Shown: positions 1 through 64,000 of the stretch, in pieces | How the letters are laid out: every line of letters starts with the position of its first letter | How positions within the stretch are numbered: the first letter of the stretch is position 1 | Source: Brevibacillus laterosporus DSM 25 | Lineage (GTDB): Bacteria > Bacillota > Bacilli > Brevibacillales > Brevibacillaceae | Assembly: GCF_002706795.1 (NCBI RefSeq) | Contig: NZ_CP017705.1 | Coordinates: 3,819,501 to 3,883,500 of the forward strand | Reading direction: 5' to 3' | Length of the DNA: 64,000 nt | Position numbers and translations under genes: made by a program | Notes under the pieces: generated by a model | Database searches by the model: none | Told to the model about the DNA's origin: nothing | The model's input: only the letters and a program-made list of their open reading frames with translations

Positions 1-81
1 GACGTCGTAATAACTGAATGTTAAGATACCTGTATTCAAAACACGAACAAAACGATCTATAGACATTTAACTAAATATGAT

Positions 82-190
82 TTCTCTTATCTAGAGAGGC
101 GGAGGGACTGGCCCAGAGATGCCTCGGCAACCGATAAATCAGGTGCCAATTCCAGCAGGGCTGTATGCCTTGAAAGATAAGAGGGGATGA
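82..190 (+). promoter_or_regulatory. SAM (S-box) riboswitch aptamer
   Basis: The leader of metH carries the conserved S-box landmarks: a P1 strand beginning TCTCTTATC, the segment GAGGCGGAGGGACTGGCCC, then GATGCCTCGGCAACC, AGGTGCCAATTCC, GCAG and a closing strand GATAAGAGG. These are the signature blocks of the SAM-I riboswitch. SAM binding should favour the downstream terminator and shut off the two methionine-synthesis genes that follow. The family assignment is very secure; exact helix ends are by eye. Confidence 0.96.
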
Positions 191-212
191 GTTCCTAATA
201 GCGAACATTAGT

Positions 213-250
213 AATCCTCTTCTTGCTTTCAGGCAGGAAGAGGATTTTTT
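213..250 (+). terminator. S-box expression-platform terminator
   Basis: A stem AATCCTCTTC / GAAGAGGATT with a short loop is followed by a run of six T. It sits between the aptamer and metH, where the SAM-I expression platform belongs, and should act as the conditional terminator. Confidence 0.92.
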
Positions 251-289
251 ATTTGCCAAGTCTAAGGGAGATTACGGAGGGTATGGGGG

Positions 290-3200
290 ATGAACAAACC
301 AACATTGCAAGAGCAGCTAGCACGTAAAATATTGATACTCGATGGCGCAATGGGAACGATGCTACAGCAAGCTAATCTCACAGCGGACGATTTTGGCGGT
401 GAGGAATATGAAGGCTGTAATGAACTATTGAATGTAACAAGACCAGACGTCATCCGGTATATTCATGCCACCTATTTTGAGGCAGGAGCTGACATTGTAG
501 AAACCAACACATTTGGATCAACCGATATTGTTCTTGCTGAATATGACATAGCAGATCGAGATTATGAACTCAATTTGGCCGCTGCACGTATTGCTAGAGA
601 GGTAGCGGATGAATTTAGCACAGGGGCGTGGCCACGTTATGTAGCGGGCTCTATGGGTCCTACTACAAAAACGCTTGCGTTAACAGGAGGCGTTACATTT
701 GAGCAATTAATTCATGCATACTATCGCCAAGCTAAAGCATTGATGGAGGGTGGCGTAGATTTACTACTGTTGGAAACATCTCAGGACACATTGAACGTAA
801 AAGCTGGCGGTATTGGCATACGTCAAGCTTTTGAAGAGCTTGGCTATGAGATTCCTATCATGATTTCTGGAACAATTGAACCGATGGGAACGACTCTGGC
901 TGGCCAAAACATTGAGGCCTTTTACGTGTCGATTGAACATCTTAAGCCTATTACGATTGGTCTGAATTGTGCGACAGGTCCGGAATTCATGCGTGACCAT
1001 TTACGAACCTTATCTGATCTGGCTTTGTGTGGGGTTAGTTGTTATCCCAATGCAGGTTTACCTGATGAGAATGGTCATTACCACGAATCACCACAAGGGT
1101 TAGCTATGAAAATGAAAGCATTCGCGCAAAAGGGGTGGCTTAATGTAGCAGGTGGTTGTTGTGGAACCACACCTGAACATATTCGTGCGCTACACGAAGC
1201 ATTGCAGGATATTACACCTCGAGCCAATAAACAGTCACATGTTACTGCTGTATCAGGTATTGAGGTGCTATATGTTGAGGACGACAATCGCCCTATTTTT
1301 GTAGGTGAACGTACCAACGTCATCGGATCTAAAAAGTTCCGTGACTTGATTGCAGCTGGTCAATTTGAGGAAGGATCAGACATTGCACGGGCACAAGTAA
1401 AGCGGGGAGCGGCTGTTATCGATATTTGTTTAGCAGACCCTGATCGTGATGAGTATGAGGACATGGAAAAATTTCTTCCATACGTAAGCCGCAAGGTAAA
1501 AGCACCGTTGATGATTGATTCCACTGATAAGAAGGTATTGGAGCTGGGTTTGAAATACTCTCAAGGGAAGGCAATCATTAATTCGATTAATCTTGAAGAT
1601 GGTTTAGATCGTTTTGAAGAGGTTGTACCACTCATTCATAAATATGGAGCGGCTGTTGTTGTTGGTACCATTGATGAAGTGGGTATGGCAATCACTCGCG
1701 AACGCAAGCTGGAAGTAGCCACACGTTCCTATGATTTGTTAGTGAATAAGTTTGGGATTAACCCGCAGGACATAATCTTTGATGCCCTTGTGTTTCCAGT
1801 TGGAACAGGAGACGAGCAGTACATTGGTTCAGCAAAAGAAACGGTAGAAGGAATTCGTTCCATTAAACAAAAATTCCCATTATGTAAGCAAATTCTTGGT
1901 GTGAGCAATGTCTCCTTTGGCTTACCACCAGCAGGTCGTGAGGTTCTGAATGCGGTCTTTTTATACCATACGACGTTAGCCGGTCTTGATTATGCCATTG
2001 TTAACACTGAAAAGATAGAACGTTATGCTTCGATTTCAGAAGAAGAACGAAAATTAGCAGAGGATTTGTTATTTCATACAAACGATGAAACCTTAGCGAC
2101 ATTTACTGACTTTTATCGCCAGAAAAAGAAAGAGGTTGTAAAAGAGGTATCGAATCTGTCGTTAGAAGAACGTTTAGCTAATTATGTGGTGGAAGGCTCT
2201 AAAGATGGATTACTTACAGATTTGTCCCTCGCTTTAGAAAAATATGTGCCACTTGATATTATTAACGGTCCACTTATGAGAGGGATGGAAGAAGTAGGTC
2301 GTCTGTTTAACGGAAACCAATTAATTGTAGCAGAAGTATTGCAGAGTGCAGAGGTCATGAAGGCATCAGTTGCCTTTCTGGAACCATACATGGAAAAGTC
2401 TGAGACAATAGTAAAAGGAAAAATTTTGTTAGCTACTGTAAAAGGGGATGTCCACGATATAGGTAAAAACCTAGTGGAAATCATTTTATCCAACAATGGC
2501 TATGAGGTAGTAAATTTGGGGATTAAAGTTGCACCAGATCAGCTGATTGCTGCGTGTCAGCAAGAAAAACCAGATGCAATTGGCCTTTCAGGCTTATTGG
2601 TAAAATCGGCGCAGCAGATGGTGATTACCGCGCAGGATTTGCGAAGTTCTGGTATTGATGTACCGTTGATGGTTGGGGGAGCAGCCCTCACGCGTAAATT
2701 TACGACAAACCGAATTGCTACTGAATACGAAGGTTTAGTCTTATACGCAAAAGATGCAATGGATGGACTGGATCTAGCTAATAAATTACAAGATCCACAA
2801 GCGCGAACGAAGCTGGTGGAAGAATTACAAGCACAAGCGACTGTTACCCAAGCTCAAACAGAAGAAAAAGCCAGCGAATCGGTTGTTATTCCACAGACTG
2901 AGATTATTCGCTCTACGACCAGTACTACGACACCGGTTTACGTAGCGCCTGATTTGGAGCGCCATGTCTTGCGTAATTATCCGATTAACCATTTGCGTCC
3001 TTATGTAAATTTACGTATGTTGCTTGGAAAGCATCTGGGCATTAAGGGCAACGTAGATAAATTAATCGAATCAGGAGACAAAAAAACGACCGAATTGTAT
3101 GAAATCGTAGATGATTTGTTGAATGAAGCAATCCGTAATCAGATTTTGCAGGCGAGTGGGATGTATCGTTTCTTCCCGGCCCAATCTTCTGGCAATGACA

Positions 3201-3754
3201 TCCTGATCTATGATCCAAATGATCACACGAAGGTGCTAGAACGTTTCACTTTCCCGCGACAACCGCAAGCTCCTCACCTTTGTCTAGCCGATTTTTTACG
3301 TCCTGTAGAAACGAATGAGATGGATTACGTAGCTTTCTTGACGGTTACAGCTGGAAAGGGCGTAAGAGATTTAGCACAGCAATGGAAAGAGAAAGGGGAC
3401 TATCTGCGGTCTCATGTCTTGCAAGCAGTAGCATTAGAGCTAGCAGAAGCGTTTGCCGAACGTATTCATCATGTTATTCGCGATTCATGGGGCTTTCCAG
3501 ACCCTGCCGATATGACGATGCTAGAGCGTTTTGGGGCTCGTTATCAGGGAATTCGTGTATCATTTGGCTATCCCGCTTGCCCTGATTTAGAGGATCAAGA
3601 AAAGCTCTTTAAGCTATTATCACCACAAGACATCGGAATTCAACTAACAGAAGGCTTTATGATGGACCCTGAAGCATCCGTGTCGGCTATGGTATTTGCT
3701 CACCCTGAAGCTCGGTATTTTAATGCAACTCCACCAGTTGGAGCGGAAGTGTAA
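290..3754 (+). CDS. metH: Cobalamin-dependent methionine synthase
   Basis: This 1154-residue protein has the full MetH architecture. It transfers methyl from 5-methyl-THF through cobalamin to homocysteine in the cytoplasm. The homocysteine module (about 1-310) has zinc ligands C227, C290 and C291 in GLNC and GGCCGT motifs. A pterin-binding domain follows (about 330-590), then the cobalamin cap (about 640-735) and the B12 domain with DVHDIGKN, whose H722 is the axial ligand. The C-terminal 250 residues are the SAM-dependent reactivation domain. A GGAGG lies nine bases before the ATG at 290; an ATG at 283 is too close to it. The gene lies directly behind an S-box leader and 29 bases before a second methionine gene. 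Confidence 0.97.
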   Translation: MNKPTLQEQLARKILILDGAMGTMLQQANLTADDFGGEEYEGCNELLNVTRPDVIRYIHATYFEAGADIVETNTFGSTDIVLAEYDIADRDYELNLAAARIAREVADEFSTGAWPRYVAGSMGPTTKTLALTGGVTFEQLIHAYYRQAKALMEGGVDLLLLETSQDTLNVKAGGIGIRQAFEELGYEIPIMISGTIEPMGTTLAGQNIEAFYVSIEHLKPITIGLNCATGPEFMRDHLRTLSDLALCGVSCYPNAGLPDENGHYHESPQGLAMKMKAFAQKGWLNVAGGCCGTTPEHIRALHEALQDITPRANKQSHVTAVSGIEVLYVEDDNRPIFVGERTNVIGSKKFRDLIAAGQFEEGSDIARAQVKRGAAVIDICLADPDRDEYEDMEKFLPYVSRKVKAPLMIDSTDKKVLELGLKYSQGKAIINSINLEDGLDRFEEVVPLIHKYGAAVVVGTIDEVGMAITRERKLEVATRSYDLLVNKFGINPQDIIFDALVFPVGTGDEQYIGSAKETVEGIRSIKQKFPLCKQILGVSNVSFGLPPAGREVLNAVFLYHTTLAGLDYAIVNTEKIERYASISEEERKLAEDLLFHTNDETLATFTDFYRQKKKEVVKEVSNLSLEERLANYVVEGSKDGLLTDLSLALEKYVPLDIINGPLMRGMEEVGRLFNGNQLIVAEVLQSAEVMKASVAFLEPYMEKSETIVKGKILLATVKGDVHDIGKNLVEIILSNNGYEVVNLGIKVAPDQLIAACQQEKPDAIGLSGLLVKSAQQMVITAQDLRSSGIDVPLMVGGAALTRKFTTNRIATEYEGLVLYAKDAMDGLDLANKLQDPQARTKLVEELQAQATVTQAQTEEKASESVVIPQTEIIRSTTSTTTPVYVAPDLERHVLRNYPINHLRPYVNLRMLLGKHLGIKGNVDKLIESGDKKTTELYEIVDDLLNEAIRNQILQASGMYRFFPAQSSGNDILIYDPNDHTKVLERFTFPRQPQAPHLCLADFLRPVETNEMDYVAFLTVTAGKGVRDLAQQWKEKGDYLRSHVLQAVALELAEAFAERIHHVIRDSWGFPDPADMTMLERFGARYQGIRVSFGYPACPDLEDQEKLFKLLSPQDIGIQLTEGFMMDPEASVSAMVFAHPEARYFNATPPVGAEV

Positions 3755-3783
3755 TCATAAAACGACGAAAAGGAGGAGTCTCG

Positions 3784-5649
3784 GTGGGAAAACGGGATTT
3801 ACGAGCCTATCTCACGGAACACTTACTAGTGGGTGATGGGGCGATGGCTACTCAGCTATATGAGCAGGGAGTTCCTATTGGTGTTAGTTACGAAGAGTTA
3901 TGTTTAAGTAATCCACAAATAATACGTAACGTACATGCTGCTTACTATAAAGCGGGTGCACGTTTGATCGAGACGAATACATTTGGGGCTAATCGGGATA
4001 GCTTGTCTCGGTATGGCCTAGAGAATAAGGTTACACGGATGAATCGTGCTGCGGTTACCATTGCAAGAGAAGCGGTTGGAGATGATGCGTTCGTAGTTGG
4101 AGCAATGGGCTCTATTATTGCCGGACGTGTCCGCGACAAGCAAATCGACCAATTTAAAGATCAGTTCGAAGAGCAAGCTACTTCCCTGCTACATGCAGGA
4201 GTAGATGGTATTTTGCTAGAAACGTTCTTGGATGTTGATGAATTATTGCTAGCGCTAGAGGTGATTCGTCCCCTAACAGAGCTACCTATCATAGCCCAGC
4301 TTGCTACATTGGAAGTGGGAACTACTCGTGATGGTCATTCGTTGACTCAAGCATTCCAACTGATTAAAGGGGCAGGAGCGGATGTAATTGGACTTAACTG
4401 TCGGCTGGGGCCGGCGGAAATCTTGCGTTCCTTTGAAGCAACAGTATGTCCAAGTGACGTTTATCTCTCTGCATTTCCGAATGCAGGCCGTCTTGGATTG
4501 GCTGATGGAACTCTGTCTTATAAATCTTCACCAGATTATTTTGCAGAAAGTGCCTTGCGTTTACATGAACAGGGTGTAAGACTGATTGGAGGTTGTTGTG
4601 GCACGACGCCGGAACATACGAGAGCAATTGCTGAAAAATTGGCCGGATGCGTCCCTGTGCCACGGGTTAATCCACCAGTCTCTGTTCATTCGGAGACAAT
4701 TGAGGTACAGGCGGTTCAAAAACGTCTTGAACCAAGTATCATCGAGGAAGTGAAGCATCATCCGACGATTATCGTTGAGTTTGATCCGCCCAAAGACCTG
4801 CATACAGAAGATTTCTTACAGGGCTGTTGTGCTTTACATGCTGCTGGTGCTAATGCAATAACGTTAGCAGATAACTCACTAGCAACAGTTCGTATGAGCA
4901 ATATGGCTTTGGGAGCTATGATGAAGCGATTAGGAGTAGAGCCGCTACTTCATATTGCCTGCCGAGATCGTAATCTGATTGGTCAACAATCACATTTAAT
5001 GGGCCTTCACGCTCTGGGTATTGATCAGGTACTAGTCATTACTGGTGATCCTTCACGCTTTGGAGACTTGCCAGGTGCTAGTTCTGTCTATGATGTGAGC
5101 TCGTTTGATTTAATCCGCATGGTAAAGCAGTTAAATCAAGGCTATGCGTTTTCAGGCAAACAATTGAAGCAGCATGCTCAATTTATTGTCGGAGCGGCTT
5201 TTAATCCACATGTGCGCCATTTGGATGCAGCTGTGGCACGTTTGGAAAAGAAGGTTGAGGCTGGGGCCGATTACATTATGACGCAACCCGTTTATGATGC
5301 AGAGACCATCGTTCAGATTTATGAAGCTACAAAACATATTCGTGTACCTATCTTTATAGGCATCATGCCATTAACGAGCTCACGTAATGCGGAGTTCTTG
5401 CATAACGAAGTACCTGGCATTAAGCTGTCCACCTATGCGCTTGAACAAATGAAGCTATTTACAGGTGAGGCTGCCCGTCTGGAAGGTAATCGCATGGCAA
5501 AGGAACTAATCGATGTGACGCTTCAATACTTTAATGGAATTTACTTGATAACCCCGTTCAATTACTATCAGATGACCGTAGAGTTGACACAATATATTAG
5601 ACAACAAGAGCAAGTAAAAGCAGGATTTAAGGAAGTGTCGAGTTCCTAA
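3784..5649 (+). CDS. Bifunctional homocysteine S-methyltransferase / methylenetetrahydrofolate reductase (YitJ-like)
   Basis: This 621-residue fusion starts with a GTG preceded by AAAAGGAGGAG. The N-terminal half is a homocysteine S-methyltransferase with zinc ligands C206, C271 and C272 (GLNC, GGCCGT). The C-terminal half (about 320-600) is a methylene-THF reductase TIM barrel, with ITGDPSRFGD and MTQPVYD typical of the FAD and folate sites. The length matches Bacillus subtilis YitJ. The reductase half would supply 5-methyl-THF to the upstream MetH, so the two genes form a functional operon under SAM control. Whether the methyltransferase half prefers S-methylmethionine, SAM or methyl-THF cannot be told from sequence. 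Confidence 0.93.
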   Translation: MGKRDLRAYLTEHLLVGDGAMATQLYEQGVPIGVSYEELCLSNPQIIRNVHAAYYKAGARLIETNTFGANRDSLSRYGLENKVTRMNRAAVTIAREAVGDDAFVVGAMGSIIAGRVRDKQIDQFKDQFEEQATSLLHAGVDGILLETFLDVDELLLALEVIRPLTELPIIAQLATLEVGTTRDGHSLTQAFQLIKGAGADVIGLNCRLGPAEILRSFEATVCPSDVYLSAFPNAGRLGLADGTLSYKSSPDYFAESALRLHEQGVRLIGGCCGTTPEHTRAIAEKLAGCVPVPRVNPPVSVHSETIEVQAVQKRLEPSIIEEVKHHPTIIVEFDPPKDLHTEDFLQGCCALHAAGANAITLADNSLATVRMSNMALGAMMKRLGVEPLLHIACRDRNLIGQQSHLMGLHALGIDQVLVITGDPSRFGDLPGASSVYDVSSFDLIRMVKQLNQGYAFSGKQLKQHAQFIVGAAFNPHVRHLDAAVARLEKKVEAGADYIMTQPVYDAETIVQIYEATKHIRVPIFIGIMPLTSSRNAEFLHNEVPGIKLSTYALEQMKLFTGEAARLEGNRMAKELIDVTLQYFNGIYLITPFNYYQMTVELTQYIRQQEQVKAGFKEVSSS

Positions 5650-5681
5650 AGAGCAAGAAACAAACCATACCGTCTAGATAA

Positions 5682-5718
5682 AGGAAGACCCTTACAAAAA
5701 CGTAGGAGGTCTTCTTCG
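5682..5718 (+). terminator. Probable terminator of the metH operon
   Basis: GAAGACC and GGTCTTC form a stem about 35 bases after the stop codon. The T-tract is weak (TTCGTT). The gene that converges from the other side ends here, so the hairpin may serve both strands. Confidence 0.5.
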
Positions 5719-5937
5719 TTATGTACCCTTTTTTCTGTTTTGGACAACAGAATAAATAAAATGAACCACAATCATAAAAATGAGAATAGCAAGCAAAATA
5801 TTTGTAGTTTGTATAGCTTTACTTATTTTACTTAATTCAGAATGAATACCTATCAAAGCATTCCCTGTCTTACTACTGATATCTCCAATACTGTGTGCGA
5901 TGTCGTTAAAATACTGGCGTAGTTGAGAAAAATCCAT
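5719..5937 (-). CDS. Small C-tail-anchored membrane protein, unknown
   Basis: The 72-residue protein has a soluble, mildly amphipathic N-terminal part (about 1-45) and one hydrophobic helix near residues 46-66, followed by a basic tail NRKKGT. The start is supported by AGGAGGTGAAATA just before the ATG. I recognise no family. The topology suggests a C-tail-anchored protein with a cytoplasmic N-terminus. It is a single gene transcribed toward the metH operon. Confidence 0.6.
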   Translation of the reverse strand: MDFSQLRQYFNDIAHSIGDISSKTGNALIGIHSELSKISKAIQTTNILLAILIFMIVVHFIYSVVQNRKKGT

Positions 5938-6073
5938 TATTTCACCTCCAAAATGGCCAGATATTATTGGTTAGTATTCTATATATGGGGAGATAAATAA
6001 CAAATTTTCTTCCCAAATGTGACAAAACAGAAAAGAAAGTGAAAAATTTCTCATAAAGTGACGTATATATCTT

Positions 6074-6100
6074 TTGCATTTCAATCGAACCCGTTATACT
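6074..6100 (+). promoter_or_regulatory. Possible promoter of nirD-nirC
   Basis: TTGCAT and TATACT lie 15 bases apart about 65 bases before the nirD start. The spacing is short for sigma-A. No convincing FNR or NarL-type palindrome is visible beside it. Confidence 0.35.
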
Positions 6101-6163
6101 ACGAATGTAGAATGAAATAGAGATTATTTTATGTATGTCCAAAGGGAAGGAAGTGTTAGAAGC

Positions 6164-6523
6164 ATGCTGTATCCTGTTGCTGAACAGTTAGTTTGTTTCT
6201 ATGAAATAGGGAACATTGATGATTTTCCAAAGAAAGTAGGCAGAGTTGTCTGTGTAGAAGAAACAGAGATCGCTCTGTTTCGTTTAGAAGATAATCAATT
6301 CTATGCAGTGGCTAACCGTAATCCACATCCTAAAGGGGGTACATTAGTAGACGGAATCATTTCTGATTTATTTTTGTATGACCCTTTGTATGACTGGAAA
6401 ATTTCGTTAGTGGATGGAATGGTGCAAGCTCCTGATAGAGGTCAGATAGAAGTATACCCCGTAAAGGTCGAAGGAAAAACGGTGAAACTAGGCTTGCCTG
6501 CTTGCGATAACTTTTTATCTTAA
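6164..6523 (+). CDS. nirD: NirD/NasE-like nitrite reductase small subunit (Rieske fold, ligands lost)
   Basis: The 119-residue protein has the compact Rieske-like fold of assimilatory nitrite reductase small subunits (IALFRLEDNQFYAV, then PHPKGGTLVDG, then YDWKISL). The iron-sulphur ligand positions read N-P-H and D-P-L-Y instead of C-x-H and C-x2-H, so no cluster should bind. Escherichia coli NirD also lacks these ligands. The ATG at 6164 is preferred because GGAAGGAAG precedes it; the in-frame ATG at 6131 has no ribosome binding site. The partner gene here is nirC, and the catalytic subunit nirB is not in this window. A structural role in a complex encoded elsewhere is inferred. Confidence 0.75.
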   Translation: MLYPVAEQLVCFYEIGNIDDFPKKVGRVVCVEETEIALFRLEDNQFYAVANRNPHPKGGTLVDGIISDLFLYDPLYDWKISLVDGMVQAPDRGQIEVYPVKVEGKTVKLGLPACDNFLS

Positions 6524-6561
6524 CGACAACACGTGCCTAACACCCTAAGGAGTTGGAGACC

Positions 6562-7419
6562 TTGTATACTGATACTCTGGAAGTGATGGCTAAGAACGCA
6601 CTAAAGAAAAAAGAGATGCTGGATAAAAGCATAGCACGCTACTTGCTACACGCTGCTCTAGCGGGATGCTATGTAGGGATTGGAATCGTATTAATTTTAA
6701 CGGTGGGTGAACCACTGTTACAAGCTGGTTCCCCCCTTACTATGACATTAATGGGCGTGTCGTTTGGGATTGCCTTAACCCTGGTGATCTTCGCTGGTTC
6801 CGATTTGTTTACCGGCAATAATATGTATTTCACAATAGGTGCATTAAGTGGTGCGACTAAATGGAAGGATGCAGGGAAGAACTGGGTGTGGTGCTGGATT
6901 GGTAACCTACTCGGTGCAACTGTTTTCTGCCTGATCATCTTAGGTTCGGGAGTGTTTAGTCACGCTTCAAGCGACCATATGCTCTTTTATCTAGCAGCTA
7001 AAAAAATGAACCTACCAACTGTGCAATTATTTTTCAGAGGAATTCTTTGTAACTGGTTAGTTTGTTTGTCTATTTGGACAGCGACCCGGGCCAAGGAAGA
7101 TACAGCGAAACTAATTCTGATTTTCTGGATGTTGTTTGCCTTTATTACCTCTGGCTATGAGCATAGCGTAGCCAACATGACAGTGTTAACACTGGCGCTA
7201 ATGCTTCCACACCCAGAGACCATTACCATTGCGGGCTGGGTTCATAACCTGAGCATTGTTACTTTAGGAAACATTGTCGGGGGAGCACTATTTGTAGGTA
7301 CCATGTACTGGTTGGTATCGCCTATCAAAACCAAGTTAACAAAAGGAAAACAACAGGAAGAACGTACAGAAAAGCAGCAGTTAGCTACAGCAGAGAATGC
7401 TAGCCTGCAAGCGAAATAA
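6562..7419 (+). CDS. nirC: Formate/nitrite transporter family protein (NirC-like)
   Basis: The 285-residue membrane protein has the six-helix FNT fold. Typical blocks are the helix ending FAGSDLFTGNNMYFTIGAL, then NWVWCWIGNLLGA, then GILCNWLVCLSIW, then SGYEHSVANM. FNT pentamers conduct nitrite or formate, and the upstream nirD points to nitrite. I choose the TTG at 6562, nine bases after AAGGAG; the TTG at 6553 overlaps that Shine-Dalgarno. The C-terminal tail is charged and cytoplasmic. The gap to nirD is 38 bases, which fits one operon. Confidence 0.88.
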   Translation: MYTDTLEVMAKNALKKKEMLDKSIARYLLHAALAGCYVGIGIVLILTVGEPLLQAGSPLTMTLMGVSFGIALTLVIFAGSDLFTGNNMYFTIGALSGATKWKDAGKNWVWCWIGNLLGATVFCLIILGSGVFSHASSDHMLFYLAAKKMNLPTVQLFFRGILCNWLVCLSIWTATRAKEDTAKLILIFWMLFAFITSGYEHSVANMTVLTLALMLPHPETITIAGWVHNLSIVTLGNIVGGALFVGTMYWLVSPIKTKLTKGKQQEERTEKQQLATAENASLQAK

Positions 7420-7443
7420 TATATATTTCATAAGTGAAGAAAG

Positions 7444-7477
7444 GTCTGTTCCTCGGCACGTGGGAACAGGCTTTTTA
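7444..7477 (+). terminator. Terminator after nirC
   Basis: CTGTTCC and GGAACAG form a stem around TCGGCACGTG, followed by CTTTTTATA. Confidence 0.85.
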
Positions 7478-7641
7478 TATTTTTATTTCTTAGTTGTTTG
7501 CTGGTTAAAATTTTTTCTTGTTTACCTGATATGCTTCAAATCTTTGCATCATAAAATAAAGAGTCTAAAGATCAGTAACGTAGTATAACAGGTATCCGTA
7601 TCAATAATTGGTAAGAAAATATGTGAAGAGGTGAGGAAAAA

Positions 7642-9024
7642 ATGAAATATCCAGCGGAACCATTTAAAATCAAAATGATAGAACCATTGCGACTTATTTC
7701 ACGAGACGAACGGATTACTGCATTAAAGGAAGCGGGGTATAATCCGTTTTCACTTCGCGCTGAAGATGTCTACATTGATTTGCTAACGGACAGTGGAACA
7801 GGAGCAATGAGCGATCGGCAATGGGCAGGGCTTATGCAAGGCGATGAATCCTATGCAGGTAGTCGTAGTTTTTATCATTTACAAGATAGTGTGCGAGATG
7901 TAATCGGGTATTCTTATGTTGTTCCAACTCATCAGGGGAGGGGAGCCGAACAAGTTCTGTTTCCTCTGCTGATCAAGCCAGGCCAGTCTGTCATTAGTAA
8001 CTGGCACTTTGATACAACCCGAGCTCATGTGGAATTGGCAGGCGGAAAAGCCATTGATCTTGTGACGGACGAAGCTTTAGACACAAATACCTACCATGCT
8101 TTTAAGGGAAATATAGATATTGAGAAAGCAAGAAAAGTTATCGAAGAAACAGGGAAGGAAAATATTGCTTTACTAATCATAACGATTACAAATAACAGTG
8201 CAGGTGGCCAGCCTGTATCTATGGAGAATATTAAGCAAGCTTCAGCATTAGCCAAAGAATATGGTCTTCGATTTTTGCTAGATGCCGCTCGTTTTTCTGA
8301 GAACGCTTATTTTATTAAACAGCGTGAAGCTGGCTATCAGCAAAAATCAATTCGTCAAATTGTTCGGGAAATGTTTACTTACGCAGATGCTTTTACCATG
8401 AGTGCTAAAAAGGACGGATTGGTCAATATTGGAGGACTTATTGGGATTCGTGAAGAACAAGAGTTGTATGAACAAATCCGTTCTGCTGTTGTCCCTCTTG
8501 AAGGGTTCCCGACATATGGAGGTTTGGCGGGACGTGATATGGAAGCATTAGCAGCAGGCTTACAGGAGGTTGTAGAGGAGGAGTATTTGCACTATCGGAT
8601 TGCGCAGATTGCTTATTTAGGAGATCGACTGGTAGCAGGTGGAATCCCGATCCAGACGCCAACTGGAGGTCATGCTGTATTTGTAGATGCCAAAAAAATG
8701 TTATCACACATTCCGTTTGATCAATTCCCAGGTCAGGTACTTGCCAATGAGCTTTATGTAGAAAGCGGGGTTCGGGCGGTAGAGGTAGGCTCATTATTAC
8801 TGGGAAGAGACCCAAAAACCAACCAACAACTTGTAAGTCCCCTAGAATTATTACGCCTAACGATTCCACGAAGGGTGTACACCTATGCCCATATGGATGT
8901 TATTGCAGACGGTTTAATTCGGATTAAAGAGCGTGCACATGAGTTGCGGGGGCTTACGTTTACATACGAACCACCAATGCTCCGCCATTTCACTGCGCGC
9001 TTGAAACCGGTTGAGGAAAAATAG
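7642..9024 (+). CDS. tnaA: Tryptophanase
   Basis: The 460-residue PLP enzyme belongs to the tryptophanase / tyrosine phenol-lyase family. The PLP lysine is K257 in SAKKDG. Blocks such as [35 protein letters not shown] and [11 protein letters not shown] match tryptophanase better than tyrosine phenol-lyase, so the expected reaction is L-tryptophan to indole, pyruvate and ammonia. AGAGGTGAGG precedes the ATG. I see no tnaC-like leader peptide or tnaB permease, so the classic enteric control seems absent. It is monocistronic. Indole can act as an extracellular signal, but that role is inference. Confidence 0.9.
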
Positions 9025-9195
9025 CTACAAGCGGAGATCAATCACTGTATGAGAGCAGTCTTGTCATACAGAATAATGTCTAAAAGACTTATGAAGTTTT
9101 CGTTATCAGAAAAAACAGTAAATATATACAACAATTAATAGATAAATCAAAAATTACATATAAAGAGGAGGTAGACGGCTAAAAGATTAGGTAGA

Positions 9196-9220
9196 GAGCG
9201 ATTAAAGTCGCTCCTTTTTT
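9196..9220 (+). terminator. Terminator in the tnaA-9375 gap
   Basis: GAGCGA and TCGCTC form a stem followed by CTTTTTT. It lies 170 bases after tnaA and 155 before the next gene. The rest of the 9025-9374 gap holds only a smaller hairpin (CTGTATGA / TCATACAG, 9045-9071) without a T-tract, and no gene. Confidence 0.8.
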
Positions 9221-9374
9221 ATACTCTCTGATAGTAAAAATGCAACTACGACTCTGATGTCGCCAGAGGAACGGTAATCACTGTATTTTTTGTGAATAGG
9301 AAGAGTGTATGTTACCAGAATAAGAAAATGGACATTTGTAATAATAAAAACATCCTGATTTGGTGGGGGAATAA

Positions 9375-9749
9375 ATGAACATACATTCATCCGATCAAAT
9401 GATTTCTGCTGAGGTAGTCTTACAGTCAAAAAGTGGACAATCTCTCTTAACAACAAATGTACCAATTACGTCGGAAAACGTCGAGTTATTTCAGCCAAGT
9501 GAAAAAGTATTGGCAGAAGCGAAGCAACTCATTGAAGCGAATGGTCTAACAGTACATACCGCTGGTGTGACAATGACTGTAAGTGGGACGAAAAAGCAGT
9601 TTGCACAATGGCTGGGAGAGGAATGGAACAAAGGAAATTTACAGATTCCTTCTCATATGCAACATGTCGTAGAACAAGTTGTGTTTCAAGAAAACAAGCC
9701 TATTTATTATGACAAAACTAGTGGAAAAGGGGACGAGAGAAATGACTGA
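9375..9749 (+). CDS. Stand-alone paralogue of the downstream protease's N-terminal domain
   Basis: This 124-residue protein has no signal peptide. It aligns along its length with the N-terminal domain of the protease encoded next: both share S-x-E-G/S-x-SL-x-T-T, I-T-x-ENVE, a helix with KAVEKL or AKQLIEANG, and a terminal PVYY or PIYY. The protease has an insertion of about 35 residues that is missing here. The fold pattern resembles protease pro-domains, so it may act as a folding helper or inhibitor in trans. GGTGGGGG precedes the ATG. Its stop overlaps the protease start by eight bases, implying coupled translation. The function is inferred only. Confidence 0.7.
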   Translation: MNIHSSDQMISAEVVLQSKSGQSLLTTNVPITSENVELFQPSEKVLAEAKQLIEANGLTVHTAGVTMTVSGTKKQFAQWLGEEWNKGNLQIPSHMQHVVEQVVFQENKPIYYDKTSGKGDERND

Positions 9750-11271
9750 GAATCATGACGTAACAGGGGTATCCTCAATGCCTCCTATCATATTTGCGGA
9801 GGCATCTGTACATTCTGTTGAGGGAGAGTCTCTTTTTGCAACAACAGGATCTATCACGCATGAAAATGTTGAGCGTTACTATAACAAACCAGAATTAGTG
9901 GATAAAGCGGTGGAAAAGTTGAAAGAGGCAGGGTTTGAAGTTTTACATATTGGAAATACGACAATCAACATATCAGCTCCACCAGAGACTTATGAGAAGG
10001 CCTTTAACACGAAGATTGTAGCAGAAGAACGCAGTGTCATGAAACATGGTCAGATGGGTACTGCCACGATTTTAGATGATCCATCAACGGAGATGTCTGG
10101 ACTGATCGATACGTCTAATAGTACGCTTTCTGATGTATTAGAAGGTGTAGCAATCAATGAACCAGTCTATTATCTTTCATTAGGTGATGGTGGTGTGGCT
10201 ACATTAGAGAGGCCTTCCTCGATGGCTACTCCTCCCTTAGCTACTGCGCCAAACGTACAAGGCTATTATTTGGATGTTCCAGAAGACGTAGCTCGTATTT
10301 TACAAGCAGATTCTGTTCACGATGAAGGCATTACAGGACGAGGCGTTCATGTTGCCATGGTAGATAGTGGGTGGTATCGTCATCCGTATTTTGAAGCGAA
10401 AGGATATCATGCCAATCAAGTAGTACTAGCACCTGGTGCAACTGCTCCAACCCATGATGAGAGTGGGCATGGGACGGGAGAGTCGGCTAATATTTTTGCC
10501 TTAGCTCCACATATTACCTTTACGATGGTAAAACAGGGAGGGCTTCCTAATGTTGATGCAGCTGTCAATGCAGCAGGTGATTTCAACACGGCAGTACAGC
10601 TTCAACCAGATGTCATTACATGTAGCTGGGGATTTGATACAAAACAGCGCAGTTCTATATCAGCTTTTGAGAGAGTGCTATCTACCGCAGTTGCGAATGC
10701 AGTAAGGCAAGGTATTACAGTGGTTTTCTCAGCAGGGAATGGTCATATTTCATTTCCGGGACAGCATCCTGACGTAATTTCTGCAGGTGGGGTCTATGTC
10801 GATGAAACTGGACGTATGCAAGCATCTAACTATGCAAGTGGTTTTAATAGTCGTATCTTTCCTGGACGTAAGGTTCCTGATGTATGTGGTCTAGTAGGAA
10901 TGCAACCTCGTGCACAATATATCATGCTTCCTGTCGAACCAGGAGATGAGTTAGATGAAGCTGAAGCAAAAATTGATCCGATGTCGGGAAGTACAGATGT
11001 GGATGGGACAACGCCAAGTGATGGGTGGGCTAGATTTAGTGGAACGTCAGCAGCAGCACCACAGCTAGCAGGTATATGTGCATTGCTAAAACAAGCGAAC
11101 CCAGCCATAACCCCACAAAAAATAAAAGAAGTACTAATGAGTACAGCAACAGATATTACAGTAGGAGTAAATGCTCTAGGTGCACCTGCGGGCCCTGGAA
11201 GTGATGTAGCGACAGGAAGTGGACTAGCTAATGCAAAGAAAGCTGTACAGCTGGCTAGAAATATTCACTAG
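9742..11271 (+). CDS. Subtilisin-like (S8) serine protease with unusual N-terminal domain
   Basis: The 509-residue protein has a complete S8 catalytic set: D208 in AMVDSGW, H243 in SGHGTG, oxyanion N333 in SAGNG and nucleophile S436 in GTSAAAP. Residues 1-190 form an extra domain resembling a pro-region. No Sec signal or membrane helix is visible, so it is probably intracellular or exported by another route. The true start is the ATG at 9742 in ATGACTGA, where the preceding gene ends; an in-frame extension upstream lies inside that gene. A strong terminator follows. Substrate and maturation site are unknown. Confidence 0.88.
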   Translation: MTENHDVTGVSSMPPIIFAEASVHSVEGESLFATTGSITHENVERYYNKPELVDKAVEKLKEAGFEVLHIGNTTINISAPPETYEKAFNTKIVAEERSVMKHGQMGTATILDDPSTEMSGLIDTSNSTLSDVLEGVAINEPVYYLSLGDGGVATLERPSSMATPPLATAPNVQGYYLDVPEDVARILQADSVHDEGITGRGVHVAMVDSGWYRHPYFEAKGYHANQVVLAPGATAPTHDESGHGTGESANIFALAPHITFTMVKQGGLPNVDAAVNAAGDFNTAVQLQPDVITCSWGFDTKQRSSISAFERVLSTAVANAVRQGITVVFSAGNGHISFPGQHPDVISAGGVYVDETGRMQASNYASGFNSRIFPGRKVPDVCGLVGMQPRAQYIMLPVEPGDELDEAEAKIDPMSGSTDVDGTTPSDGWARFSGTSAAAPQLAGICALLKQANPAITPQKIKEVLMSTATDITVGVNALGAPAGPGSDVATGSGLANAKKAVQLARNIH

Positions 11272-11303
11272 TCTAATTTGAAAAATCGTTCTAAGGAAAG
11301 GTG

Positions 11304-11335
11304 AGGCTTTTTGTTCTAGTCAAAAAGCCTTTTTT
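11304..11335 (+). terminator. Terminator of the protease pair
   Basis: A perfect ten-base stem AGGCTTTTTG / CAAAAAGCCT is followed by TTTTTG. Confidence 0.92.
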
Positions 11336-11561
11336 GTACTATCCGAAAGTGGGATATTTTAAAAAACGAAAAATTGAATGGATTGTGCATATTTTATCCG
11401 TAACCTAACAGGAATGTGAGTGCACTTTTGCTTCTAAAAAAAACCAATAGAATAGCTAATTATGGTACTATTACTGTTGATGGTAAACAATCGGGTTTCG
11501 CCATAAATATAAGCTAAATAGAGAAAAAGCGATTTTTTATTAAATAGTGGGAGAGATTTAC

Positions 11562-12500
11562 TTGTCTAATAGCACGATTGCGTATGTTAAAGTATCCATT
11601 GCCATGTCTATTGTAGGAAGCTTTGTAGTAGTAAATAAATTTATTTTGGAGCAAATTCCTATTTTTTTAGCATCTGAATTAAGGCTACTTATTGCTAGTC
11701 TTATTTTGCTGCCAATGTTTTATCGAAAAGAAAGAAGGTTTCCTACCTTATATAAAAAAGATGCTTTTGTTCTACTCGTACAAAGCTTCGTAGGAATTTT
11801 TCTATTTAGTGTATGCTTATTATATGGATTACAATATACCTCTGCTGTAGAAAGTGGAATTGTTCTAAGTTGTACTCCTGCTGCAATGGGAGTCATTGCA
11901 TACGTTTTTCTTAAAGAGAAATTAGGTGTTGTAAAGATTTCGGGAATTTTATTAACTATCTTAGGCACAATTTCAATAAATGTTTTTGGAATTATTTCTA
12001 CAAATAGTATAAGTTTTAGTTCACTTTTTGGGAATTTTCTGATTCTCTGTGCTGTTATAGGGGATGCTATCTTTTTTTCGTTTGGAAAACTATTATCGAA
12101 AGCGTGGTCTCCTTTAGCTATTTCAACGGCATTGAGTATTATAGGGGCCATTTTATTTTTACCACTAGCTATTCATGATTCATTGAGCATCGATTTTTCT
12201 CAAATATCTATATCGGTTTGGCTATTGGTTTTCTATACAGCCATTATCGTTACAATACTGGCAGTCATTTTAATGAATCAAGGATTAAAAGTGATACCTG
12301 CTAGTGTAGCCTCCGTGTTCACTGCACTAACGCCAATAACTACGATTTTATTATCGAGCTTAGTGCTTAAGGAAGACATCTACTGGTATCATATTTTAGG
12401 AATGGGGTTTGTAGTATTGGGGATAATTGTTCTGACCAGAACAAATGAAAAATCAGTAGGAATGAATGTGGTAAAAACAGACGAAGCTAATTATAAATAA
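11562..12500 (+). CDS. EamA-family (DMT) transporter
   Basis: The 312-residue membrane protein has about ten hydrophobic helices in two EamA repeats (about 5-140 and 150-295). The second ends with the family-typical LTPITTILLSSLVLKE. Such proteins usually export metabolites or amino acids, and the substrate is unknown. I choose the TTG at 11562, with GGGAGAG six bases before it; the GTG at 11547 overlaps that site. The gene stands alone between terminators. The 11336-11561 gap is AT-rich and shows nothing else. Confidence 0.85.
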   Translation: MSNSTIAYVKVSIAMSIVGSFVVVNKFILEQIPIFLASELRLLIASLILLPMFYRKERRFPTLYKKDAFVLLVQSFVGIFLFSVCLLYGLQYTSAVESGIVLSCTPAAMGVIAYVFLKEKLGVVKISGILLTILGTISINVFGIISTNSISFSSLFGNFLILCAVIGDAIFFSFGKLLSKAWSPLAISTALSIIGAILFLPLAIHDSLSIDFSQISISVWLLVFYTAIIVTILAVILMNQGLKVIPASVASVFTALTPITTILLSSLVLKEDIYWYHILGMGFVVLGIIVLTRTNEKSVGMNVVKTDEANYK

Positions 12501-12519
12501 GGGAATAAAAGAGTAATTT

Positions 12520-12573
12520 GCCTCCATGTGTCGCAGCATCTAGAAAATGATGAGCGCACAAGGAGGCTATTTT
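12520..12573. terminator. Bidirectional hairpin between convergent genes
   Basis: GCCTCC and GGAGGC pair, with a nested TGTG-CGC / GCGCACA helix, followed by TATTTTTAT. It sits between the EamA gene and the convergent carboxypeptidase gene. Confidence 0.7.
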
Positions 12574-12606
12574 TATGCTCTTATAAAGAATAGGCTATGC
12601 TTATTT

Positions 12607-14121
12607 TTAAAGCTGATATAAGTCTTTATATTTCGTTTCTAAATAATCAACTAGATAGCTTGCATTCACTTGCTCTCCGGTTACATGCTGCAATAACTCC
12701 TGTGGAGATTTCATTTTTCCGAATTGGTGGATATTCTCGCGTAACCATTGGTTAAGCGGTGTAAAGTCACCAGCACGTAAGAGATCATCAAAGCTAGGAA
12801 GCTGCTTCTTCATTGCATGTGTAAATTGTGCGGCATAAACATTTCCTAGGGAATATGTTGGGAAGTAACCCATTAAACCGCTAGACCAGTGAACATCCTG
12901 CAAGACCCCAAGATCATCACTAGGTACATCGACGCCTAGGTATTCTTTCATTTTCTTATTCCAAATTTGTGGTAGTTCGCCTACCTCAATGGTTTCGTTG
13001 ATTAAGCCCTTTTCGATCTCATAGCGAACCATGATATGCAAATTGTAAGTAAGCTCATCTGACTCCGTACGGATAAAGGATGGTTCTACTAAATTGGCTG
13101 CCCGGTAGAAATCTTCCAATGCTACACCGGCAAATTGCTCAGGGAATGCTTGTTGTGCAGCTGGATAGAAATGCTCCCAGAAAGGCAGACTACGACCGAC
13201 CATGTTTTCCCAAAAACGTGACTGGGACTCATGAACGCCCATGGATGTACCGTTACTTAGCAATAGACCATTATAAGCTGTATTTACATTTTGCTCATAC
13301 ATACCATGACCTGCTTCATGAATACTACTCCATAAAGCATAACGGAAATCTTGTTCATCGTATCGGGTGGTTAGACGGACATCGCTGGAACCAAAGTGAA
13401 TGCAGAAGGGATGGGTACTGGTATCCAGGCGACCTGCTTGGAAGTCAAAGCCAATTTTCTTCAACACAAGCTGATTAAATGCTGCTTGATCTGCTTTGGC
13501 GAAATGTTTTTCCATAAAGCTAATATTTGGTCGACGATTAGATTCATTGATTGCATGTACCAATGGAACCGTTTTATCACGCAATAAGGTGAAAATTTGG
13601 TCCAATTGTTTTACTGTCATACCTGGTTCATATTGATCCAATAGGGTATCATATTTATCTGGCTTCGCTCCCCAATAATTAATGAATTCCAATTTCATTT
13701 TAACGATCTTTTCTAGGTAGGGACGGAACAGAGAAAAATCATTTTTTTCGCGAGCCTCTTCCCAGAGATTTTCAGCTTGGTTTGTCACGAGCACATATTC
13801 TTGATAACGGTCGGTTGGAATCTTTTTGTTTAAATCAAATTCTTTTTTGGATTCTTCCACTAATTTTTGAGTAACCGCATCTAATTGCTTGTAGGTTTGC
13901 TCTTCAGTCAGACGTTGTAAGTAATCCTCCATTTGTTCGGATGTAGAGAGCTTGAATGCCTCAGTGGATAAGGTAGAAATTACTTCAGAGCGTGCATCCA
14001 TCCCTTTTTTCGGTGCTTTCGTACGAAGATCCCAGTATAAGACAGCGGTTGCATTATTGTACGCCTGAATTTTTTTAGAGAAAGTAGTAAAATCTGTAGC
14101 TAATTGATTAATCTTACTCAT
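12607..14121 (-). CDS. M32-family metallocarboxypeptidase (carboxypeptidase Taq type)
   Basis: The 504-residue cytoplasmic enzyme has the M32 zinc motif HEAGH (H268, E269, H272) followed by MGVHESQSRFWEN, which supplies the third ligand. The conserved start VLYWDLRTKAPKKG and the motif LSNGTSMG also match carboxypeptidase Taq, about 500 residues. It removes C-terminal amino acids from peptides with broad specificity. AGGAGGCG precedes the ATG. It is monocistronic and convergent with the EamA gene. I see no frameshift or missing catalytic residue. Confidence 0.95.
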   Translation of the reverse strand: MSKINQLATDFTTFSKKIQAYNNATAVLYWDLRTKAPKKGMDARSEVISTLSTEAFKLSTSEQMEDYLQRLTEEQTYKQLDAVTQKLVEESKKEFDLNKKIPTDRYQEYVLVTNQAENLWEEAREKNDFSLFRPYLEKIVKMKLEFINYWGAKPDKYDTLLDQYEPGMTVKQLDQIFTLLRDKTVPLVHAINESNRRPNISFMEKHFAKADQAAFNQLVLKKIGFDFQAGRLDTSTHPFCIHFGSSDVRLTTRYDEQDFRYALWSSIHEAGHGMYEQNVNTAYNGLLLSNGTSMGVHESQSRFWENMVGRSLPFWEHFYPAAQQAFPEQFAGVALEDFYRAANLVEPSFIRTESDELTYNLHIMVRYEIEKGLINETIEVGELPQIWNKKMKEYLGVDVPSDDLGVLQDVHWSSGLMGYFPTYSLGNVYAAQFTHAMKKQLPSFDDLLRAGDFTPLNQWLRENIHQFGKMKSPQELLQHVTGEQVNASYLVDYLETKYKDLYQL

Positions 14122-14288
14122 AGAGAGAACGCCTCCTAAAGAAAATTTTCTGATAAAAAATTTTTGTTCGAAAATTATGTATATACAGAATGCCTAGGAT
14201 TATCTTCGCTTACACATGCTGACTGTCTCATTATTATAGCGGATTTTTTGTGTATGTACATCTATCTTCTAACAGAAAAGCAGGCGAT

Positions 14289-14531
14289 TTATTTGCCCGC
14301 TCTTCGTTTTGAATAACTGATGATAATATAGCCAATAAAGAAGATAGCAACGATTGGTGCCATAATGATAGTCCAGTTTTATCACTATTGTGGGTATCTT
14401 TAGATTGAACCGACTGATAGTTTTTGACCTTCATTGATAATTTCACCGACAAACTCAGGTTTTACTGTTGTGTCATTTAAGAACAAATTTTCTTTAATTA
14501 CATAAACTTTGCTACTAATACTGTCTTTCAT
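14289..14531 (-). pseudogene. Broken small membrane-anchored protein
   Basis: An ATG at 14531 with AAAGGAGAT before it opens a frame of 43 codons, ending at a TAA (14400-14402). The same frame resumes at about 14363 with IMAPIVAIFFIGYIIISYS and a basic tail to a stop at 14289. The bridge between (SKDTHNSDKTGLS) is open only in another frame. Two compensating shifts would restore one protein of about 80 residues with a C-terminal membrane helix. It is either a decayed gene or two sequencing errors. The family is unknown. Confidence 0.5.
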
Positions 14532-14726
14532 AGTCAGCCGATCTCCTTTAAATCTTATATACGAATTACGAGCCATTTTGGTTAAAGTTTCATGTAAAGT
14601 AGGATGTAGTAGAAGAGAATCACGCTAATTGTAGACTTTTCTCTTTTATCGAAGCGAGTTTGTTTGTATAATCGTACTGGTAGAGAAGCGTAAGGAAGAA
14701 TTTGATTGCCATAGGAGAATGAATAA

Positions 14727-16331
14727 ATGACTCAATCACAAGCGAATTGGGAGAATGAAATCACGAGACGGCGTACATTCGCTATCATTTCCCACCCGGA
14801 TGCCGGGAAAACGACGATGACTGAAAAATTATTGTATTATGGAGGCGCCATTCGAGAAGCCGGCGTGGTGAAAGGACGTAAAAACTCTAAACATGCTACT
14901 TCCGACTGGATGGAAATTGAGAAAAAACGTGGTATCTCAGTAACCTCCTCCGCGATGGACTTTGAATATAAAGGACACCATATTAATATTTTGGATACAC
15001 CTGGTCATGAAGACTTTAGTGAGGATACGTACCGTACGTTGACTGCTGCTGATGCTGCGGTCATGATCATTGACGTAGCAAAAGGGGTAGAGGCGCAGAC
15101 CATCAAGCTGTTTAAGGTTTGTCGGATGCGTGGAATTCCTATTTTTACCTTTATCAACAAATTGGATCGTCACGGAAAAGACCCGTTCTCTCTTTTAGAA
15201 GAATTAGAGAATGTATTGGGAATCCGCTCTTATCCAATGAACTGGCCAATTGGTATGGGAAGCGATCTTTGTGGTGTATATGACCGTGTGAAAAATCGCG
15301 TGGAGCTGTATCAGGATGATAGTGATCACCAAGAGATTTCCTCCGTTGAAGTAAGTGGACCTGATGATCCCAAAATTAAGAGTAGCGTAGGCGAGGTTCT
15401 GTACGATCAGCTACAGGAAGAAGTTTCCTTGTTAGATATCGCAGGTGATGAATACGATGAGTCACTGATCGCTAAGGGGGAGTTGACTCCTGTGTTTTTC
15501 GGTTCGGCGATCAATAACTTCGGAGTACAAACCTTCCTAGAAAATTTCTTGCAGATGGCACCGCCACCTTCGCCAAAGAAAAGTACAATCGGAGAAGTTG
15601 ATCCATTAAATGGTAAATTCTCTGGCTTCATCTTTAAAATTCAGGCTAACATGAACCCAGCACATCGGGATCGTGTAGCATTTATGCGAATTTGCTCAGG
15701 TAAATTCCAAAGAGGAATGAGCGTTCGCCACGTGCGGTTAGGTAAAGATATCAAATTGGCTCAACCTATGCAATTTATGGCGCAAGATCGTGAAATAGTT
15801 GATGAGTCATTTGCTGGTGATGTAATTGGTTTATTTGACCCGGGAATTTTTCAAATAGGGGACACACTCTGTGTTGGGCCTGCCTTTGAATACGAAGAAA
15901 TGCCGCATTTCTCTCCAGAATTCTTTGCCAAGGTGACCGTTAAAGATGCGATGAAGCATAAACAGTTCCAAAAAGGCATCATGCAACTGACAGAAGAAGG
16001 TACAGTGCAGTTGTTTAAGACCCATCCATGGGAAGAGCTCATTATTGGAGTGGTTGGTGTCTTGCAATTTGAAGTACTGGAGTATCGCTTGAAAGCAGAG
16101 TACGGCGTTGATATTGATTTACAACGTATGTCGTACCAAATTGCACGTTGGATCGAAGGAGATAAGGAAGCAATGGATGCGGTTAAATCCCGCAGCCAAT
16201 CCGTTACAGATCGTTATGGTCGTCTAGTCATGCTATTTGATAGTGAATACCAATTACGCATGGCTCAAGAAAAATATCCGAAGCTTACTTTCCATGAGAG
16301 TTCCTTAGGATTACACCGAGTGACGGACTAA
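14727..16331 (+). CDS. prfC: Peptide chain release factor 3
   Basis: The 534-residue translational GTPase matches RF3. The P-loop is SHPDAGKTT (residues 22-30), then DTPGHEDFSEDTYRTL (switch II) and NKLDR (guanine specificity). RF3-specific sequence includes GRKNSKHATSDWMEIEKKRG. RF3 releases RF1 and RF2 from the ribosome after peptide release, using GTP. AGGAG lies nine bases before the ATG. TATAAT at 14667-14672 is a possible -10, but its -35 is poor. It is monocistronic with its own terminator, and its length is normal for the family. Confidence 0.96.
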   Translation: MTQSQANWENEITRRRTFAIISHPDAGKTTMTEKLLYYGGAIREAGVVKGRKNSKHATSDWMEIEKKRGISVTSSAMDFEYKGHHINILDTPGHEDFSEDTYRTLTAADAAVMIIDVAKGVEAQTIKLFKVCRMRGIPIFTFINKLDRHGKDPFSLLEELENVLGIRSYPMNWPIGMGSDLCGVYDRVKNRVELYQDDSDHQEISSVEVSGPDDPKIKSSVGEVLYDQLQEEVSLLDIAGDEYDESLIAKGELTPVFFGSAINNFGVQTFLENFLQMAPPPSPKKSTIGEVDPLNGKFSGFIFKIQANMNPAHRDRVAFMRICSGKFQRGMSVRHVRLGKDIKLAQPMQFMAQDREIVDESFAGDVIGLFDPGIFQIGDTLCVGPAFEYEEMPHFSPEFFAKVTVKDAMKHKQFQKGIMQLTEEGTVQLFKTHPWEELIIGVVGVLQFEVLEYRLKAEYGVDIDLQRMSYQIARWIEGDKEAMDAVKSRSQSVTDRYGRLVMLFDSEYQLRMAQEKYPKLTFHESSLGLHRVTD

Positions 16332-16349
16332 TATAAGCAAAGCAAATAC

Positions 16350-16392
16350 CAAAAGACGCAAGGATGCAAAAGACATCTTTTGCGTCTTTCTT
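16350..16392 (+). terminator. Terminator of prfC
   Basis: AAAAGACGCA pairs with TGCGTCTTTC around an inner GGATG / CATCT stem. Confidence 0.85.
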
Positions 16393-16481
16393 GTATAAAA
16401 AGGTTTTTTTTTCATTCATGAAGCGGACAGCCACTCTCATATAGTGAAAAGAGCAGTAGCAAAGGAAGGAGTGGAAATGTT

Positions 16482-17717
16482 TTGCGGAGAAAGTATGCCC
16501 TTTGGTTGCTGTTTGTCATTTTGTTTTTAGCCTCGTTCGACATGCATGCACAAATGCCCCTCTTATCACCCTTTATTGAAGAATTGGGAGCGCCTGCTTT
16601 GTTAATTGGACTTTTGTTAAGTGCGTATTCCTTCACTAATCTCATTGGCAATTTGACAGCAGGACCTATCATCGATCGCTATAACAAAAAAGGATTTATT
16701 AGCGCAGGCTTGATGATCTCAGGAATTTTATTAATGCTACATGGGATTATTGATAGCTCTACGCAATTGCTCGGTATCCGGTTGACCTATGGGTATGTTA
16801 TGGCTTTTGTCTCTCCTGCTTGTTTTGCGGTGCTCGCCTCATCTGCGGATACGATTGATGAACAAAATAAAATATTTGTACAAAAAGGCATTATTCTAAC
16901 CTTTGCCTCTATTTTGTCACCAGCAGTGGGGGGATTTTTAGCGGGAAGGTTTGGATTTGCTAACTCCTTTGTCATCTTGGGATGGGTAATGCTAATCACA
17001 GGACTAATCGCATTACTCTTTTTACCGAAGCATAGCGGAGAAGGAAGGAAGGTGACTCCTGAGGAGTATTTATTCAAAGCAGACGTAGATGAACAAAAGC
17101 AGGATCACCAAAACGACCAGACTCAAAAGAAAACTGTAAAAGCAACGCTGCACGTGATATTTGGAAGTGTTGGGATGTATCCTGCTTTCTTTTCTGCTTT
17201 TGCAATCATGTATGCACAAGGAACTATGATGTATGAAGTGCCATTATTGATTGCTCGTCAGCATTTAGACCCTACTGTAACTGGTATGGTTTTCAGCATG
17301 ATGGGATTAGGTTCATTGCTTACACTGAGTTTGGCACAGATACAACGTAAGTCGCCAGTGGTTCGCTGCTTATTTGGTCTTTCCATTTTGAGTGCCATGT
17401 TTTATGTGACAGCAATGAATTGGAATGTCTCGATTTACTGGATGATGTTTTTAGTAGGGGGAGCCTTTGGGCTGTTATTTCCTGCAATGACAACCATTTT
17501 GACTTCCTATTCACCACGTCATCTCTACGGTACTGCTTTTAGCTTTTACTCTGCTATAATGTCTGCTGGAGCCATTTTAAGCCCGATAGTAGCTGGAATG
17601 TATGATAATATCAGCCGTTCCTTTTTTACTGGATTCCTCGTACTGATGACGGCTAGTGTGTGTTGTATTTTGTTTCAGGATAAAAAGTGGCAAGCAGTCT
17701 CTCCGGTGCGGCGCTAA
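16482..17717 (+). CDS. Major facilitator superfamily transporter
   Basis: The 411-residue protein has about twelve hydrophobic segments with a charged central loop (about 185-225, HSGEGRKVTPEEYLF onward) separating two six-helix halves. The first loop carries NLTAGPIIDRYNKKG, the MFS motif A region. It is probably a drug or metabolite exporter; no substrate is implied by neighbours. The start is TTG at 16482, ten bases after AAGGAG. The nearby ATG at 16477 is out of frame. It lies alone behind the prfC terminator. Confidence 0.85.
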   Translation: MRRKYALWLLFVILFLASFDMHAQMPLLSPFIEELGAPALLIGLLLSAYSFTNLIGNLTAGPIIDRYNKKGFISAGLMISGILLMLHGIIDSSTQLLGIRLTYGYVMAFVSPACFAVLASSADTIDEQNKIFVQKGIILTFASILSPAVGGFLAGRFGFANSFVILGWVMLITGLIALLFLPKHSGEGRKVTPEEYLFKADVDEQKQDHQNDQTQKKTVKATLHVIFGSVGMYPAFFSAFAIMYAQGTMMYEVPLLIARQHLDPTVTGMVFSMMGLGSLLTLSLAQIQRKSPVVRCLFGLSILSAMFYVTAMNWNVSIYWMMFLVGGAFGLLFPAMTTILTSYSPRHLYGTAFSFYSAIMSAGAILSPIVAGMYDNISRSFFTGFLVLMTASVCCILFQDKKWQAVSPVRR

Positions 17718-17760
17718 TATGGCGTCGTAACGGGGAGAATTTCATTTTTAGAGGAGTGAA

Positions 17761-17841
17761 TTGTCATTACATGGTAAATATATTAGAGAACGAAGAGAAA
17801 TAAAAAACTTCTTGCTCAAATTGTTACGAAACTATTGCTAG
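17761..17841 (+). pseudogene. Fragment resembling an XRE regulator N-terminus
   Basis: GAGGAGTGAA precedes a TTG that opens 26 codons reading MSLHGKYIRERREIKN, which looks like the first helix of an XRE-type DNA-binding domain. It stops at 17841. It may be a leader peptide for the importer operon or a regulator remnant. The stop overlaps the hairpin that follows. Confidence 0.25.
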
Positions 17842-17864
17842 TATGGCTTTTAGCCCCCATACTA
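17839..17864 (+). promoter_or_regulatory. Hairpin just before the ECF importer ribosome binding site
   Basis: TAGTATGG and CCATACTA form a perfect eight-base stem ending 14 bases before AAGGAGG. No T-tract follows, so an mRNA-level control element is more likely than a terminator. No known riboswitch consensus (TPP, FMN, cobalamin) is visible. Confidence 0.45.
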
Positions 17865-17892
17865 AAACTAATTTTGTTAAGGAGGAATGATC

Positions 17893-18495
17893 ATGTCTAC
17901 AAAACGCAGCATGTGGTCGTTATCAACTACAGCGCTCGTACTTATTCCAGTAGCGGTTGGTGTTAATTACATTGGTAAATTGTTTGCAGGACTCTTAAAA
18001 TTACCTCTGTGGCTGGATGCTATTGGAACAGTGCTGGCTAGTTTACTTGCAGGTCCTATTATCGGGGGATTGTCTGGACTCATTAATAACATTATTTATG
18101 GTTTAACGGTGGACCCGATTTCGTTTGTATATGCTTTGACTAGTCTTTGTATGGGCTTAGTTGCAGGGGCAATGGCTTTCAAAGGCTGGATAAACAGCTG
18201 GGGTAAGGCGGCTGTTGTTGGACTAACTGTTGGTGTAACTGCTGTGCTCATTTCTACACCATTAAATGTATGGTTTTGGGGTGGACAGACTGGGAATTTA
18301 TGGGGCGACATTGTGTTTGCTTCTGTAATGAACAAGACGCAATCAATCTGGCTTGCTTCTTTCTTAGACGAATTGGTGGTGGATGTTCCTGATAAATTAT
18401 TAACTGTTTTGGTTGCCTATGGCATATATCGTGTGTTGCCAAAGAGCCTTATTCATATGTACAAAAACAAGTCAGATATTGAGTCACTGGACTAA
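17893..18495 (+). CDS. ECF transporter substrate-binding (S) component, substrate unknown
   Basis: The 200-residue hydrophobic protein has five to six membrane segments, including LDAIGTVLASLLAGPIIGGL and CMGLVAGAMAFKGW. It lies at the head of a four-gene cluster with a T component and two ATPases, the layout of a dedicated ECF vitamin or metal importer. I choose ATG 17893, seven bases after AAGGAGG; the ATG at 17887 abuts that site. The sequence does not match the biotin, thiamine, riboflavin or cobalt S proteins I can recall, so the substrate stays open. Confidence 0.8.
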   Translation: MSTKRSMWSLSTTALVLIPVAVGVNYIGKLFAGLLKLPLWLDAIGTVLASLLAGPIIGGLSGLINNIIYGLTVDPISFVYALTSLCMGLVAGAMAFKGWINSWGKAAVVGLTVGVTAVLISTPLNVWFWGGQTGNLWGDIVFASVMNKTQSIWLASFLDELVVDVPDKLLTVLVAYGIYRVLPKSLIHMYKNKSDIESLD

Positions 18496-18522
18496 AGTTG
18501 GTAGATAAGAGGTGTAGAAACC

Positions 18523-19290
18523 ATGAAAACATTGAGTCTATATGTTCCAAAGGATACGGTAATACACCAGATTGATCCGATTACTAAGCTTTTCTATATT
18601 GTTTTTGCTATATTGGTACCAATCATTTTACCGTCTTTGTACACTGCTTTGATTGGTATGCTCGTTAGCTTCCTTATTTTATTGATTGGCAAGGTGTTCA
18701 GGCGTGCTTTGGCAGTCATTAGCTTTGTTGGATTTGTACTGGTAACCATTGTTCTTATCCAAGGATTTTTTTATGTGAAAAATGAAACGGTGCTTTTTCA
18801 AATAGGCTCTTGGATGTTTTATCAGGAAGGCTTACTATATGCTCTGGGTATTTGTTTTCGTGCCCTTAATATTGTAGGAGCTTTTCTCATTCTGGTATTA
18901 ACTACTAAGCCGTCGGATTTAATTGAATCACTCGTCCGAAAAGGTTTGTCACCTCGCTTCGGATATGTGTTAAGCTCTGTATTTCAAATTATCCCACAAA
19001 TGATGACAACAATGGAAACGATTACAGATGCACAGCGATCGCGCGGGATGGAGACACAAGGGGGCTTGTTGGCCAGAATGAAAGCATTTGTTCCGCTAAT
19101 CGGTCCGGTTGTATTAAGCTCGCTCATAGATACGAAGGAACGGAGTCTTGCTTTACAGGTTCGCGGGTTTAATGTATCGGGTCCCAAGACGTTTCTACAA
19201 GAAGAAACACAATATGCACATGGAAAAATGTTACGAGCACTTATGGGAGTATGCATAGTGATTGCGATTGTTTGGAGGGTTATCGGATGA
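18523..19290 (+). CDS. ecfT: ECF transporter transmembrane (T) component
   Basis: The 255-residue membrane protein has the EcfT layout: four to five N-terminal helices, then a cytoplasmic coupling region with AQRSRGMET and LALQVRGF. These are the two Ala-Arg-Gly-like coupling motifs that contact the ATPases. It bridges the S component and the ATPase pair. It is preceded by AGAGGTG and begins 28 bases after the S gene. Its stop overlaps the next start by four bases (ATGA), showing translational coupling. Confidence 0.92.
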   Translation: MKTLSLYVPKDTVIHQIDPITKLFYIVFAILVPIILPSLYTALIGMLVSFLILLIGKVFRRALAVISFVGFVLVTIVLIQGFFYVKNETVLFQIGSWMFYQEGLLYALGICFRALNIVGAFLILVLTTKPSDLIESLVRKGLSPRFGYVLSSVFQIIPQMMTTMETITDAQRSRGMETQGGLLARMKAFVPLIGPVVLSSLIDTKERSLALQVRGFNVSGPKTFLQEETQYAHGKMLRALMGVCIVIAIVWRVIG

Positions 19291-20171
19291 GTCACATTGA
19301 GATTAATCAGCTAAAATATCGGTACCCAATGAGCGAACAATTGGCGTTAGATGGTGTAAGCATGACAGTACAACGTGGTGAGTTCCTCGGTGTGATTGGA
19401 CAAAATCGAGCTGGTAAATCAACATTTTGCCAAGCATTAACTGGACTAGTGCCCCACTTTTATAAAGGGGCTTATGGTGGTAGTGTGTTGATTGATGGTA
19501 CAGATGTGGGCAAAGAGGGAATTGACGAAACCATACGCAAGGTGGGCATTGTCTTCCAGAATCCTTTTACACAGGTAACAGGTGCTAAGCTAACGGTGTA
19601 TGAAGAGATTGCGTTTGGACTAGAGCACTTGGGTGTACCTCGGCAACAAATGATCGAGAGAATTGATCACGTCCTGCATTTGTTAGATATCGAAGAATGC
19701 AAAGACCGTGCCCCTTTTGACTTGTCAGGTGGTCAGATGCAACGGATGGCAATTGCTAGCGTCATTGCTATGCGGCCTCAGGTGATTGTGTTAGATGAGC
19801 CTACATCTCAGCTTGATCCTCAAGGTTCCGAAGAGGTATTTCGCGCTATTCAAAGTTTGAGTAAAGAAGGCATGACCGTCATATTGGCTGAACACAAAAT
19901 GGAAAAGCTGGCCGTATACGCTGACCGTATTGCCTTGTTTCACCAGGGGAAATTGATTGATGTGGATACACCGTCTCGCCTGTTCTCACGAGATGACTTG
20001 GCACAGTATGATATTCAACCACCCGTCTATACCCGAGTATGTCGGGAATTAGGTCTGAGATTACCTGGTGCAAATACATATCCTGTTACGTTAAAAGAAG
20101 CACAGCGCTCTTATGAGGCACATCAGCAACAAAATAGATCGCAGTCTAATGAGGGTGACCAGCATGATTAA
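19287..20171 (+). CDS. ECF transporter ATP-binding protein, first subunit
   Basis: The 294-residue ABC ATPase begins at the ATG overlapping the T-gene stop, with GGAGGG upstream. The Walker A reads GQNRAGKST, with Arg at a position usually Gly. The Q-loop region is VGIVFQNPFTQ, the signature LSGGQMQR and the Walker B VIVLDEPTSQLDP. It pairs with the next gene product to energise the importer. The C-terminal 60 residues extend past the core domain, as in EcfA proteins. The gene ends with an eight-base overlap into the second ATPase. Confidence 0.9.
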   Translation: MSHIEINQLKYRYPMSEQLALDGVSMTVQRGEFLGVIGQNRAGKSTFCQALTGLVPHFYKGAYGGSVLIDGTDVGKEGIDETIRKVGIVFQNPFTQVTGAKLTVYEEIAFGLEHLGVPRQQMIERIDHVLHLLDIEECKDRAPFDLSGGQMQRMAIASVIAMRPQVIVLDEPTSQLDPQGSEEVFRAIQSLSKEGMTVILAEHKMEKLAVYADRIALFHQGKLIDVDTPSRLFSRDDLAQYDIQPPVYTRVCRELGLRLPGANTYPVTLKEAQRSYEAHQQQNRSQSNEGDQHD

Positions 20172-20961
20172 ACTAAAGGATGTTCGTTTTGGTTATCAAA
20201 GTGGACAGGAAGTACTAAAAGGAATATCACTTGCTTTTGACCAACGCACAACGGCTATTATTGGTCAGAATGGTGCTGGGAAAACGACCTTAGTCAAGCT
20301 ATTAAAAGGCTTATTGCAACCAACAGCAGGTGACATTTGTATTGGAGAGGTTAATACCAAAACAGCGACTGTAGCACAGCTTGCTGGTACAATTGGGCTC
20401 GTCTTTCAAAATCCACATGATCAGATTTTTAAAAGAACAGTATTAGATGAAGTGATGTTTGGCCCCCTACAGCTCAAGGTAGATGTACAAACGGCAAAGC
20501 AACGTACCAAGGAAGCTTTGCAGCTAGTAGGTTTATGGGATCGTCATGCTGAGAATCCACATGATCTGGGGTTATCGGAGAAAAAACTAATAACCATCGC
20601 ATCTGTGGTTGCTATGAATACAGACGTCATCATTTTAGATGAACCAACAATTGCACAGGATGATGCTGGAAAACGTCGGATTGCAGAGATTATCAAGCAG
20701 TTGAAGCAGGAAGGTAAACTAGTGCTGGCTATTTTACATGATATGGATTTTGTCGCTGCTCATTTTGAGCGAACAATTGTCTTGAACCAAGGGCAGGTAC
20801 TAATAGACGCAGACACTCGCCATGTCTTTTCCCACCAGGAGCTTTTACAACGCGCAGGTTTGGACACGCCATATGTGACGCAGCTTGGCAAGGAGTGGGG
20901 GGAAGTCGAAACCATATTGACAGCGGAAGAACTGATTGAAAGATGGTCAAAAAAGGGCTAG
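20164..20961 (+). CDS. ECF transporter ATP-binding protein, second subunit
   Basis: The 265-residue ABC ATPase starts at ATG 20164 within the end of the previous gene, preceded by GAGGGTGA. The Walker A is GQNGAGKTT and the Walker B VIILDEPT. The signature motif reads LGLSEKKLITIA in place of LSGGQ, and the residue after the Walker B Pro-Thr is I-A-Q-D-D. I recall similar degenerate signatures in other ECF second ATPases, so this may be an asymmetric pair with one weakened site. The last gene of the operon is followed by a strong hairpin. Confidence 0.9.
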   Translation: MIKLKDVRFGYQSGQEVLKGISLAFDQRTTAIIGQNGAGKTTLVKLLKGLLQPTAGDICIGEVNTKTATVAQLAGTIGLVFQNPHDQIFKRTVLDEVMFGPLQLKVDVQTAKQRTKEALQLVGLWDRHAENPHDLGLSEKKLITIASVVAMNTDVIILDEPTIAQDDAGKRRIAEIIKQLKQEGKLVLAILHDMDFVAAHFERTIVLNQGQVLIDADTRHVFSHQELLQRAGLDTPYVTQLGKEWGEVETILTAEELIERWSKKG

Positions 20962-21003
20962 TGGTATACGGATACCTGTCTTGTAAGTGACATAAAACTT
21001 CAT

Positions 21004-21049
21004 CGAAAAGCCCACGATTTCCACAATAGGGGGAATCATGGGCTTTTCG
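21004..21049. terminator. Bidirectional terminator
   Basis: CGAAAAGCCCACGATT pairs with AATCATGGGCTTTTCG in a long stem between convergent genes. Confidence 0.8.
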
Positions 21050-21109
21050 TGTTTAAGGCCTAACAAGCATCACATGTGGAGATTTGATTTTGAGGAGAGC
21101 TATCTAGGC

Positions 21110-21922
21110 TTAATCAACTAAATGCCTATTCTCAAAAACTTTTATCTGACCGACGGATTGAAAGCCAGATTTTTTATAGATATTGATTCCATCAGGAGAG
21201 GCTTGTAGAACACACAGAGGAATCTTTTGTTTCTTTGCTTCTTCGACAAGAAAATTAAACATTGCCGATCCAAAGCCTTTTCCTCTGTATTCTGATCTTG
21301 TAGCAATATCGTAGATACCAACACTCTCTTTTGTGAAAATTAAAGATCCAATTGATACAATTTCACCTTTGTACTCACCAAGGTAGAGCTTCATCTTTTC
21401 TGTAAGTAATTGTGGATAGGAGGAGAGCTGTTCATAATAAGAGCGTACCGAGATGGATTCTTGTGATGTACCAAACAAAGAGGCAAGTATTTCGCCAAAT
21501 TGTACGATGTCTTCAGCGGTTGATATCTCCCTTATGACAAAGCCCTCGGGTATCAATACAACTGGTTCTAATTGTTCTAAATTTGCTACCATTGCCACAT
21601 TCATTTCGGCTTCTACTAATCCAGTACCTTCCAGTATATGACTCAAATCGTGGTCATCCTCCCAATACCAAAACGCCATTGGGAATTTCTTTGTATGAAA
21701 TTGATGTATCTCTAATTTTACCTCGTCTGCCTCCGATTGGTTGAGATGATTATTTCGTAACACGATAATGTTAAACGTATCTGCGGGAAGACCACAATCT
21801 GTTTTGACGTAATTTTCAGTATTTTTAACTGACATTTCAGCTACGTTATTTGCTATAAATGAAACTTTGGCAATCAAATTTGTCAAAATTACATGCTTGT
21901 AATATTTTTGATCGTTATCCAT
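21110..21922 (-). CDS. GNAT-family N-acetyltransferase
   Basis: The 270-residue protein has a C-terminal GNAT domain (about 130-265). Its acetyl-CoA loop reads RSEYRGKGFGSAMFNFLVEE and the terminal part IYKKSGF. The N-terminal half is a divergent region of unknown role. The substrate cannot be read from sequence. AAAGGAAC precedes the ATG. Immediately upstream lies the palindrome TAAGAGCGCTCTTA, which may control it. It is monocistronic and convergent with the ECF importer. Confidence 0.85.
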   Translation of the reverse strand: MDNDQKYYKHVILTNLIAKVSFIANNVAEMSVKNTENYVKTDCGLPADTFNIIVLRNNHLNQSEADEVKLEIHQFHTKKFPMAFWYWEDDHDLSHILEGTGLVEAEMNVAMVANLEQLEPVVLIPEGFVIREISTAEDIVQFGEILASLFGTSQESISVRSYYEQLSSYPQLLTEKMKLYLGEYKGEIVSIGSLIFTKESVGIYDIATRSEYRGKGFGSAMFNFLVEEAKKQKIPLCVLQASPDGINIYKKSGFQSVGQIKVFENRHLVD

Positions 21923-21951
21923 TTTTATGTTCCTTTCTTAATTTTATGGTG

Positions 21952-21965
21952 TAAGAGCGCTCTTA
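21952..21965. promoter_or_regulatory. 14-bp perfect palindrome, candidate operator
   Basis: TAAGAGCGCTCTTA lies 30 bases upstream of the acetyltransferase start. On the minus strand it follows a possible -10 (TATAGT), where a repressor would block initiation. The binding protein is unknown. Confidence 0.4.
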
Positions 21966-22199
21966 TATGTAAAAACTATACAATAGCAGAAGAAAAATAG
22001 AAATTGGTTTCACCATATGTACATCCTCCCGTAATATTCTGATAATTACTTACAAGCTATAACTACAGCGTATTTGGAGAAGAATTATTCGCTGATTGGT
22101 CATTTTTACCTATCCTTCTGCTTCTATACCAAAGATGTTTTTTACTGTATACGCCTTACATTTTTAGTAAGTTAGTCAGTTTTTTACCTTTCGAATGAA

Positions 22200-22214
22200 A
22201 AATAATCATTATCT
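22200..22214. promoter_or_regulatory. Fur-box-like site
   Basis: AAATAATCATTATCT matches 11 of 14 defined positions of the 7-1-7 Fur box TGATAATNATTATCA. It ends four bases before the -35 of the promoter for the YdcF-like gene. Confidence 0.4.
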
Positions 22215-22218
22215 ACAA

Positions 22219-22247
22219 TTGTTTGTATAAATAGACTATGGTATCAT
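22219..22247 (+). promoter_or_regulatory. Sigma-A-type promoter
   Basis: TTGTTT and TATCAT are separated by 17 bases. Transcription would start near 22254, giving a leader of about 200 bases before the coding region at 22452. The remaining 21966-22199 stretch is AT-rich and shows no gene. Confidence 0.55.
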
Positions 22248-22294
22248 GTTTTTTGTAAGCGATATCAATCATACGGCGTGTTACTAGTTAGACT

Positions 22295-22352
22295 AGGCAT
22301 AAGCCAATTAAACGGAGCTTTTTCTGCCGTTTTTTGGGTCATGCCTTTTTTA
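22295..22352 (+). terminator. Terminator inside the 5' leader (possible attenuator)
   Basis: An outer AGGCAT / ATGCCT stem encloses AACGG / GCCGTT, and TTTTTATTTTATT follows. It lies about 40 bases after the predicted start site and 100 before the coding region. GGC-ATAA-GCC could form a competing small stem. I match no known riboswitch class. Confidence 0.6.
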
Positions 22353-22451
22353 TTTTATTCTATTATTTTTTATGCGCTTACATGAACTAGCTATACCTAT
22401 TATGAATCAAAAGGTAATTTACATCACCAAGATATTTTAGGAGGAACTACC

Positions 22452-23519
22452 ATGATAAAACACAAAAACAAACTGATCCTGTCATTAGCGCTGGCACTCA
22501 CCGTCTCTCCTTTGACTAGCGCATTTGCTGAAGGAGAAAAAACTCCTGTTGTAAAAAATGAAACAACAGCACAACGGATACAGCATTTGGTTGATTCAAC
22601 GATTGACCTATTTCGTAATAGCTCTCAAAAAGATAAATTTGAGCTAATGGAAAAAAATCTGAAGGAAGCAAGCTCCTTAGACCCATTTAATATGGAGTTA
22701 AAGTTCTATTTGGCCTCAACCTTGGTTTTTCAGAAGAAAGTAGAAGAGGCTGTGGGCATCTACAAACAAATCGTTAACTTCCAGCCTAATCATTTCGATG
22801 CAAATCTATTGTATGGCGTTTATTCAAAGGTAAATGGTGATGAGGCTACATATAACAAATCCATGGCTACCTTACAAAAGATTGATCCACAGCGAGCAGT
22901 TGCTTTTCAAGCGAAGCTACAGGCAGCAGATGCTTATTTAAAGACTGAACTGAATACCACAGTGCCTCAAAACCTACCTCAAAAAAATCATGCCATTATC
23001 ATTTTAGGCTTTGCACTTGAAAATGATGGTTCTATGAAACAGCCATTAATTGAACGTTTACAAGCTGGATTAGCTATTGCAAAAAAATATCCTAATTCAA
23101 AAATTATCGTTACAGGTGGCTCGGCTAAAAATGGCATTACTGAAGCGGAAGCGATGAGCAAATGGTTGTTGGAAAAAGGTGTAGATAAGAATCGTATTGT
23201 TCTAGAAAAAAGTGCATCTGATACAGTAGAAAACGCATTATGCACAACGGCTATTTTAGAAACCATGGAGATTACTGATGCAACCTTAGTAACAAATGCA
23301 ACTCATATGCGTCGAGCTCTATCTGGCTTCCAAGCATCTAGTGACCACTATGCTCGCCTTATGGGAAAAGAAAATAAACGTATCTTTACGAATATGGTAT
23401 ATATGGATTACGCTTCTGCCGATAAAGCAAAGCAAGTAACAAAGGATGAAAAGCTAGGGATTTACCGTGATTTATTACGTACCTCTGGAATCTGGGCATT
23501 CCCAGGCTATCAGCGCTAA
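22452..23519 (+). CDS. Secreted TPR + YdcF/DUF218 (ElyC-SanA-like) protein
   Basis: The 355-residue protein starts with a clear signal peptide (residues 1-26, ending SAFA). A helical region with TPR-like repeats follows (about 35-165, including FNMELKFYLASTLVFQKK). The C-terminal DUF218 domain (about 180-320) shows IIILGFAL, KIIVTGGSAKNG and NTVENA-type motifs (SASDTVENAL). DUF218 proteins are linked to envelope or vancomycin-sensitivity functions, with unknown chemistry. AGGAGG precedes the ATG. A Fur-like site and a leader terminator upstream suggest regulated expression. Confidence 0.85.
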   Translation: MIKHKNKLILSLALALTVSPLTSAFAEGEKTPVVKNETTAQRIQHLVDSTIDLFRNSSQKDKFELMEKNLKEASSLDPFNMELKFYLASTLVFQKKVEEAVGIYKQIVNFQPNHFDANLLYGVYSKVNGDEATYNKSMATLQKIDPQRAVAFQAKLQAADAYLKTELNTTVPQNLPQKNHAIIILGFALENDGSMKQPLIERLQAGLAIAKKYPNSKIIVTGGSAKNGITEAEAMSKWLLEKGVDKNRIVLEKSASDTVENALCTTAILETMEITDATLVTNATHMRRALSGFQASSDHYARLMGKENKRIFTNMVYMDYASADKAKQVTKDEKLGIYRDLLRTSGIWAFPGYQR

Positions 23520-23536
23520 TCGAACAGATAAAAGAA

Positions 23537-23565
23537 GTAAAAGCCCCGTTGAATGGGGCTTTTAC
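23537..23565 (+). terminator. Terminator
   Basis: GTAAAAGCCCC / GGGGCTTTTAC is a perfect 11-base stem right after the DUF218 gene. Tail: TATTTG. Confidence 0.85.
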
Positions 23566-23640
23566 TATTTGTAGAAGAGCAGATTGATAGAGGAAAGTGT
23601 ATATATATTTAAGATCCTTCTAGTATTTTTATCGTAATGT

Positions 23641-24255
23641 CTACTTTACCTGAGCTTGTGTACCTATCATATCTTTGTGTCTATATACACTTATTATGAT
23701 GCCGATAGCAATGAATTTGTATATAAGATGAACACCACTGTCGTTAATAAATGGTAGCGGAATCGAATCGTAAAGGTCAATTGGTAAATACCCTACGGAC
23801 ATTAAAATATTTCCTAAGAATGTAAGTGAAAATATCGCGAGAAAACTAGTTATTATCCGTTTTCCATAGGAATCATTTACTCTTTTGATCATTCTCGTAA
23901 TGCGTATAGCAAAAAAGGCTATTAAGGCAAGGAAGATTATTCCTAGAACCCATCCAAAGCTATAGATTAGGTATACAAATATCAAACGATCGTCCATATA
24001 TGTGATTATTTTAAATGCTGAAAGAAAGCCTTGCCCCCATAAGCCTGCAGAATGTAGTAGGTTTGAAATTTGAATATATATCCATCCAGAGTCTAGTGGA
24101 TCAACGTATGGATTTATAAATCCAATAAAGTTCCTACTAGAACCTATAAAAAGGAAGATTGCTGCGTATATGAAAATACTGAGAATTTAATACAAATACC
24201 ATCTGAGTTCTTTTCGTCCTACTCTAACCAAAAAGACAACCGTAAGAAAACTGAG
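23641..24255 (-). pseudogene. Truncated FtsW/RodA/SpoVE-family gene
   Basis: From 23997 the frame encodes 118 residues matching the C-terminal end of FtsW/RodA proteins (DDRLIFVYLIYSFGW, LPFINDSGVHLIYKF, SVYRHKD). The same frame continues upstream with GSSRNFIGFINPYVDPLDSG and LLHSAGLWGQGF, also FtsW-like, to an in-frame TAA at 24187-24189. Beyond that it reads LTVVFLVRVGRKELRWYLY and runs into the end of padR. The N-terminal half is therefore missing. Bacilli often carry padR followed by an FtsW-like gene with a prefix domain, so this is probably a 5'-deleted remnant. Confidence 0.7.
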
Positions 24256-24256
24256 G

Positions 24257-24583
24257 TTATTCCTCCCCTACAATCCGATCTACAGTGGTACGGAACACGT
24301 GCCATTCCTTTTTCTTATCTTTTAAATGTGCTCGGCCTTCATCAGTAATGCGATAGTATTTTCTTTTCCGGCCGTCATACTCTTTCCAATAGGATTTAAC
24401 AAAAGTATTACTCTCTAAAGTGTGAAGGATCGGATACATAGTCCCTTCTTTTAAGGTGAAAATACCATCTGAATTCTTCTCAATCTCTTTAGCTATTTCA
24501 TACCCGTACATTTCCTTTCTATCCAGAAGAGTCAATATCAAGATAACGGTACTTCCTTTCATTAATTCTTTGTTTATTTTCAT
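24257..24583 (-). CDS. PadR-family transcriptional regulator
   Basis: The 108-residue protein has the PadR winged helix: LTLLDRKEMYGYEIAKEIEK, then FTLKEGTMYPILHTLE and GRKRKYYRITDEGRAHL. The start is ATG 24583, five bases after GGAGG; the TTG at 24595 overlaps that site. Such short PadR proteins regulate neighbouring membrane genes. Here the downstream partner has decayed. A large inverted repeat lies 27 bases upstream and suggests autoregulation. Confidence 0.92.
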   Translation of the reverse strand: MKINKELMKGSTVILILTLLDRKEMYGYEIAKEIEKNSDGIFTLKEGTMYPILHTLESNTFVKSYWKEYDGRKRKYYRITDEGRAHLKDKKKEWHVFRTTVDRIVGEE

Positions 24584-24609
24584 ATTTACCTCCAAATAAA
24601 ATTGGAATT

Positions 24610-24643
24610 TACATAGATATATGATGCATCGTAAATCTATGTA
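24610..24643. promoter_or_regulatory. Candidate PadR operator
   Basis: TACATAGAT and ATCTATGTA form a nine-base inverted repeat around a core containing GATGCATC. It is placed immediately upstream of padR, which fits an autoregulatory site. Confidence 0.5.
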
Positions 24644-24805
24644 TTAGTATATGGAATTTAATGCAAAAAAACAACTGCTACTCTAAATGGTGTAATTACG
24701 AAGAGTAGAGTATTATTTTGGAATTTATTGCAAACGCTCAGTTCTACAACATGTGGAGTGTGGTATATTGATACAAGAAGAATGAGAATGGGGGAGAGGC
24801 GCAAT

Positions 24806-25177
24806 ATGGAAATTAAGGTGAATCAAAATGGCGATTCAAAAGTTGCCATTATATCAAGCGATAGCATCATTATTAATAACGTAAACGACGCTTTGGATGT
24901 AATGGCAAATGTCCGATATAATAATGGATGCGAGAAAATGCTGGTGAGAAAAGAGCATCTGACTGAAGATTTCTTTAATTTGAGAACAGGTTTTGCGGGT
25001 GAGGTTTTACAAAAGTATACGAATTATAAAATGAAGATTGCAATTGTTGGTGAGTTTGAATCCTATAACAGCAAAAGTTTGAACGACTTTATTTACGAAT
25101 GCAACAAAGGAAAACAGGTATTTTTCAAACCGACAGAAGAGGAAGCATTGGAAGCATTGCATGGTATAAATACGTAA
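24806..25177 (+). CDS. DUF4180 domain protein
   Basis: The 123-residue soluble protein matches the DUF4180 pattern: a beta-rich N-terminal part, DALDVMANVRYNNGCEKMLV, then LTEDFFNLRTGFAGEVLQKY, and a final KQVFFKPTEEEALEAL. Proteins of this type are cytoplasmic with unknown function. GGGGAGAGG lies eight bases before ATG 24806; in-frame ATGs at 24782 and 24788 fit less well. It is divergent from padR. Confidence 0.8.
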   Translation: MEIKVNQNGDSKVAIISSDSIIINNVNDALDVMANVRYNNGCEKMLVRKEHLTEDFFNLRTGFAGEVLQKYTNYKMKIAIVGEFESYNSKSLNDFIYECNKGKQVFFKPTEEEALEALHGINT

Positions 25178-25275
25178 AAATGAGCGGTGTCAGATTCCTA
25201 TTTTTTGTAGCCAATTTATCTACATATATGTGAATCATAATATTAGAGGCCTACTAGAGAAAGACCACTTAAACT

Positions 25276-25302
25276 GATCTTACCCCTGTCAAGTAGACAA
25301 CT
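25276..25302 (+). repeat. Left terminal inverted repeat (IS3-type)
   Basis: The end starts TGATCTTACCCC and contains AGTAGACA. It matches the complement of 26733-26759 at 19 of 27 positions. Confidence 0.6.
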
Positions 25303-25318
25303 TTAAACAAGCCCCATC

Positions 25319-25385
25319 TAGGCTACCTGAGTTCGGCATTCTATCGGATTTTCCCCAACTAATTTTTCAAGGCTTTGCAAGGCAT
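25319..25385 (-). pseudogene. C-terminal remnant of an IS3-family OrfB transposase
   Basis: The minus strand reads LEKLVGENPIECRTQVA and stops at 25319. This corresponds to the usual OrfB ending (LNGLSPVEYRTQ-A). It lies just inside the left inverted repeat, exactly where an IS3 orfB ends. The catalytic DDE region is missing. Confidence 0.65.
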
Positions 25386-25449
25386 CTCCGGTAATATAGG
25401 ATACTTATTGGCCAACCTCCCAAGGCCCCTACTTCCACCTTCACCTTCA

Positions 25450-25492
25450 CAAAAAAGTGGACATAACCGTTCTTCTAAAACGGATGTCCACT
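25450..25492 (-). terminator. Terminator of the SDR gene
   Basis: On the minus strand AAGTGGACAT and ATGTCCACTT pair, with an inner CCGTT / AACGG stem, followed by TTTTTTG. It is about 135 bases past the SDR stop. The 25386-25449 and 25493-25627 stretches show no gene. Confidence 0.75.
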
Positions 25493-25627
25493 TATACATA
25501 GGTTATGATGATTACATTGAGCTCGGCCAGCAGAGGTTCATGATGAAATGTTTCGCTCTTCAAAAGACAAAGACATGCGCCTGCCTTCTCTCTCGGGGTA
25601 TCGATATGGTGTCCTATCGTAATCGAA

Positions 25628-26407
25628 TCAGGTTTGCCCCATCGCTTCCAGACTCTCTGGAATAATCTGACCGCCATCAACGATGATGGTTTGGCCCGTA
25701 ATATAACCTGCCTCCTTCGAAGCCAAAAAAAGAGCGGCGTAAGCGATATCTTCGACGCTTCCGAGCCGCTTGAGCGGGATGGACGCCGTCATCGCCTGCA
25801 GATAATGATCTCCAAGGCCATCCAAGCCTTCCGTCATTATGTTGCCGGGCATGACGGCGTTAATGGTAATGCTGTAACGCGCGAGCTCGAGCGCCGCACT
25901 GCGCATGAATCCAAGCTGAGCGGCTTTGCTTGCGCCGTAGTGCGACCATCCGGCATAGCCGGTGGCCGGCCCCGTAATCGAAGAGGTAACAATGATCCGG
26001 CCGTATTCCGCCTTCTTCAGAAAGGGCAGGCAGGCTTGAAGGGAAAACAGAGTCCCGCGAGCATTCGTGTTCATCACCTGATCCCAATGCTCGCCGGTCA
26101 TCTCCTCGATCGGCACATTCGGAAAAATACCGGCATTGGCGCACAGCACGTCGATCCCCCCGAAAGTACCGGCCGTCTCGCTCGCAACGCACTTCATCGA
26201 CTCCAAATCGGCGACATTGCCCTGGAAGGCATGAGCAATGCCTCCGTTCTTCCGGATTTCCACCGCGGTTTCCTCCGCTTTCGTCAGGCTGCGTGCGACG
26301 ACCGCGACTTTCGCCCCCTGTGCGGCGAAGGTTCTCGCAATTCCTTTGCCGATTCCTTTGCTGGCTCCGGTCACTACGACCGTCTTATCCTTCAGTGGCG
26401 TCAGCAT
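25628..26407 (-). CDS. Short-chain dehydrogenase/reductase (FabG-like), GC-rich
   Basis: The 259-residue cytoplasmic NAD(P)H enzyme has the classical SDR motifs: TGASKGIGKG (cofactor loop, about 14-23), CANAGIFP, catalytic S-x12-Y-x3-K with YGASKAA, and a C-terminal TGQTIIVDGG. AGGAG lies nine bases before the ATG. Its base composition is clearly richer in G and C than all neighbours, with many GCG, CGC and GCC codons, which signals recent transfer. It sits between IS3-type ends with its own terminator. The substrate is unknown; FabG, sorbitol or glucose dehydrogenase-like roles are all possible. Confidence 0.9.
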   Translation of the reverse strand: MLTPLKDKTVVVTGASKGIGKGIARTFAAQGAKVAVVARSLTKAEETAVEIRKNGGIAHAFQGNVADLESMKCVASETAGTFGGIDVLCANAGIFPNVPIEEMTGEHWDQVMNTNARGTLFSLQACLPFLKKAEYGRIIVTSSITGPATGYAGWSHYGASKAAQLGFMRSAALELARYSITINAVMPGNIMTEGLDGLGDHYLQAMTASIPLKRLGSVEDIAYAALFLASKEAGYITGQTIIVDGGQIIPESLEAMGQT

Positions 26408-26522
26408 GTAGCAGCACTCCTATCCTCTGTTATATAAGTTACATTTTCCCATTGCTTGGATTCCTTATCATCGTACTACAAATCCAAACGTGGAGGCAAT
26501 TTGCTGAGCAGCCTTTTTTCAT

Positions 26523-26687
26523 CTAGCGAAGGAACTGCACTGTACCACGGATTTGACTTAAAATAAGGTTTGGGTCATTAATGCCGAGATCCCTTGTAAG
26601 TGTTTTGTACCCTTGTTCACCGCTCAAATAAAGCCGTACGGCTTTTAACTTAAAATCCTTTGAATATGTTTTTCTAATTTCCCCCAT
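26523..26687 (-). pseudogene. Truncated IS3-family OrfA
   Basis: ATG 26687 with AGGAGGGG upstream opens 54 codons reading GEIRKTYSKDFKLKAVRLY and GEQGYKTLTRDLGIND, the N-terminal HTH of IS3 OrfA. The reading frame then loses resemblance and stops at 26523. It lies just inside the right inverted repeat. The 26408-26522 stretch is featureless promoter DNA of the SDR gene. Confidence 0.8.
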
Positions 26688-26732
26688 AGAAAATTCCCCT
26701 CCTAGTTAATACAGTAAGGGGTCTTGCTTCTT

Positions 26733-26759
26733 ACTGTCTACTAAAAGGGGATAATATCA
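26733..26759 (-). repeat. Right terminal inverted repeat (IS3-type)
   Basis: The minus strand reads TGATATTATCCCC and then AGTAGACA, mirroring the left end. A further ACAGTAAG / CTTACTGT hairpin (26711-26737) overlaps its inner edge. Confidence 0.6.
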
Positions 26760-26795
26760 TAATATCAAACTTGTCAGGGGGGGTCTTTCTTGTAT

Positions 26796-27650
26796 TTACT
26801 CATCTCCTGTCGCCACAGGACTATCCTTATAGGATGACCAATCGCTCCAGCTACCTCCGTATAACTTTGCATCGGCTCGACCTGCTCTCATAAGTGCTAG
26901 GAGGTTGACGCATGCTGTTACACCCGATCCACAGTAAACCATGATTTGCTTTTGCTGTAATAACTCACCGAAATGGTTTTGCAACTGCTCTTTCGTTTTT
27001 AATGTACCATCTGCTTGTAGGGTGTTTTTGTAAAAGAAGCATTCAGCTCCAGGAATGTGTCCTGCCTTATAGTCCAATGGTTCCACATCACCACGATAAC
27101 GCTCCGGTGCACGAGAATCGAGAAGAGGTATAGTAGCCTCTCGTTGTTCAATCGCATTCTTGGTCAGAAGCATATCTGATTGAACATTAGCTGTGAAGGA
27201 ACGCGATTTCCGCTGGAGGATTTCTGTGCTAGTCGGATAATTTGCTCTGTTCCATGCGGCATAACCACCATCCAGGACATACACACGCTCATGTCCAACG
27301 TAGCGTAACATCCACCACAAGCGAGCTGCCATTGCCATATCATCCCCATCATAGGCAACAACGGTTGTATGCTGGTCGATACCGATTTGGGAAAATAATT
27401 CTTCCATGACGGAAATGTTCGGTAATGGATGGCGTCCACCGTGCCCTTGCTCTGTTTTTTGACCGGATAGGTCTGACTCCAAGCTGATGTAGGTGGCGCC
27501 CGGAATATGACCTGCATCGTATTCTGCACGACCTGCATCTGGTTGTCCGAGAATAAAACGGCAGTCTAGTATCACTAGTGAAGGATCGTTAAGATGCTCA
27601 TAAAGCCAATCAACCTGTACCATGGGGTCTTGTAGCTTATCCTGTGACAT
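26796..27650 (-). CDS. Thiosulfate/3-mercaptopyruvate sulfurtransferase (rhodanese)
   Basis: The 284-residue protein contains two rhodanese domains. The N-terminal one is inactive-like (VAYDGDDMAMAARLWWML, where Asp replaces Cys), and the C-terminal one carries C240 in YCGSGVTACVN. The CGSGVTA loop is typical of mercaptopyruvate sulfurtransferases. It moves sulfane sulphur to thiols or cyanide in the cytoplasm. AGAGGGAT precedes ATG 27650; the TTG at 27668 overlaps this site and is rejected. It is monocistronic. Confidence 0.93.
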   Translation of the reverse strand: MSQDKLQDPMVQVDWLYEHLNDPSLVILDCRFILGQPDAGRAEYDAGHIPGATYISLESDLSGQKTEQGHGGRHPLPNISVMEELFSQIGIDQHTTVVAYDGDDMAMAARLWWMLRYVGHERVYVLDGGYAAWNRANYPTSTEILQRKSRSFTANVQSDMLLTKNAIEQREATIPLLDSRAPERYRGDVEPLDYKAGHIPGAECFFYKNTLQADGTLKTKEQLQNHFGELLQQKQIMVYCGSGVTACVNLLALMRAGRADAKLYGGSWSDWSSYKDSPVATGDE

Positions 27651-27870
27651 TTTATCCCTCTTTTCCAAAAAAGATCGAAATTCTTGCCTTTTTTCTACTA
27701 TAACAGATTAAAAGTTGTTTCGTCTTTGAAAAGGATGATACATTGAGGTATAGAGGGGCATACTTCCCAAATTTCATGGGGTACATATGATCTAGAGCAA
27801 AGAAGCAGTTTTGGTTTTTCATAGATTGTCAGGTTCATATATAAGATAGATAAACAGGTAGGAGGATACC

Positions 27871-28524
27871 ATGATAAAAGCACTCGTGTTTGATTTTGAC
27901 GGAACTATCTTGGATACAGAATGGACATTATATCAATCATTTAAGGAAATCTATGATTCTTATGGTGTAATACTTCCTATTGATCTATGGTCACAGGGGG
28001 TGGGGAGTGAACTTGTATTTGATCCTTTTGCTCATTTAGAAGAGATGATCAAGGCGCCTGTTGACCGAGTTGCAACAGAAGATAGATGGTTGAATCGCCA
28101 CAGAGAATTGTTGCAGACAACAGATTTACGTCCAGGTGTGAGGGAATATTTAGAAGCAGCGCGTTCTCTAGGGTTAAAAATTGGTCTTGCATCTAGCTCC
28201 CCTCGCTCCTGGGTAGACCCTCATCTAAAAAAATATGGCATACGTGATTATTTTTCTTGTGTCTTAACCAAGGATGATGTGCTACAAGTCAAACCTGACC
28301 CAGAGCTTTACATAAAAACGCTTACTTGCTTTGGGGTAAGACCGTATGAAGCGGTTGCCGTGGAGGATTCAGTCACAGGGGCGACAGCTGCCAAAGCGGC
28401 TGGTATGTACTGTATTATTACACCGCATGAGCTATCTCGTAAGCATACTTTTGCAGAGTATGATGTACGGATGGAATCTCTTGCAGAGAGACAGTTGGAG
28501 CAGGTGTTAGAAGATTTTAAATAA
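27871..28524 (+). CDS. HAD-superfamily hydrolase (beta-phosphoglucomutase-like)
   Basis: The 217-residue protein shows HAD motif I DFDGTILDTE (D8 nucleophile, D10 acid/base), motif II ASSSPRSW, motif III with K in VKPDPELY, and motif IV VEDSVTGATAAKAAGM. A helical cap lies between residues 18 and 85. It is a phosphatase or phosphomutase of small phosphate esters, probably a phosphatase; the substrate is not defined. GTAGGAGG precedes the ATG. It is a single-gene unit. Confidence 0.9.
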   Translation: MIKALVFDFDGTILDTEWTLYQSFKEIYDSYGVILPIDLWSQGVGSELVFDPFAHLEEMIKAPVDRVATEDRWLNRHRELLQTTDLRPGVREYLEAARSLGLKIGLASSSPRSWVDPHLKKYGIRDYFSCVLTKDDVLQVKPDPELYIKTLTCFGVRPYEAVAVEDSVTGATAAKAAGMYCIITPHELSRKHTFAEYDVRMESLAERQLEQVLEDFK

Positions 28525-28581
28525 GGCTCTGTTGGAGCAGCGATTTTTTATGTAAGCATACGCTATGTAAAATTCCATACG

Positions 28582-28640
28582 AAAACCCTTCTGATGCTCC
28601 AGCCCTCTTTTTGAGGTGGGGGATGATCAGAAGGGTTTTG
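28582..28640. terminator. Bidirectional terminator
   Basis: AAAACCCTTCTGAT pairs with ATCAGAAGGGTTTT between convergent genes. Confidence 0.8.
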
Positions 28641-28729
28641 ATTTGTTATCTACATCGATGTTTTATCATAAACGTACGAATGTAGCTTTCACTGAGCTTT
28701 TTACAAGAAGCTACTTTCGTTTATTTTTG

Positions 28730-28966
28730 TTATTGACGTTTACCAAGGAATACGACATCGTCATCATCTGAGATGGAATGTTCGCGAGGTTTGTTCTGAA
28801 AAGCCTCGTTTTTATGTGACACGGTACTGGTAAAACTACGAGAGTTATTGCCATTTTTCAGTCCTTGGATAAACCGACTAGCTTTGCCTGCTATAACAAG
28901 TGCCACTACGGCAATCAATACAATCGGAATTAAAGCTAACATCGCTAAAATGAGTAAGAATTTCAT
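28730..28966 (-). CDS. Small N-terminally anchored membrane protein, unknown
   Basis: The 78-residue protein begins with one long hydrophobic helix (residues 3-27, LLILAMLALIPIVLIAVVAL) and ends with a polar tail containing SISDDDDVVFLGKRQ. AAGGGGAG lies eight bases before the ATG. I recognise no family. The acidic DDDD tail is its only notable mark. Confidence 0.65.
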   Translation of the reverse strand: MKFLLILAMLALIPIVLIAVVALVIAGKASRFIQGLKNGNNSRSFTSTVSHKNEAFQNKPREHSISDDDDVVFLGKRQ

Positions 28967-29024
28967 TTCTGTGTCTCCCCTTTGAGTCGGTTAGTAATAT
29001 ATACGAAATAGGAGCGGGGAAGTT

Positions 29025-29453
29025 TCAGGCTTGTAAATATTTTTGAAAAGGTGTAAAGTCAATCTCTTTTTCTTTTAAATGAGCAATCAAAAATTTATGA
29101 TCACGTTTTGGCGTGGCAATGATGTAGCCACGAATGATCAGCTCTGTCGTCATATGCTCAGCTTTTTCATCCAGTGCCAACTGTCCAATTTTAGCAGCAA
29201 TCGTACGTCTTGCGACTGGACGGAATAATTCGGGAACAGGGTGTACTAATTCGTTTAATAACTCTAAGCTGTCATCGTCCCACATATGCCTTGTCTGATC
29301 AATAAAGTGATCTTGCCAATCTAAGTCAGATTTACCATCTTGTTTGGGCATTGATTTTAGAAATTTTCGGAACATAAAATAGCCACCAATGGCAAACAGT
29401 CCAACCAGCACAATGGTCCAACCGATAATAAACCAGGAAAACATTCCGTTCAC
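29025..29453 (-). CDS. DUF2621 family protein (YneK-like)
   Basis: The 142-residue protein has one N-terminal helix (about 5-28) and a soluble domain with WQDHFIDQTRHMWDD, PVPELFRPVARRTIAAKIG and IIRGYIIATPKRDHKFL. These match the YneK/DUF2621 family of bacilli, whose function is unknown. The start is GTG 29453, seven bases after GAGGTG; an internal ATG at 29444 is less likely. It is probably a separate unit from the small gene downstream (58-base gap). Confidence 0.82.
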   Translation of the reverse strand: MNGMFSWFIIGWTIVLVGLFAIGGYFMFRKFLKSMPKQDGKSDLDWQDHFIDQTRHMWDDDSLELLNELVHPVPELFRPVARRTIAAKIGQLALDEKAEHMTTELIIRGYIIATPKRDHKFLIAHLKEKEIDFTPFQKYLQA

Positions 29454-29687
29454 AAGCTACACCTCGTTATCATTATGCTTCTTAGTATCCGTAATTCAAC
29501 TATTGACCTTATTTTCATTGTACAACAAATATTTTGTTTTTTTAAGAGGAGGAATATGCAGAAACTACCTAAATGAACACCATTTACCTATCCTGATTTG
29601 CCTAATCAAGGATTTTCTCTTTCCAATTCTACACGAAATGAGTAAGATAGATAGTACAATAGCTGTTGGAAAAGGGGGCTCGTGCCT

Positions 29688-30059
29688 ATGTTTACACTTG
29701 GACAACGGGTAATTATCACAGCAGATTCCTTCGAACAATCGTTGCCAATCGGAGAACATGCCTATCTAATTGGCCGCGATCGCAACCCGGATTCGGCTTT
29801 TGACTGGTTGATTCGTGTCCCAAAGTATGATCGACATTTTCCTGTGACGGATAAAGATATCTCTTTAGAAGAGAGCATTTGGGAAGAAGCAGCTGAGCGA
29901 GCGCAGCAAGAAGCTTTGCTTGACTTTGCGTTGGCTACCAAAAATGAAGCATTGTTTCGTAGAGTGGTAGGTCTCGCTGACGAAGAGCCTGAACAAGGTG
30001 CGACAAAGGAATCACCTGAGGAATTTATTCGTAAGGTAAATATGAAAGCTTGGATATAA
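29688..30059 (+). CDS. Small protein with IDEAL-like motif
   Basis: The 123-residue soluble acidic protein has a beta-rich N-terminal part (GQRVIITADSF, AYLIGRDRNPDS) and a helical segment LLDFALATKNEALFRRV that resembles the IDEAL motif of Bacillus regulatory proteins such as YpiB. The start is ATG 29688, nine bases after AAAGGGGG; GTG 29682 is also possible. The family call rests on one motif and is tentative. It stands just ahead of a TPR gene. Confidence 0.6.
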   Translation: MFTLGQRVIITADSFEQSLPIGEHAYLIGRDRNPDSAFDWLIRVPKYDRHFPVTDKDISLEESIWEEAAERAQQEALLDFALATKNEALFRRVVGLADEEPEQGATKESPEEFIRKVNMKAWI

Positions 30060-30070
30060 GTGACTACCAG

Positions 30071-30120
30071 AATGATTTCCCCATAGGGCCAAAGAAAGTT
30101 GGCTTGGGGAGATCATTTTG
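30071..30120 (+). terminator. Terminator
   Basis: AATGATTTCCCCA pairs with TGGGGAGATCATT, followed by TTG. It separates the IDEAL-like and TPR genes. Confidence 0.75.
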
Positions 30121-30245
30121 TATTTTCTATACCTTCATTGCAGGAATTGCAGGGGGAAAACAAGAAGTCTGTTAGAGAAGAGATCGATTTTATAAAAACT
30201 AGGTGACGAAGCTTGTATCGCCATGGAAAGAGAGGCCTTTTAGCC

Positions 30246-31196
30246 ATGTCAGATTTTATCGAATTTCAAAATGAAGATGGACAGAGTATGCAGTTATCCC
30301 GCGAGGATTTTCAAAATAAAATAATTCCGAAGTATATGGATCTTTACTGGAATGAGAATGAAAAATTACGAGAGTTCGCTATGGAACTGGTACGTCAAGA
30401 ATTTCCTGAACATGCTTCCAAAGCAGCGGATCGTTTATTGGAATTGTATGGTCCCATTGAACCAGCAATGATTTTCCGTTCCATTGTACATATGCAATTG
30501 GGGGAATTTCCTCAAGCACAGAAGCTATTGCATGAAACAATTGATCAATACCCAGAATCAGCTACCGCTCATCTTAACCTAGCCCGCCTGTATGCACAGG
30601 GAGGGGAAGAGCATACAGCTGGTTTGCTGTTGCAAAAGTCATTACTTATTGATCCAAACCAAGATAATGGGTTAGAATGGTTGACCAATTCCTTTATGGA
30701 GGCAGGAAAAAAAGAAGAACTATATCAATATTTAACAGAACTTGGAAATCGAGAAGGTGCATGGCGTCCGCATTATGTGTTAGCACTTGTCGCATTAAAG
30801 GAAGGCGACCTCTTGACTGCTATGAACATGTTTAAAGAAACACTAGATAAAGTGAACGGTCATGAAGAAATTGTAATGAACGTGACAGGGGAACTAGGAC
30901 AAGCAGGGTACGTTTATCAGCTGATCCAAATTAGCGAGCAATATTGGAAACCAAGCTTTGAGCGACCATATGCCGGCTTTAATTATATCAATGCGCTCTT
31001 GCAAACCGATGAGACAAAAAAAGCGATTGATGTCCTAAAAGAATTAGTTGAACATACGCGTGAAGAGTTTAAACCAGCGGTACAAGAGTACGTGGACAGA
31101 TTGCCACAGGAACTGCTAGAAGCACACCAAGCAGATGAGAAAAATTCAGCAGCTACCAACGGAGAAACAAAGAAACCTTGGTGGAAAGTTTGGTAA
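30246..31196 (+). CDS. Tetratricopeptide-repeat protein
   Basis: The 316-residue cytoplasmic protein contains several TPR units (about 75-300), such as FPQAQKLLHETIDQYPESAT and HLNLARLYAQGGEEHTAGLL. The ending KKPWWKVW is unusual and aromatic. ATG 30246 gives the start MSDFIEFQNEDG, with AGAGAGG 12 bases upstream. A TTG at 30213 preceded by AGGTGA is an alternative that adds 11 residues. The partner proteins are unknown. Confidence 0.8.
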   Translation: MSDFIEFQNEDGQSMQLSREDFQNKIIPKYMDLYWNENEKLREFAMELVRQEFPEHASKAADRLLELYGPIEPAMIFRSIVHMQLGEFPQAQKLLHETIDQYPESATAHLNLARLYAQGGEEHTAGLLLQKSLLIDPNQDNGLEWLTNSFMEAGKKEELYQYLTELGNREGAWRPHYVLALVALKEGDLLTAMNMFKETLDKVNGHEEIVMNVTGELGQAGYVYQLIQISEQYWKPSFERPYAGFNYINALLQTDETKKAIDVLKELVEHTREEFKPAVQEYVDRLPQELLEAHQADEKNSAATNGETKKPWWKVW

Positions 31197-31221
31197 TAAG
31201 CAACATAAACATATAAAAATT

Positions 31222-31270
31222 GAAACAAGGCTCTATTCCCTTTTGGGAAGATAGGGTCTTGTTTTTGTTT
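31222..31270 (+). terminator. Terminator of the TPR gene
   Basis: AAACAAG..CTATTCCC pairs with GGGAAGATAG..CTTGTTT, followed by TTGTTTTAT. Confidence 0.85.
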
Positions 31271-31354
31271 TATCGATGTTCGTAGCGTAAACAGTTTGTT
31301 GACGATATCCTCTAGTATCCTAGTCAAAAAGGTGATAAAATGCAATTGTATATT

Positions 31355-31369
31355 TGATAATGATTATCA
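31355..31369. promoter_or_regulatory. Perfect Fur box
   Basis: TGATAATGATTATCA is an exact 7-1-7 Fur box. It lies 150 bases upstream of the nitroreductase gene. Nothing else is seen between 31271 and 31519. Confidence 0.85.
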
Positions 31370-31519
31370 TTTTTAGTGATGGAGATATATTCCGTGGAAT
31401 GAGCTTACAAATGTAAACGTAAAAATGCTAACTAACAGGGCTACCTGTTAATGCCTACACACATATAAAAAACTGCACGATACCATCAGATTAATAAACC
31501 ATTGGGGAGGAATATACAC

Positions 31520-32122
31520 ATGACAGAAGCAACGCAGACGTTGGCAACACTGATTACATCGAGAAGAACGGTACGACAAACGCAAAACACTCCTATTCCA
31601 CTGGAGACGATTAATAAAATTTTAGAACAAGCAGCATACGCTCCGTTTCATAGCGAAGTAGAGCCTTGGGCAGTCAAAATTGCTTCGACTGAGCAAGAAA
31701 AAAAGTATTTTTTTCAATGTGTCTTTAAGAGTTACGAGCGTATTGGTCTTTTTGAATCTTATACGGATGAAAAAATAGAAAAGGTAAGAGAGTCCTATCG
31801 GGAATACTTTGAAGGTACACCAATTTCGATTCTGATAGCAACAGATGTGTTCGACCATGAAAAAAAGGATTTTGAATCAGTTGGGGCTACTTGTGCATTT
31901 ATCCAAAACATTCAACTGCTATGCTGGGAACAGAATATTGGGGCTGTGTGGCGGACCAATCCTTATATTTTTGATTCAGAATTTATAAAGGAAATAGGTT
32001 TTCGTTCCAACCAAAAAATTGTAGGCTCGCTTCATTTAGGCTATCCACAACAAATACCTAAAGCCAAGGAACGCCGGTCGTTAGATCAATGGGTATCGAG
32101 TATTCAAGAGGGTGTCAAATAA
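31520..32122 (+). CDS. Nitroreductase-family flavoprotein, probably Fur-regulated
   Basis: The 200-residue protein fits the nitroreductase fold: ITSRRTVRQTQNTPIP (FMN-binding start), AAYAPFHSEVEPW, and GATCAFIQNIQLLCWEQNIGAVWRT in the dimer core. It should use FMN and NAD(P)H. GGGGAGG lies nine bases before ATG 31520. The perfect Fur box upstream suggests induction by iron limitation, so a flavin-dependent role in iron or siderophore reduction is possible but not shown. Confidence 0.85.
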   Translation: MTEATQTLATLITSRRTVRQTQNTPIPLETINKILEQAAYAPFHSEVEPWAVKIASTEQEKKYFFQCVFKSYERIGLFESYTDEKIEKVRESYREYFEGTPISILIATDVFDHEKKDFESVGATCAFIQNIQLLCWEQNIGAVWRTNPYIFDSEFIKEIGFRSNQKIVGSLHLGYPQQIPKAKERRSLDQWVSSIQEGVK

Positions 32123-32147
32123 TATAGGTTCGAAAATAGCAATATCA

Positions 32148-32190
32148 ACATTCCATGTACCACCAGTGTGTGGTGATGGAATGTTTTTTA
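32148..32190 (+). terminator. Terminator
   Basis: AACATTCCAT / ATGGAATGTT encloses CACCA / TGGTG and ends in TTTTTT. Confidence 0.9.
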
Positions 32191-32227
32191 ATATGTAGGT
32201 AAGAGACATAAGTAATTTTGCATAATC

Positions 32228-32256
32228 TTGTGATTTGAAATTAGGCAGGATATACT
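32228..32256 (+). promoter_or_regulatory. Promoter of the marR-MFS operon
   Basis: TTGTGA and TATACT are 17 bases apart. The predicted start site falls inside the palindrome that follows. Confidence 0.75.
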
Positions 32257-32258
32257 TA

Positions 32259-32280
32259 TTTTGTTTCCTAGGAAACAAAA
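32259..32280. promoter_or_regulatory. 22-bp perfect palindrome, MarR operator
   Basis: TTTTGTTTCCT is followed at once by its exact complement AGGAAACAAAA. It covers the transcription start of the marR-MFS operon, an ideal place for MarR autorepression. Confidence 0.8.
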
Positions 32281-32309
32281 ATGACAGAAAGATAAGGAGA
32301 AGTAAATAC

Positions 32310-32786
32310 ATGACTACACAACAAATTGTAGGGAAGTTGCAAAAGCTACTGCACCAACATGAAGAAAATAGTAAAACGCGACAGTCAGGCCTACTGAACT
32401 CCATTCGAGATATAGACAGACCGACAGAGGAGCTGACTTTATCAGAACTGCATGTTATCGCTTGTATAGGAAAACATGGACAGGTTAATGTGACGGCCAT
32501 TTCACAAGAGATGGATATGACTCGTGGAGCTATTTCTAAGATTAGTACGAAGCTTTTGAAAAGAGGTTATCTAGTAAAAAAACAAAAAGCTGATAATCAA
32601 AAGGAGGTTCATTTTCAATTAACATCTATGGGAGCTGAAATTTTCCGTTTACATGAAGAGCTACATGAACAGGCAGAGAGGAGAATAGAGAGGTTTTTAC
32701 AAAAATACTCTAGCTCTGAGCTAGCTTTTATCGATCGTCTGCTGACCGATGCCATTGCAGAACATAAGAGCAAGCAGACAGAATAG
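32310..32786 (+). CDS. MarR-family transcriptional regulator
   Basis: The 158-residue protein has a winged helix (about 45-115) with LTLSELHVIACIGKHGQVNVTAISQEMDMTRGAISKISTKL (recognition helix near residues 70-85) and a wing KQKADNQKEVHFQLT, flanked by dimerisation helices. AAGGAG lies ten bases before ATG 32310. It heads a two-gene operon with an MFS exporter, and a perfect palindrome overlaps the start site. The arrangement recalls the Bacillus subtilis YdgJ-YdgK pair. The inducer is unknown. Confidence 0.92.
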   Translation: MTTQQIVGKLQKLLHQHEENSKTRQSGLLNSIRDIDRPTEELTLSELHVIACIGKHGQVNVTAISQEMDMTRGAISKISTKLLKRGYLVKKQKADNQKEVHFQLTSMGAEIFRLHEELHEQAERRIERFLQKYSSSELAFIDRLLTDAIAEHKSKQTE

Positions 32787-32818
32787 AGCATTTTTATTTG
32801 GTTAGGAGGAAATAGAGC

Positions 32819-34000
32819 ATGAAAACAAAATTGATTTTGTATACATTAGCAATCAGCGCGTTAGTAGGATCGCTGTCTCAAAACATCTACACGCCGATCT
32901 TACAGCAAATGCAGGAGCAATTACAAACATCACCATACCTGATCAATCTAAGTATTTCTGTGTTCACTATTGCCCTAGCTATCATGCAAATTGTGTATGG
33001 CCCCTTTATTGATACGAAAGGACGTAGAGCTGTGTTACTACCTAGTCTGTTCCTCTATGTTATAGCTTCTGTGGGATGCGCCTTTTCAGGAAGCATTTCT
33101 TGGTTTTTATTCTTTCGTGTATTACAAGGGATTGGGGTAGCTGCAATACCCGTGGTGGCTGCTACGGTAATTGGAGATATATTCGAAGGATCACAGAGAG
33201 CACAAGCAATGAGTAACTATCAGATGCTTCTCTCCTTGGCTTCGGTAATCGGACCGTTGTTAGGCGGGTTTATTGGAGGTCAGAGTGGATTTACGGGTAT
33301 TTTCTCCTTTTTAGGTGTAACGGGTCTTATTATGTTTATTGCTAGTCTAGTCATTATCCCAGAAACTAAGCCAACAAAGGGAATCGCACGAACATTCCAA
33401 CTACAAGCCTATGTAAAAGTACTTGTTCACCCGATTGGCCGGCTAGTATTGTTGCTTGGCTTTGCTCAATTCTATTTATTTTACAGTGTGTTGGTGTTTT
33501 TACCACATGTACTACAGAACATATATGGCTTATCTGCACAACAAACAGGGCTTGCTTTTTTACCATTGTCCCTATGCTTGATGGCGGGGAGTTTTGTAAG
33601 TGGTCGATTAAAAGATAAACAACTGGGGAGAAGCGAACAAAGATTGCTGTTCACTTGCTTTTTGCACCTGATAGCAGTCGTCATTTTTACACTGACAGCA
33701 AATATATCTATTGGGTGGCTCTTGTTTAGTTTATCTTTATATGGATTTAGTGGTGGTTATGCCATGCCATTCCAAAGCACGTTACTAACCGAGCTCTTTG
33801 TAGCAGAGCGGGCAACGGCGATTGGCTTCTATAATTTTATTCGTTATGTTGGTATGGCGGTAGGACCTATTATCGGTAGCTTATTGTATCAAGATGGACG
33901 ATTTGTTTTGACATTTGGAGTAGGAGCCATTGGGTTTGCGATTGTCATTTTATTTGCTAGGAAAATGATTAGGCTACGCGAAAAGCTGTTCTTCCAATGA
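32819..34000 (+). CDS. MFS transporter (Bcr/CflA-like drug exporter)
   Basis: The 393-residue protein has twelve predicted helices. Motif A-like sequence is YGPFIDTKGRRAVL and motif C-like sequence is LASVIGPLLGGFIGGQSG, which is characteristic of proton-driven exporters. It begins 32 bases after marR with TTAGGAGG upstream. It is likely a multidrug or toxin exporter repressed by the upstream MarR protein. Confidence 0.88.
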   Translation: MKTKLILYTLAISALVGSLSQNIYTPILQQMQEQLQTSPYLINLSISVFTIALAIMQIVYGPFIDTKGRRAVLLPSLFLYVIASVGCAFSGSISWFLFFRVLQGIGVAAIPVVAATVIGDIFEGSQRAQAMSNYQMLLSLASVIGPLLGGFIGGQSGFTGIFSFLGVTGLIMFIASLVIIPETKPTKGIARTFQLQAYVKVLVHPIGRLVLLLGFAQFYLFYSVLVFLPHVLQNIYGLSAQQTGLAFLPLSLCLMAGSFVSGRLKDKQLGRSEQRLLFTCFLHLIAVVIFTLTANISIGWLLFSLSLYGFSGGYAMPFQSTLLTELFVAERATAIGFYNFIRYVGMAVGPIIGSLLYQDGRFVLTFGVGAIGFAIVILFARKMIRLREKLFFQ

Positions 34001-34012
34001 TATAGAGGCTAT

Positions 34013-34044
34013 AAAGTCATCCAAGGGAAGTGGGTGACTTTTTT
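34013..34044 (+). terminator. Terminator of the marR-MFS operon
   Basis: AAAGTCATCC pairs with GGGTGACTTT and is followed by TTTT. Confidence 0.85.
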
Positions 34045-34177
34045 GTTACCTAACAGACTAAGAGATAACAACATAAAGCCATTTTAGAACGACATTGTCT
34101 AAAAATAAAAATATAGTGTAATGTTCTCTGTTTTGCTGGATCAAATAAACGAATCAAAGAAAGAGAGGATGACTTAT

Positions 34178-34933
34178 ATGAAGAAACAAACGCTTATAGT
34201 AGTAAGTACATTGGCAGTAATGTTATCAGCCATATCTCCATTTTCTCCAGTGCTAGCCGATAGAGTGAATGCAGCGGCTAGCAAGAATCAGCAAACTCTA
34301 ACTCTGGATCAGGTAATTGCTGAAATGAATAAAAAAACGCCGATCTCTACCTATACGGAGGCAACATTTACGACGCAGAATCGACTTATTGAAAACAGTC
34401 CTAGAACAGCTACAACGAATTATAAATGGTGGGACAATACGATAAATAATGAGATGCGTATAGAAACTACGAAGGATGGTAGGACGAGTTTTTATGTTAG
34501 TAAGGGTGGTACGTCTACTAGTTATAAGGAAGAAAGTATGGAAGGTAATGAGCAAGCTGTAATATCTTCAACGGGAGTAAAGGCTGCTGTCGATAACAAA
34601 ATTAATAATACAAAGCAAGAATTAAAAAAACTTAAAAAGGATATTCTTTCTGACGCCAAAGTTACTTTTCATATTGTGGAAGAAACGTTGCTTAACCGAG
34701 ATGTCTATCATATCTCTAAAAAACAAGAGAAGGTAAGAAACAATCAATCTAATGTTACTTATAATGAACTTTGGATAGATAAGAAAACCGGTCTAAAGCT
34801 AAAGTCTATTTCGAATGCGAATGACAAACAAATTTCCGAGTATACAGTTACTAAAGTAGATTTTCATCCACAATTCAATGAAAAAGACTTTACTCTTGAT
34901 TTACCTAAGGATGTCAAAATAATAGAAAACTAG
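34178..34933 (+). CDS. Secreted LolA/RseB-like protein
   Basis: The 251-residue protein has a signal peptide (residues 1-about 28, LIVVSTLAVMLSAISPFSPVLA). The mature part is beta-rich with features of the lipoprotein-carrier fold: NYKWWDNTINNEMRIETT, RTSFYVSKGG, YNELWIDKKTGLKLKS and a closing NEKDFTLDLPKD. The fold call is by pattern and moderate. GAGAGGATG precedes ATG 34178. It is a single gene between two terminators, exported to the cell surface. Confidence 0.65.
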   Translation: MKKQTLIVVSTLAVMLSAISPFSPVLADRVNAAASKNQQTLTLDQVIAEMNKKTPISTYTEATFTTQNRLIENSPRTATTNYKWWDNTINNEMRIETTKDGRTSFYVSKGGTSTSYKEESMEGNEQAVISSTGVKAAVDNKINNTKQELKKLKKDILSDAKVTFHIVEETLLNRDVYHISKKQEKVRNNQSNVTYNELWIDKKTGLKLKSISNANDKQISEYTVTKVDFHPQFNEKDFTLDLPKDVKIIEN

Positions 34934-34996
34934 GCTGAGAGAAACAAGCGTTATATCCTCAAAGAAAAATATCAAAACATACCCATAAATTAAAAA

Positions 34997-35030
34997 AATG
35001 ACTCTGTTATTCGTTCAGAGTCATTTTTTT
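34997..35030 (+). terminator. Terminator
   Basis: AATGACTCTG / CAGAGTCATT with a following TTTTT. Confidence 0.92.
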
Positions 35031-35099
35031 ATGCCCATCAGCAATGGTGAACGTTACAGTCATAGATGCAATAGTGAACGAGTTGATGCATTTTAATCA

Positions 35100-35128
35100 T
35101 TGTCGTATATTGACGAAATTTGTATAAT
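35100..35128 (+). promoter_or_regulatory. Promoter candidate of the chemoreceptor gene
   Basis: TTGTCG and TATAAT are 17 bases apart. The resulting leader would be about 260 bases. In 35129-35395 I see no gene and no recognised riboswitch. No clear SigD (TAAA / GCCGATAT) promoter is present. Confidence 0.5.
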
Positions 35129-35395
35129 AAGCGTACCTTTCAAACTTGTTATCTTTCAATCCAATGGTGGAAAACGTAAGTTCTCAGTCTAGCGTTTGTT
35201 TAAACAACAGTAAGTATGAATAACAAATGATCAGAAAAAACCCTTTCGAAAGCAAAAGAGCTTTTTAAGCCTTGTTCTCCATAATGGGTAAAATTGCAGT
35301 TAAATAATTCAGCAGAAGATTCATAGATTGGGCAGGTTTGGTTAGGGATTCGATTACTTTAGGATTTTATACAACTGTAAAAGGGGAGATGATCT

Positions 35396-36907
35396 ATGTT
35401 TTTTAAGTCAGTACAAGCTAACGAGCTTACTGCATTCGTAGAGGAAAGTCGAAAATTACGAAAGATGGTTGAAAAAAATGACTTTTCAAGTGTATTTCAA
35501 CCGTCTACAGATAATCCAGAATTAAAGGAAATTGCTGAGAATCTGAATGTTGTTCTAAACGCCATGCAAAGCTTCAGAGAAAACGTAGCCGTTCGACTTG
35601 ATTTGGTGACGGAAGCCATTGAAGTGGGTTTATGGGATATGAATGTTATAGCGGGCGATCCTGTAAATCCTCAGAACACCTTTACATGGACGAATGAATT
35701 TCGCAAAATGGTAGGCTATCGGGATGAAACGGATTTTCCCAATGTCCTTGATAGTTGGGCATCAAAACTGCATCCAGAAGATCATGGTCAGGTTCTAGAA
35801 GCTTTTGAAAAACATCTATTGGACCATTCAGGAAAAACATCTTATGATGTGGAATATCGTTTACTGTTAAAGAACGGCGAATATCGCTGGTTCCGAGCTA
35901 CTGGGGCAACAGTTCGAGATCCGGATGGCATTCCTTTACGAGTAGCAGGTGCTTTATTTGATATACATGACAAGAAGATGAAAGAACAAGAATTAATATC
36001 CTTGGCTGAGCGGTATGATCTTATCAATCGAGTTCTCGTGGAAGCTCCTTGGGATATGACCGTTGTTGAGGGGGACGTTATTAATCCGAATAATGAATTT
36101 TGGTGGTCACCTCAATTCCGAAGAGCACTTGGATTTAAAGACGAAACAGATTTCCCAAATGTGATGAGTAGCTGGAGTAGTAGACTTCACCCAGAGGATG
36201 AAAAACGGACATTAGAAGCCTTTGCTAATCATTTAAACGATTATAGTGGGAATACTCCATTTGATATTGAATATCGCCTTTGTTTAAAAAATGGTGAGTA
36301 TCGTTGGTATCATGCCAGTGGTGAAACCATTCGAAGTAGTAGAGGTATTCCACTACGAGTAGCTGGGACGATACGGGATATTACCCTCGAAAAAAACAAA
36401 GAACAGGTCGTACGTGAGATGACCACTCAAATGCAGCATCTGTCAGACTCTATTAGCGATATGGTTAAAGGTGTCAATTCAATAACCAATCAGGCACAGG
36501 AGCTTGCCATTGCTCAGGATCAATCTACTGAAGCCGCTAATAAAGCAAAAGGTAGTGCAGATGAAACGAAAAATATTTCAAAGTTCATTAAAGAAATTGC
36601 TGAACAGACGAATCTATTAGGGTTAAATGCAGCAATTGAAGCAGCTCGTGCAGGTGAACAGGGGCGTGGTTTTGGTATTGTCGCAGATGAGGTAAGGAAA
36701 TTAGCTGTACATAGTGCAAATGCTACCGTAAACATTGAAAACAGTTTGAATGATATGAAGGAACTCATTGAAACTATTCTACAACATATCGGAAAAATGA
36801 ATACTCTTACACAGACCCAAGCCGCCTTGACAGAGCAAGTAAATTCATCGATGGATGAGATCAATAAAATGTCACAGTCCTTGGTAGATTTCACTAAAAC
36901 GTTATAG
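35396..36907 (+). CDS. Soluble chemoreceptor with two PAS domains
   Basis: The 503-residue protein has no membrane helix. Two PAS-fold-3 domains (about 65-190 and 205-325) are near copies: both contain [20 protein letters not shown] and GIPLRVAG. The C-terminal methyl-accepting signalling region (about 340-503) holds the hairpin tip [20 protein letters not shown] and VADEVRKLA. It is shorter than most receptor signalling domains. It probably senses an intracellular redox or ligand cue and drives CheA. AAAGGGGAG precedes the ATG. A HAMP domain is absent. Confidence 0.9.
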
Positions 36908-36960
36908 GCTCATAAATCGTACTCTATGAAGATAGAGAACTTTGAATCTAAGATAAAAAA

Positions 36961-36999
36961 AGCCGGATATACCACTAGCATGGGTATACCGGCTATTTT
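36961..36999 (+). terminator. Terminator of the chemoreceptor gene
   Basis: AGCCGG-ATATACC pairs with GGGTATACCGGCT, followed by ATTTTTC. Confidence 0.85.
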
Positions 37000-37025
37000 T
37001 CTAATTTAAGTAGTATACAGGAGGG

Positions 37026-37146
37026 ATGATTAACAGTACTGTGAAGGATAAAATCTTTACAGGGCTAAGCCGATTAATCTGTTAGGTGGATTATTCCTAT
37101 TTAGCGGACGTACTATTGTAGGAATTAGCTTACTTCCTTTGTTTTA
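37026..37146 (+). pseudogene. Possible frameshifted small hydrophobic protein
   Basis: AGGAGGG is followed directly by ATG and 19 codons (INSTVKDKIFTGLSRL). After a one-base shift the text continues NLLGGLFLFSGRTIVGISLL to a stop at 37146. It could be a broken membrane peptide gene. The start is too close to the Shine-Dalgarno for good initiation. Confidence 0.25.
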
Positions 37147-37273
37147 AGAATTCCTCAAGTTGAATAGATATGTACATCAAAGTTCCCACAAGTGCCCCGA
37201 CCATCACACCGTCCAAGAAAAAGCCAATACCTCCCCCAACTAGTGCAAACGTCATTACCCTTGTACCCATCAT
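37130..37273 (-). CDS. Small glycine-rich membrane protein, unknown
   Basis: The 47-residue protein is mostly one or two hydrophobic helices with glycine repeats (FALVGGGIGFFLDGVMVGALVG) and a charged C-terminus EEFLKQRK. AAGGAG lies eight bases before ATG 37273. An upstream in-frame extension has no ribosome binding site. The family is unknown; the small size and Gly spacing suggest helix packing or oligomerisation. Confidence 0.55.
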   Translation of the reverse strand: MMGTRVMTFALVGGGIGFFLDGVMVGALVGTLMYISIQLEEFLKQRK

Positions 37274-37404
37274 AGTAGTATCTCCTTTTTTACTAGAGTT
37301 GATTATTTCTATTATACCAATATTTACAACATTTTTTACATACGAAAAAATCAACTTTTCATCAGACGAGACGGGATTTCTTTTGCAAACTTTTATGTCA
37401 TATT

Positions 37405-38580
37405 TTACGCCACATCTATTTCCTCTTTGGCAGAACTGAATATTTTTATTTTTATCATGATGAAGAGGAAAGCAAGCAATGCAAATGCTATTCCACTCCA
37501 GAGAAGCTGATGGATTCCCAGTTGAGAAATAAACCAGCCACCAATAGAAGCTCCCAACGTAATTCCAAGATTGGAGAACGAGACAAATAAACTATTGCCG
37601 AACTCAGGAGATTCTTTTGCCTCAGTCATGAGCCAGGTTTGGCTGATGATAAGACCACCAGAATGTATGATTCCCCAAATACATACGATAACCACCATCG
37701 GGATGAAACATGAACCCAAATAGTAAGCAAGTACGTAAATTACCATATATAGAAGCGGAAACGATATCACTGTCTTAGGTAAGCTTTTTTGTAAGGAACC
37801 CCCAAACAAAAAATTGCCAAATATCATAATTAGTCCAAACACCATCAACATTAAACTAATCCAGGAGCCATTCATGTGTGTTACCTGTCCCAGATATTCG
37901 GCAAAATAGCTATATACAGAAAACATAGCTGCAAAGATACATATAACTGTAGCGATATTTAACCATAATTCAGGCTTGCGTAATATGCTAACCTGCTTTC
38001 CATAAGACATCTTTTCTTTTACAGGCATGGAGGGAAGCCAAAATAAAATTCCTGCAAAAGCAATCGCGCTTACAATAGCCCCAAACAGGAAAGCCGCCTC
38101 TAACGACAATTGTTCGGCGAGAAAAGATGTCAAAGGGATGCCAAAAGCAAATCCGACAGTTATTCCAGCGAAAACCTTTGTGATTGCTTGCCCGCTTTTT
38201 TCTGGAGGGACAAGCTTGGCTGCGGTCACGAGAGCCACTGAAAAAAAGACAGGATGAAAAATAGCAGGCAGAATACGGAAAGCTAGCATGACCTCGAAGC
38301 TAGTTGTATAAGCATAAACAATATTTGCAATCGTGAACATAAGGACAGCAGTTAACAGAATTACTTTTCGATTGACACCAGAAGCAAGCAATGTCAGAAA
38401 TGGGCCTGAAATAGCAACGACTAAAGCAAATATACTTACAAGTATTCCTGCCTGTGAAGTTGTTATGTTAAATTTCTGTGTGATCTGGGGAAGAACCCCT
38501 ACAATCCCCATTTCAGTGGTAATGATACCGAATACGCCTAAAGCCAGCATCATGATAAGAAGAGGGTTAATCTGTTTCAT
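37405..38580 (-). CDS. MFS transporter (AraJ/PbuE-like DHA1 family)
   Basis: The 391-residue protein has about twelve helices and the DHA1 opening LALGVFGIITTEMGIVGVLPQ. MFS motifs are seen in VSIFALVVAISGPFLTLLAS and AFGIPLTSFLAEQ. Relatives export sugars, purine nucleosides or drugs. A GGAG sits upstream of the ATG. It follows an arsR-type regulator on the same strand, with a candidate operator (38633-38652) in the 103-base gap, so it is probably derepressed with that regulator. Confidence 0.88.
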   Translation of the reverse strand: MKQINPLLIMMLALGVFGIITTEMGIVGVLPQITQKFNITTSQAGILVSIFALVVAISGPFLTLLASGVNRKVILLTAVLMFTIANIVYAYTTSFEVMLAFRILPAIFHPVFFSVALVTAAKLVPPEKSGQAITKVFAGITVGFAFGIPLTSFLAEQLSLEAAFLFGAIVSAIAFAGILFWLPSMPVKEKMSYGKQVSILRKPELWLNIATVICIFAAMFSVYSYFAEYLGQVTHMNGSWISLMLMVFGLIMIFGNFLFGGSLQKSLPKTVISFPLLYMVIYVLAYYLGSCFIPMVVIVCIWGIIHSGGLIISQTWLMTEAKESPEFGNSLFVSFSNLGITLGASIGGWFISQLGIHQLLWSGIAFALLAFLFIMIKIKIFSSAKEEIDVA

Positions 38581-38632
38581 ATAAATAAATCTCCATCCTT
38601 CCTCGTATAGGGAACCTTCTATTTATATATAC

Positions 38633-38652
38633 ATATCTATATATGTAGATAT
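38633..38652. promoter_or_regulatory. Operator copy 1 (before the MFS gene)
   Basis: ATATCTATATATGTAGATAT is an inverted repeat and matches the site at 39006-39025 at 16 of 20 bases. Confidence 0.65.
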
Positions 38653-38683
38653 CAATAATCAAAAAAATATGCCTCCTTTCCGT

Positions 38684-38995
38684 TTATAGTTCTTTTTGGA
38701 CATACTCGGAAAATTCCTGGATGGTCTTTTCATTTCGTCGATAATACGTCCATTTTCCGATTCGTTCAGAATCCAACAGCCCAGCTTTTTGCATGGTTAA
38801 CAAATAACTAGAGATGACTGATTGTGCTAAACCAGATTTCGTTTGAATATCGCCCACACATACACCAATTTGAAAACTTAGCCCTTGCTGTAAATAGGGT
38901 TTTTCATCAAAGAATTTCCCTGGATTTTTTAGCCATAGCAAGATTTGTCTACGCGTCTCGTTTGTCAGTGCTTTATAAATCAATGAAGGTTCCAT
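38684..38995 (-). CDS. ArsR-like winged-helix repressor
   Basis: The 103-residue protein has an ArsR/SmtB-type helix-turn-helix: LIYKALTNETRRQILLWLK, then VGDIQTKSGLAQSVISSYLLTMQKAGLLDSERIGKWTYYRRN. Only one Cys (in IGVCVGD) lies near the recognition helix, so classical thiol metal sensing is uncertain. ATG 38995 lies seven bases after a TATAAT, so the mRNA may be leaderless; a longer frame begins at 39046 upstream of that promoter. It likely represses itself and the MFS gene. Confidence 0.85.
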   Translation of the reverse strand: MEPSLIYKALTNETRRQILLWLKNPGKFFDEKPYLQQGLSFQIGVCVGDIQTKSGLAQSVISSYLLTMQKAGLLDSERIGKWTYYRRNEKTIQEFSEYVQKEL

Positions 38996-39002
38996 ACGGA
39001 TT

Positions 39003-39030
39003 ATTATATCTATTTTTATAGATTTGTAAA
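39003..39030 (-). promoter_or_regulatory. Promoter and operator of the ArsR-like gene
   Basis: On the minus strand TTTACA and TATAAT are 16 bases apart. The spacer carries ATCTAT-AAAA-ATAGAT (39006-39025 motif), the same inverted repeat found before the MFS gene. Confidence 0.7.
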
Positions 39031-39072
39031 TGTAGGTTGTGTGCATTGTTATTCTTTGAGGGGGATGAAAGG

Positions 39073-39103
39073 AAAAAGCCGCCCTGAATTGGAGCGACTT
39101 TTC
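39073..39103 (-). terminator. Terminator of the SsuABC-like operon
   Basis: On the minus strand GAAAAGTCGC pairs with GCGGCTTTTTC just past the permease stop. Confidence 0.75.
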
Positions 39104-39114
39104 GGTATTGCTAT

Positions 39115-39921
39115 CTATTTAAACTGGCTGGTAAGCCCCTTCTCTAAATAGCTTACACCTTGGTACATCAAAGCGGCGACGAGGGCAATGACGAAGAGAG
39201 ATACCATGACCAGGGAAAAATTGAAAACCTGAAATCCATAAATAATTAGATAGCCTAAGCCTTTTTGAGCAACTAAAAATTCTCCAACAACAACGCCTAT
39301 CCAAGAAAGTCCGACATTTACTTTTAAAGAAGAAATAATCGTAGGCATTGTGGCGGGAAAGATCACTTTGGCAAACATTTGACTTTTGCTTGCACCAAAG
39401 GTCTGCATGACTTTCAGATAGTTAGGATTAACCTCACGGAAGCTAGAATAAATCGTTATGGCGGTAATAATAATCGAAACAGAGAGTGTCGTTGCGATAA
39501 TGGAGATGACTCCAGGACCTAAACCTACAATAAACAGAGGACCCAATGCAACTTTGGGCATGCTATTTGCAATGATTAAATAAGGCTCCAGCACTCGTGA
39601 TAAAAATGGAGACCACCAAATCATGATGGCGAGTAAGGTACCAAAGAGGGTTCCAAGTATAAAGCCAATGACGGTTTCAAGTACGGTTACGCTGGTATGC
39701 ATCACCAAGCTCATATCAGTCATTTTTTCAATAAACAAACTCCAGATTCGACTAGGTGAGCTAAACAACAGAACATCAATCCATTGGAAGAAAGCGGCCA
39801 TTTCCCACGTACCTAAAAAAACGAGTAAGATTAGAAGCTGAGTGAGAAAAACCAACCATTTGGTACGTATTACGCTATGTTTATACTGCTGATGAATGCG
39901 ATCGATGTTAATCTGCTCCAT
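39115..39921 (-). CDS. ABC transporter permease (SsuC/TauC/NitT-like)
   Basis: The 268-residue protein has six helices and the binding-protein-dependent permease EAA loop, here FGASKSQMFAKVIFPATMPT. It is the channel of a nitrate/sulfonate/taurine-type importer. GGAGGG lies nine bases before ATG 39921, and the reading frame overlaps the ATPase gene by 14 bases. Genes run SBP, ATPase, permease on the minus strand. The order and similarity recall Bacillus subtilis YtlA-YtlC-YtlD, whose substrate is not established. Confidence 0.9.
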   Translation of the reverse strand: MEQINIDRIHQQYKHSVIRTKWLVFLTQLLILLVFLGTWEMAAFFQWIDVLLFSSPSRIWSLFIEKMTDMSLVMHTSVTVLETVIGFILGTLFGTLLAIMIWWSPFLSRVLEPYLIIANSMPKVALGPLFIVGLGPGVISIIATTLSVSIIITAITIYSSFREVNPNYLKVMQTFGASKSQMFAKVIFPATMPTIISSLKVNVGLSWIGVVVGEFLVAQKGLGYLIIYGFQVFNFSLVMVSLFVIALVAALMYQGVSYLEKGLTSQFK

Positions 39922-40699
39922 CAGAACTTCCCTCCATCTCTCTCCACACATGGTTATACAGATCGGAGAAGCCGGTCAATTGTCGAGCTTGGAACGGCAA
40001 CGCCTGACGGATGATCTCTGGTATCTTCATTTCCGAACGAATGCGTCCCGGATTTCGATCTAATATGTAGATTCGGTCTCCCATAGCTACTGCTTCTTGT
40101 AAATCATGGGTGACTAAAATAGCCGTTTTTTTGTGGCGACGCAAGGTTTCAATAATAAGATCTTCAAGTTTAAGCTTCGTCTGGTGATCCAGAGCGGAGA
40201 AGGGTTCATCTAGAAGCAGGATTTCTGGTTGACAGGCAAGTGTTCGGACCAAGGCTACACGTTGTTTCATTCCGCCAGATAATTGCTGTGGGGAAGCCTT
40301 GCGAAAGTGAATCAGCTCCATCTCTTCTAGGAGATGCAAGGCATATTCTTCATTCGCTTTGGTACGGATTCCTTGCACCTCTAATCCGAGAAACACATTC
40401 TCTTCTATCGTGCGCCAGTTAAATAAATAATCTTGTTGAAGCATATAGCCTACCTTACGAGTAGTTCCTGTTAGGTGATTTCCGTCTACGTAAATTTGAC
40501 CTGCCGTAGGTTTTTCAAGTCCTGCTATGAGTGAAAGTAAGGTGGTTTTTCCACAACCACTCGGTCCTACTAAACAGACGAACTCACCTTCCTCCACATG
40601 CAAGGAAATATTGTTGACTGCCATGAATGCGTTGCGTGGGGTTACGTATAGGTGGGTGACATGGTTTAACTCAATTTTTGCTTGAGGAGAAGGGAGCAT
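39908..40699 (-). CDS. ABC transporter ATPase (SsuB-like)
   Basis: The 263-residue ATPase has Walker A GPSGCGKTT, signature LSGGMKQRVALVRTL, Walker B ILLLDEPFSALD and the H-loop ILVTHDLQEAVAMGDR. These are typical of the SsuB/TauB/NrtD class. TTAGGAGG lies upstream, inside the end of the binding-protein gene, leaving only three bases between the two. It powers the permease encoded downstream. Confidence 0.93.
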   Translation of the reverse strand: MLPSPQAKIELNHVTHLYVTPRNAFMAVNNISLHVEEGEFVCLVGPSGCGKTTLLSLIAGLEKPTAGQIYVDGNHLTGTTRKVGYMLQQDYLFNWRTIEENVFLGLEVQGIRTKANEEYALHLLEEMELIHFRKASPQQLSGGMKQRVALVRTLACQPEILLLDEPFSALDHQTKLKLEDLIIETLRRHKKTAILVTHDLQEAVAMGDRIYILDRNPGRIRSEMKIPEIIRQALPFQARQLTGFSDLYNHVWREMEGSSDGAD

Positions 40700-40702
40700 G
40701 AG

Positions 40703-41698
40703 CTATTTACCTCCTAACGCCTGTTTGGCAAACGTATCATTCACTAGTTTTTCATAAGTCACTGATTGTTTCAGCTCTCCAGCAGCTTTCATAATTTCCA
40801 GTAATAATTCCCAGTCGTCTTTTTTTAGTAAGGGAGTAGCTGAATAAGTAGCCTGTTCCTGATAGCGCTTAACGGAACGAGTGAGGATATCTGCTTTTAC
40901 ATCCGAAAAATAGGGAGTAATCACTTTTGCCACTTCTTCGGCAGTATGAGAATGTACCCATTGTTGCCCTTTATAAATGGCGTTAGTAAATCTCTGAATG
41001 TTTGTTTTATTTTTCAGGATGTAGCTTTGTTTGGTCATATAGCTGGTATAGGGAACATTACCGCTTTCCTTACCAAAGGAGGAGACTACATAACCGATGC
41101 CTTCTTGTTCAAATTGCGATGCTGTTGGTTCAAAGAGTTGCACAAAATCTCCAGTACCTGAGGCGAAGGCAGACGGGATATTTTTAAATTCAATGTTTTG
41201 CAGAACGGTGGCATCTTTTTGGGGATCAATGCTGTTTTTTTTCAGTACAAACTCTCCGACCATCTGGGGCATACCACCTTTTCGTTGGCCAAGAAATACC
41301 TTGCCTTTTACCTGATCCCAAGAGAAGTGCTTTGGTTTAGAACGAGCGACGAGGAATGTACCATCGGTTTGGGTGAGCTGGGCAAAATTGATGATTGGAT
41401 CTTGCGGACCTTGTTGATCTACATAAATGCTGGTCTCAGAACCTACCAATGCGACATCAATTCCATCAGATAAGAGGGAGGTCATTGTTTTATCGCCACC
41501 CCAAGTGGTTGTTACTTCGACTTCTAACCCTTCTTCTTTAAAAAATTCCTTTTCTAAAGCAACGTATTGTGGGGCGTAGAAAAGGGAGCGAGTCACCTCT
41601 CCTACTCGGATTCTATTCGAATTACTGCTGGAGCAACCGCTCAAAAAACAGGCAAGACCTAGGCAAAGAATAATGCCTAGGATAAGGAAACGTTTCAT
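40703..41698 (-). CDS. Lipoprotein substrate-binding protein (SsuA/THI5-like)
   Basis: The 331-residue protein has a lipoprotein signal with lipobox LSGC (Cys near residue 22) followed by a Ser/Asn linker. The mature domain is the NMT1/THI5-like type-II periplasmic fold: APQYVALEKEFFKEEGLEVE and DIVALVGSE-type (DGIDVALVGSETSIY). It presents its ligand to the permease at the membrane outer face. AGGAGG precedes the ATG. Sulfonate, nitrate, taurine or pyrimidine ligands are all possible. Confidence 0.9.
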   Translation of the reverse strand: MKRFLILGIILCLGLACFLSGCSSSNSNRIRVGEVTRSLFYAPQYVALEKEFFKEEGLEVEVTTTWGGDKTMTSLLSDGIDVALVGSETSIYVDQQGPQDPIINFAQLTQTDGTFLVARSKPKHFSWDQVKGKVFLGQRKGGMPQMVGEFVLKKNSIDPQKDATVLQNIEFKNIPSAFASGTGDFVQLFEPTASQFEQEGIGYVVSSFGKESGNVPYTSYMTKQSYILKNKTNIQRFTNAIYKGQQWVHSHTAEEVAKVITPYFSDVKADILTRSVKRYQEQATYSATPLLKKDDWELLLEIMKAAGELKQSVTYEKLVNDTFAKQALGGK

Positions 41699-41905
41699 GA
41701 AAAAACCTCCTAGGCTTTTCGTTTTACTGTAACCTATGCCCAGTCGCGGTGAATGGTGAACGGATAAAAGAATAATAAGGAGTATTTATCGCTATACCTT
41801 TAGGAATTGTAATGTTATAGGGTTAGATGAAATTTCGCTTCAAATATGATAAGATTGGTAAAATATGCACGTGGATTTTACATAAAGGATGGAGGTGGAT
41901 AGGGC

Positions 41906-42850
41906 ATGCAAATTGTTTTTCTTGGAACTAGCTCAGGAGCCCCTACCACTAAGCGGAATGTATCGGGTATCGGACTTCGTCTCATGGATAGAGGCACGTG
42001 GTGGCTCATTGATTGCGGGGAAGGTACGCAACACCAAATCATGCGTTCTGTGCTAAATATTTCGCAGTTGGAAAATATATTTATTACGCATTTGCATGGC
42101 GATCATTTATACGGATTAATCGGGATGCTTGCCAGTCGTTCTCTAAGAGGGGCTGATACAGGTGGAATAACGCTATATGGTCCAAAAGGCATTGATGAAT
42201 ATGTACAGGCTATTATGCGTATTAGTCCAGTTCATTTACAGTATCCCCTTATCATTAAAGTGGTGGAGGAAGGAATTATTTACGAGGATGATACCATTGT
42301 TGTAGAAGCGGCAAAGGTAAAGCATCGTGTTCCAGCTTTTGCCTATTCGATGACGGAGAAGCCCCGTCCTGGTGCGTTTAAGATTGAATTGGCAAAAGAA
42401 GCGGGTATTCCAAAAGGACCGATGTATGCTCAGCTTAAAGCTGGAGGGAGTATTCAATTAGAGGATGGCAGGGTTTTTCATGGTAAAGACTTTGTGAACC
42501 CACCTCAGCCAGGTCTTAAGGTCGCATTTAGTGGAGATACTGTACCTTGTCAAAATATGGTGCGTTTAGCCCAAGGAGCAGATATGCTCGTGCATGAATC
42601 TACTTATGTACATCAGCATTTAGAATTAGCTGAACGAAGTGGTCATTCAACTGCTAAACAAGCAGCGGAAATCGCTGTTGCAGCAGAAGTAAAAGGCTTG
42701 TTGCTTACGCATTTGAGCCCGCGTTATGATATTGAGGATGGATCGATTACTCTTGATGATATGCTACAGGAAGCGGAGGAGGTTTTTCCAAACACACAGA
42801 TTGCCCAGGATCTTGGTGTTTATGAAGTGAAAAGAACGCGTTTGTTGTAA
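41906..42850 (+). CDS. rnz: Ribonuclease Z
   Basis: The 314-residue metallo-beta-lactamase-fold nuclease has zinc motif THLHGDH (H62, H64, D66, H67), start MQIVFLGTSSGAPTTKRNVS and a late HLSPRYD, all characteristic of RNase Z. It cleaves tRNA precursors 3' of the discriminator base, needed for tRNA genes without an encoded CCA. One such gene (tRNA-Thr) is in this window. GGAGG precedes the ATG. It is monocistronic with a terminator. Confidence 0.96.
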   Translation: MQIVFLGTSSGAPTTKRNVSGIGLRLMDRGTWWLIDCGEGTQHQIMRSVLNISQLENIFITHLHGDHLYGLIGMLASRSLRGADTGGITLYGPKGIDEYVQAIMRISPVHLQYPLIIKVVEEGIIYEDDTIVVEAAKVKHRVPAFAYSMTEKPRPGAFKIELAKEAGIPKGPMYAQLKAGGSIQLEDGRVFHGKDFVNPPQPGLKVAFSGDTVPCQNMVRLAQGADMLVHESTYVHQHLELAERSGHSTAKQAAEIAVAAEVKGLLLTHLSPRYDIEDGSITLDDMLQEAEEVFPNTQIAQDLGVYEVKRTRLL

Positions 42851-42874
42851 CTTATATGGTAATAAGCATCAGTC

Positions 42875-42911
42875 AAACCCTTGGAACACAAAAAGTGATA
42901 CAAGGGTTTTT
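42875..42911 (+). terminator. Terminator of rnz
   Basis: AAACCCTTG / CAAGGGTTT followed by TTT. Confidence 0.9.
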
Positions 42912-42958
42912 TCTAATTTGTGAAGCCTTCCTAGCTGAGAAAAGACCTTATTTTTGAT

Positions 42959-42973
42959 TGGTAATGATTATCA
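42959..42973. promoter_or_regulatory. Fur box
   Basis: TGGTAATGATTATCA differs at one position from the 7-1-7 consensus. It lies 63 bases before the tandem PPOX gene. Confidence 0.75.
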
Positions 42974-43035
42974 TTTTAGGTATAATTATGGTGAATGAAT
43001 CCTTTCAAAGAATGCTTTAAAAGGGGGTAACAAAG

Positions 43036-44154
43036 ATGAAGGTGCCCATAGATTTCACAGTGCAAACGGAAGCTCAGTTGCGAAAAGTAGTAGGTTCTCC
43101 GTCTGAGGCTTTAATGGGAAAAAAATTACCCACATTAGAGGAGCAAAGCCGCTACTTCATTCAGCATTCGTCCATTGTATGTGCCACAACGAAGCAAAAG
43201 AATGGTCTCTTACATGCGTCTATGTTCGGTGGGGAGAAAGGCTTTGTCCGTTCCATTGCTGAGAATAGTTTGCTTATTCCAATAAAAGAAGATGGGGACT
43301 ACATGCGCATGATTGAAAATATCAATGCGAATCCATTCATCGGGCTATTATTTTTTGTACAAGGAGTGAGTGAAACCCTACGAGTCAATGGTAGAGCCAG
43401 CATTGTTAGAGAAAAAGAATTACTGACCGTTCATTTTCCAACAGATCAGCAGCTAGTAGCAGCGATACAGGTAGAGGTCGAGGAGTGTTTTTTACATTGT
43501 GCCAAAGCCTTTTTTCGCTCTAAGCTGTGGGATTCTACAACCTATCTGCCTAATTATCATGCGGAGATGCCTTCAACAGGTGACCTCTTCCTTCGACAGA
43601 CTATCCTAAACGAACAAATGCAATCGTTTATGAAGTACTCTCCATTTATTTGTCTCGGCTCCAGTCAAATGGAGGGGGGAGCTGATATATCGCCCAAGGG
43701 TGATCCAGCAGGGTTTGTACAAATAGTAGACGAACAAACCATTTTAATTCCTGATCGTCCCGGGAACAAAATTTGCGATAATTTTCAAAATATACTTATT
43801 AATCCGTATATATGCGTTCTCTTTTTTGTTCCGGGTGTGGATCAGATCCTCAGTATTCAAGGCAAAGCATCTATTGTAAAAGAAGCAAAATTATTAGAAC
43901 CTTTATCAATAGAAGGCAAATGCCCAGCGTTAGGCATATGGATAGAGATTGAAGAAGTGACCTTGTCTTACTCTCAAGCAATGGTGAATGCTGGATTATG
44001 GAATCCAGCCAATCAAATAGATCGAAAGACGACGTTCCCTACGATGGGAGAGATGGTGATGAAACAACTAGCCCATTCTAAATATATAAAAGGGATGAGT
44101 GCCAAAGCTTTTGATGACATGGCAAACCAAGAGTACAAGCAGCGTTTATATTAA
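43036..44154 (+). CDS. Tandem PPOX-type flavoprotein, probably Fur-regulated
   Basis: The 372-residue protein is two fused split-barrel (pyridoxamine-phosphate-oxidase-like) modules, about 25-165 and 190-340. The second has the intact motif SPKGDPAGF, LIPDRPGNK and LFFVPGVDQ; the first is degenerate (MFGGEKGF, LIPIKEDG). The single-module relative is the MSMEG_1061-like FMN-dependent flavoprotein family. One module may bind FMN while the other is structural. AAAGGGGG precedes the ATG. A near-perfect Fur box lies upstream, so iron-linked expression is likely. Confidence 0.8.
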   Translation: MKVPIDFTVQTEAQLRKVVGSPSEALMGKKLPTLEEQSRYFIQHSSIVCATTKQKNGLLHASMFGGEKGFVRSIAENSLLIPIKEDGDYMRMIENINANPFIGLLFFVQGVSETLRVNGRASIVREKELLTVHFPTDQQLVAAIQVEVEECFLHCAKAFFRSKLWDSTTYLPNYHAEMPSTGDLFLRQTILNEQMQSFMKYSPFICLGSSQMEGGADISPKGDPAGFVQIVDEQTILIPDRPGNKICDNFQNILINPYICVLFFVPGVDQILSIQGKASIVKEAKLLEPLSIEGKCPALGIWIEIEEVTLSYSQAMVNAGLWNPANQIDRKTTFPTMGEMVMKQLAHSKYIKGMSAKAFDDMANQEYKQRLY

Positions 44155-44177
44155 ATGTAAATGAGTAAGATGGCTGT

Positions 44178-44206
44178 AAAAGCCCGAATCCTACAATTCG
44201 GGCTTT
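44178..44206 (+). terminator. Terminator
   Basis: AAAAGCCCGAAT / ATTCGGGCTTTT, a perfect stem. Confidence 0.9.
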
Positions 44207-44257
44207 TCTGTTTCAATCGTTTAGATACATGCTCTATAAAGCGGTGTAACATTGAAC

Positions 44258-44542
44258 TTACTTACATACCTCTCCTTTATACGCCACTTTTCTTAAAGTT
44301 CCATAAGTAACCCTCTTATAAGGATAGAGTAATCCAGTATAACCGTCCTTACTATATTTTACAGGACTAGTTTCTTTCATAAATAATGGATATGTAATCC
44401 AGTAATTGTCTTCTATTCTGCATGTTGATGAATTTTCCTGAGAGCTAGTGTTCGCCATAGCTTCGGTAGGGGCTATACTTGATGACGTGAAAAAGGCAGC
44501 AAGTAGAGTCACAAAGATAAGTGGATTTTTACATTTTTTCAT
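44258..44542 (-). CDS. Small secreted protein, unknown
   Basis: The 94-residue protein has a signal peptide (residues 1-about 30, LIFVTLLAAFFTSSSIAPTEAMA). The mature part of about 64 residues has two Cys (STCRIED near its start and the penultimate residue), which could form one disulfide, and is rich in Tyr and Lys. AAAGGAG precedes ATG 44542. No family is recognised. Confidence 0.65.
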   Translation of the reverse strand: MKKCKNPLIFVTLLAAFFTSSSIAPTEAMANTSSQENSSTCRIEDNYWITYPLFMKETSPVKYSKDGYTGLLYPYKRVTYGTLRKVAYKGEVCK

Positions 44543-44648
44543 TCCAGATTCTCCTTTTCGTATGATAAAGTTTATTTCATTTGAATGTACAATATATTTC
44601 CGATAAAGTAAATAATTGGTGTGATTAAATAAACGAGAGTAAGCAGGT

Positions 44649-45557
44649 TTATCGATGTATCGCAATTTTAGACGTTTTGTTCAAACGTTTTGGTTTGAAA
44701 TTAACCAATACAATGCTTCCGGTAATCAAGACAAGTCCAGCGATCAGGTTAATTGTCACCTTCTCATTGAGGAAAAGTACGCTAATAATGACGGAGATGA
44801 GTGGAATGAGAAAGGTAAAAGCCCCCACCTTGCTGGCTTCGATTGTAGCGAGTAGTTTAAAATAAACAAGCCAGCCTAATGCAATGACGAAAATTGATAT
44901 AAAAAGAGTAACAACGATAAACAAAGTATTCCAAGCAATGTCAGACCAGCTTTCAACAGCTGAACCTGAACCCAGCATAACGATACCACCAAATGTAATC
45001 TGTATTGCCGTCATCCAAATAGAATCTACCTGTGCTGCTGTTTTTTTCATATAGACCGTCCCAAAGGCCCAACTGAAGGAAGAGGCGATGGCGAGCATAA
45101 TCCCCCAGATTGACATGCTTCCAGTAAACCCATCGGTGGTTAACGAGACAACTCCGAAAAATCCTAACAAGAGACCGAGGATTTTTAATCCGTACATTGA
45201 TTCTCCAAGCCAAAGCCAGGAAAAAATACCGAGTAGTACAGGCTGAAGAAATACGATAGCCGAGAATAGTCCAGCTGGCATGTACTGTAATCCTATGGTT
45301 TGAAAGCCATAGTAGAGAATAATGTTCAAAACGGAGGCAATGAGATAGATATGCCATGTTCCTTTTAAGTGAAGCTGTTTGCGTTGTAATATTGCAAAGG
45401 AAATTAAAATAAGGCCACCGATAAATGTCCTCAAGCCAGCGAACAGTAATGGTGGTGTATAGGTTAATGCGTATTTGGAAAGTGGCCAGTTAACGCCCCA
45501 CATAAGAACCAAAAATGTGAGATATAGAGCCGGCTTTATACGAGATTGTTGAAGCAT
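44649..45557 (-). CDS. EamA-family (DMT) transporter
   Basis: The 302-residue protein has ten hydrophobic segments in two EamA repeats and a basic C-terminus. A typical block is the opening FLVLMWGVNWPLSKYAL. AAGGAGTG lies eight bases before the ATG. A LysR-type regulator is transcribed divergently 98 bases away, a layout in which LysR usually controls the transporter. It probably exports an amino acid or metabolite; the substrate is unknown. Confidence 0.88.
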   Translation of the reverse strand: MLQQSRIKPALYLTFLVLMWGVNWPLSKYALTYTPPLLFAGLRTFIGGLILISFAILQRKQLHLKGTWHIYLIASVLNIILYYGFQTIGLQYMPAGLFSAIVFLQPVLLGIFSWLWLGESMYGLKILGLLLGFFGVVSLTTDGFTGSMSIWGIMLAIASSFSWAFGTVYMKKTAAQVDSIWMTAIQITFGGIVMLGSGSAVESWSDIAWNTLFIVVTLFISIFVIALGWLVYFKLLATIEASKVGAFTFLIPLISVIISVLFLNEKVTINLIAGLVLITGSIVLVNFKPKRLNKTSKIAIHR

Positions 45558-45655
45558 GTGAGTTCACTCCTTGTCTTGGTGTCACAGTACATGATAAAAT
45601 GATTTTTTGTATAAATAAAATGAATGTTTTTTATAGGGGGCATATCGTTTTTGTT

Positions 45656-46531
45656 ATGACACATTCACAAATAGAGTTATTCGTCAAAATTGCTGATACT
45701 GGAAGTTTCACCAAAGCAGGACTAGAATTAAATATGACGCAGCCTGCCGTCAGCCGTGCCATCTCTACACTGGAATCGGAGCTGGATGTGACTCTTCTAA
45801 TTCGTGATCGGAAAAACGGTATTATGCTTACCGATGTAGGAAAACGAATTCTAGTATTGTTTCGGGACATTTTACAGTCCTTTGAAAAAGTACACCAAGA
45901 AATTGCTAGTGAAAAAGGTCTTGAAATTGGCACGATACGGGTTGGAGCATTCCCGGTGGCGTCTGCTCACTTTTTACCCAAAATGATTAAAGTCATGACC
46001 GAAAAATATCCCCAGTTGGAATTTGTGATTTACGAAGGAACCATCGATGAGATTAAAGAGTGGCTAGAAACCCGAGTGGTGGATATTGGTTTGATTATTC
46101 CACCAGACGATGAATTTGAAACGATCCCTTTATTTCGAGAGAGAATGTACGCCGTGATAAGAGACGACCACCCTTTTCAAAATCGTTCGGTCATCTCTGT
46201 CAAAGATTTGGGTAGCGAGTCGTTGATTAGCTGTAAATCAGGCTATGAGCCGCCCATTGTTGATTTGTTTAATAGAGCACGAGTAGATTTGAATATCAGA
46301 TTTGTTGTGAAAAACGTAAACACAGCGCTAAGTATGGTACAAGAAGGTCTGGGAATCGCAGTGCTGTCGCAATTATCGCTTTGGGCGCTTCCACCTAATG
46401 TTCTCAAACGAGAACTGGAGCCAGAAGCATTTAGAGAGATCCGTTTGGCAGTTCCTTCGTTGAAAGAGTCTTCCATCGCTGTTCAAATGTTTATCCACAC
46501 GGCACGTGAGCTCTTTTCTGGAGATCATTAA
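45656..46531 (+). CDS. LysR-family transcriptional regulator
   Basis: The 291-residue protein has the LysR HTH (about 3-62: ADTGSFTKAGLELNMTQPA, then SRAISTLESELDVTLLIRD) and a C-terminal co-inducer domain (about 90-290). The start at ATG 45656 follows homologous LysR starts, but GGGGG is about 15 bases away; in-frame ATGs at 45620 and 45599 are alternatives. It is divergent from an EamA exporter, which is its likely target. Confidence 0.9.
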   Translation: MTHSQIELFVKIADTGSFTKAGLELNMTQPAVSRAISTLESELDVTLLIRDRKNGIMLTDVGKRILVLFRDILQSFEKVHQEIASEKGLEIGTIRVGAFPVASAHFLPKMIKVMTEKYPQLEFVIYEGTIDEIKEWLETRVVDIGLIIPPDDEFETIPLFRERMYAVIRDDHPFQNRSVISVKDLGSESLISCKSGYEPPIVDLFNRARVDLNIRFVVKNVNTALSMVQEGLGIAVLSQLSLWALPPNVLKRELEPEAFREIRLAVPSLKESSIAVQMFIHTARELFSGDH

Positions 46532-46613
46532 TACATGGGATTGGGCGTTTCAAATCATCCATTCCCAAATGCTTCATCAAAATGTTCAAAAGTAAGCTTA
46601 CTAGTTACAAAAC

Positions 46614-46648
46614 AAAGGAGTGAGGAAAAACTAGCCTCACTCCTTTTG
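46614..46648 (+). terminator. Terminator of the LysR gene
   Basis: AAAGGAGTGAGG / CCTCACTCCTTTT. Confidence 0.88.
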
Positions 46649-46769
46649 TTACATAACATGTAGAAAAGGAAAATCTTCTCCTAATGTTCAGCTGTTTTTA
46701 TTGCAATAGAATCAGGTTATTTTTGGAATAATAGTTCGAATTATAGTGTTTTAAAAAAATTTGAAAAAA

Positions 46770-46800
46770 TGTAAGAGGGGTCTCTCTAATTTTTCGTTAT
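46770..46800 (+). promoter_or_regulatory. Possible ECF-type autoregulatory promoter
   Basis: TGTAAG and CGTTAT lie in the AT-rich gap 65 bases before the sigma factor gene. The element types resemble ECF promoters, but the 19-base spacer is longer than usual. 46649-46769 holds nothing else. Confidence 0.3.
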
Positions 46801-46864
46801 ATATAAATGAACAGACAAAAAGGTAAGAGCTGCGCAGCCCCTTTTTGGAATGGGAGGATAGTAA

Positions 46865-47461
46865 ATGCAGGAAGATGAGGAGATAATTGAGCAAATCTTA
46901 CAGGGTAACAAAGAAATTTATGCTCAAATTATTCACAAGTATAAGGGTAAGGTGGCTTCTATCCTTAAGAAAATGTTAGGTCATTCATCGAATATACAAG
47001 ACATTGTTCAAGAGATTTTTATTAAAGCATACTACCATTTGCCAGAATATCAATCACAACAAAAATTTTCAGCATGGCTTTATCGTATCTCCATTAATCG
47101 TGGACTAGACGAGGTACGCAAGCGAAAAAGAACACCGTCCGTTATTGACCTAACCTTTGAAATAATGGATAGTTATACACCCGAAAAAGCCTATTTGGAC
47201 AAGGAGCAGAAAGAGTTTTTACAGCACCTTTTATTACGGGTTGATGACGAGTATCGAATCATAATTGAGATGCACTATATTCAAGATTTAAGCTACAAAG
47301 AAATAAGTGAAAAGTTATGTGTATCGATGAGTACAGTAAGAATGCGTCTTTCTTATGCGAGAAAAAAGGTAAAGGATGAATTTATTCGGATGAACAAAAG
47401 GGGGGAGTTTATTTATGAAGTGCCTGAGCCAACAACAGCTGATAGCATACATGCACGATAA
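46865..47461 (+). CDS. ECF-type RNA polymerase sigma factor
   Basis: The 198-residue protein has sigma region 2 (about 20-95: IQDIVQEIFIKAYYHLPEY, FSAWLYRISINRGLDEV) and region 4 (about 125-180: QDLSYKEISEKLCVSMSTVR). Regions 1 and 3 are absent, as in group 4 factors. It directs RNA polymerase to its own regulon, probably for envelope stress. GGGAGG precedes the ATG. It overlaps the anti-sigma gene by 47 bases, so the two are co-translated. Confidence 0.94.
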   Translation: MQEDEEIIEQILQGNKEIYAQIIHKYKGKVASILKKMLGHSSNIQDIVQEIFIKAYYHLPEYQSQQKFSAWLYRISINRGLDEVRKRKRTPSVIDLTFEIMDSYTPEKAYLDKEQKEFLQHLLLRVDDEYRIIIEMHYIQDLSYKEISEKLCVSMSTVRMRLSYARKKVKDEFIRMNKRGEFIYEVPEPTTADSIHAR

Positions 47462-49127
47462 ACTTCCTACAACGAAGAGAGAGCAACTAGAAAAACATCT
47501 GGATCATTGTAGTGATTGCCAAAAACAGCTAGAGCAATTTGTTAATGAATTGGATAGCTTTGGTGATGACGGATGGACAGATGATTCGTTTTCAGAAATG
47601 TTTGAACAAGACATCATAAGTAAAATCCACCCTTATCCGGTAAGTGTATTAAAGCAATCAGTCCCACATAAGTTGTCCCAAAAAATGAATTGGAAAAAAA
47701 GGAGTATAGACATAATGAAAAAAATGACGATAACAGTAGCTGGATTGGCATTGGTTGTATCTTTAGGAACGCTTGTTTCTCCTACTTTTGCTACCTATGT
47801 AAATGGATTATATAACGGTAAAACAGATATTGGTTTACATGTCATTTCGACGAAAAACAGCTTATTTTCTGACTACAAGAATGCTGATGAAGGCCTTATA
47901 CATGCTATACAAAAAGGATATTCAAAACGTCTTGATTTGTCTGTTACAGATCAAGGGCTTACTTTTGAAGTAAAAGAGGTTCTAGCAGATCCATTGCGAA
48001 TTACCATGATTCTTGGTGTGAAGGATAGTAAGGGAAATCGCTTAGATATAAGTAAGTTGTATGATGAAGAGGAAATTAGCCTGAAGGATAAAAAGGGAAA
48101 TGTATTGAAGCCGAATCAGGATCTCGCTAATAATCCCCTTTATGAGAAGGAGTCAGATTTTTGGGCCCATGATATAAATGGTGATTATATCGTGCTAGAG
48201 CGAGCACTATTCGATTTTTATGGGAAAGAAAAAGCTCTACCAGATGAAATGAACGTTGAACTCAATGTGAAGAAACTAGGCGAAACGAATGGGAACTGGA
48301 AAATACAGATTCCAATTGATATGAAAAAGGCCAAGGAGGCGACAAAAACGAAAAAGATTAATCAGGAATATACCAGTCCTCAGGGATTAAAGATTAGTTT
48401 AAAAGAGGTCGTATTTGCTCCAAGTGGTACTCAGCTTATTATGGAGACAACCGCCAAGGGGGCAGATAAGGAGTTTACCTATGAGCTTGTTGATGAACAA
48501 GGAAAGAATATGGCTGCATGGGAAAGTCCTTACTTCAGAGGAGCTCCTCCTGTTGATGAGCCTATTTCTTATGGAAGTAGAAGTAGTAATAAAAATGTAA
48601 TTGATTCTCTCACAAAGAGTATCGATTTAGCAGAAGGATCAGAGAGATGGTTCCATACCTTTACCCCTACTTCAGAGAAAATGTCTTTTAAGCTTACCTC
48701 TTTAATTCTTAATGAAGTAGCCGATTTCCAGGCAAAATTGAACATAGAGAAGCTACAAAAAGAACCTATAAAAGTTGAGGGGCAAGGGAATCTATTCCGT
48801 TTTACAAAGTTTAATCAAGACGAAAAAGCAGCGAAGGGAGGAAGTAGTATTGACTTTGAAGCTGTTTTCTCCCAAGACGTTCCTTCCCAAGAGGTCATAA
48901 AAGTGAGTGGATGGAAAATTAAGGATGAAACTGGAAAACGAATAATTGGGGTTTTCCACTCTGGAAAGACAACGATTACTCCAGAAGGTAATGTGCAATT
49001 ACAAGGGAAGCTGATATTTAATAATGAAGGCAAACTTCCGAAAGAGCTTACCATTACCTATGATAAAGTGTTAAAACAAGACCACAACGTACAGTGGGAA
49101 GTACCTATTCATCTAGAGAAAAAATGA
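47415..49127 (+). CDS. Anti-sigma factor: zinc-finger, one membrane helix, DUF4179-type ectodomain
   Basis: The 570-residue protein starts with an anti-sigma zinc finger (KHLDHCSDC, with the N-terminal Cys and His), which should bind the sigma factor in the cytoplasm. One membrane helix spans about 105-125 (TITVAGLALVVSLGTL). The extracytoplasmic part contains a DUF4179-like domain (about 125-260) and further beta-rich sequence to the end. GGGGGGAG precedes the ATG. Release or proteolysis of this protein should free the sigma factor. Confidence 0.9.
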   Translation: MKCLSQQQLIAYMHDKLPTTKREQLEKHLDHCSDCQKQLEQFVNELDSFGDDGWTDDSFSEMFEQDIISKIHPYPVSVLKQSVPHKLSQKMNWKKRSIDIMKKMTITVAGLALVVSLGTLVSPTFATYVNGLYNGKTDIGLHVISTKNSLFSDYKNADEGLIHAIQKGYSKRLDLSVTDQGLTFEVKEVLADPLRITMILGVKDSKGNRLDISKLYDEEEISLKDKKGNVLKPNQDLANNPLYEKESDFWAHDINGDYIVLERALFDFYGKEKALPDEMNVELNVKKLGETNGNWKIQIPIDMKKAKEATKTKKINQEYTSPQGLKISLKEVVFAPSGTQLIMETTAKGADKEFTYELVDEQGKNMAAWESPYFRGAPPVDEPISYGSRSSNKNVIDSLTKSIDLAEGSERWFHTFTPTSEKMSFKLTSLILNEVADFQAKLNIEKLQKEPIKVEGQGNLFRFTKFNQDEKAAKGGSSIDFEAVFSQDVPSQEVIKVSGWKIKDETGKRIIGVFHSGKTTITPEGNVQLQGKLIFNNEGKLPKELTITYDKVLKQDHNVQWEVPIHLEKK

Positions 49128-49162
49128 TTAGCCTTACAATGAAAGGTACGAAAATATATGTC

Positions 49163-49191
49163 AAGCTATCCGATTAGGATGGCTTTTTTTC
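49163..49191 (+). terminator. Terminator of the sigma/anti-sigma operon
   Basis: AAGCTATCC pairs with GGATGGCTT, followed by TTTTTT. Confidence 0.9.
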
Positions 49192-49304
49192 TTTAAGAAG
49201 CAATACTTCAGCAAATGGGTCAACACTTTTTTTAAGTACCCCTTTACTACTCCAAGCATAATGTATAGGCAAAAGTAACAAAAACAAGAAGCAGGTGACC
49301 CAAA

Positions 49305-50156
49305 ATGTACGAAGGTCTAAGAGAGAACCCGTTTTCTCCAGTAGGTGATCTTGAAAATGTGCCATGCCTATACCCTCATCAGCACTTCTATTATCCTTAC
49401 CCAAGTGATTTTCCATATTCTTCTCCTATCACCTTTGTTTTAGTTCACGGTTCATGGGGTGACTGTAGCTATTGGTATAATACAGCGGAGGAACTATATA
49501 AGATGGGTAACACAGTGTACACTCCAAATTTACCAGGACATGGGGGAGATACGAATAAATCGGTAACTCACGATGATTATGTGAGGTCCGTCATTGATTT
49601 CATAGAGGAAAGAAATTTGTGTAATTTTGTTCTTGTCGGGCACAGCTTTGGGGGAACAGTGATCTCTAAAGTGGCAGAACAGATTCCCAAGCGAATCAGA
49701 CGACTGGTGTTTATGGATGCGTTCGTTGTACGTAACGGCTATAGTGTTGCGGACGAAATACCACCGGAAGGAAAGGCCCTTTGGGAGGAGCTTGCAAGAG
49801 AATCACCTGACAATACGATCATGCTACCTTTCCAAAACTGGCGGGAAACGTTTATGAATACAGCTGATCTTGAACTGGCTTCGGAGATTTATCAGACTGT
49901 TACTCCAGAACCAGCAGGGCCACTATTTCAGAAGCTGGATCTTTCCGTATTCTATAGTCTTTCTATTCCTAAAAGCTACTATTACCTCACGGAGGATACG
50001 GCGCTTCCACAAGGAGAGCAGTACGGATGGCATCCACACATGTCCAGTCGGCTTGGATTGTTTCGGTTAATAAAATCAAAAGGGGATCATATGACCTCTT
50101 TTTATGTCCTACCGTCTATGATTGCCAAAAATCTGGTTAGAGCGGGCAGAGATTAA
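49305..50156 (+). CDS. Alpha/beta-hydrolase
   Basis: The 283-residue protein has the fold's landmarks: oxyanion motif VHGSWGD (about 47-53), nucleophile S114 in GHSFGG and a late catalytic His H262 in KGDHMTSFY. An N-terminal stretch rich in Tyr and Pro (residues 18-38) is unusual. It is cytoplasmic, with no signal peptide. AGGTGACC precedes the ATG. Likely substrates are esters or polyketide-type compounds, but nothing fixes one. Confidence 0.85.
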   Translation: MYEGLRENPFSPVGDLENVPCLYPHQHFYYPYPSDFPYSSPITFVLVHGSWGDCSYWYNTAEELYKMGNTVYTPNLPGHGGDTNKSVTHDDYVRSVIDFIEERNLCNFVLVGHSFGGTVISKVAEQIPKRIRRLVFMDAFVVRNGYSVADEIPPEGKALWEELARESPDNTIMLPFQNWRETFMNTADLELASEIYQTVTPEPAGPLFQKLDLSVFYSLSIPKSYYYLTEDTALPQGEQYGWHPHMSSRLGLFRLIKSKGDHMTSFYVLPSMIAKNLVRAGRD

Positions 50157-50170
50157 TAAGAATGGTGCAA

Positions 50171-50305
50171 TCAACAATGATAGAGACTCAGCAAACACCC
50201 TGTACATCCCAGTAATTGGGTGACTTCAAATTCTTCTATGATGTCTCTAATAGACGTAGAAGGAATTAGTTGATAATGTTTTGGCCCGGGGTTGTTGTAG
50301 ACTAC
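50171..50305 (-). other. Unassigned gap with a DUF3310-like remnant
   Basis: In the 379-base gap between the hydrolase and the next gene, the minus strand has an open stretch reading NNPGPKHYQLIPSTSIRDII and EEFEVTQLLG. This recalls the start of phage DUF3310 proteins (P-x-HY ... IE ... LG). It has no start codon context. It may be phage debris. Confidence 0.25.
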
Positions 50306-50535
50306 AGATATCAAATATTGCTACTTCTCTTGATCGGCTTATTCCAGTTCTTAAGGAGTAAGTCTTTTTGTATGTAAAAAAGTTTTACTTCCTCTGTAAG
50401 ATTTTCGTTACTTTTTGAATAGTAAGGGTAGAAGGCGTTCTTTTTCTTATACACCTTCTCCTCTTTACCAACGCTCTATTTAATGCCATAATGTCGCCAT
50501 ACAGTGTCAATAACAGACAGGAGTGAATGTAGATA

Positions 50536-50766
50536 ATGAAACGCCTTACTTTTCAAACCCCAGCTGAGCTTGCCGATTATGGACGTGAACATGAGGTAGC
50601 GATCACTGTGGAATTTCGTGATGAAAATGGGAAACAACGTCAAGTTATTTTATCTGATGAGCGTTTAGCTGAAATAGGGGAGTATTTAGCCAAACCAAAT
50701 GCTATGGCTTATTTTAAAGAGGAGAAAATCTTCTATGAAGTAATTGCAGAGTGGCTTCGAGCCTGA
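50536..50766 (+). CDS. Small acidic protein, unknown
   Basis: The 76-residue soluble protein reads FQTPAELADYGREHEVAITV, then FRDENGKQRQVILSDERLAEI. It is acidic with beta-alpha alternation. AGGAG lies about 12 bases before the ATG. No family is recognised. A terminator follows within 90 bases. Confidence 0.6.
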   Translation: MKRLTFQTPAELADYGREHEVAITVEFRDENGKQRQVILSDERLAEIGEYLAKPNAMAYFKEEKIFYEVIAEWLRA

Positions 50767-50855
50767 TAAGACCAACACGAGGAATCCTCAATACGCCGGA
50801 TTAACGAATAGAATATTTATACAATCTGTTAAACCATATATAGAAGAAAAATGTC

Positions 50856-50900
50856 ATAAACCCATGATTCCTTACATATAAAGGTTTCATGGGTATTTTT
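50856..50900 (+). terminator. Terminator
   Basis: ATAAACCCATGA pairs with TTCATGGGTAT, followed by TTTT. The 50901-51029 stretch is empty. Confidence 0.85.
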
Positions 50901-51029
50901 GATATTATGTTCTTTTAGGTAATTCAGTTAGTATGTTGAACAAAAATGGCGTTTAAAAACACACAGCTTTATACATATTTCCTTACACAATTGATCAGCT
51001 GACCTATTTACAGTTCTAGCATCGCAATA

Positions 51030-51350
51030 TCACCGGTGTATTTCTGTCGACTCAAAGTCCTGCTGAACACGAAACCAAATGTTTAGGTCATTGATTGTAC
51101 TAGCTAACTCAGCAATTTCAGAATTAAGCTCACACGAGCGTTCAAAATTATCTTCCTGATACAGCTCAGCTTGTTTTTGGTTAATAACAGCTTCAAGAGC
51201 GATGACACGATCTGGTATTCTGGAACGAATCTCTTCCCATTTTATCAAGATATCGGCTCGCTCAAAAGGATCGTATTCTTCCCATTCCAGATAGAGAAAG
51301 GGAAGGGGAATACCTAGCCGCTCCTCACGTTTAAATTCATAACGTACCAC
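51030..51350 (-). CDS. Hypothetical cytoplasmic protein with coiled-coil region
   Basis: The 106-residue protein is charged and helical (about 35-95, VIALEAVINQKQAELYQED, SEIAELASTINDLNIW), suggesting a coiled coil. The start is GTG 51350, eight bases after AGGGAG; an upstream TTG at 51371 is less likely. No family is recognised. It is divergent from the next gene. Confidence 0.55.
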   Translation of the reverse strand: MVRYEFKREERLGIPLPFLYLEWEEYDPFERADILIKWEEIRSRIPDRVIALEAVINQKQAELYQEDNFERSCELNSEIAELASTINDLNIWFRVQQDFESTEIHR

Positions 51351-51489
51351 GTATCTGACTCCCTTCAGCAAAGCATGCTATAATTATCGTATACGAAAAA
51401 GAGCAAAGAATATAGAGCCATGCTACATAAAACTGCAAAAATAGAAAAGCTGATGTATGCAAGATACAGTCATATGAAAGGAATATGAT

Positions 51490-51942
51490 ATGAATCAAAA
51501 GCCTAGAGTCTTAATTGATGCAGATGCTTGTCCAAAAAAGGCTCTCCAGATAGCAGTAGAGCTATGTCAAAAAAACGGCTATGAGCTGATCACCTTCGCT
51601 AGCTATAACCATCAATTTCAACATGATAATCATGTGGTTGTTGATGCAGGCTCGCAAGCAGTGGATATTCGTTTAACGAATGAAGCGAAAGCAGGAGATA
51701 TTGTGGTGACCCAGGATATTGGTTTGGGAGCTATGGTAATGGGAAAGGGTGCAAAATCCCTGACGCCACATGGTAAAGTTTTTACTTCAGATAGCATTGC
51801 GTTTGATTTAGAAGTACGTAATGAAAAGGCGCGATTCCGGCGGGGTGGTGGACGGACAAAAGGACCACATGCTAGAACTCCAATAGACGACCAACATTTT
51901 CAGGATGCACTGATGTACCTGATGCAAGAGGGAGGGGAATAG
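51490..51942 (+). CDS. UPF0178 (YaiI/YqxD-like) protein
   Basis: The 150-residue protein is a DUF188 member: VLIDADACPKKA at the start, VVTQDIGLGAMVMGKGAKSLTP in the middle and FRRGGGRTKGPH near the end. The fold is PIN-like and may bind nucleic acid, though the family function is unproven. AAAGGAATATG-type context precedes the ATG. It overlaps the PAP2 gene's upstream region, and the two are probably co-transcribed. Confidence 0.93.
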   Translation: MNQKPRVLIDADACPKKALQIAVELCQKNGYELITFASYNHQFQHDNHVVVDAGSQAVDIRLTNEAKAGDIVVTQDIGLGAMVMGKGAKSLTPHGKVFTSDSIAFDLEVRNEKARFRRGGGRTKGPHARTPIDDQHFQDALMYLMQEGGE

Positions 51943-51944
51943 TG

Positions 51945-52610
51945 ATGGAAAACGATAGAATGCAAGACCCCTCGCCCTTTTATAGCAGGTTTTCACTTAT
52001 GTTAGCAGCTGTTTTGTTTGTTGCTTTCTTTTGGATAACCTATATTGTTATTGGGCTTGGTTCTAATGTAATGGATGAATGGGGCATCATGATGAGTAAA
52101 GAAGTACGAAATCCCCACTTAACCATTATTATGCATGCTATCACTCAATTGGGAGATGTGTACATTTTAGTGATTGTTGTTGTCTTATTTGTTACTGGCT
52201 GGTGGAAAAAACATCGAGTAGAATCCTTGTTTTTTTTAGGCACGCTTGCTCTTGGTTTTTTAGGTAAAGAAATTTTTAAAAGAACGATTATGCGTGAGCG
52301 ACCTATTGATGTAAATTTGATCGATCTGCCTTCCTCATGGTCCTTTCCCAGTGGACATACGACCTTTAGTACTTTATTTTTTGGAATGGGAGCCTATCTA
52401 TTATGGAAGCATCAACGTGGGAGTACGAACACATGGATTTGGCCGATGATAGGTATTGCAATTCCTTTGTTGGTTGGATGTAGCCGAATTTATTTAGGGG
52501 TTCATTTTTTCAGTGATGTTGTCGCAGCTTGGTTATATTCAGCTGGATGTATTCTTGTATCAGCCTATTTGTATGAAAGAAGACAGATACGAGGTGTGAG
52601 CAATCAATAA
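51945..52610 (+). CDS. PAP2-family lipid phosphatase
   Basis: The 221-residue membrane protein has the three PAP2 motifs: KRTIMRERP, SFPSGHTTF (H138) and SRIYLGVHFFSDV (H187). About six helices surround them. It likely dephosphorylates undecaprenyl pyrophosphate or phosphatidylglycerophosphate at the outer face. ATG 51945 is seven bases after GGAGGGG; the GTG at 51942 overlaps the previous stop. Confidence 0.92.
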   Translation: MENDRMQDPSPFYSRFSLMLAAVLFVAFFWITYIVIGLGSNVMDEWGIMMSKEVRNPHLTIIMHAITQLGDVYILVIVVVLFVTGWWKKHRVESLFFLGTLALGFLGKEIFKRTIMRERPIDVNLIDLPSSWSFPSGHTTFSTLFFGMGAYLLWKHQRGSTNTWIWPMIGIAIPLLVGCSRIYLGVHFFSDVVAAWLYSAGCILVSAYLYERRQIRGVSNQ

Positions 52611-52693
52611 AAAGAGTAGCAAAACAGACTCTATTGACATATTAATGGGAAAGATGGTACGGTAAAGATGAATTGTTATATTTATCTGACTAT

Positions 52694-52768
52694 TCCTCGG
52701 TAGCTCAATAGTGGAACACCCGGCTGTTAACCGGTAGGCTGGCGGTTCAAGTCCATCCTGAGGATCCA
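52694..52768 (+). tRNA. tRNA-Asn(GUU), divergent
   Basis: The anticodon loop CTGTTAA gives GUU. The acceptor pairs TCCTCGG with CTGAGGA (one G-T pair), and CCA is encoded. The D stem GCTC/GAAC has a C-A mismatch, the T stem GGCGG/CCATC has a C-A mismatch, and the discriminator base is U. It may be a degraded or atypical copy. Confidence 0.7.
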
Positions 52769-52769
52769 T

Positions 52770-52842
52770 GCTCCTGTAGCTCAGTCGGTAGAGCGTTTCC
52801 ATGGTAAGGAAGAGGTCGCAGGTTCGATTCCTGTCGGGAGCA
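52770..52842 (+). tRNA. tRNA-Thr(GGU)
   Basis: The acceptor GCTCCTG / CGGGAGC, D loop AGCTCAGTCGG, anticodon loop ATGGTAA and T loop TTCGATT are canonical. No CCA is encoded, so maturation needs RNase Z and CCA addition. It starts one base after the tRNA-Asn CCA. Confidence 0.92.
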
Positions 52843-53156
52843 CTCCTTTTTTCGTTTCTATATTGATGAGGCGTGACCTAGCGGGGGAGCGTCTCTTTTT
52901 ATTGAGGAAAATTTTCTTTTTAACAGTTTCAACTTTGCTTTTTTCTGGAAAAAAACAAAAACTGTGTTACAATGATATGCATAAACACTTATATTGACAT
53001 TGGTATGCATCAGTATGCAAAAGAGTTGCTGTTTTGGGGACTACACGACAGTAGTGTAATCAGTTCTTCAAATAACTTTTTATATGGCGAAACCTTTTAC
53101 CTGCTTGATCGTATACCTTACTTGTCAGTCGAAAAGAGAGGGGAATTTATACTATT

Positions 53157-53609
53157 ATGAAACGAAACAAGCTGTTGATGGTCTTAATGGCATTAGCTCT
53201 AATGTTTACGACCGTTGGAATAAACGCTCATGAAGTAGACGCAAAACGCGGTGGTGGATACAAATCTGGTTCGAAGTCATTCCAACCTACACAAAGTACC
53301 ACTACTCCCAAATCTAATGCAAAGCAAGATCAAAACGTAAATAGCAAAACGAACACTACTACCCCAGCGGCAAGTACTGCTAGCAAAAGCGGCGGTTTCA
53401 TGAAAGGGTTGTTGTTTGGTGGATTGGCAGGTATGTTGTTTGGTGGTCTCCTAGGTCACCTAGGCGGTTTTGGAGCGTTTGCTGCCGCATTATTGAATAT
53501 CCTGATTTTAGTAGGGATTATCTTGTTGGTGGTTCGTCTCTTCCAAATGGTACGAAATAATAAAAATAATAATAAATATAAGGAACAGGAAAACCGATGG
53601 AAACAATAA
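53157..53609 (+). CDS. Secreted/membrane protein with glycine-rich helix
   Basis: The 150-residue protein has a signal peptide (residues 1-25, LLMVLMALALMFTTVGINA) and a Ser/Thr/Asn-rich linker (40-78). A glycine-rich segment GLLFGGLAGMLFGGLLGHLG and a following membrane helix come next, with a basic Lys/Asn tail. It resembles the N-terminal region of Tim44-like-domain proteins of bacilli. GAGAGGGG lies 12 bases upstream. It overlaps the next start by 13 bases. The 52843-53156 gap holds no further gene. Confidence 0.6.
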   Translation: MKRNKLLMVLMALALMFTTVGINAHEVDAKRGGGYKSGSKSFQPTQSTTTPKSNAKQDQNVNSKTNTTTPAASTASKSGGFMKGLLFGGLAGMLFGGLLGHLGGFGAFAAALLNILILVGIILLVVRLFQMVRNNKNNNKYKEQENRWKQ

Positions 53610-53896
53610 GACTATTAGAACAAGATCTTATTAATGCAATCTGTCTTTACATTGCTGAAAAAAGAGAGGTCGAACCTTTTCAAGTAAATGTTGAACTGAT
53701 GTGGGATGAGGAATATGGTTATTCTGCAGAAGTGAATGCGAACGGACGTGAACAGGTGCTGATTGAGGCCAACATGCTAGAGGCCCTGCGCAAGTATTTA
53801 CGTGACCAAATGGAATTAGATCCATTTTCGGCTCGAATTCAGCTAGATATTGATGATGAAGAGGGCATGATTGCTCTTGTTTCTTATAATTCATAA
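53597..53896 (+). CDS. DUF2653 family protein
   Basis: The 99-residue soluble acidic protein has the DUF2653 pattern: LINAICLYIAEKREVEPFQV, then MWDEEYGYSAEVNANGREQ, then LRKYLRDQMELDPFSARIQL. It is a bacillar family of unknown function. It is translationally coupled to the preceding gene (13-base overlap) and followed by a strong terminator. Confidence 0.8.
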   Translation: METIRLLEQDLINAICLYIAEKREVEPFQVNVELMWDEEYGYSAEVNANGREQVLIEANMLEALRKYLRDQMELDPFSARIQLDIDDEEGMIALVSYNS

Positions 53897-53898
53897 CT

Positions 53899-53937
53899 AA
53901 AAGCCACGTAGAGCTTATACACTCTACGTGGCTTTTT
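53899..53937 (+). terminator. Strong terminator
   Basis: AAAAGCCACGTAGAG / CTCTACGTGGCTTTT is a perfect 15-base stem. Confidence 0.93.
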
Positions 53938-53965
53938 GCATGTTTAACTAGTTGCTAGTACTCTG

Positions 53966-54994
53966 TTACGATTTTTTGACCTCACTAGTATCATTCATAA
54001 ATAATCGCCAGAAGTATAGGAAGCCTGGAGCAAGAATAGCAAATCCTACGATATAGACAACAAACATAGCTCGAAAGTTATCTGGGTGTGTGAAGCCTGA
54101 TTCAATCGTAACATGTGGATAAACCAAATACGGAAGATGAGCCACGCCATAGGCATAGCTAGCTAACAAGTACTGGATGACGGCAGCAATGGTAGCCAGG
54201 CGAGGTAAGCTAAGCCAGCCTTTTCGTTTAGACGTACCAAATAGTGATGCATAGGAGAGTAGGAAAAAACCAGCAGAAGCAACGAGCCAGCCAATTTGAG
54301 AACGTAGATTGGTATATATCCAATTAGCTTCGGTAGACATGGTGATCACAACAGCAATAGCCAGTACAATTGAGATGGGACCTACAATCCGAGCATCTCT
54401 GCGATAAATTTGAAATGCTTCTCGCTCACCAAGAACATTAGAAAAATCGGCTAGTAATAACGAAGAAAGAAAAAGAGTACTAGTTATCGCCAGTCCAATA
54501 TACATATATTCATGTGGACTTGAAAACAGCCTGAGTAGTTGAAGCTGTTCGTAGCCATTTTCAAGCGTTATAAAACCGCCCTGCGTGATTGGTAACACAC
54601 TGATTAATAGAGCAGGAATTAAGATGCCAGTAATACCTGAGACTATCGACATCATTTTACGATAATCCTCTACTACATGAGAGAAGACTAGGAAGGCACT
54701 TCGCAGCAACAGCAATAGCAATATTAAACTACCAGGTATAATCAATACAGTACCTAATGTATAGGTAGCCCCTGGGAAGAAGGTAACAAGTGCTATGACG
54801 ATAAGTACAATAAAGACATTCGTTACTTCCCAGGATGGAGAGAGGTAACGATTAGCGATTTGCGTTGCTTTCGTCTGCTCACGATCACGATAAATCATGG
54901 ACCAAAAGCCTGCGCCGAAGTCAATGGAAGCAGCGACTGAGTAAATAAATACGAAGCCCCACAGCATTGTAACGGCAATAATGGTTTCACTCAT
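53966..54994 (-). CDS. cydB: Cytochrome bd-type quinol oxidase subunit II
   Basis: The 342-residue membrane protein has about eight helices and matches CydB/YthB-type subunits: MLWGFVFIYSVAASIDFGAGFW, then NRYLSPSWEVTNVFIV, and a late YLVYPHVTIESGFTHP. It partners subunit I to build the quinol:oxygen oxidoreductase. ATG 54994 overlaps the cydA stop by four bases (ATGA), with GGAGGGAG upstream. Longer in-frame starts reach into cydA and are rejected. Confidence 0.9.
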   Translation of the reverse strand: MSETIIAVTMLWGFVFIYSVAASIDFGAGFWSMIYRDREQTKATQIANRYLSPSWEVTNVFIVLIVIALVTFFPGATYTLGTVLIIPGSLILLLLLLRSAFLVFSHVVEDYRKMMSIVSGITGILIPALLISVLPITQGGFITLENGYEQLQLLRLFSSPHEYMYIGLAITSTLFLSSLLLADFSNVLGEREAFQIYRRDARIVGPISIVLAIAVVITMSTEANWIYTNLRSQIGWLVASAGFFLLSYASLFGTSKRKGWLSLPRLATIAAVIQYLLASYAYGVAHLPYLVYPHVTIESGFTHPDNFRAMFVVYIVGFAILAPGFLYFWRLFMNDTSEVKKS

Positions 54995-56313
54995 GCTTCT
55001 CCCTCCAAACTGATGGGATGTCGACGGAAATAATAGCGGAAGACTAGGATTGTTGCGATAGCCATGAACAGATAGATTCCTAAGAATAACAGAAATAGCG
55101 TACCTAAGCCCTGTGATTGCGTAGTAGCATCTGCTGTCTTCATAACACGATATAAAATCCAGGGTTGACGGCCCGTGCATGCGAAGATCCAGCCAGCCTC
55201 GATACCTAGCATGGATAAAGGACCACTTAGGACAAAAATCCACATTACCCACCGAGGATAATGAGAATGTTTGAGCCATTTTTTCCAAGCAAAACCGATA
55301 AAACCAACAAAAATGAGTGCACCACCAACCAAGACCATAAAATTAAAGAGAGTGTGGACAAAGAGTGGTGGCCATTCATCCCTTGGAAAGTCATTTAGCC
55401 CAACTACCACCTCATTTGGTGTGTTTCCGGCTAGCACACTTAGCATCCAAGGAATTTCGACCCCATATTTTACTTGCTGTGTTGCCTCATCTGTAACACC
55501 ACCAAGAACAAGAGGAGCATGGGACTGAGTCTCAAATAAGCCCTCTGCTGCGGCTAATTTTTCTGGTTGATATTGATGTAAATGTTGAGCTGAATCATGC
55601 CCATTAATCCCTGTTAATAAGGAAAATGTACCGCCTACCACTAGACCCATTAATAAGGCTTTTTGATGAAACGCATATTCACGCGAGGATTTGTTAACTC
55701 GTAGCATTTTGTAGGCAGCGATGGATGCTATTACAAATGCACCCGTCATATAGGCGGAAACAACTACATGCCCGGCTGTGACAAAAAAGCTGGGGTTAAA
55801 AAATGCCTTCCAAGGATCTACGTCAACCACTTCTCCATTAACCAAATGAAAGCCGGTCGGGGTTCCCTCAAAGGCGTGAACATTAGTAATGAGCACAGCA
55901 GAAGCAGTCGCCCCAATCAATACAAGTAGTACACTTAGGATACGCATTTTGGGAGATAGTCGATGTGCTGCATATACATAAATAGATAAAAATAAGGCTT
56001 CTAAAAAAAAGGCAAAGATTTCAATTTGGAATGGGAGGGAGATAACTTTGCCGACGACTTCCATAAAACCGGGCCATAGTAAGGATAATTGAACACCTGA
56101 GATCGTTCCAGAGGGAATAGCGATTCCAAGTAAAATGGCCTGTCCCTTGGTCCAACGCTTTGCCATTAGTGAATAGTCGGTGTCCTTCGTGCGTTGATAC
56201 AACAGCTCTGCGATTAAAATCATTAGCGGTAAGCCAACGCCAAGCGAAGCAAAAATAATATGAAAACCCATAGTCATTCCAAAGGTGCTTCTGGCGATCA
56301 GAATTTGATCCAT
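54991..56313 (-). CDS. cydA: Cytochrome bd-type quinol oxidase subunit I (short Q-loop)
   Basis: The 440-residue membrane protein has heme ligand H18 in GFHIIFASLG, a second helix-borne His in TAGHVVVSAYMTGAF, and GRQPWILYRVMKT before the last helix. The Q-loop is short, as in cyanide-insensitive (CioA) and Bacillus YthA-type oxidases. It reduces oxygen with quinol without pumping protons. It is the first gene of the cydAB-type operon. I see no Rex-type palindrome upstream. Confidence 0.92.
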   Translation of the reverse strand: MDQILIARSTFGMTMGFHIIFASLGVGLPLMILIAELLYQRTKDTDYSLMAKRWTKGQAILLGIAIPSGTISGVQLSLLWPGFMEVVGKVISLPFQIEIFAFFLEALFLSIYVYAAHRLSPKMRILSVLLVLIGATASAVLITNVHAFEGTPTGFHLVNGEVVDVDPWKAFFNPSFFVTAGHVVVSAYMTGAFVIASIAAYKMLRVNKSSREYAFHQKALLMGLVVGGTFSLLTGINGHDSAQHLHQYQPEKLAAAEGLFETQSHAPLVLGGVTDEATQQVKYGVEIPWMLSVLAGNTPNEVVVGLNDFPRDEWPPLFVHTLFNFMVLVGGALIFVGFIGFAWKKWLKHSHYPRWVMWIFVLSGPLSMLGIEAGWIFACTGRQPWILYRVMKTADATTQSQGLGTLFLLFLGIYLFMAIATILVFRYYFRRHPISLEGEA

Positions 56314-56836
56314 ATCCCATCAACCTTTCTCCGTAACAAGTTCCTCCTTACCTTTGCATATTTTTCCTGTTATTATGCATGGAAGCTGGAAAAATCACCC
56401 ATTTACTAGGGGAATAGATTGATTACTAAGGAAAAACGTGCTAGATTCAGGTTCACCCGTTCAACAAACGTCTGTCCGACGCAAGCCTATGCGGTGTCAG
56501 ACCGTAGAGAACCGGAATATTATCGGATAAATTATGGTAATCTAGCGGAGGGATTTATTAGCGTCTATTTACGAGAAATCTACAGCTTCGCAACTGTAGG
56601 TGTAAAATAAATCGGCGACCGAATATCGATGTTCGATTTATCAATCGCACAAAAAAAGAAGGAGCAGTATTCGCCCCTTCTTTAGATATATTTGGGTACC
56701 AAAATAATCTTAAGGTACAGTTATGAATTTGGAGGTACAGTATTATTGTAGAGTTACTAGCTTTTATGCGACCCAACATTTGTCTTTTGCTAGAAAGCCG
56801 TGCTTCAGGTTCACGACTCCCATTAGTAAGTCTCTC
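56314..56836. other. Gene-poor region with IS debris
   Basis: The plus strand has a 63-codon open frame (56419-56610) without a ribosome binding site, which I do not regard as a gene. The motif CGTGCT-TCAGGTTCAC occurs twice (56437-56456, with three extra bases, and 56800-56814). A hairpin AAAGAAGGAGC / GCCCCTTCTTT lies at 56655-56683. Everything else looks like decayed insertion-sequence DNA. Confidence 0.4.
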
Positions 56837-56928
56837 TTAGCTCATACTCATCGAAATTTCGAGTTCAACAAGTTCTCTAACCGCTTTGATACCAGAATGA
56901 AGGTCTCGGTTCAATGCCTTCGCTTCAA
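56837..56928 (-). pseudogene. Transposase (TnpB-like) C-terminal scrap
   Basis: The minus strand reads ALNRDLHSGIKAVRELVELE, resembling the C-terminal end of IS200/IS605 or IS1341-type TnpB (DRDLNAAINI). It is bounded by stops, with no start. The call rests on a short similarity and is weak. Confidence 0.35.
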
Positions 56929-56964
56929 GCTAAACCCCAATACCGTTGCTGACTTATTTGTGAT

Positions 56965-57621
56965 TTACAAATCAGGCTCCTGTTTTTCAAGCTCTTGAAG
57001 CATCCCTCTTAATTGTTCTACCACTGGAGCCGGCGCTTTCTTTGGTGAACCTGAATCAAACGGGGGCATAGGATCGTATTCCAAAATCAGCTGAACCGCT
57101 TTGCTCATATCTTCCCCCGATTCCCATGCTACTAATTGGAGTGCCATGTCGATGCCGGAGGAGACACCGGCTGCTGTAACAATTTTGCCTTGGCGAACCA
57201 CTCTCTCATCAGTTGGGATGGCACCAAGAGAATGGAGTAGGTCGAAGGAGCTCCAATGACTAGTTGCCTTCACTCCATGTAACAAACCTGCGGCACTCAA
57301 AATTAGAGAACCGGTACACACCGATGTAGTCCACTTCGTCGTCTCATGTATTTGCCGAATCCAATTCAACGTGGTTTCATCATTCATCGGAGTTTTATAA
57401 TTAGGCGGACTGCAACCAGGAACGACAAGAATATCAGCTGAAGTTACTTCAGAAAAACTGTAATCCGCATGCAAATAACCCATTTTCGAATCCAGTTTGA
57501 TTAACCCCTTATCCTTAGCGACAAACTTTACTTTGCTGCCCGTTACGGCAGCAAATACTTCATACGGCCCCAATGCATCCAGCGCTGTGATCCCATTGTA
57601 AAGCATGATTGCGACTTCCAT
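56965..57621 (-). CDS. DJ-1/PfpI family protein (isonitrile hydratase-like)
   Basis: The 218-residue protein has the DJ-1/PfpI fold with nucleophile Cys in SVCTGSLILSAAGLL. The opening is VAIMLYNGITALDALGPYEVF and the later motif is ATSHWSSFDLL. The pattern is closest to isonitrile hydratases (InhA-like) rather than PfpI proteases or chaperone DJ-1. ATG 57621 follows GGGAGG by six bases; an earlier in-frame start lacks one. It is monocistronic. Confidence 0.87.
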   Translation of the reverse strand: MEVAIMLYNGITALDALGPYEVFAAVTGSKVKFVAKDKGLIKLDSKMGYLHADYSFSEVTSADILVVPGCSPPNYKTPMNDETTLNWIRQIHETTKWTTSVCTGSLILSAAGLLHGVKATSHWSSFDLLHSLGAIPTDERVVRQGKIVTAAGVSSGIDMALQLVAWESGEDMSKAVQLILEYDPMPPFDSGSPKKAPAPVVEQLRGMLQELEKQEPDL

Positions 57622-58190
57622 GATGATCCCTCCCGTAAGCAATATGAATAATTCATCTCACATACATATTACTATACCCACGTAAGGTATATCGGTGTCG
57701 ATATTGTGAAGAACACTATTCGGACGTTATGGTCATTCGAATTTCAGAAGGGTCCATTTGTCTTAAACGGAGCTATTCAAAGGAAGCCCAAATGTCCACG
57801 CTGTGATTTTATAGTGTACATTTCTCATATGCTTACTGTGGTTTGATTGGCAATTATAGTACGCAAAATCTTTATCCAGTAACGCACTCGCTTCTTGAGG
57901 AAGTAGTAGCTACTTCGAACGGTACTCAATTCCAACTTTCAAGATAGACGCGGGCAGGGCCTGTATTCTTACAAAGGAAGAGATGGCCGGCTTGGCATTA
58001 TATGGGGGGGATTGGCGGGGCATTATAACGTGAGGAGAAAGTTTGGTCTTTGGATAACGGAAGAATACGAAAAATGTACCACAACAACGACCTTACAATG
58101 AAGAATAAAGTAGCTTGTATTATCTGTTTTAAGAATGGGATGAGAGATCGTAGTAAAGAAAAAGAAAATTAATATCTAAAAAATGAAAGA
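57622..58190. other. Gap without recognised genes
   Basis: About 570 bases lie between the DJ-1 gene and the secreted-peptide unit. Short plus-strand open stretches occur (for example around 57950-58100), but none has a start with a ribosome binding site. I see no RNA gene. Confidence 0.5.
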
Positions 58191-58207
58191 GCCTCCCTTT
58201 AGGAGGC
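58187..58207 (-). terminator. Terminator of the secreted-peptide unit
   Basis: On the minus strand GCCTCC-TAAA-GGGAGGC is followed by TCTTTCATTTTTT. Confidence 0.85.
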
Positions 58208-58213
58208 ATTAGA

Positions 58214-58333
58214 TTAATTTATTTGATCACATTGCCAAACATTACAAAAACTTTGTGGTTCAGCAGCGATTGCCGCACTGGAAAGTGATAAGATCATCAA
58301 AGTAATAAATCCTATAGTACATATCTTTTTCAT
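58214..58333 (-). CDS. 39-residue secreted Cys peptide
   Basis: A frame of 39 codons begins at ATG 58333 with GAGAGAGTG upstream. It has a signal peptide (MKKICTIGFITLMILSLSSA, cleavage near residue 23-24). The mature tail AEPQSFCNVWQCDQIN has Cys at 30 and 35 and a lone Trp. It is too short for most gene finders. It lies 50 bases after the 61-residue gene, with a shared terminator. The function is unknown: signal, bacteriocin-like or structural. Confidence 0.65.
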   Translation of the reverse strand: MKKICTIGFITLMILSLSSAAIAAEPQSFCNVWQCDQIN

Positions 58334-58383
58334 ATAATCACTCTCTCTTTTTAGTAGTGTAGGAATTTAATTTTCAGAAATAG

Positions 58384-58569
58384 TTACCATGGACATTCCT
58401 GTTGCATACCTTTAGGCGCTGGTTTGCATTCAGGTTTACCTACTGGACAATCGGATTTAACATAAGGATCGGGGTTGCACAAATTTGCAAAAGTAGGCTT
58501 AGGTGAAATTGTAACCATGCCTCCAACGATTAATGCAGCAGTAAAAAATACACCCATTATTTTCTTCAT
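58384..58569 (-). CDS. 61-residue secreted Cys-rich peptide
   Basis: The peptide has a signal sequence (residues 1-28, ending PTFA). The mature part of about 33 residues is rich in Pro with four Cys (31, 41, 48, 59) and ends PW. The ribosome binding site AAAGGAG is good. Four Cys suggest two disulfides. No family is recognised. It forms a two-gene unit with the 39-residue peptide downstream. Confidence 0.75.
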   Translation of the reverse strand: MKKIMGVFFTAALIVGGMVTISPKPTFANLCNPDPYVKSDCPVGKPECKPAPKGMQQECPW

Positions 58570-58902
58570 GAAATGATCTCCTTTGCTGTTAAATTATGTA
58601 TTGTTCATCAATTATATTATTATATTATTATTTATATTTCAAACTTTTAAATAATACAGCAAGAAATTATTGGTATAAATTAAAAAATGATAAAATTCTG
58701 TTTCGTTATATAAAATTAATTGATTAAAATCCCTATGAAACTTTAAGATTTAGAGATAACTACTTCAGATTGTACGAGTATTGTGGAAGCTTACCCAAGG
58801 AACAACTATTACAAAGTCTACAAAGATTACTAGATAATTATGACAAGGAAACTGGCAAAAACGTTAGATAAAGGGAAGGTATTGTGGAGATGACAATGAT
58901 AT

Positions 58903-59115
58903 GCAAAAGACCTTACGTTTTATTCGATTCCGAGTAGACAACCAGACCTTGATCACGACAAAATCATGGCGATCAATTATAAATTGACGGAACGTAAACG
59001 TTATAACATCAAACTTTTCTCATTTGCCCACAACTGGACCAAGTGTTGTATTGAACGCATTAAATGTCAAAATAGTTGGGTGATTGACAAGTTTAAGTCG
59101 TTTGTATTAAACTAA
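58903..59115 (+). other. Open stretch without start, unassigned
   Basis: In the 680-base gap between the secreted peptides and tRNA-Leu, the plus strand is open for about 70 codons (DHDKIMAINYKLTERKRYNI, then NSWVIDKFKSFVLN) to a stop at 59115. There is no upstream start with a ribosome binding site, so it is probably a gene remnant of unknown type. Confidence 0.25.
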
Positions 59116-59248
59116 GTTTTGTAAGTTGCGAAGGCACGCTTTTGAGTCTATTCCGTATTAGTGTGATGGCCTAACGGTTGCCAGAACGGTCTATTACAGA
59201 GCGTCAAAGAAGACGCGGTCACAATGCCCTAGAAAATGCATTCCCTTT

Positions 59249-59335
59249 GCGGTCATGGCGGAATTGGCAGACGCGCTAGATTCAGGTTCTAGTGGTGGCA
59301 ACACCGTGGAGGTTCAAGTCCTCTTGTCCGCACCA
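59249..59335 (+). tRNA. tRNA-Leu(CAG)
   Basis: The anticodon loop TTCAGGT gives CAG. A long variable arm (TGGTGGCAACACCG) marks tRNA-Leu, the T arm is GGAGGTTCAAGTCCTC, and CCA is encoded. The acceptor GCGGTCA / TGTCCGC has one T-T mismatch. Confidence 0.92.
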
Positions 59336-59345
59336 ATTAAGTGAT

Positions 59346-59419
59346 GCGGGTGTAGTTCAATGGTAGAACTCCAGCCTTCCAAGCTGGTCGCGTGGGTTCG
59401 ATTCCCATCACCCGCTCCA
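59346..59419 (+). tRNA. tRNA-Gly(UCC)
   Basis: The acceptor GCGGGTG / CACCCGC, D loop GTTCAATGGTAG, anticodon loop CTTCCAA and T loop TTCGATT are canonical, and CCA is encoded. It marks the left edge of the AT-rich accessory segment. Confidence 0.95.
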
Positions 59420-59434
59420 TAGATTTTTTCTCTA

Positions 59435-59462
59435 AAAGCCTTGTATATCAAGGCTTTTTTTA
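59435..59462 (+). terminator. Terminator of the tRNA pair
   Basis: AAAGCCTTG / CAAGGCTTT with TTTTATTTTT following. Confidence 0.92.
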
Positions 59463-59531
59463 TTTTTATCTCTATATACTTTTCTCATAATCCCACATTG
59501 GGGACGAATTGGGACTAAAATATAACAGCAA

Positions 59532-59559
59532 AAACGTCCGAATTTAGGTTCGGACGTTT
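59532..59559 (-). terminator. Terminator of the DUF1878-like pseudogene
   Basis: AAACGTCCGAA / TTCGGACGTTT, followed on the minus strand by TTGCTG. Confidence 0.75.
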
Positions 59560-59576
59560 GGTTTACCTTTTATAAT

Positions 59577-59913
59577 CTAAAGATGTTTATTCAGATAAGG
59601 AAATATAAGTAATTTAGAAGCTCTTCTCAAAATCTGCATTACCTTTTCCTTATTAGTGGTTCTCCCTTCAATGTGAGGAAGGGGAATTATTTTGGTAAAT
59701 AAGCCTTCTAAATCGGGGGATAGGAACACCAGCCTCTACAGCAGATTTTATATTACTATGGTGTTCTCTTAAAACATCTAAAATCTGTTTTGCCTGGTTC
59801 TCATTTAACCCTTCTGAAATAACATGATCCAACTAGGCAAACGTTTCTGGATCTACTGCAAACTCCCTCATCAAATTTAGATAAAATTCTAACCTTTCTA
59901 ATCTTTGTTCCAA
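59577..59913 (-). pseudogene. DUF1878-like gene broken by a stop and a frameshift
   Basis: From TTG 59913 the frame reads MEQRLERLEFYLNLMREFAV, has an in-frame TAG at 59833-59835, then LDHVISEGLNENQAKQILDV. At a run of five C (59715-59719) one extra base shifts the frame; removing it gives PIPDLEGLFTKIIPLPHIEG to a stop at 59577. The reconstructed protein of about 110 residues has the LEFY...LD.VI.EGL layout of DUF1878. Two independent lesions indicate decay. Confidence 0.6.
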
Positions 59914-59972
59914 AAATCTCTTTAGTCATTTGCTTTATCCCTATTTAAGAGTTTTTATAACAAAACTTCAAC

Positions 59973-60512
59973 TTAAATATCGTTAGGTGTTAAAGAGCGT
60001 ACATTTACTCTTGCCTTTACAGCACTACCTTTTGTTCCTGCAAATCTAAGTCTATACTCGCCCTCGCCGTAATATTTAGATGCTTTTGGAACTACATACT
60101 CGGCTACTTCACCAGTTTTCACAGGCTCGATACCCCAAATTTCTGTACCGTCCTCAGAAAGAAGTTCTAGTCGGAAACTTTTGCTTCCTGTATTCTCTAC
60201 GTGTACACGTAGGTGTGGGTACTTGCCATTATGAGAAGAGTAATCGAAGACAAAGGAACCTTGACCTGATTTATAGCTCACGTCCTCATCTTTAGCAATT
60301 GAAACGTAAGGTGATATAGTCTTTTCATCTATAGATTTTTCACTTACTACAGCACTAGAAGCCTCTGGCTTAGTAATATTATCAGAATTAACATTAGTAG
60401 AAACATTTGGAGAAACGGTAGAAATACTTGGATGGGCGTTAGCACCAGTGACTACTACGGCTGTAACTATTAACGCAACAGGAACGGAAAATAATTTACT
60501 TATTTTTTTCAT
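59973..60512 (-). CDS. Secreted beta-sandwich protein, unknown
   Basis: The 179-residue protein has a signal peptide (residues 1-26, ending GANA), a Ser/Asn/Thr-rich linker to residue 70, and a beta-rich C-terminal domain (YPHLRVHVENTGSKSFRLEL, TGEVAEYVVPKASKYYGEGE, RLRFAGTKGSAVKARVNV). The domain recalls extracellular jelly-roll modules. GAGGATAA precedes the ATG. It is a single gene in the accessory segment. Confidence 0.65.
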   Translation of the reverse strand: MKKISKLFSVPVALIVTAVVVTGANAHPSISTVSPNVSTNVNSDNITKPEASSAVVSEKSIDEKTISPYVSIAKDEDVSYKSGQGSFVFDYSSHNGKYPHLRVHVENTGSKSFRLELLSEDGTEIWGIEPVKTGEVAEYVVPKASKYYGEGEYRLRFAGTKGSAVKARVNVRSLTPNDI

Positions 60513-60593
60513 TGTTTTTATCCTCTTTCCCTTTATATAAGTATATTTTACTAAAAATCTAACTATTTTACATTATTAGGAATACATATCATT

Positions 60594-60862
60594 CTAGTTG
60601 TCTTCAATGAATTTCTGAAACACGGCTTTATTTGTTCTAAAAGGTTTTCCGTACAGCTTATTCACATGTGCGACAACTATTTTTTCAATAAAAAATATTT
60701 TTTCCCCTTTGAACGCAAGGGCATGATAAACTTGAATGGAGCATTTTTTAAATGCTTGATATGGGGTGTTCCAAAGCTTTCTGAGGGCCAATGGGAACAT
60801 CCCGTTTTTATTACCTTTTTAGCTTCCTTCTCTCGACATCTATCGTCGTCCCATGCTAACAT
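60594..60862 (-). pseudogene. Small gene with an apparent frameshift
   Basis: ATG 60862 with AGAAAGGAG upstream opens 61 codons (LAWDDDRCREKEAKKVIKTG, then CSHWPSESFGTPHIKHLKNA). Near a GGGGAAAAAA run a second frame takes over, reading EKIFFIEKIVVAHVNKLYGK to a stop at 60594. One extra base in the run would fuse them into about 90 residues. Recent decay or a homopolymer error are both possible. The family is unknown. Confidence 0.5.
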
Positions 60863-61032
60863 CTTTCAACTCCTTTCTGTGAATATTCCTTCTTTGCTAT
60901 CCTCCTTTCTCTGGCAACCACAAAAATGATAAAAAAATGTAATTTCTATATTTTGTGTGGATTACCATTTGTTAGCTTAATTATATATCAAGATATACAA
61001 ATTCTAAGAAAAAATTTTTCTGTTAATTTTTT

Positions 61033-61063
61033 ATAAAAAAAAGAGAGGATGCAACCCCTCCTT
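61033..61063 (-). terminator. Terminator of the regulator-peptide cassette
   Basis: On the minus strand GGAGGG-x-TTGCA-TCCTCT is followed by CTTTTTTTT, beginning right after the peptide stop. Confidence 0.8.
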
Positions 61064-61198
61064 TTACCAACCTTCACCATATCCATTTGTTGATACACTT
61101 TGTTCTGTAATTGTTGTTGAGATTGGTGTGTCAAAACTCATTCCGATAAAACCTAATAAGGACAGAATCATTAGTGAGGAAATTATAGCTTTTTTCAT
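61064..61198 (-). CDS. Candidate signalling pre-peptide (44 aa)
   Basis: The frame starts at ATG 61198 with AAAGGGTGAT nine bases upstream and overlaps the last 68 bases of the regulator gene in another frame. Residues 1-about 21 form a Sec signal (KKAIISSLMILSLLGFIGM). The rest is small and polar and ends STNGYGEGW. Size, signal sequence, overlap with an XRE-TPR gene and a C-terminal hydrophilic tail match pre-peptides of RRNPP systems (PapR, NprX, AimP, Phr). The active form is probably the last 5-10 residues. Confidence 0.75.
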   Translation of the reverse strand: MKKAIISSLMILSLLGFIGMSFDTPISTTITEQSVSTNGYGEGW

Positions 61199-62480
61199 TT
61201 TGGATATCACCCTTTGCCATAATATTAATAAACATCTCTTTGTGTTTTTCAGAAGGGGTAAATTGATAATGCATAAGAATGATACGTTTTAGTCGCTCTA
61301 CATTTTTGAAATAGAGTGCCAATTGTAGAGCCTCGATGTTGTAATGGAATCCTAAATCGTTTTTCCCCCTTACACAATAATATGTAGATAACGCTTGAAA
61401 TAATCTTAGTTTATATTTCTGATTAAGGATATCCGTCTTATTGGATAGCTGGTCAATTTCTTGTTTGTGTTTTTGTAAAAGCTCATCAATGTTGTGAATC
61501 ATTTCTTTTTGGAGATATGATTCTATTGCTGCGGGTAAAAAAAGAAATAATTTTTTGGGATCAGGAGAGATTAGCTTTATATGTTCATCAATATACTCCA
61601 CATGTCCCATATCAACGTGTATCAACGTTTCATTAATTCTAGCTAGTTGAGCATACTCTTCACTATAAGAAGAATATTCCTTCACTACAAGAAGGGCATT
61701 TTCATAATCTTTCAAACCCTGATAGCTAAAAGATTCATACAACAAAGCCTCTGCAATATATTTCTTGTTATTCTGTGATGTAGCTAATTCCTTTAACTCT
61801 TTTGAATACTTCAACAATTTATCCCAATTCTCAACGACGTTATAAAAAGTCAATATTTTGTAATATGCCTCAAATCTATATTCTTCTGGAAGTAAAGGGA
61901 GGTATTCAAAAAGTTGATGTAAAGCTTCAAAGCCAGAAACAGGTAGGTCTACATCTCTTGCTATTAAAAAACGTTTAAAATATGCGATAGCTAATTGTAC
62001 ACTACGTGTCGTACTGTTGGATATCACAATTTCATACAACGGTAAGCTGTAGTTTCGTTGGTCAGAGGAAAAAATATGCTCTGCCATCCTAAATGTCTTG
62101 TCAAGAATCCTTTTTCTATCTGTTTCTTCGTTGATAAAATACATGATTTTCTTTGTAATATCATATCTTTCTGCTTTAATGCAACCGATGAAAAAGTCAG
62201 CGGTTTTTATAGGGGACATACTCCCAGATTCATTGAAGCATTCACCTAGAAAATCTTCATAGAAGGTATCTTTTTGTAATCCCAAGGCTTCTGTCATCGA
62301 ATCTAATTGGGGCAATGTCATCTTCCTTTTGGAATTCAATATTTGGCTGATGATAACTGAGTCAATTCCAGTAGCTAGTCCAAGGTCTTTTCGTTTCCAC
62401 CCTTTACCATCAAGTGCTTCTTGTAAACGTTGGCGTAATTCTATCTGCGCACCTTCATAATTGTAATCTAAGACGTGCAT
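61131..62480 (-). CDS. XRE-TPR (RRNPP-like) peptide-responsive regulator
   Basis: The 449-residue cytoplasmic protein has an N-terminal XRE helix-turn-helix (about 10-68: ELRQRLQEALDGKGWKRKDL, SVIISQILNSKRKMTLPQLD). About 370 residues of alpha-helical repeats follow with TPR character (ALLYESFSYQGLKDYENALL, RLFQALSTYYCVRGKNDLGF). This is the layout of PlcR, NprR, Rgg and AimR regulators, though the sequence matches none I can name. AAGGGGAT precedes the ATG. A 44-codon secreted-peptide gene overlaps its 3' end. The genes it controls are unknown. Confidence 0.85.
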   Translation of the reverse strand: MHVLDYNYEGAQIELRQRLQEALDGKGWKRKDLGLATGIDSVIISQILNSKRKMTLPQLDSMTEALGLQKDTFYEDFLGECFNESGSMSPIKTADFFIGCIKAERYDITKKIMYFINEETDRKRILDKTFRMAEHIFSSDQRNYSLPLYEIVISNSTTRSVQLAIAYFKRFLIARDVDLPVSGFEALHQLFEYLPLLPEEYRFEAYYKILTFYNVVENWDKLLKYSKELKELATSQNNKKYIAEALLYESFSYQGLKDYENALLVVKEYSSYSEEYAQLARINETLIHVDMGHVEYIDEHIKLISPDPKKLFLFLPAAIESYLQKEMIHNIDELLQKHKQEIDQLSNKTDILNQKYKLRLFQALSTYYCVRGKNDLGFHYNIEALQLALYFKNVERLKRIILMHYQFTPSEKHKEMFINIMAKGDIQNEKSYNFLTNDSVLIRFYRNEF

Positions 62481-62514
62481 TTACCTATCCCCTTTTTCGT
62501 TTGTGGAAATATAA

Positions 62515-62546
62515 GGAAAATATAATTTTCCATTATCATACTGTAA
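62515..62546 (-). promoter_or_regulatory. Regulator promoter with overlapping inverted repeat
   Basis: On the minus strand TTACAG and TATATT lie 16 bases apart. The -10 sits inside GGAAAAT-ATA-ATTTTCC (62515-62531), 35 bases before the start codon. It is a good candidate operator for autoregulation. Confidence 0.55.
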
Positions 62547-62660
62547 TTAGATAATATTGTAAATAAAAATGAAAGTAAATGAGTAATGTTTTTAAAAATA
62601 TTAAGTACCTATAGGTTCTTAAATACCGCAGGAGAGAGTAGAAAATCTACTCATCAATGC

Positions 62661-62894
62661 CTATTGTTCCCGTTCCCATTCGTAGAGGTGTTCCATGCGG
62701 AAGTTTGGCATGTACATCTGAATGATAGAAGTAATGGAATACATAGCTTCTGGAGACATCAGTTTGGTATTAGTGGCATAATGCGAGATCATTCTAGCTG
62801 AAAAACCTGTTCGTCTCGCTAACTCAGCTTGTTTCATACCAATAAGATTCAGAACGGGTTGTAATAGGCATTTCCCACGTATGTAAGATGCCAT
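62661..62894 (-). CDS. Small XRE-type DNA-binding protein
   Basis: The 77-residue protein is little more than one XRE helix-turn-helix (GMKQAELARRTGFSARMISH, then MSPEAMYSITSIIQMYMPN) with a short acidic C-terminus EWEREQ. ATG 62894 has AGGGA ten bases upstream; ATG 62903 is too close to it. It resembles Cro-like regulators of mobile elements. It is co-oriented with the RRNPP-like cassette 180 bases away, but no joint role is shown. The 62895-63208 stretch shows no gene. Confidence 0.75.
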   Translation of the reverse strand: MASYIRGKCLLQPVLNLIGMKQAELARRTGFSARMISHYATNTKLMSPEAMYSITSIIQMYMPNFRMEHLYEWEREQ

Positions 62895-63208
62895 TACATT
62901 CATTCCCTATAGGTTACTATTTTGACTCTGTCGTCTAGTGATAATTTAAGCAGGTAAGTGATCTTTCCGTTCACTACATAAAAGTGTGTATTACAAGGGT
63001 AGATGTTCAAGAAATATAATTGTCCTGTTGAGATTAGTATATTACGTAATTTGTCATTACGAAACTGACATTTTACAATTTGTGCAAATGTTTATTTGTG
63101 ATGACGATAGAGTAATGAAGCAATATCTCTTATAGAAGGATCATAATTTCTAAAACTCTGAACCAATCACATCCTTGTTACACTAGTCAATCGGGCACGC
63201 AGTTGCTA

Positions 63209-63316
63209 GTGGGCAAGCCTTTAAAAAACATAATAACTTTATCGGTTGGAGCATTGGCTTTATTGATTGGAATATTCTATTTAGCGATTAAATTTATGAA
63301 GAAGACCAAGAACTAA
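63209..63316 (+). CDS. Possible 35-residue membrane peptide
   Basis: A GTG at 63209 opens GKPLKNIITLSVGALALLIG, then IFYLAIKFMKKTKN: a single hydrophobic helix between basic ends. The topology resembles type I toxins and holin-like peptides. There is no clear ribosome binding site, and the frame stays open upstream without a start, so it may be a remnant. Confidence 0.3.
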   Translation: MGKPLKNIITLSVGALALLIGIFYLAIKFMKKTKN

Positions 63317-63370
63317 TGGTGTTGAAAAACAAAAAATGGCTATGTTAATTTATATTGGTGTTTTAAGCTG

Positions 63371-63415
63371 AAAAAAATAGAGTCGGCTCTACGAATATGT
63401 AGAATCAACTCTATT
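63371..63415 (-). terminator. Terminator of the 89-residue gene
   Basis: On the minus strand AATAGAGT / ACTCTATT with an inner CTAC/GTAG stem, followed by TTTTTT. Confidence 0.8.
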
Positions 63416-63469
63416 ACACTATGGTATATCAAGCACCAAATATTCCAGAAGCCGCCTTAATTAACTCAG

Positions 63470-63739
63470 CTACATTTTCTTATTTAAAATAGCTTCCAAT
63501 TTACGTTGACACTTCATTTGATAATTTTTCTGATTTAATTTTTCTGTATTAAATCGTCCGATTACCGTTCTAACATCTGTATTATAGATGATTAGTTTTC
63601 TATACTCGTCATTTTCTAATAAGACTTTGTACCAATTACATTTTCTTATTTTTTTAATGTTTTTCGTAATTTGTTCTTCGTCTGGCTTTAAAAATGGTAC
63701 ATACATTAATAAATTTAAAAAATCAAGAATCAGTGGCAT
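63470..63739 (-). CDS. Hypothetical basic protein
   Basis: The 89-residue protein has a hydrophobic start (PLILDFLNLLMYVPFLKPDE) and a strongly basic, Asn/Lys-rich remainder (KNIKKIRKCNWYKVLLE). GGGAGG lies eight bases before ATG 63739. No family is recognised. Its AT-rich composition fits the accessory segment. Confidence 0.55.
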   Translation of the reverse strand: MPLILDFLNLLMYVPFLKPDEEQITKNIKKIRKCNWYKVLLENDEYRKLIIYNTDVRTVIGRFNTEKLNQKNYQMKCQRKLEAILNKKM

Positions 63740-63845
63740 TCGTAATACCTCCCACAAAAATATCTACTTCTCTTTATTTATGGTTTAAGCTGAAAAGAGT
63801 CTCAAATTTCTGTATTTTAGTTAAACAGCAGTGCCTTCCAACCTT

Positions 63846-63900
63846 ATACAAAAACATTCACGCTTGGTCTTAGAAGGGACTGACATGAGTGTTTTTGTAT
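63846..63900. terminator. Terminator-like hairpin
   Basis: ATACAAAAACATTCA pairs with TGAGTGTTTTTGTAT. It ends the annotated part; 63901-64000 shows nothing. Confidence 0.55.
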
Positions 63901-64000
63901 TTCTAAAGTAGAAATGCTCTTCTTACTCTCACTAACTACCTAGTTTTAACTAAAAATTGTAACCAAATTCCTGCATCAATAAAAGCCACTTTTCTATACT

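What the first reader, a model, noticed from the sequence alone, without database searches (positions are those of the whole stretch)
61064..62480. Self-contained peptide-signalling cassette: XRE-TPR regulator overlapping a 44-codon pre-peptide
A 449-residue protein with an XRE head and TPR-like body is followed, in another frame and overlapping its last 68 bases, by a 44-codon gene with a good ribosome binding site, a Sec signal and a tail ending NGYGEGW. A terminator begins right after the peptide stop. This is the gene order of RRNPP quorum-sensing systems. I do not recognise the peptide tail, whose Gly-Trp ending differs from PapR, NprX, AimP and Phr tails I know. The system is probably novel at family level.
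Basis: partly seen in the sequence, partly recalled or inferred. Interest (0 to 1): 0.85.

Follow-up and report, generated by a model that had tools for sequence, protein, structure and literature searches.

The report
Brevibacillus peptide-signalling cassette with swappable cargo
A bacterial gene pair, a DNA-binding receptor and the tiny secreted peptide it probably senses, forms a quorum-sensing cassette that is repeated in several copies with different signal words and different secreted-protein genes behind it; it is a new branch of a known family (relatives of AloR-AloP), not a new kind of system.

Summary
In detail: a 449-aa HTH-TPR regulator (61131-62480, -) overlapped by 68 bp, in the +1 frame, by a 44-codon pre-peptide (61064-61198, -), with a terminator after its stop. 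It is not chance: all 10 close copies found (3 in this genome, 4 in genomes read as B. laterosporus, 1 B. halotolerans plasmid, 2 viral contigs) carry the frame, all ending GEGW, with 0 non-synonymous differences in those four codons. Five distant relatives repeat their terminal hexamer twice in one pre-peptide, which points to a 6-residue signal, here GYGEGW, in the register of the published AloP13 signal SHGRGG.
Best reading: an RRNPP-type quorum-sensing pair acting on its own locus and probably on a downstream secreted-protein gene, whose type varies (five types in 10 copies). A hybrid copy shows that the peptide travels with the C-terminal half of the receptor.
'Novel at family level' is not supported: the regulator is homologous to a receptor of Paenibacillus polymyxa ATCC 842, the strain in which AloR was defined. 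It is a separate Brevibacillus clade whose overlap lies outside the default distance of the published detector. Export, binding and regulation are untested, and no operator common to all copies was found.

The parts
61131..62480 (-). 449-aa receptor/regulator: XRE-type HTH (about 8-65), TPR-like superhelix (about 74-423), disordered C-terminal tail (424-449) that nearly coincides with the overlap
   Evidence: HTH below Pfam's cut-off; HTH and some TPR in relatives; AlphaFold2, pLDDT 86.5, pTM 0.79
61064..61198 (-). 44-aa pre-peptide MKKAIISS...NGYGEGW, +1 frame relative to the receptor, 68-bp overlap
   Evidence: conserved in 10 of 10 copies; selection
61067..61084 (-). inferred mature signal, C-terminal hexapeptide GYGEGW
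   Evidence: hexamer length inferred from five relatives whose pre-peptide carries the same hexamer twice; AloP13 mature peptide SHGRGG (PMC7425212)
61044..61061 (-). intrinsic terminator right after the peptide stop
   Evidence: visible in the eight copies aligned, shifted and less regular in L066
62535..62563 (-). sigma-70-type promoter of the receptor-peptide operon, TTTACA-17-TATGAT
   Evidence: conserved; 8 of 10 copies match a strict form, which the window copy misses by one base in the spacer
62603..62620 (-). palindrome AAGAACCTATAGGTACTT, candidate operator
   Evidence: at 0-1 mismatch only at the three cassettes of this genome; but its core is in only 4 of 10 copies
60590..61030 (-). 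conserved downstream element of about 400 bp with an invariant ATATATAATTAA (TATAAT at 60980-60985); function unknown, possibly leader/promoter of the cargo
   Evidence: nucleotide-level rather than protein-level conservation
60677..60862 (-). 61-codon ORF MLAWDDDR... inside the element; probably not a conserved protein
   Evidence: ATG and at least 58 codons in 7 of 10 copies, pN 0.142 against pS 0.165 over those seven
59973..60512 (-). 179-aa protein with a signal-like N-terminus, no family match above cut-off; inferred cargo/target gene of the cassette
62661..62903 (-). 80-aa XRE protein upstream; also whole in viral contig L111 and cut short in L002; not a constant part

Best explanation
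A self-contained RRNPP-type quorum-sensing cassette. The receptor and, by translation of the overlapping +1 frame, the 44-aa pre-peptide are made from one transcript that ends at the terminator. The pre-peptide is exported and trimmed to its C-terminal hexapeptide GYGEGW; the hexapeptide is taken back up (as in RRNPP systems, by an oligopeptide permease: recalled), binds the TPR groove, and changes DNA binding by the HTH. The targets are inferred to be the cassette's own promoter and the gene for a secreted protein about 0.6-1 kb downstream. Paralogous copies with other hexamers (SFGEGW, SVGEGW in the same genome) would be separate channels. Shown: gene anatomy, co-conservation, selection on the hexamer, HTH plus TPR-like fold in a model, exchange of the DNA-binding half against the peptide/TPR half. 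Inferred: export, processing, uptake, binding, and what is regulated and in which direction.
For: 10 of 10 close copies keep the overlapping pre-peptide with a GEGW end. Hexamer pN 0.159 against pS 0.527 and GEGW pN 0, while the linker before it is nearly free (0.475 against 0.589); receptor 0.177 against 0.592. Five relatives carry the same hexamer twice in one pre-peptide (NVGEHG, SSGDRG, DIGERG, EDGPGW, HGGIGW), the first copy in all five directly after an alanine that could end a signal peptide. L111 is a hybrid: N-terminal segments 96/91% to the SFGEGW receptor, C-terminal segments 94/97% to the SVGEGW receptor, and it carries the SVGEGW peptide. AlphaFold2 model: HTH plus TPR-like superhelix, with Rap and PlcR-PapR structures among the 50 Foldseek matches shown. 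In 10 of 10 copies the next co-directional ORF of at least 100 aa begins with a signal-like segment (judged by eye).
Against: No binding or expression data. Foldseek matches are weak (TM by query length 0.35-0.39 to Rap, 0.26 to PlcR; eukaryotic TPR proteins rank first) and the model rests on five sequences. No operator common to all copies: the palindrome core is in 4 of 10, and no motif is shared between the receptor promoter and the downstream element above shuffles. The window peptide lacks a clean signal-peptidase site. Five receptors of G002 have no pre-peptide. Only 3 of 5 genus genomes carry a GEGW cassette.
Confidence: 0.8

Rival explanations
1. An arbitrium-like device: the peptide reports prophage density and the receptor steers lysogeny against lysis; chromosomal copies are remnants of prophages.
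For: Viral contig L110 carries the cassette between anti-repressor/repressor-like genes and holin/lysozyme genes; L111 is alike (RecT-like gene and GH25 lysozyme tested, the rest by eye); L062 and L066 lie next to a GH25 lysozyme gene. A published structure tree puts AloR, subfamily 08 and AimR in one clan (PMC12700828, passages).
Against: The constant neighbour in all ten copies is a gene with a signal-like start, not a phage gene; in the stretches read around the window copy, L063 and the plasmid copy L034 I saw no lysis genes (by eye).
Confidence: 0.12
2. A toxin-antitoxin-like or bacteriocin pair: the small hydrophobic peptide is itself a membrane toxin or bacteriocin and the regulator only controls it.
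For: Small hydrophobic peptide coupled to an XRE regulator; some HTH matches of the family are antitoxin-like.
Against: Selection acts on the last six residues while the linker is nearly free; hexamers are repeated within relatives' pre-peptides; tail type follows the TPR half of the receptor, which a free toxin would not need.
Confidence: 0.05
3. The receptor-peptide pair is real, but the downstream secreted-protein gene is not its target; the cassette regulates only itself or distant genes.
For: No shared motif found between the receptor promoter and the downstream element; a terminator separates them; the element has a TATAAT box of its own.
Against: 10 of 10 copies have such a gene next in line although types and genomic sites differ, and the element between is strongly conserved DNA.
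Confidence: 0.3

Closest known systems
AloR-AloP of Paenibacillus polymyxa / Paenibacillaceae (PMC7425212)
   Same: HTH-TPR receptor followed by a short pre-peptide with a hydrophobic N-terminus; C-terminal 6-aa signal (AloP13 SHGRGG) with glycines at places 3 and 5; many paralogues per genome; reported from Brevibacillus too; the AloP13 peptide lowers expression of the spo0E-like gene next door
   Different: own clade, apart from the clade with the P. polymyxa ATCC 842 receptor; GEGW end; longer overlap (68 bp; AloR-like Brevibacillus pairs range from 50 bp to none); the next larger genes look secreted, not spo0E-like
RRNPP subfamily 08 of Paenibacillaceae (PMC10075063, PMC12700828)
   Same: Paenibacillaceae in the NCBI sense; found on chromosomes, plasmids and phages; HTH plus TPRs
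   Different: its peptides widely carry a DPG motif; GEGW peptides do not. Pairs with a DYDPGY tail exist separately in the own genome, G003 and G004
AimR-AimP (arbitrium; features recalled)
   Same: HTH-TPR receptor with secreted hexapeptide, some copies in prophages
   Different: different peptide; no aimX-like arrangement recognised; a secreted-type gene follows
PlcR-PapR, NprR-NprX, Rap-Phr
   Same: TPR receptors of secreted peptides; Rap and PlcR structures appear among the Foldseek matches
   Different: no sequence match to a solved RRNPP receptor in the lists up to E 1; different peptide tails (recalled)

Membership tests
RRNPP(A) quorum-sensing systems | receptor of 250-500 aa with N-terminal HTH and C-terminal TPR or TPR-like domain | tested here: met
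   449 aa; HTH below Pfam's cut-off in the window protein but HTH_26 at E up to 0.01 in 14 of 20 aligned members; TPR-like helices in the model; no TPR family for the window protein up to E 1, TPR families in a few relatives
RRNPP(A) quorum-sensing systems | adjacent short pre-peptide with basic N-terminus, hydrophobic core and variable C-terminal signal | tested here: met
   no signal-peptide predictor available
RRNPP(A) quorum-sensing systems | pair distance -60 to +400 bp (RRNPP_detector default) | tested here: not met
   -68 in 8 of 10 copies, -92 and -95 in 2; this is a software default (PMC10075063 section 15), not a biological definition
RRNPP(A) quorum-sensing systems | peptide is secreted, matured, re-imported and binds the TPR domain | not testable with these tools
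   needs experiment
AloR-AloP | homology to AloR receptors of P. polymyxa ATCC 842 | tested here: inconclusive
   homologous (tblastn E 2e-9, 23% over 94%) to a receptor on the ATCC 842 plasmid, but I could not check that this receptor is one of AloR1-16, and AloR13 was not found
AloR-AloP | falls inside the clade of the P. polymyxa receptor | tested here: not met
   clade with L035 has 12 of 41 rows at 100/100; the GEGW rows form another clade of 10 at 100/100
AloR-AloP | pre-peptide of 32-50 aa with C-terminal signal | tested here: met
   40-45 aa in 10 copies; hexamer inferred, not measured
RRNPP subfamily 08 | DPG motif in the peptide | tested here: not met
   no DPG in any of the 10 GEGW pre-peptides; the published motif is 'widespread', not universal

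The most novel reading that the evidence does not exclude
A mobile, two-way modular signalling cassette: one half of the receptor plus its peptide defines a 'pherotype' that is exchanged as a unit against the DNA-binding half, and a conserved 400-bp segment serves as platform on which ever-changing secreted cargo genes are placed under density control, spreading through chromosomes, a plasmid and prophages of Brevibacillus.
Probability: 0.3. Interest if true: 0.7.

Novelty: new member of a known kind. Interest (0 to 1): 0.5.

Why it matters
It adds a signalling subfamily that the default settings of the published detector would probably skip (overlap above 60 bp, TPRs of the window protein not recognised by Pfam), and it gives a natural experiment: ten sister cassettes with five hexamers (GYGEGW, SFGEGW, SVGEGW, IYGEGW, TYGEGW), a natural hybrid receptor, and variable cargo. 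That makes peptide specificity in this group directly testable with synthetic hexapeptides, and the 68-bp overlap suggests a receptor tail shaped by the signal sequence encoded across it.

Tried and rejected
Rejected: chance overlap (selection, 10 of 10 copies); novelty at family level (homology to a P. polymyxa receptor, same hexamer register); membership in subfamily 08 (no DPG); the 61-codon ORF as a real small protein (pN about equal to pS; stop, lost ATG or frame change in 3 of 10 copies); the downstream element as a structured RNA (1 of 72 predicted pairs compensatory; fold z -1.34, 11 of 100 shuffles fold at least as well; no Rfam match up to E 0.1 other than two tRNAs); the palindrome as a general operator (4 of 10); a shared motif between the two promoters (13-14 of 18 matches direct, 13-15 inverted, shuffles 12-15).

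Led nowhere: a search for AloP13 (SHGRGG) in 100 genomes of one Paenibacillaceae-like genus gave 10 matches in 9 genomes; four of the ten read SHGRGG (L145, L148, L152, L153), and none of the ten loci holds a family receptor, so they look like chance. First genome-contig scan found nothing, the second one locus. Viral scans with L112, L037 and A5 gave no new relative (66 returned the query's own contig; 67 and 71 none). The DNA query was taken at wrong coordinates (a downstream stretch instead of the element) and repeated correctly. One search missed nine of ten files because of how they are stored; one search did that work. One search's loose pre-peptide rule gives 61 of 77 but with some wrong picks (for example L111, L023, L029, L054, L057, L058); one search used a stricter rule.

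Full report
What is there. On the minus strand of the window a 449-codon ORF (61131-62480) is overlapped over its last 68 bases by a 44-codon ORF (61064-61198) in the +1 frame; a terminator hairpin with a T run follows (61061-61044). The window lies at 3,819,501-3,883,500 of a single-contig 5.4-Mb genome. Its genus-mates include G004, whose contig C76 has the length and the match of a named Brevibacillus laterosporus MSSRFCCT15 contig, and G003, which has the same match at the same coordinates as plasmid pBRLA07 of B. laterosporus LMG 15441; I therefore read them as these strains.

Copies. The genome holds three close copies (100, 68 and 62% identical to the window receptor) and more distant ones. 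G003 has three, G004 one, a B. halotolerans plasmid one (L034), and two IMG/VR viral contigs one each (L110 and L111): ten distinct copies (L109 is G004's copy again). 4 of 5 genus genomes have a match at E up to 1e-10, but G001 has none and G002 only more distant ones, so 3 of 5 carry a GEGW cassette. All ten copies carry the overlapping pre-peptide, ending GYGEGW (1), SFGEGW (2), SVGEGW (3), IYGEGW (2), TYGEGW (2). The overlap is 68 bp in eight copies; in two the receptor stop lies further on and the overlap is 92 or 95.

Selection. Pooled over all pairs of the ten copies: receptor pN 0.177, pS 0.592; last six codons 0.159 and 0.527; last four codons 0 and 0.371 (39 differences, all at third positions); the linker before the hexamer 0.475 and 0.589. 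So the protein sequence of the tail is kept while its linker drifts. Pairs are not independent, and no significance test was made.

Length of the signal. In five relatives the pre-peptide contains the same six residues twice, once early and once at the very end: NVGEHG (L019), SSGDRG (L043), DIGERG (L044), EDGPGW (L042), and HGGIGW (Brevibacillus phage Emery, L037); in all five the first copy directly follows an alanine that could end a signal peptide. More than one pheromone inside a pre-peptide is known from Rap-Phr systems (PMC11343458, passages). The published AloP13 signal SHGRGG (PMC7425212, passages) has glycines at the same places 3 and 5 as GYGEGW. From this I infer the hexamer GYGEGW.

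Receptor. Sequence searches give only weak HTH matches, TPR families appear in a few relatives, and the AlphaFold2 model from five sequences (pLDDT 86.5, pTM 0.79) shows an HTH followed by an all-helical TPR-like superhelix; residues 424-449, nearly the part encoded across the peptide frame, are of very low confidence. Foldseek finds TPR proteins, eukaryotic LGN/Pins first, with Rap structures (8rsu, 8rsv, 8rtc, 3q15, 4i9c, 3ulq, 4i1a) and PlcR-PapR7 (3u3w) among the 50 shown, at low TM-scores. The best match in the viral library, S5MC02 (E 1.2e-14), carries no name at hand but has the length of phage Emery's gp60. The second-look library was not available.

Peptide and TPR half move together. 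Splitting the receptors into four segments, the six pairs with the same hexamer share 73-98% in the third segment and 76-97% in the fourth. The 39 pairs with different hexamers share at most 73% and 71% there; the 73% pair is GYGEGW/IYGEGW, which differ in one residue. L111 is a clear hybrid: 96 and 91% to the SFGEGW receptor of this genome in the first two segments, 94 and 97% to its SVGEGW receptor in the last two, with the SVGEGW peptide. This is what is expected if the C-terminal half reads the peptide.

Surroundings. Upstream, a TTTACA-17-TATGAT promoter is conserved. The palindrome AAGAACCTATAGGTACTT is unique to the three cassettes in this genome at up to one mismatch, but only 4 of 10 copies have its core, and these share upstream DNA, so it is weak evidence for an operator. 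Downstream of the terminator lies an element of about 400 bp: six further copies in genus genomes are 80-89% identical to the window's, the plasmid copy 85%, and the viral copies align as well. It contains an invariant ATATATAATTAA and a 61-codon ORF that is intact in 7 of 10 copies and whose pN (0.142) about equals its pS (0.165), the latter far below the receptor's pS; the constraint is on nucleotides, or the stretch has been homogenised. No RNA structure is supported. What it does is unexplained.

Cargo. In 10 of 10 copies the next co-directional ORF of at least 100 aa (start 0.5-1.0 kb after the receptor stop; in L070 the ORF begins at a TTG and the likely gene start is further in) has a signal-like N-terminal segment by eye. 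Types: C92 YiiX-like in L063 (above Pfam's cut-off) and L062 (just below), with L068 and L070 alike by eye; M23 peptidase in L111; a 170-177-aa group without a Pfam match in the two members scanned (L034, L066, L110); the window's 179-aa protein without a family; and a gene in L067 that stands as two ORFs. In G003 a homologue of the window cargo stands behind the 3' part of the element without receptor or peptide in the 3.1 kb read, with transposase-like ORFs (by eye) upstream. Mobile-element genes lie near several copies: GH25 lysozyme at L062, L066, L110, L111, integrase at L067 and L109/L070, an IS605-type OrfB at L034. PADLOC gave only weak HTH-type or marginal matches.

Relatives and names. 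In an even sample of 299 Bacilli genomes 49 have family members at E up to 1e-12, in four of the families sampled, all but two of the 49 in f1 and f4. A tree of 41 receptors, chosen by me from 71 of fitting length, places the ten GEGW receptors in one clade (100/100) and the P. polymyxa ATCC 842 receptor with Paenibacillus-type and Brevibacillus receptors, mostly of xHGxGG type, in another (100/100). The five G002 receptors next to the GEGW clade (support 83/44) have no detectable pre-peptide; some sit in tandem behind a receptor that has one. PMC7425212 (sections 6 and 7 and passages) reports AloR-like receptors from Brevibacillus; PMC10075063 (abstract, sections 7 and 15, passages) reports AloR and a novel cluster 8 from B. 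laterosporus LMG 15441 and uses a default distance of -60 to +400 bp; PMC12700828 (passages) gives the DPG motif of subfamily 08; of PMC9765709 I saw three passages. Their supplements could not be read here, so I cannot say whether GEGW receptors are already listed. Paper searches for RRNPP with Brevibacillus, AloR/AloP, B. laterosporus with quorum sensing and pheromone, AloR with Brevibacillus, GEGW with quorum sensing, and Brevibacillus with arbitrium showed me no description of this peptide (listings only, apart from the papers named; subscription journals are mostly not held).

Verdict. A real peptide-signalling cassette, of a known kind, in a new clade. The bold part, a modular cassette with interchangeable pherotype and cargo, is supported by one hybrid and by the constant position of varied secreted-type genes, but its function is untested.

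Noticed in passing
window 60590-61030 (-) and homologous stretches in L062, L063, L066-L068, L070, L034, L110, L111: A 400-bp element more conserved at the nucleotide level than the synonymous sites of the receptor, without supported RNA structure or coding selection; unexplained.
   Followed up: partly
window 60594-60667 (-); L098, L102, L105, L106, L107: Parts of the block CTGTACGGAAAACC...AAAGCCGTGTTTCAG at the end of the element recur elsewhere, several times close before ORFs with a signal-like start or near TPR-receptor-like or spo0E-like genes, including plasmid pBRLA07.
   Followed up: partly
L029 (G002:C20:247579-248868): A receptor of this family whose own C-terminus continues in frame into a hydrophobic segment and the tail DFGIGY, as if the pre-peptide were fused to the receptor.
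   Followed up: no
L006, L025, L030; L069, L106: Separate receptor-like ORFs with pre-peptides ending DYDPGY, DPGH or NPGH, resembling the DPG-type subfamily 08.
   Followed up: no
L037 (Brevibacillus phage Emery, 1254-1896 and 2950-4433): The phage carries both an AgrB-family gene followed by a 38-aa ORF and a receptor of this family with pre-peptide HGGIGW...HGGIGW: two possible peptide-signalling systems in one phage.
   Followed up: partly
L103 (G003:C1, around 235052): A homologue of the window's 179-aa cargo follows the 3' part of the element without receptor or peptide in the 3.1 kb read; transposase-like ORFs lie upstream.
   Followed up: partly
L005, L016, L024: Longer pre-peptides (73 aa) with DNGAKP near the start and DNGARPK at the end, beside receptors of the same family.
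   Followed up: no
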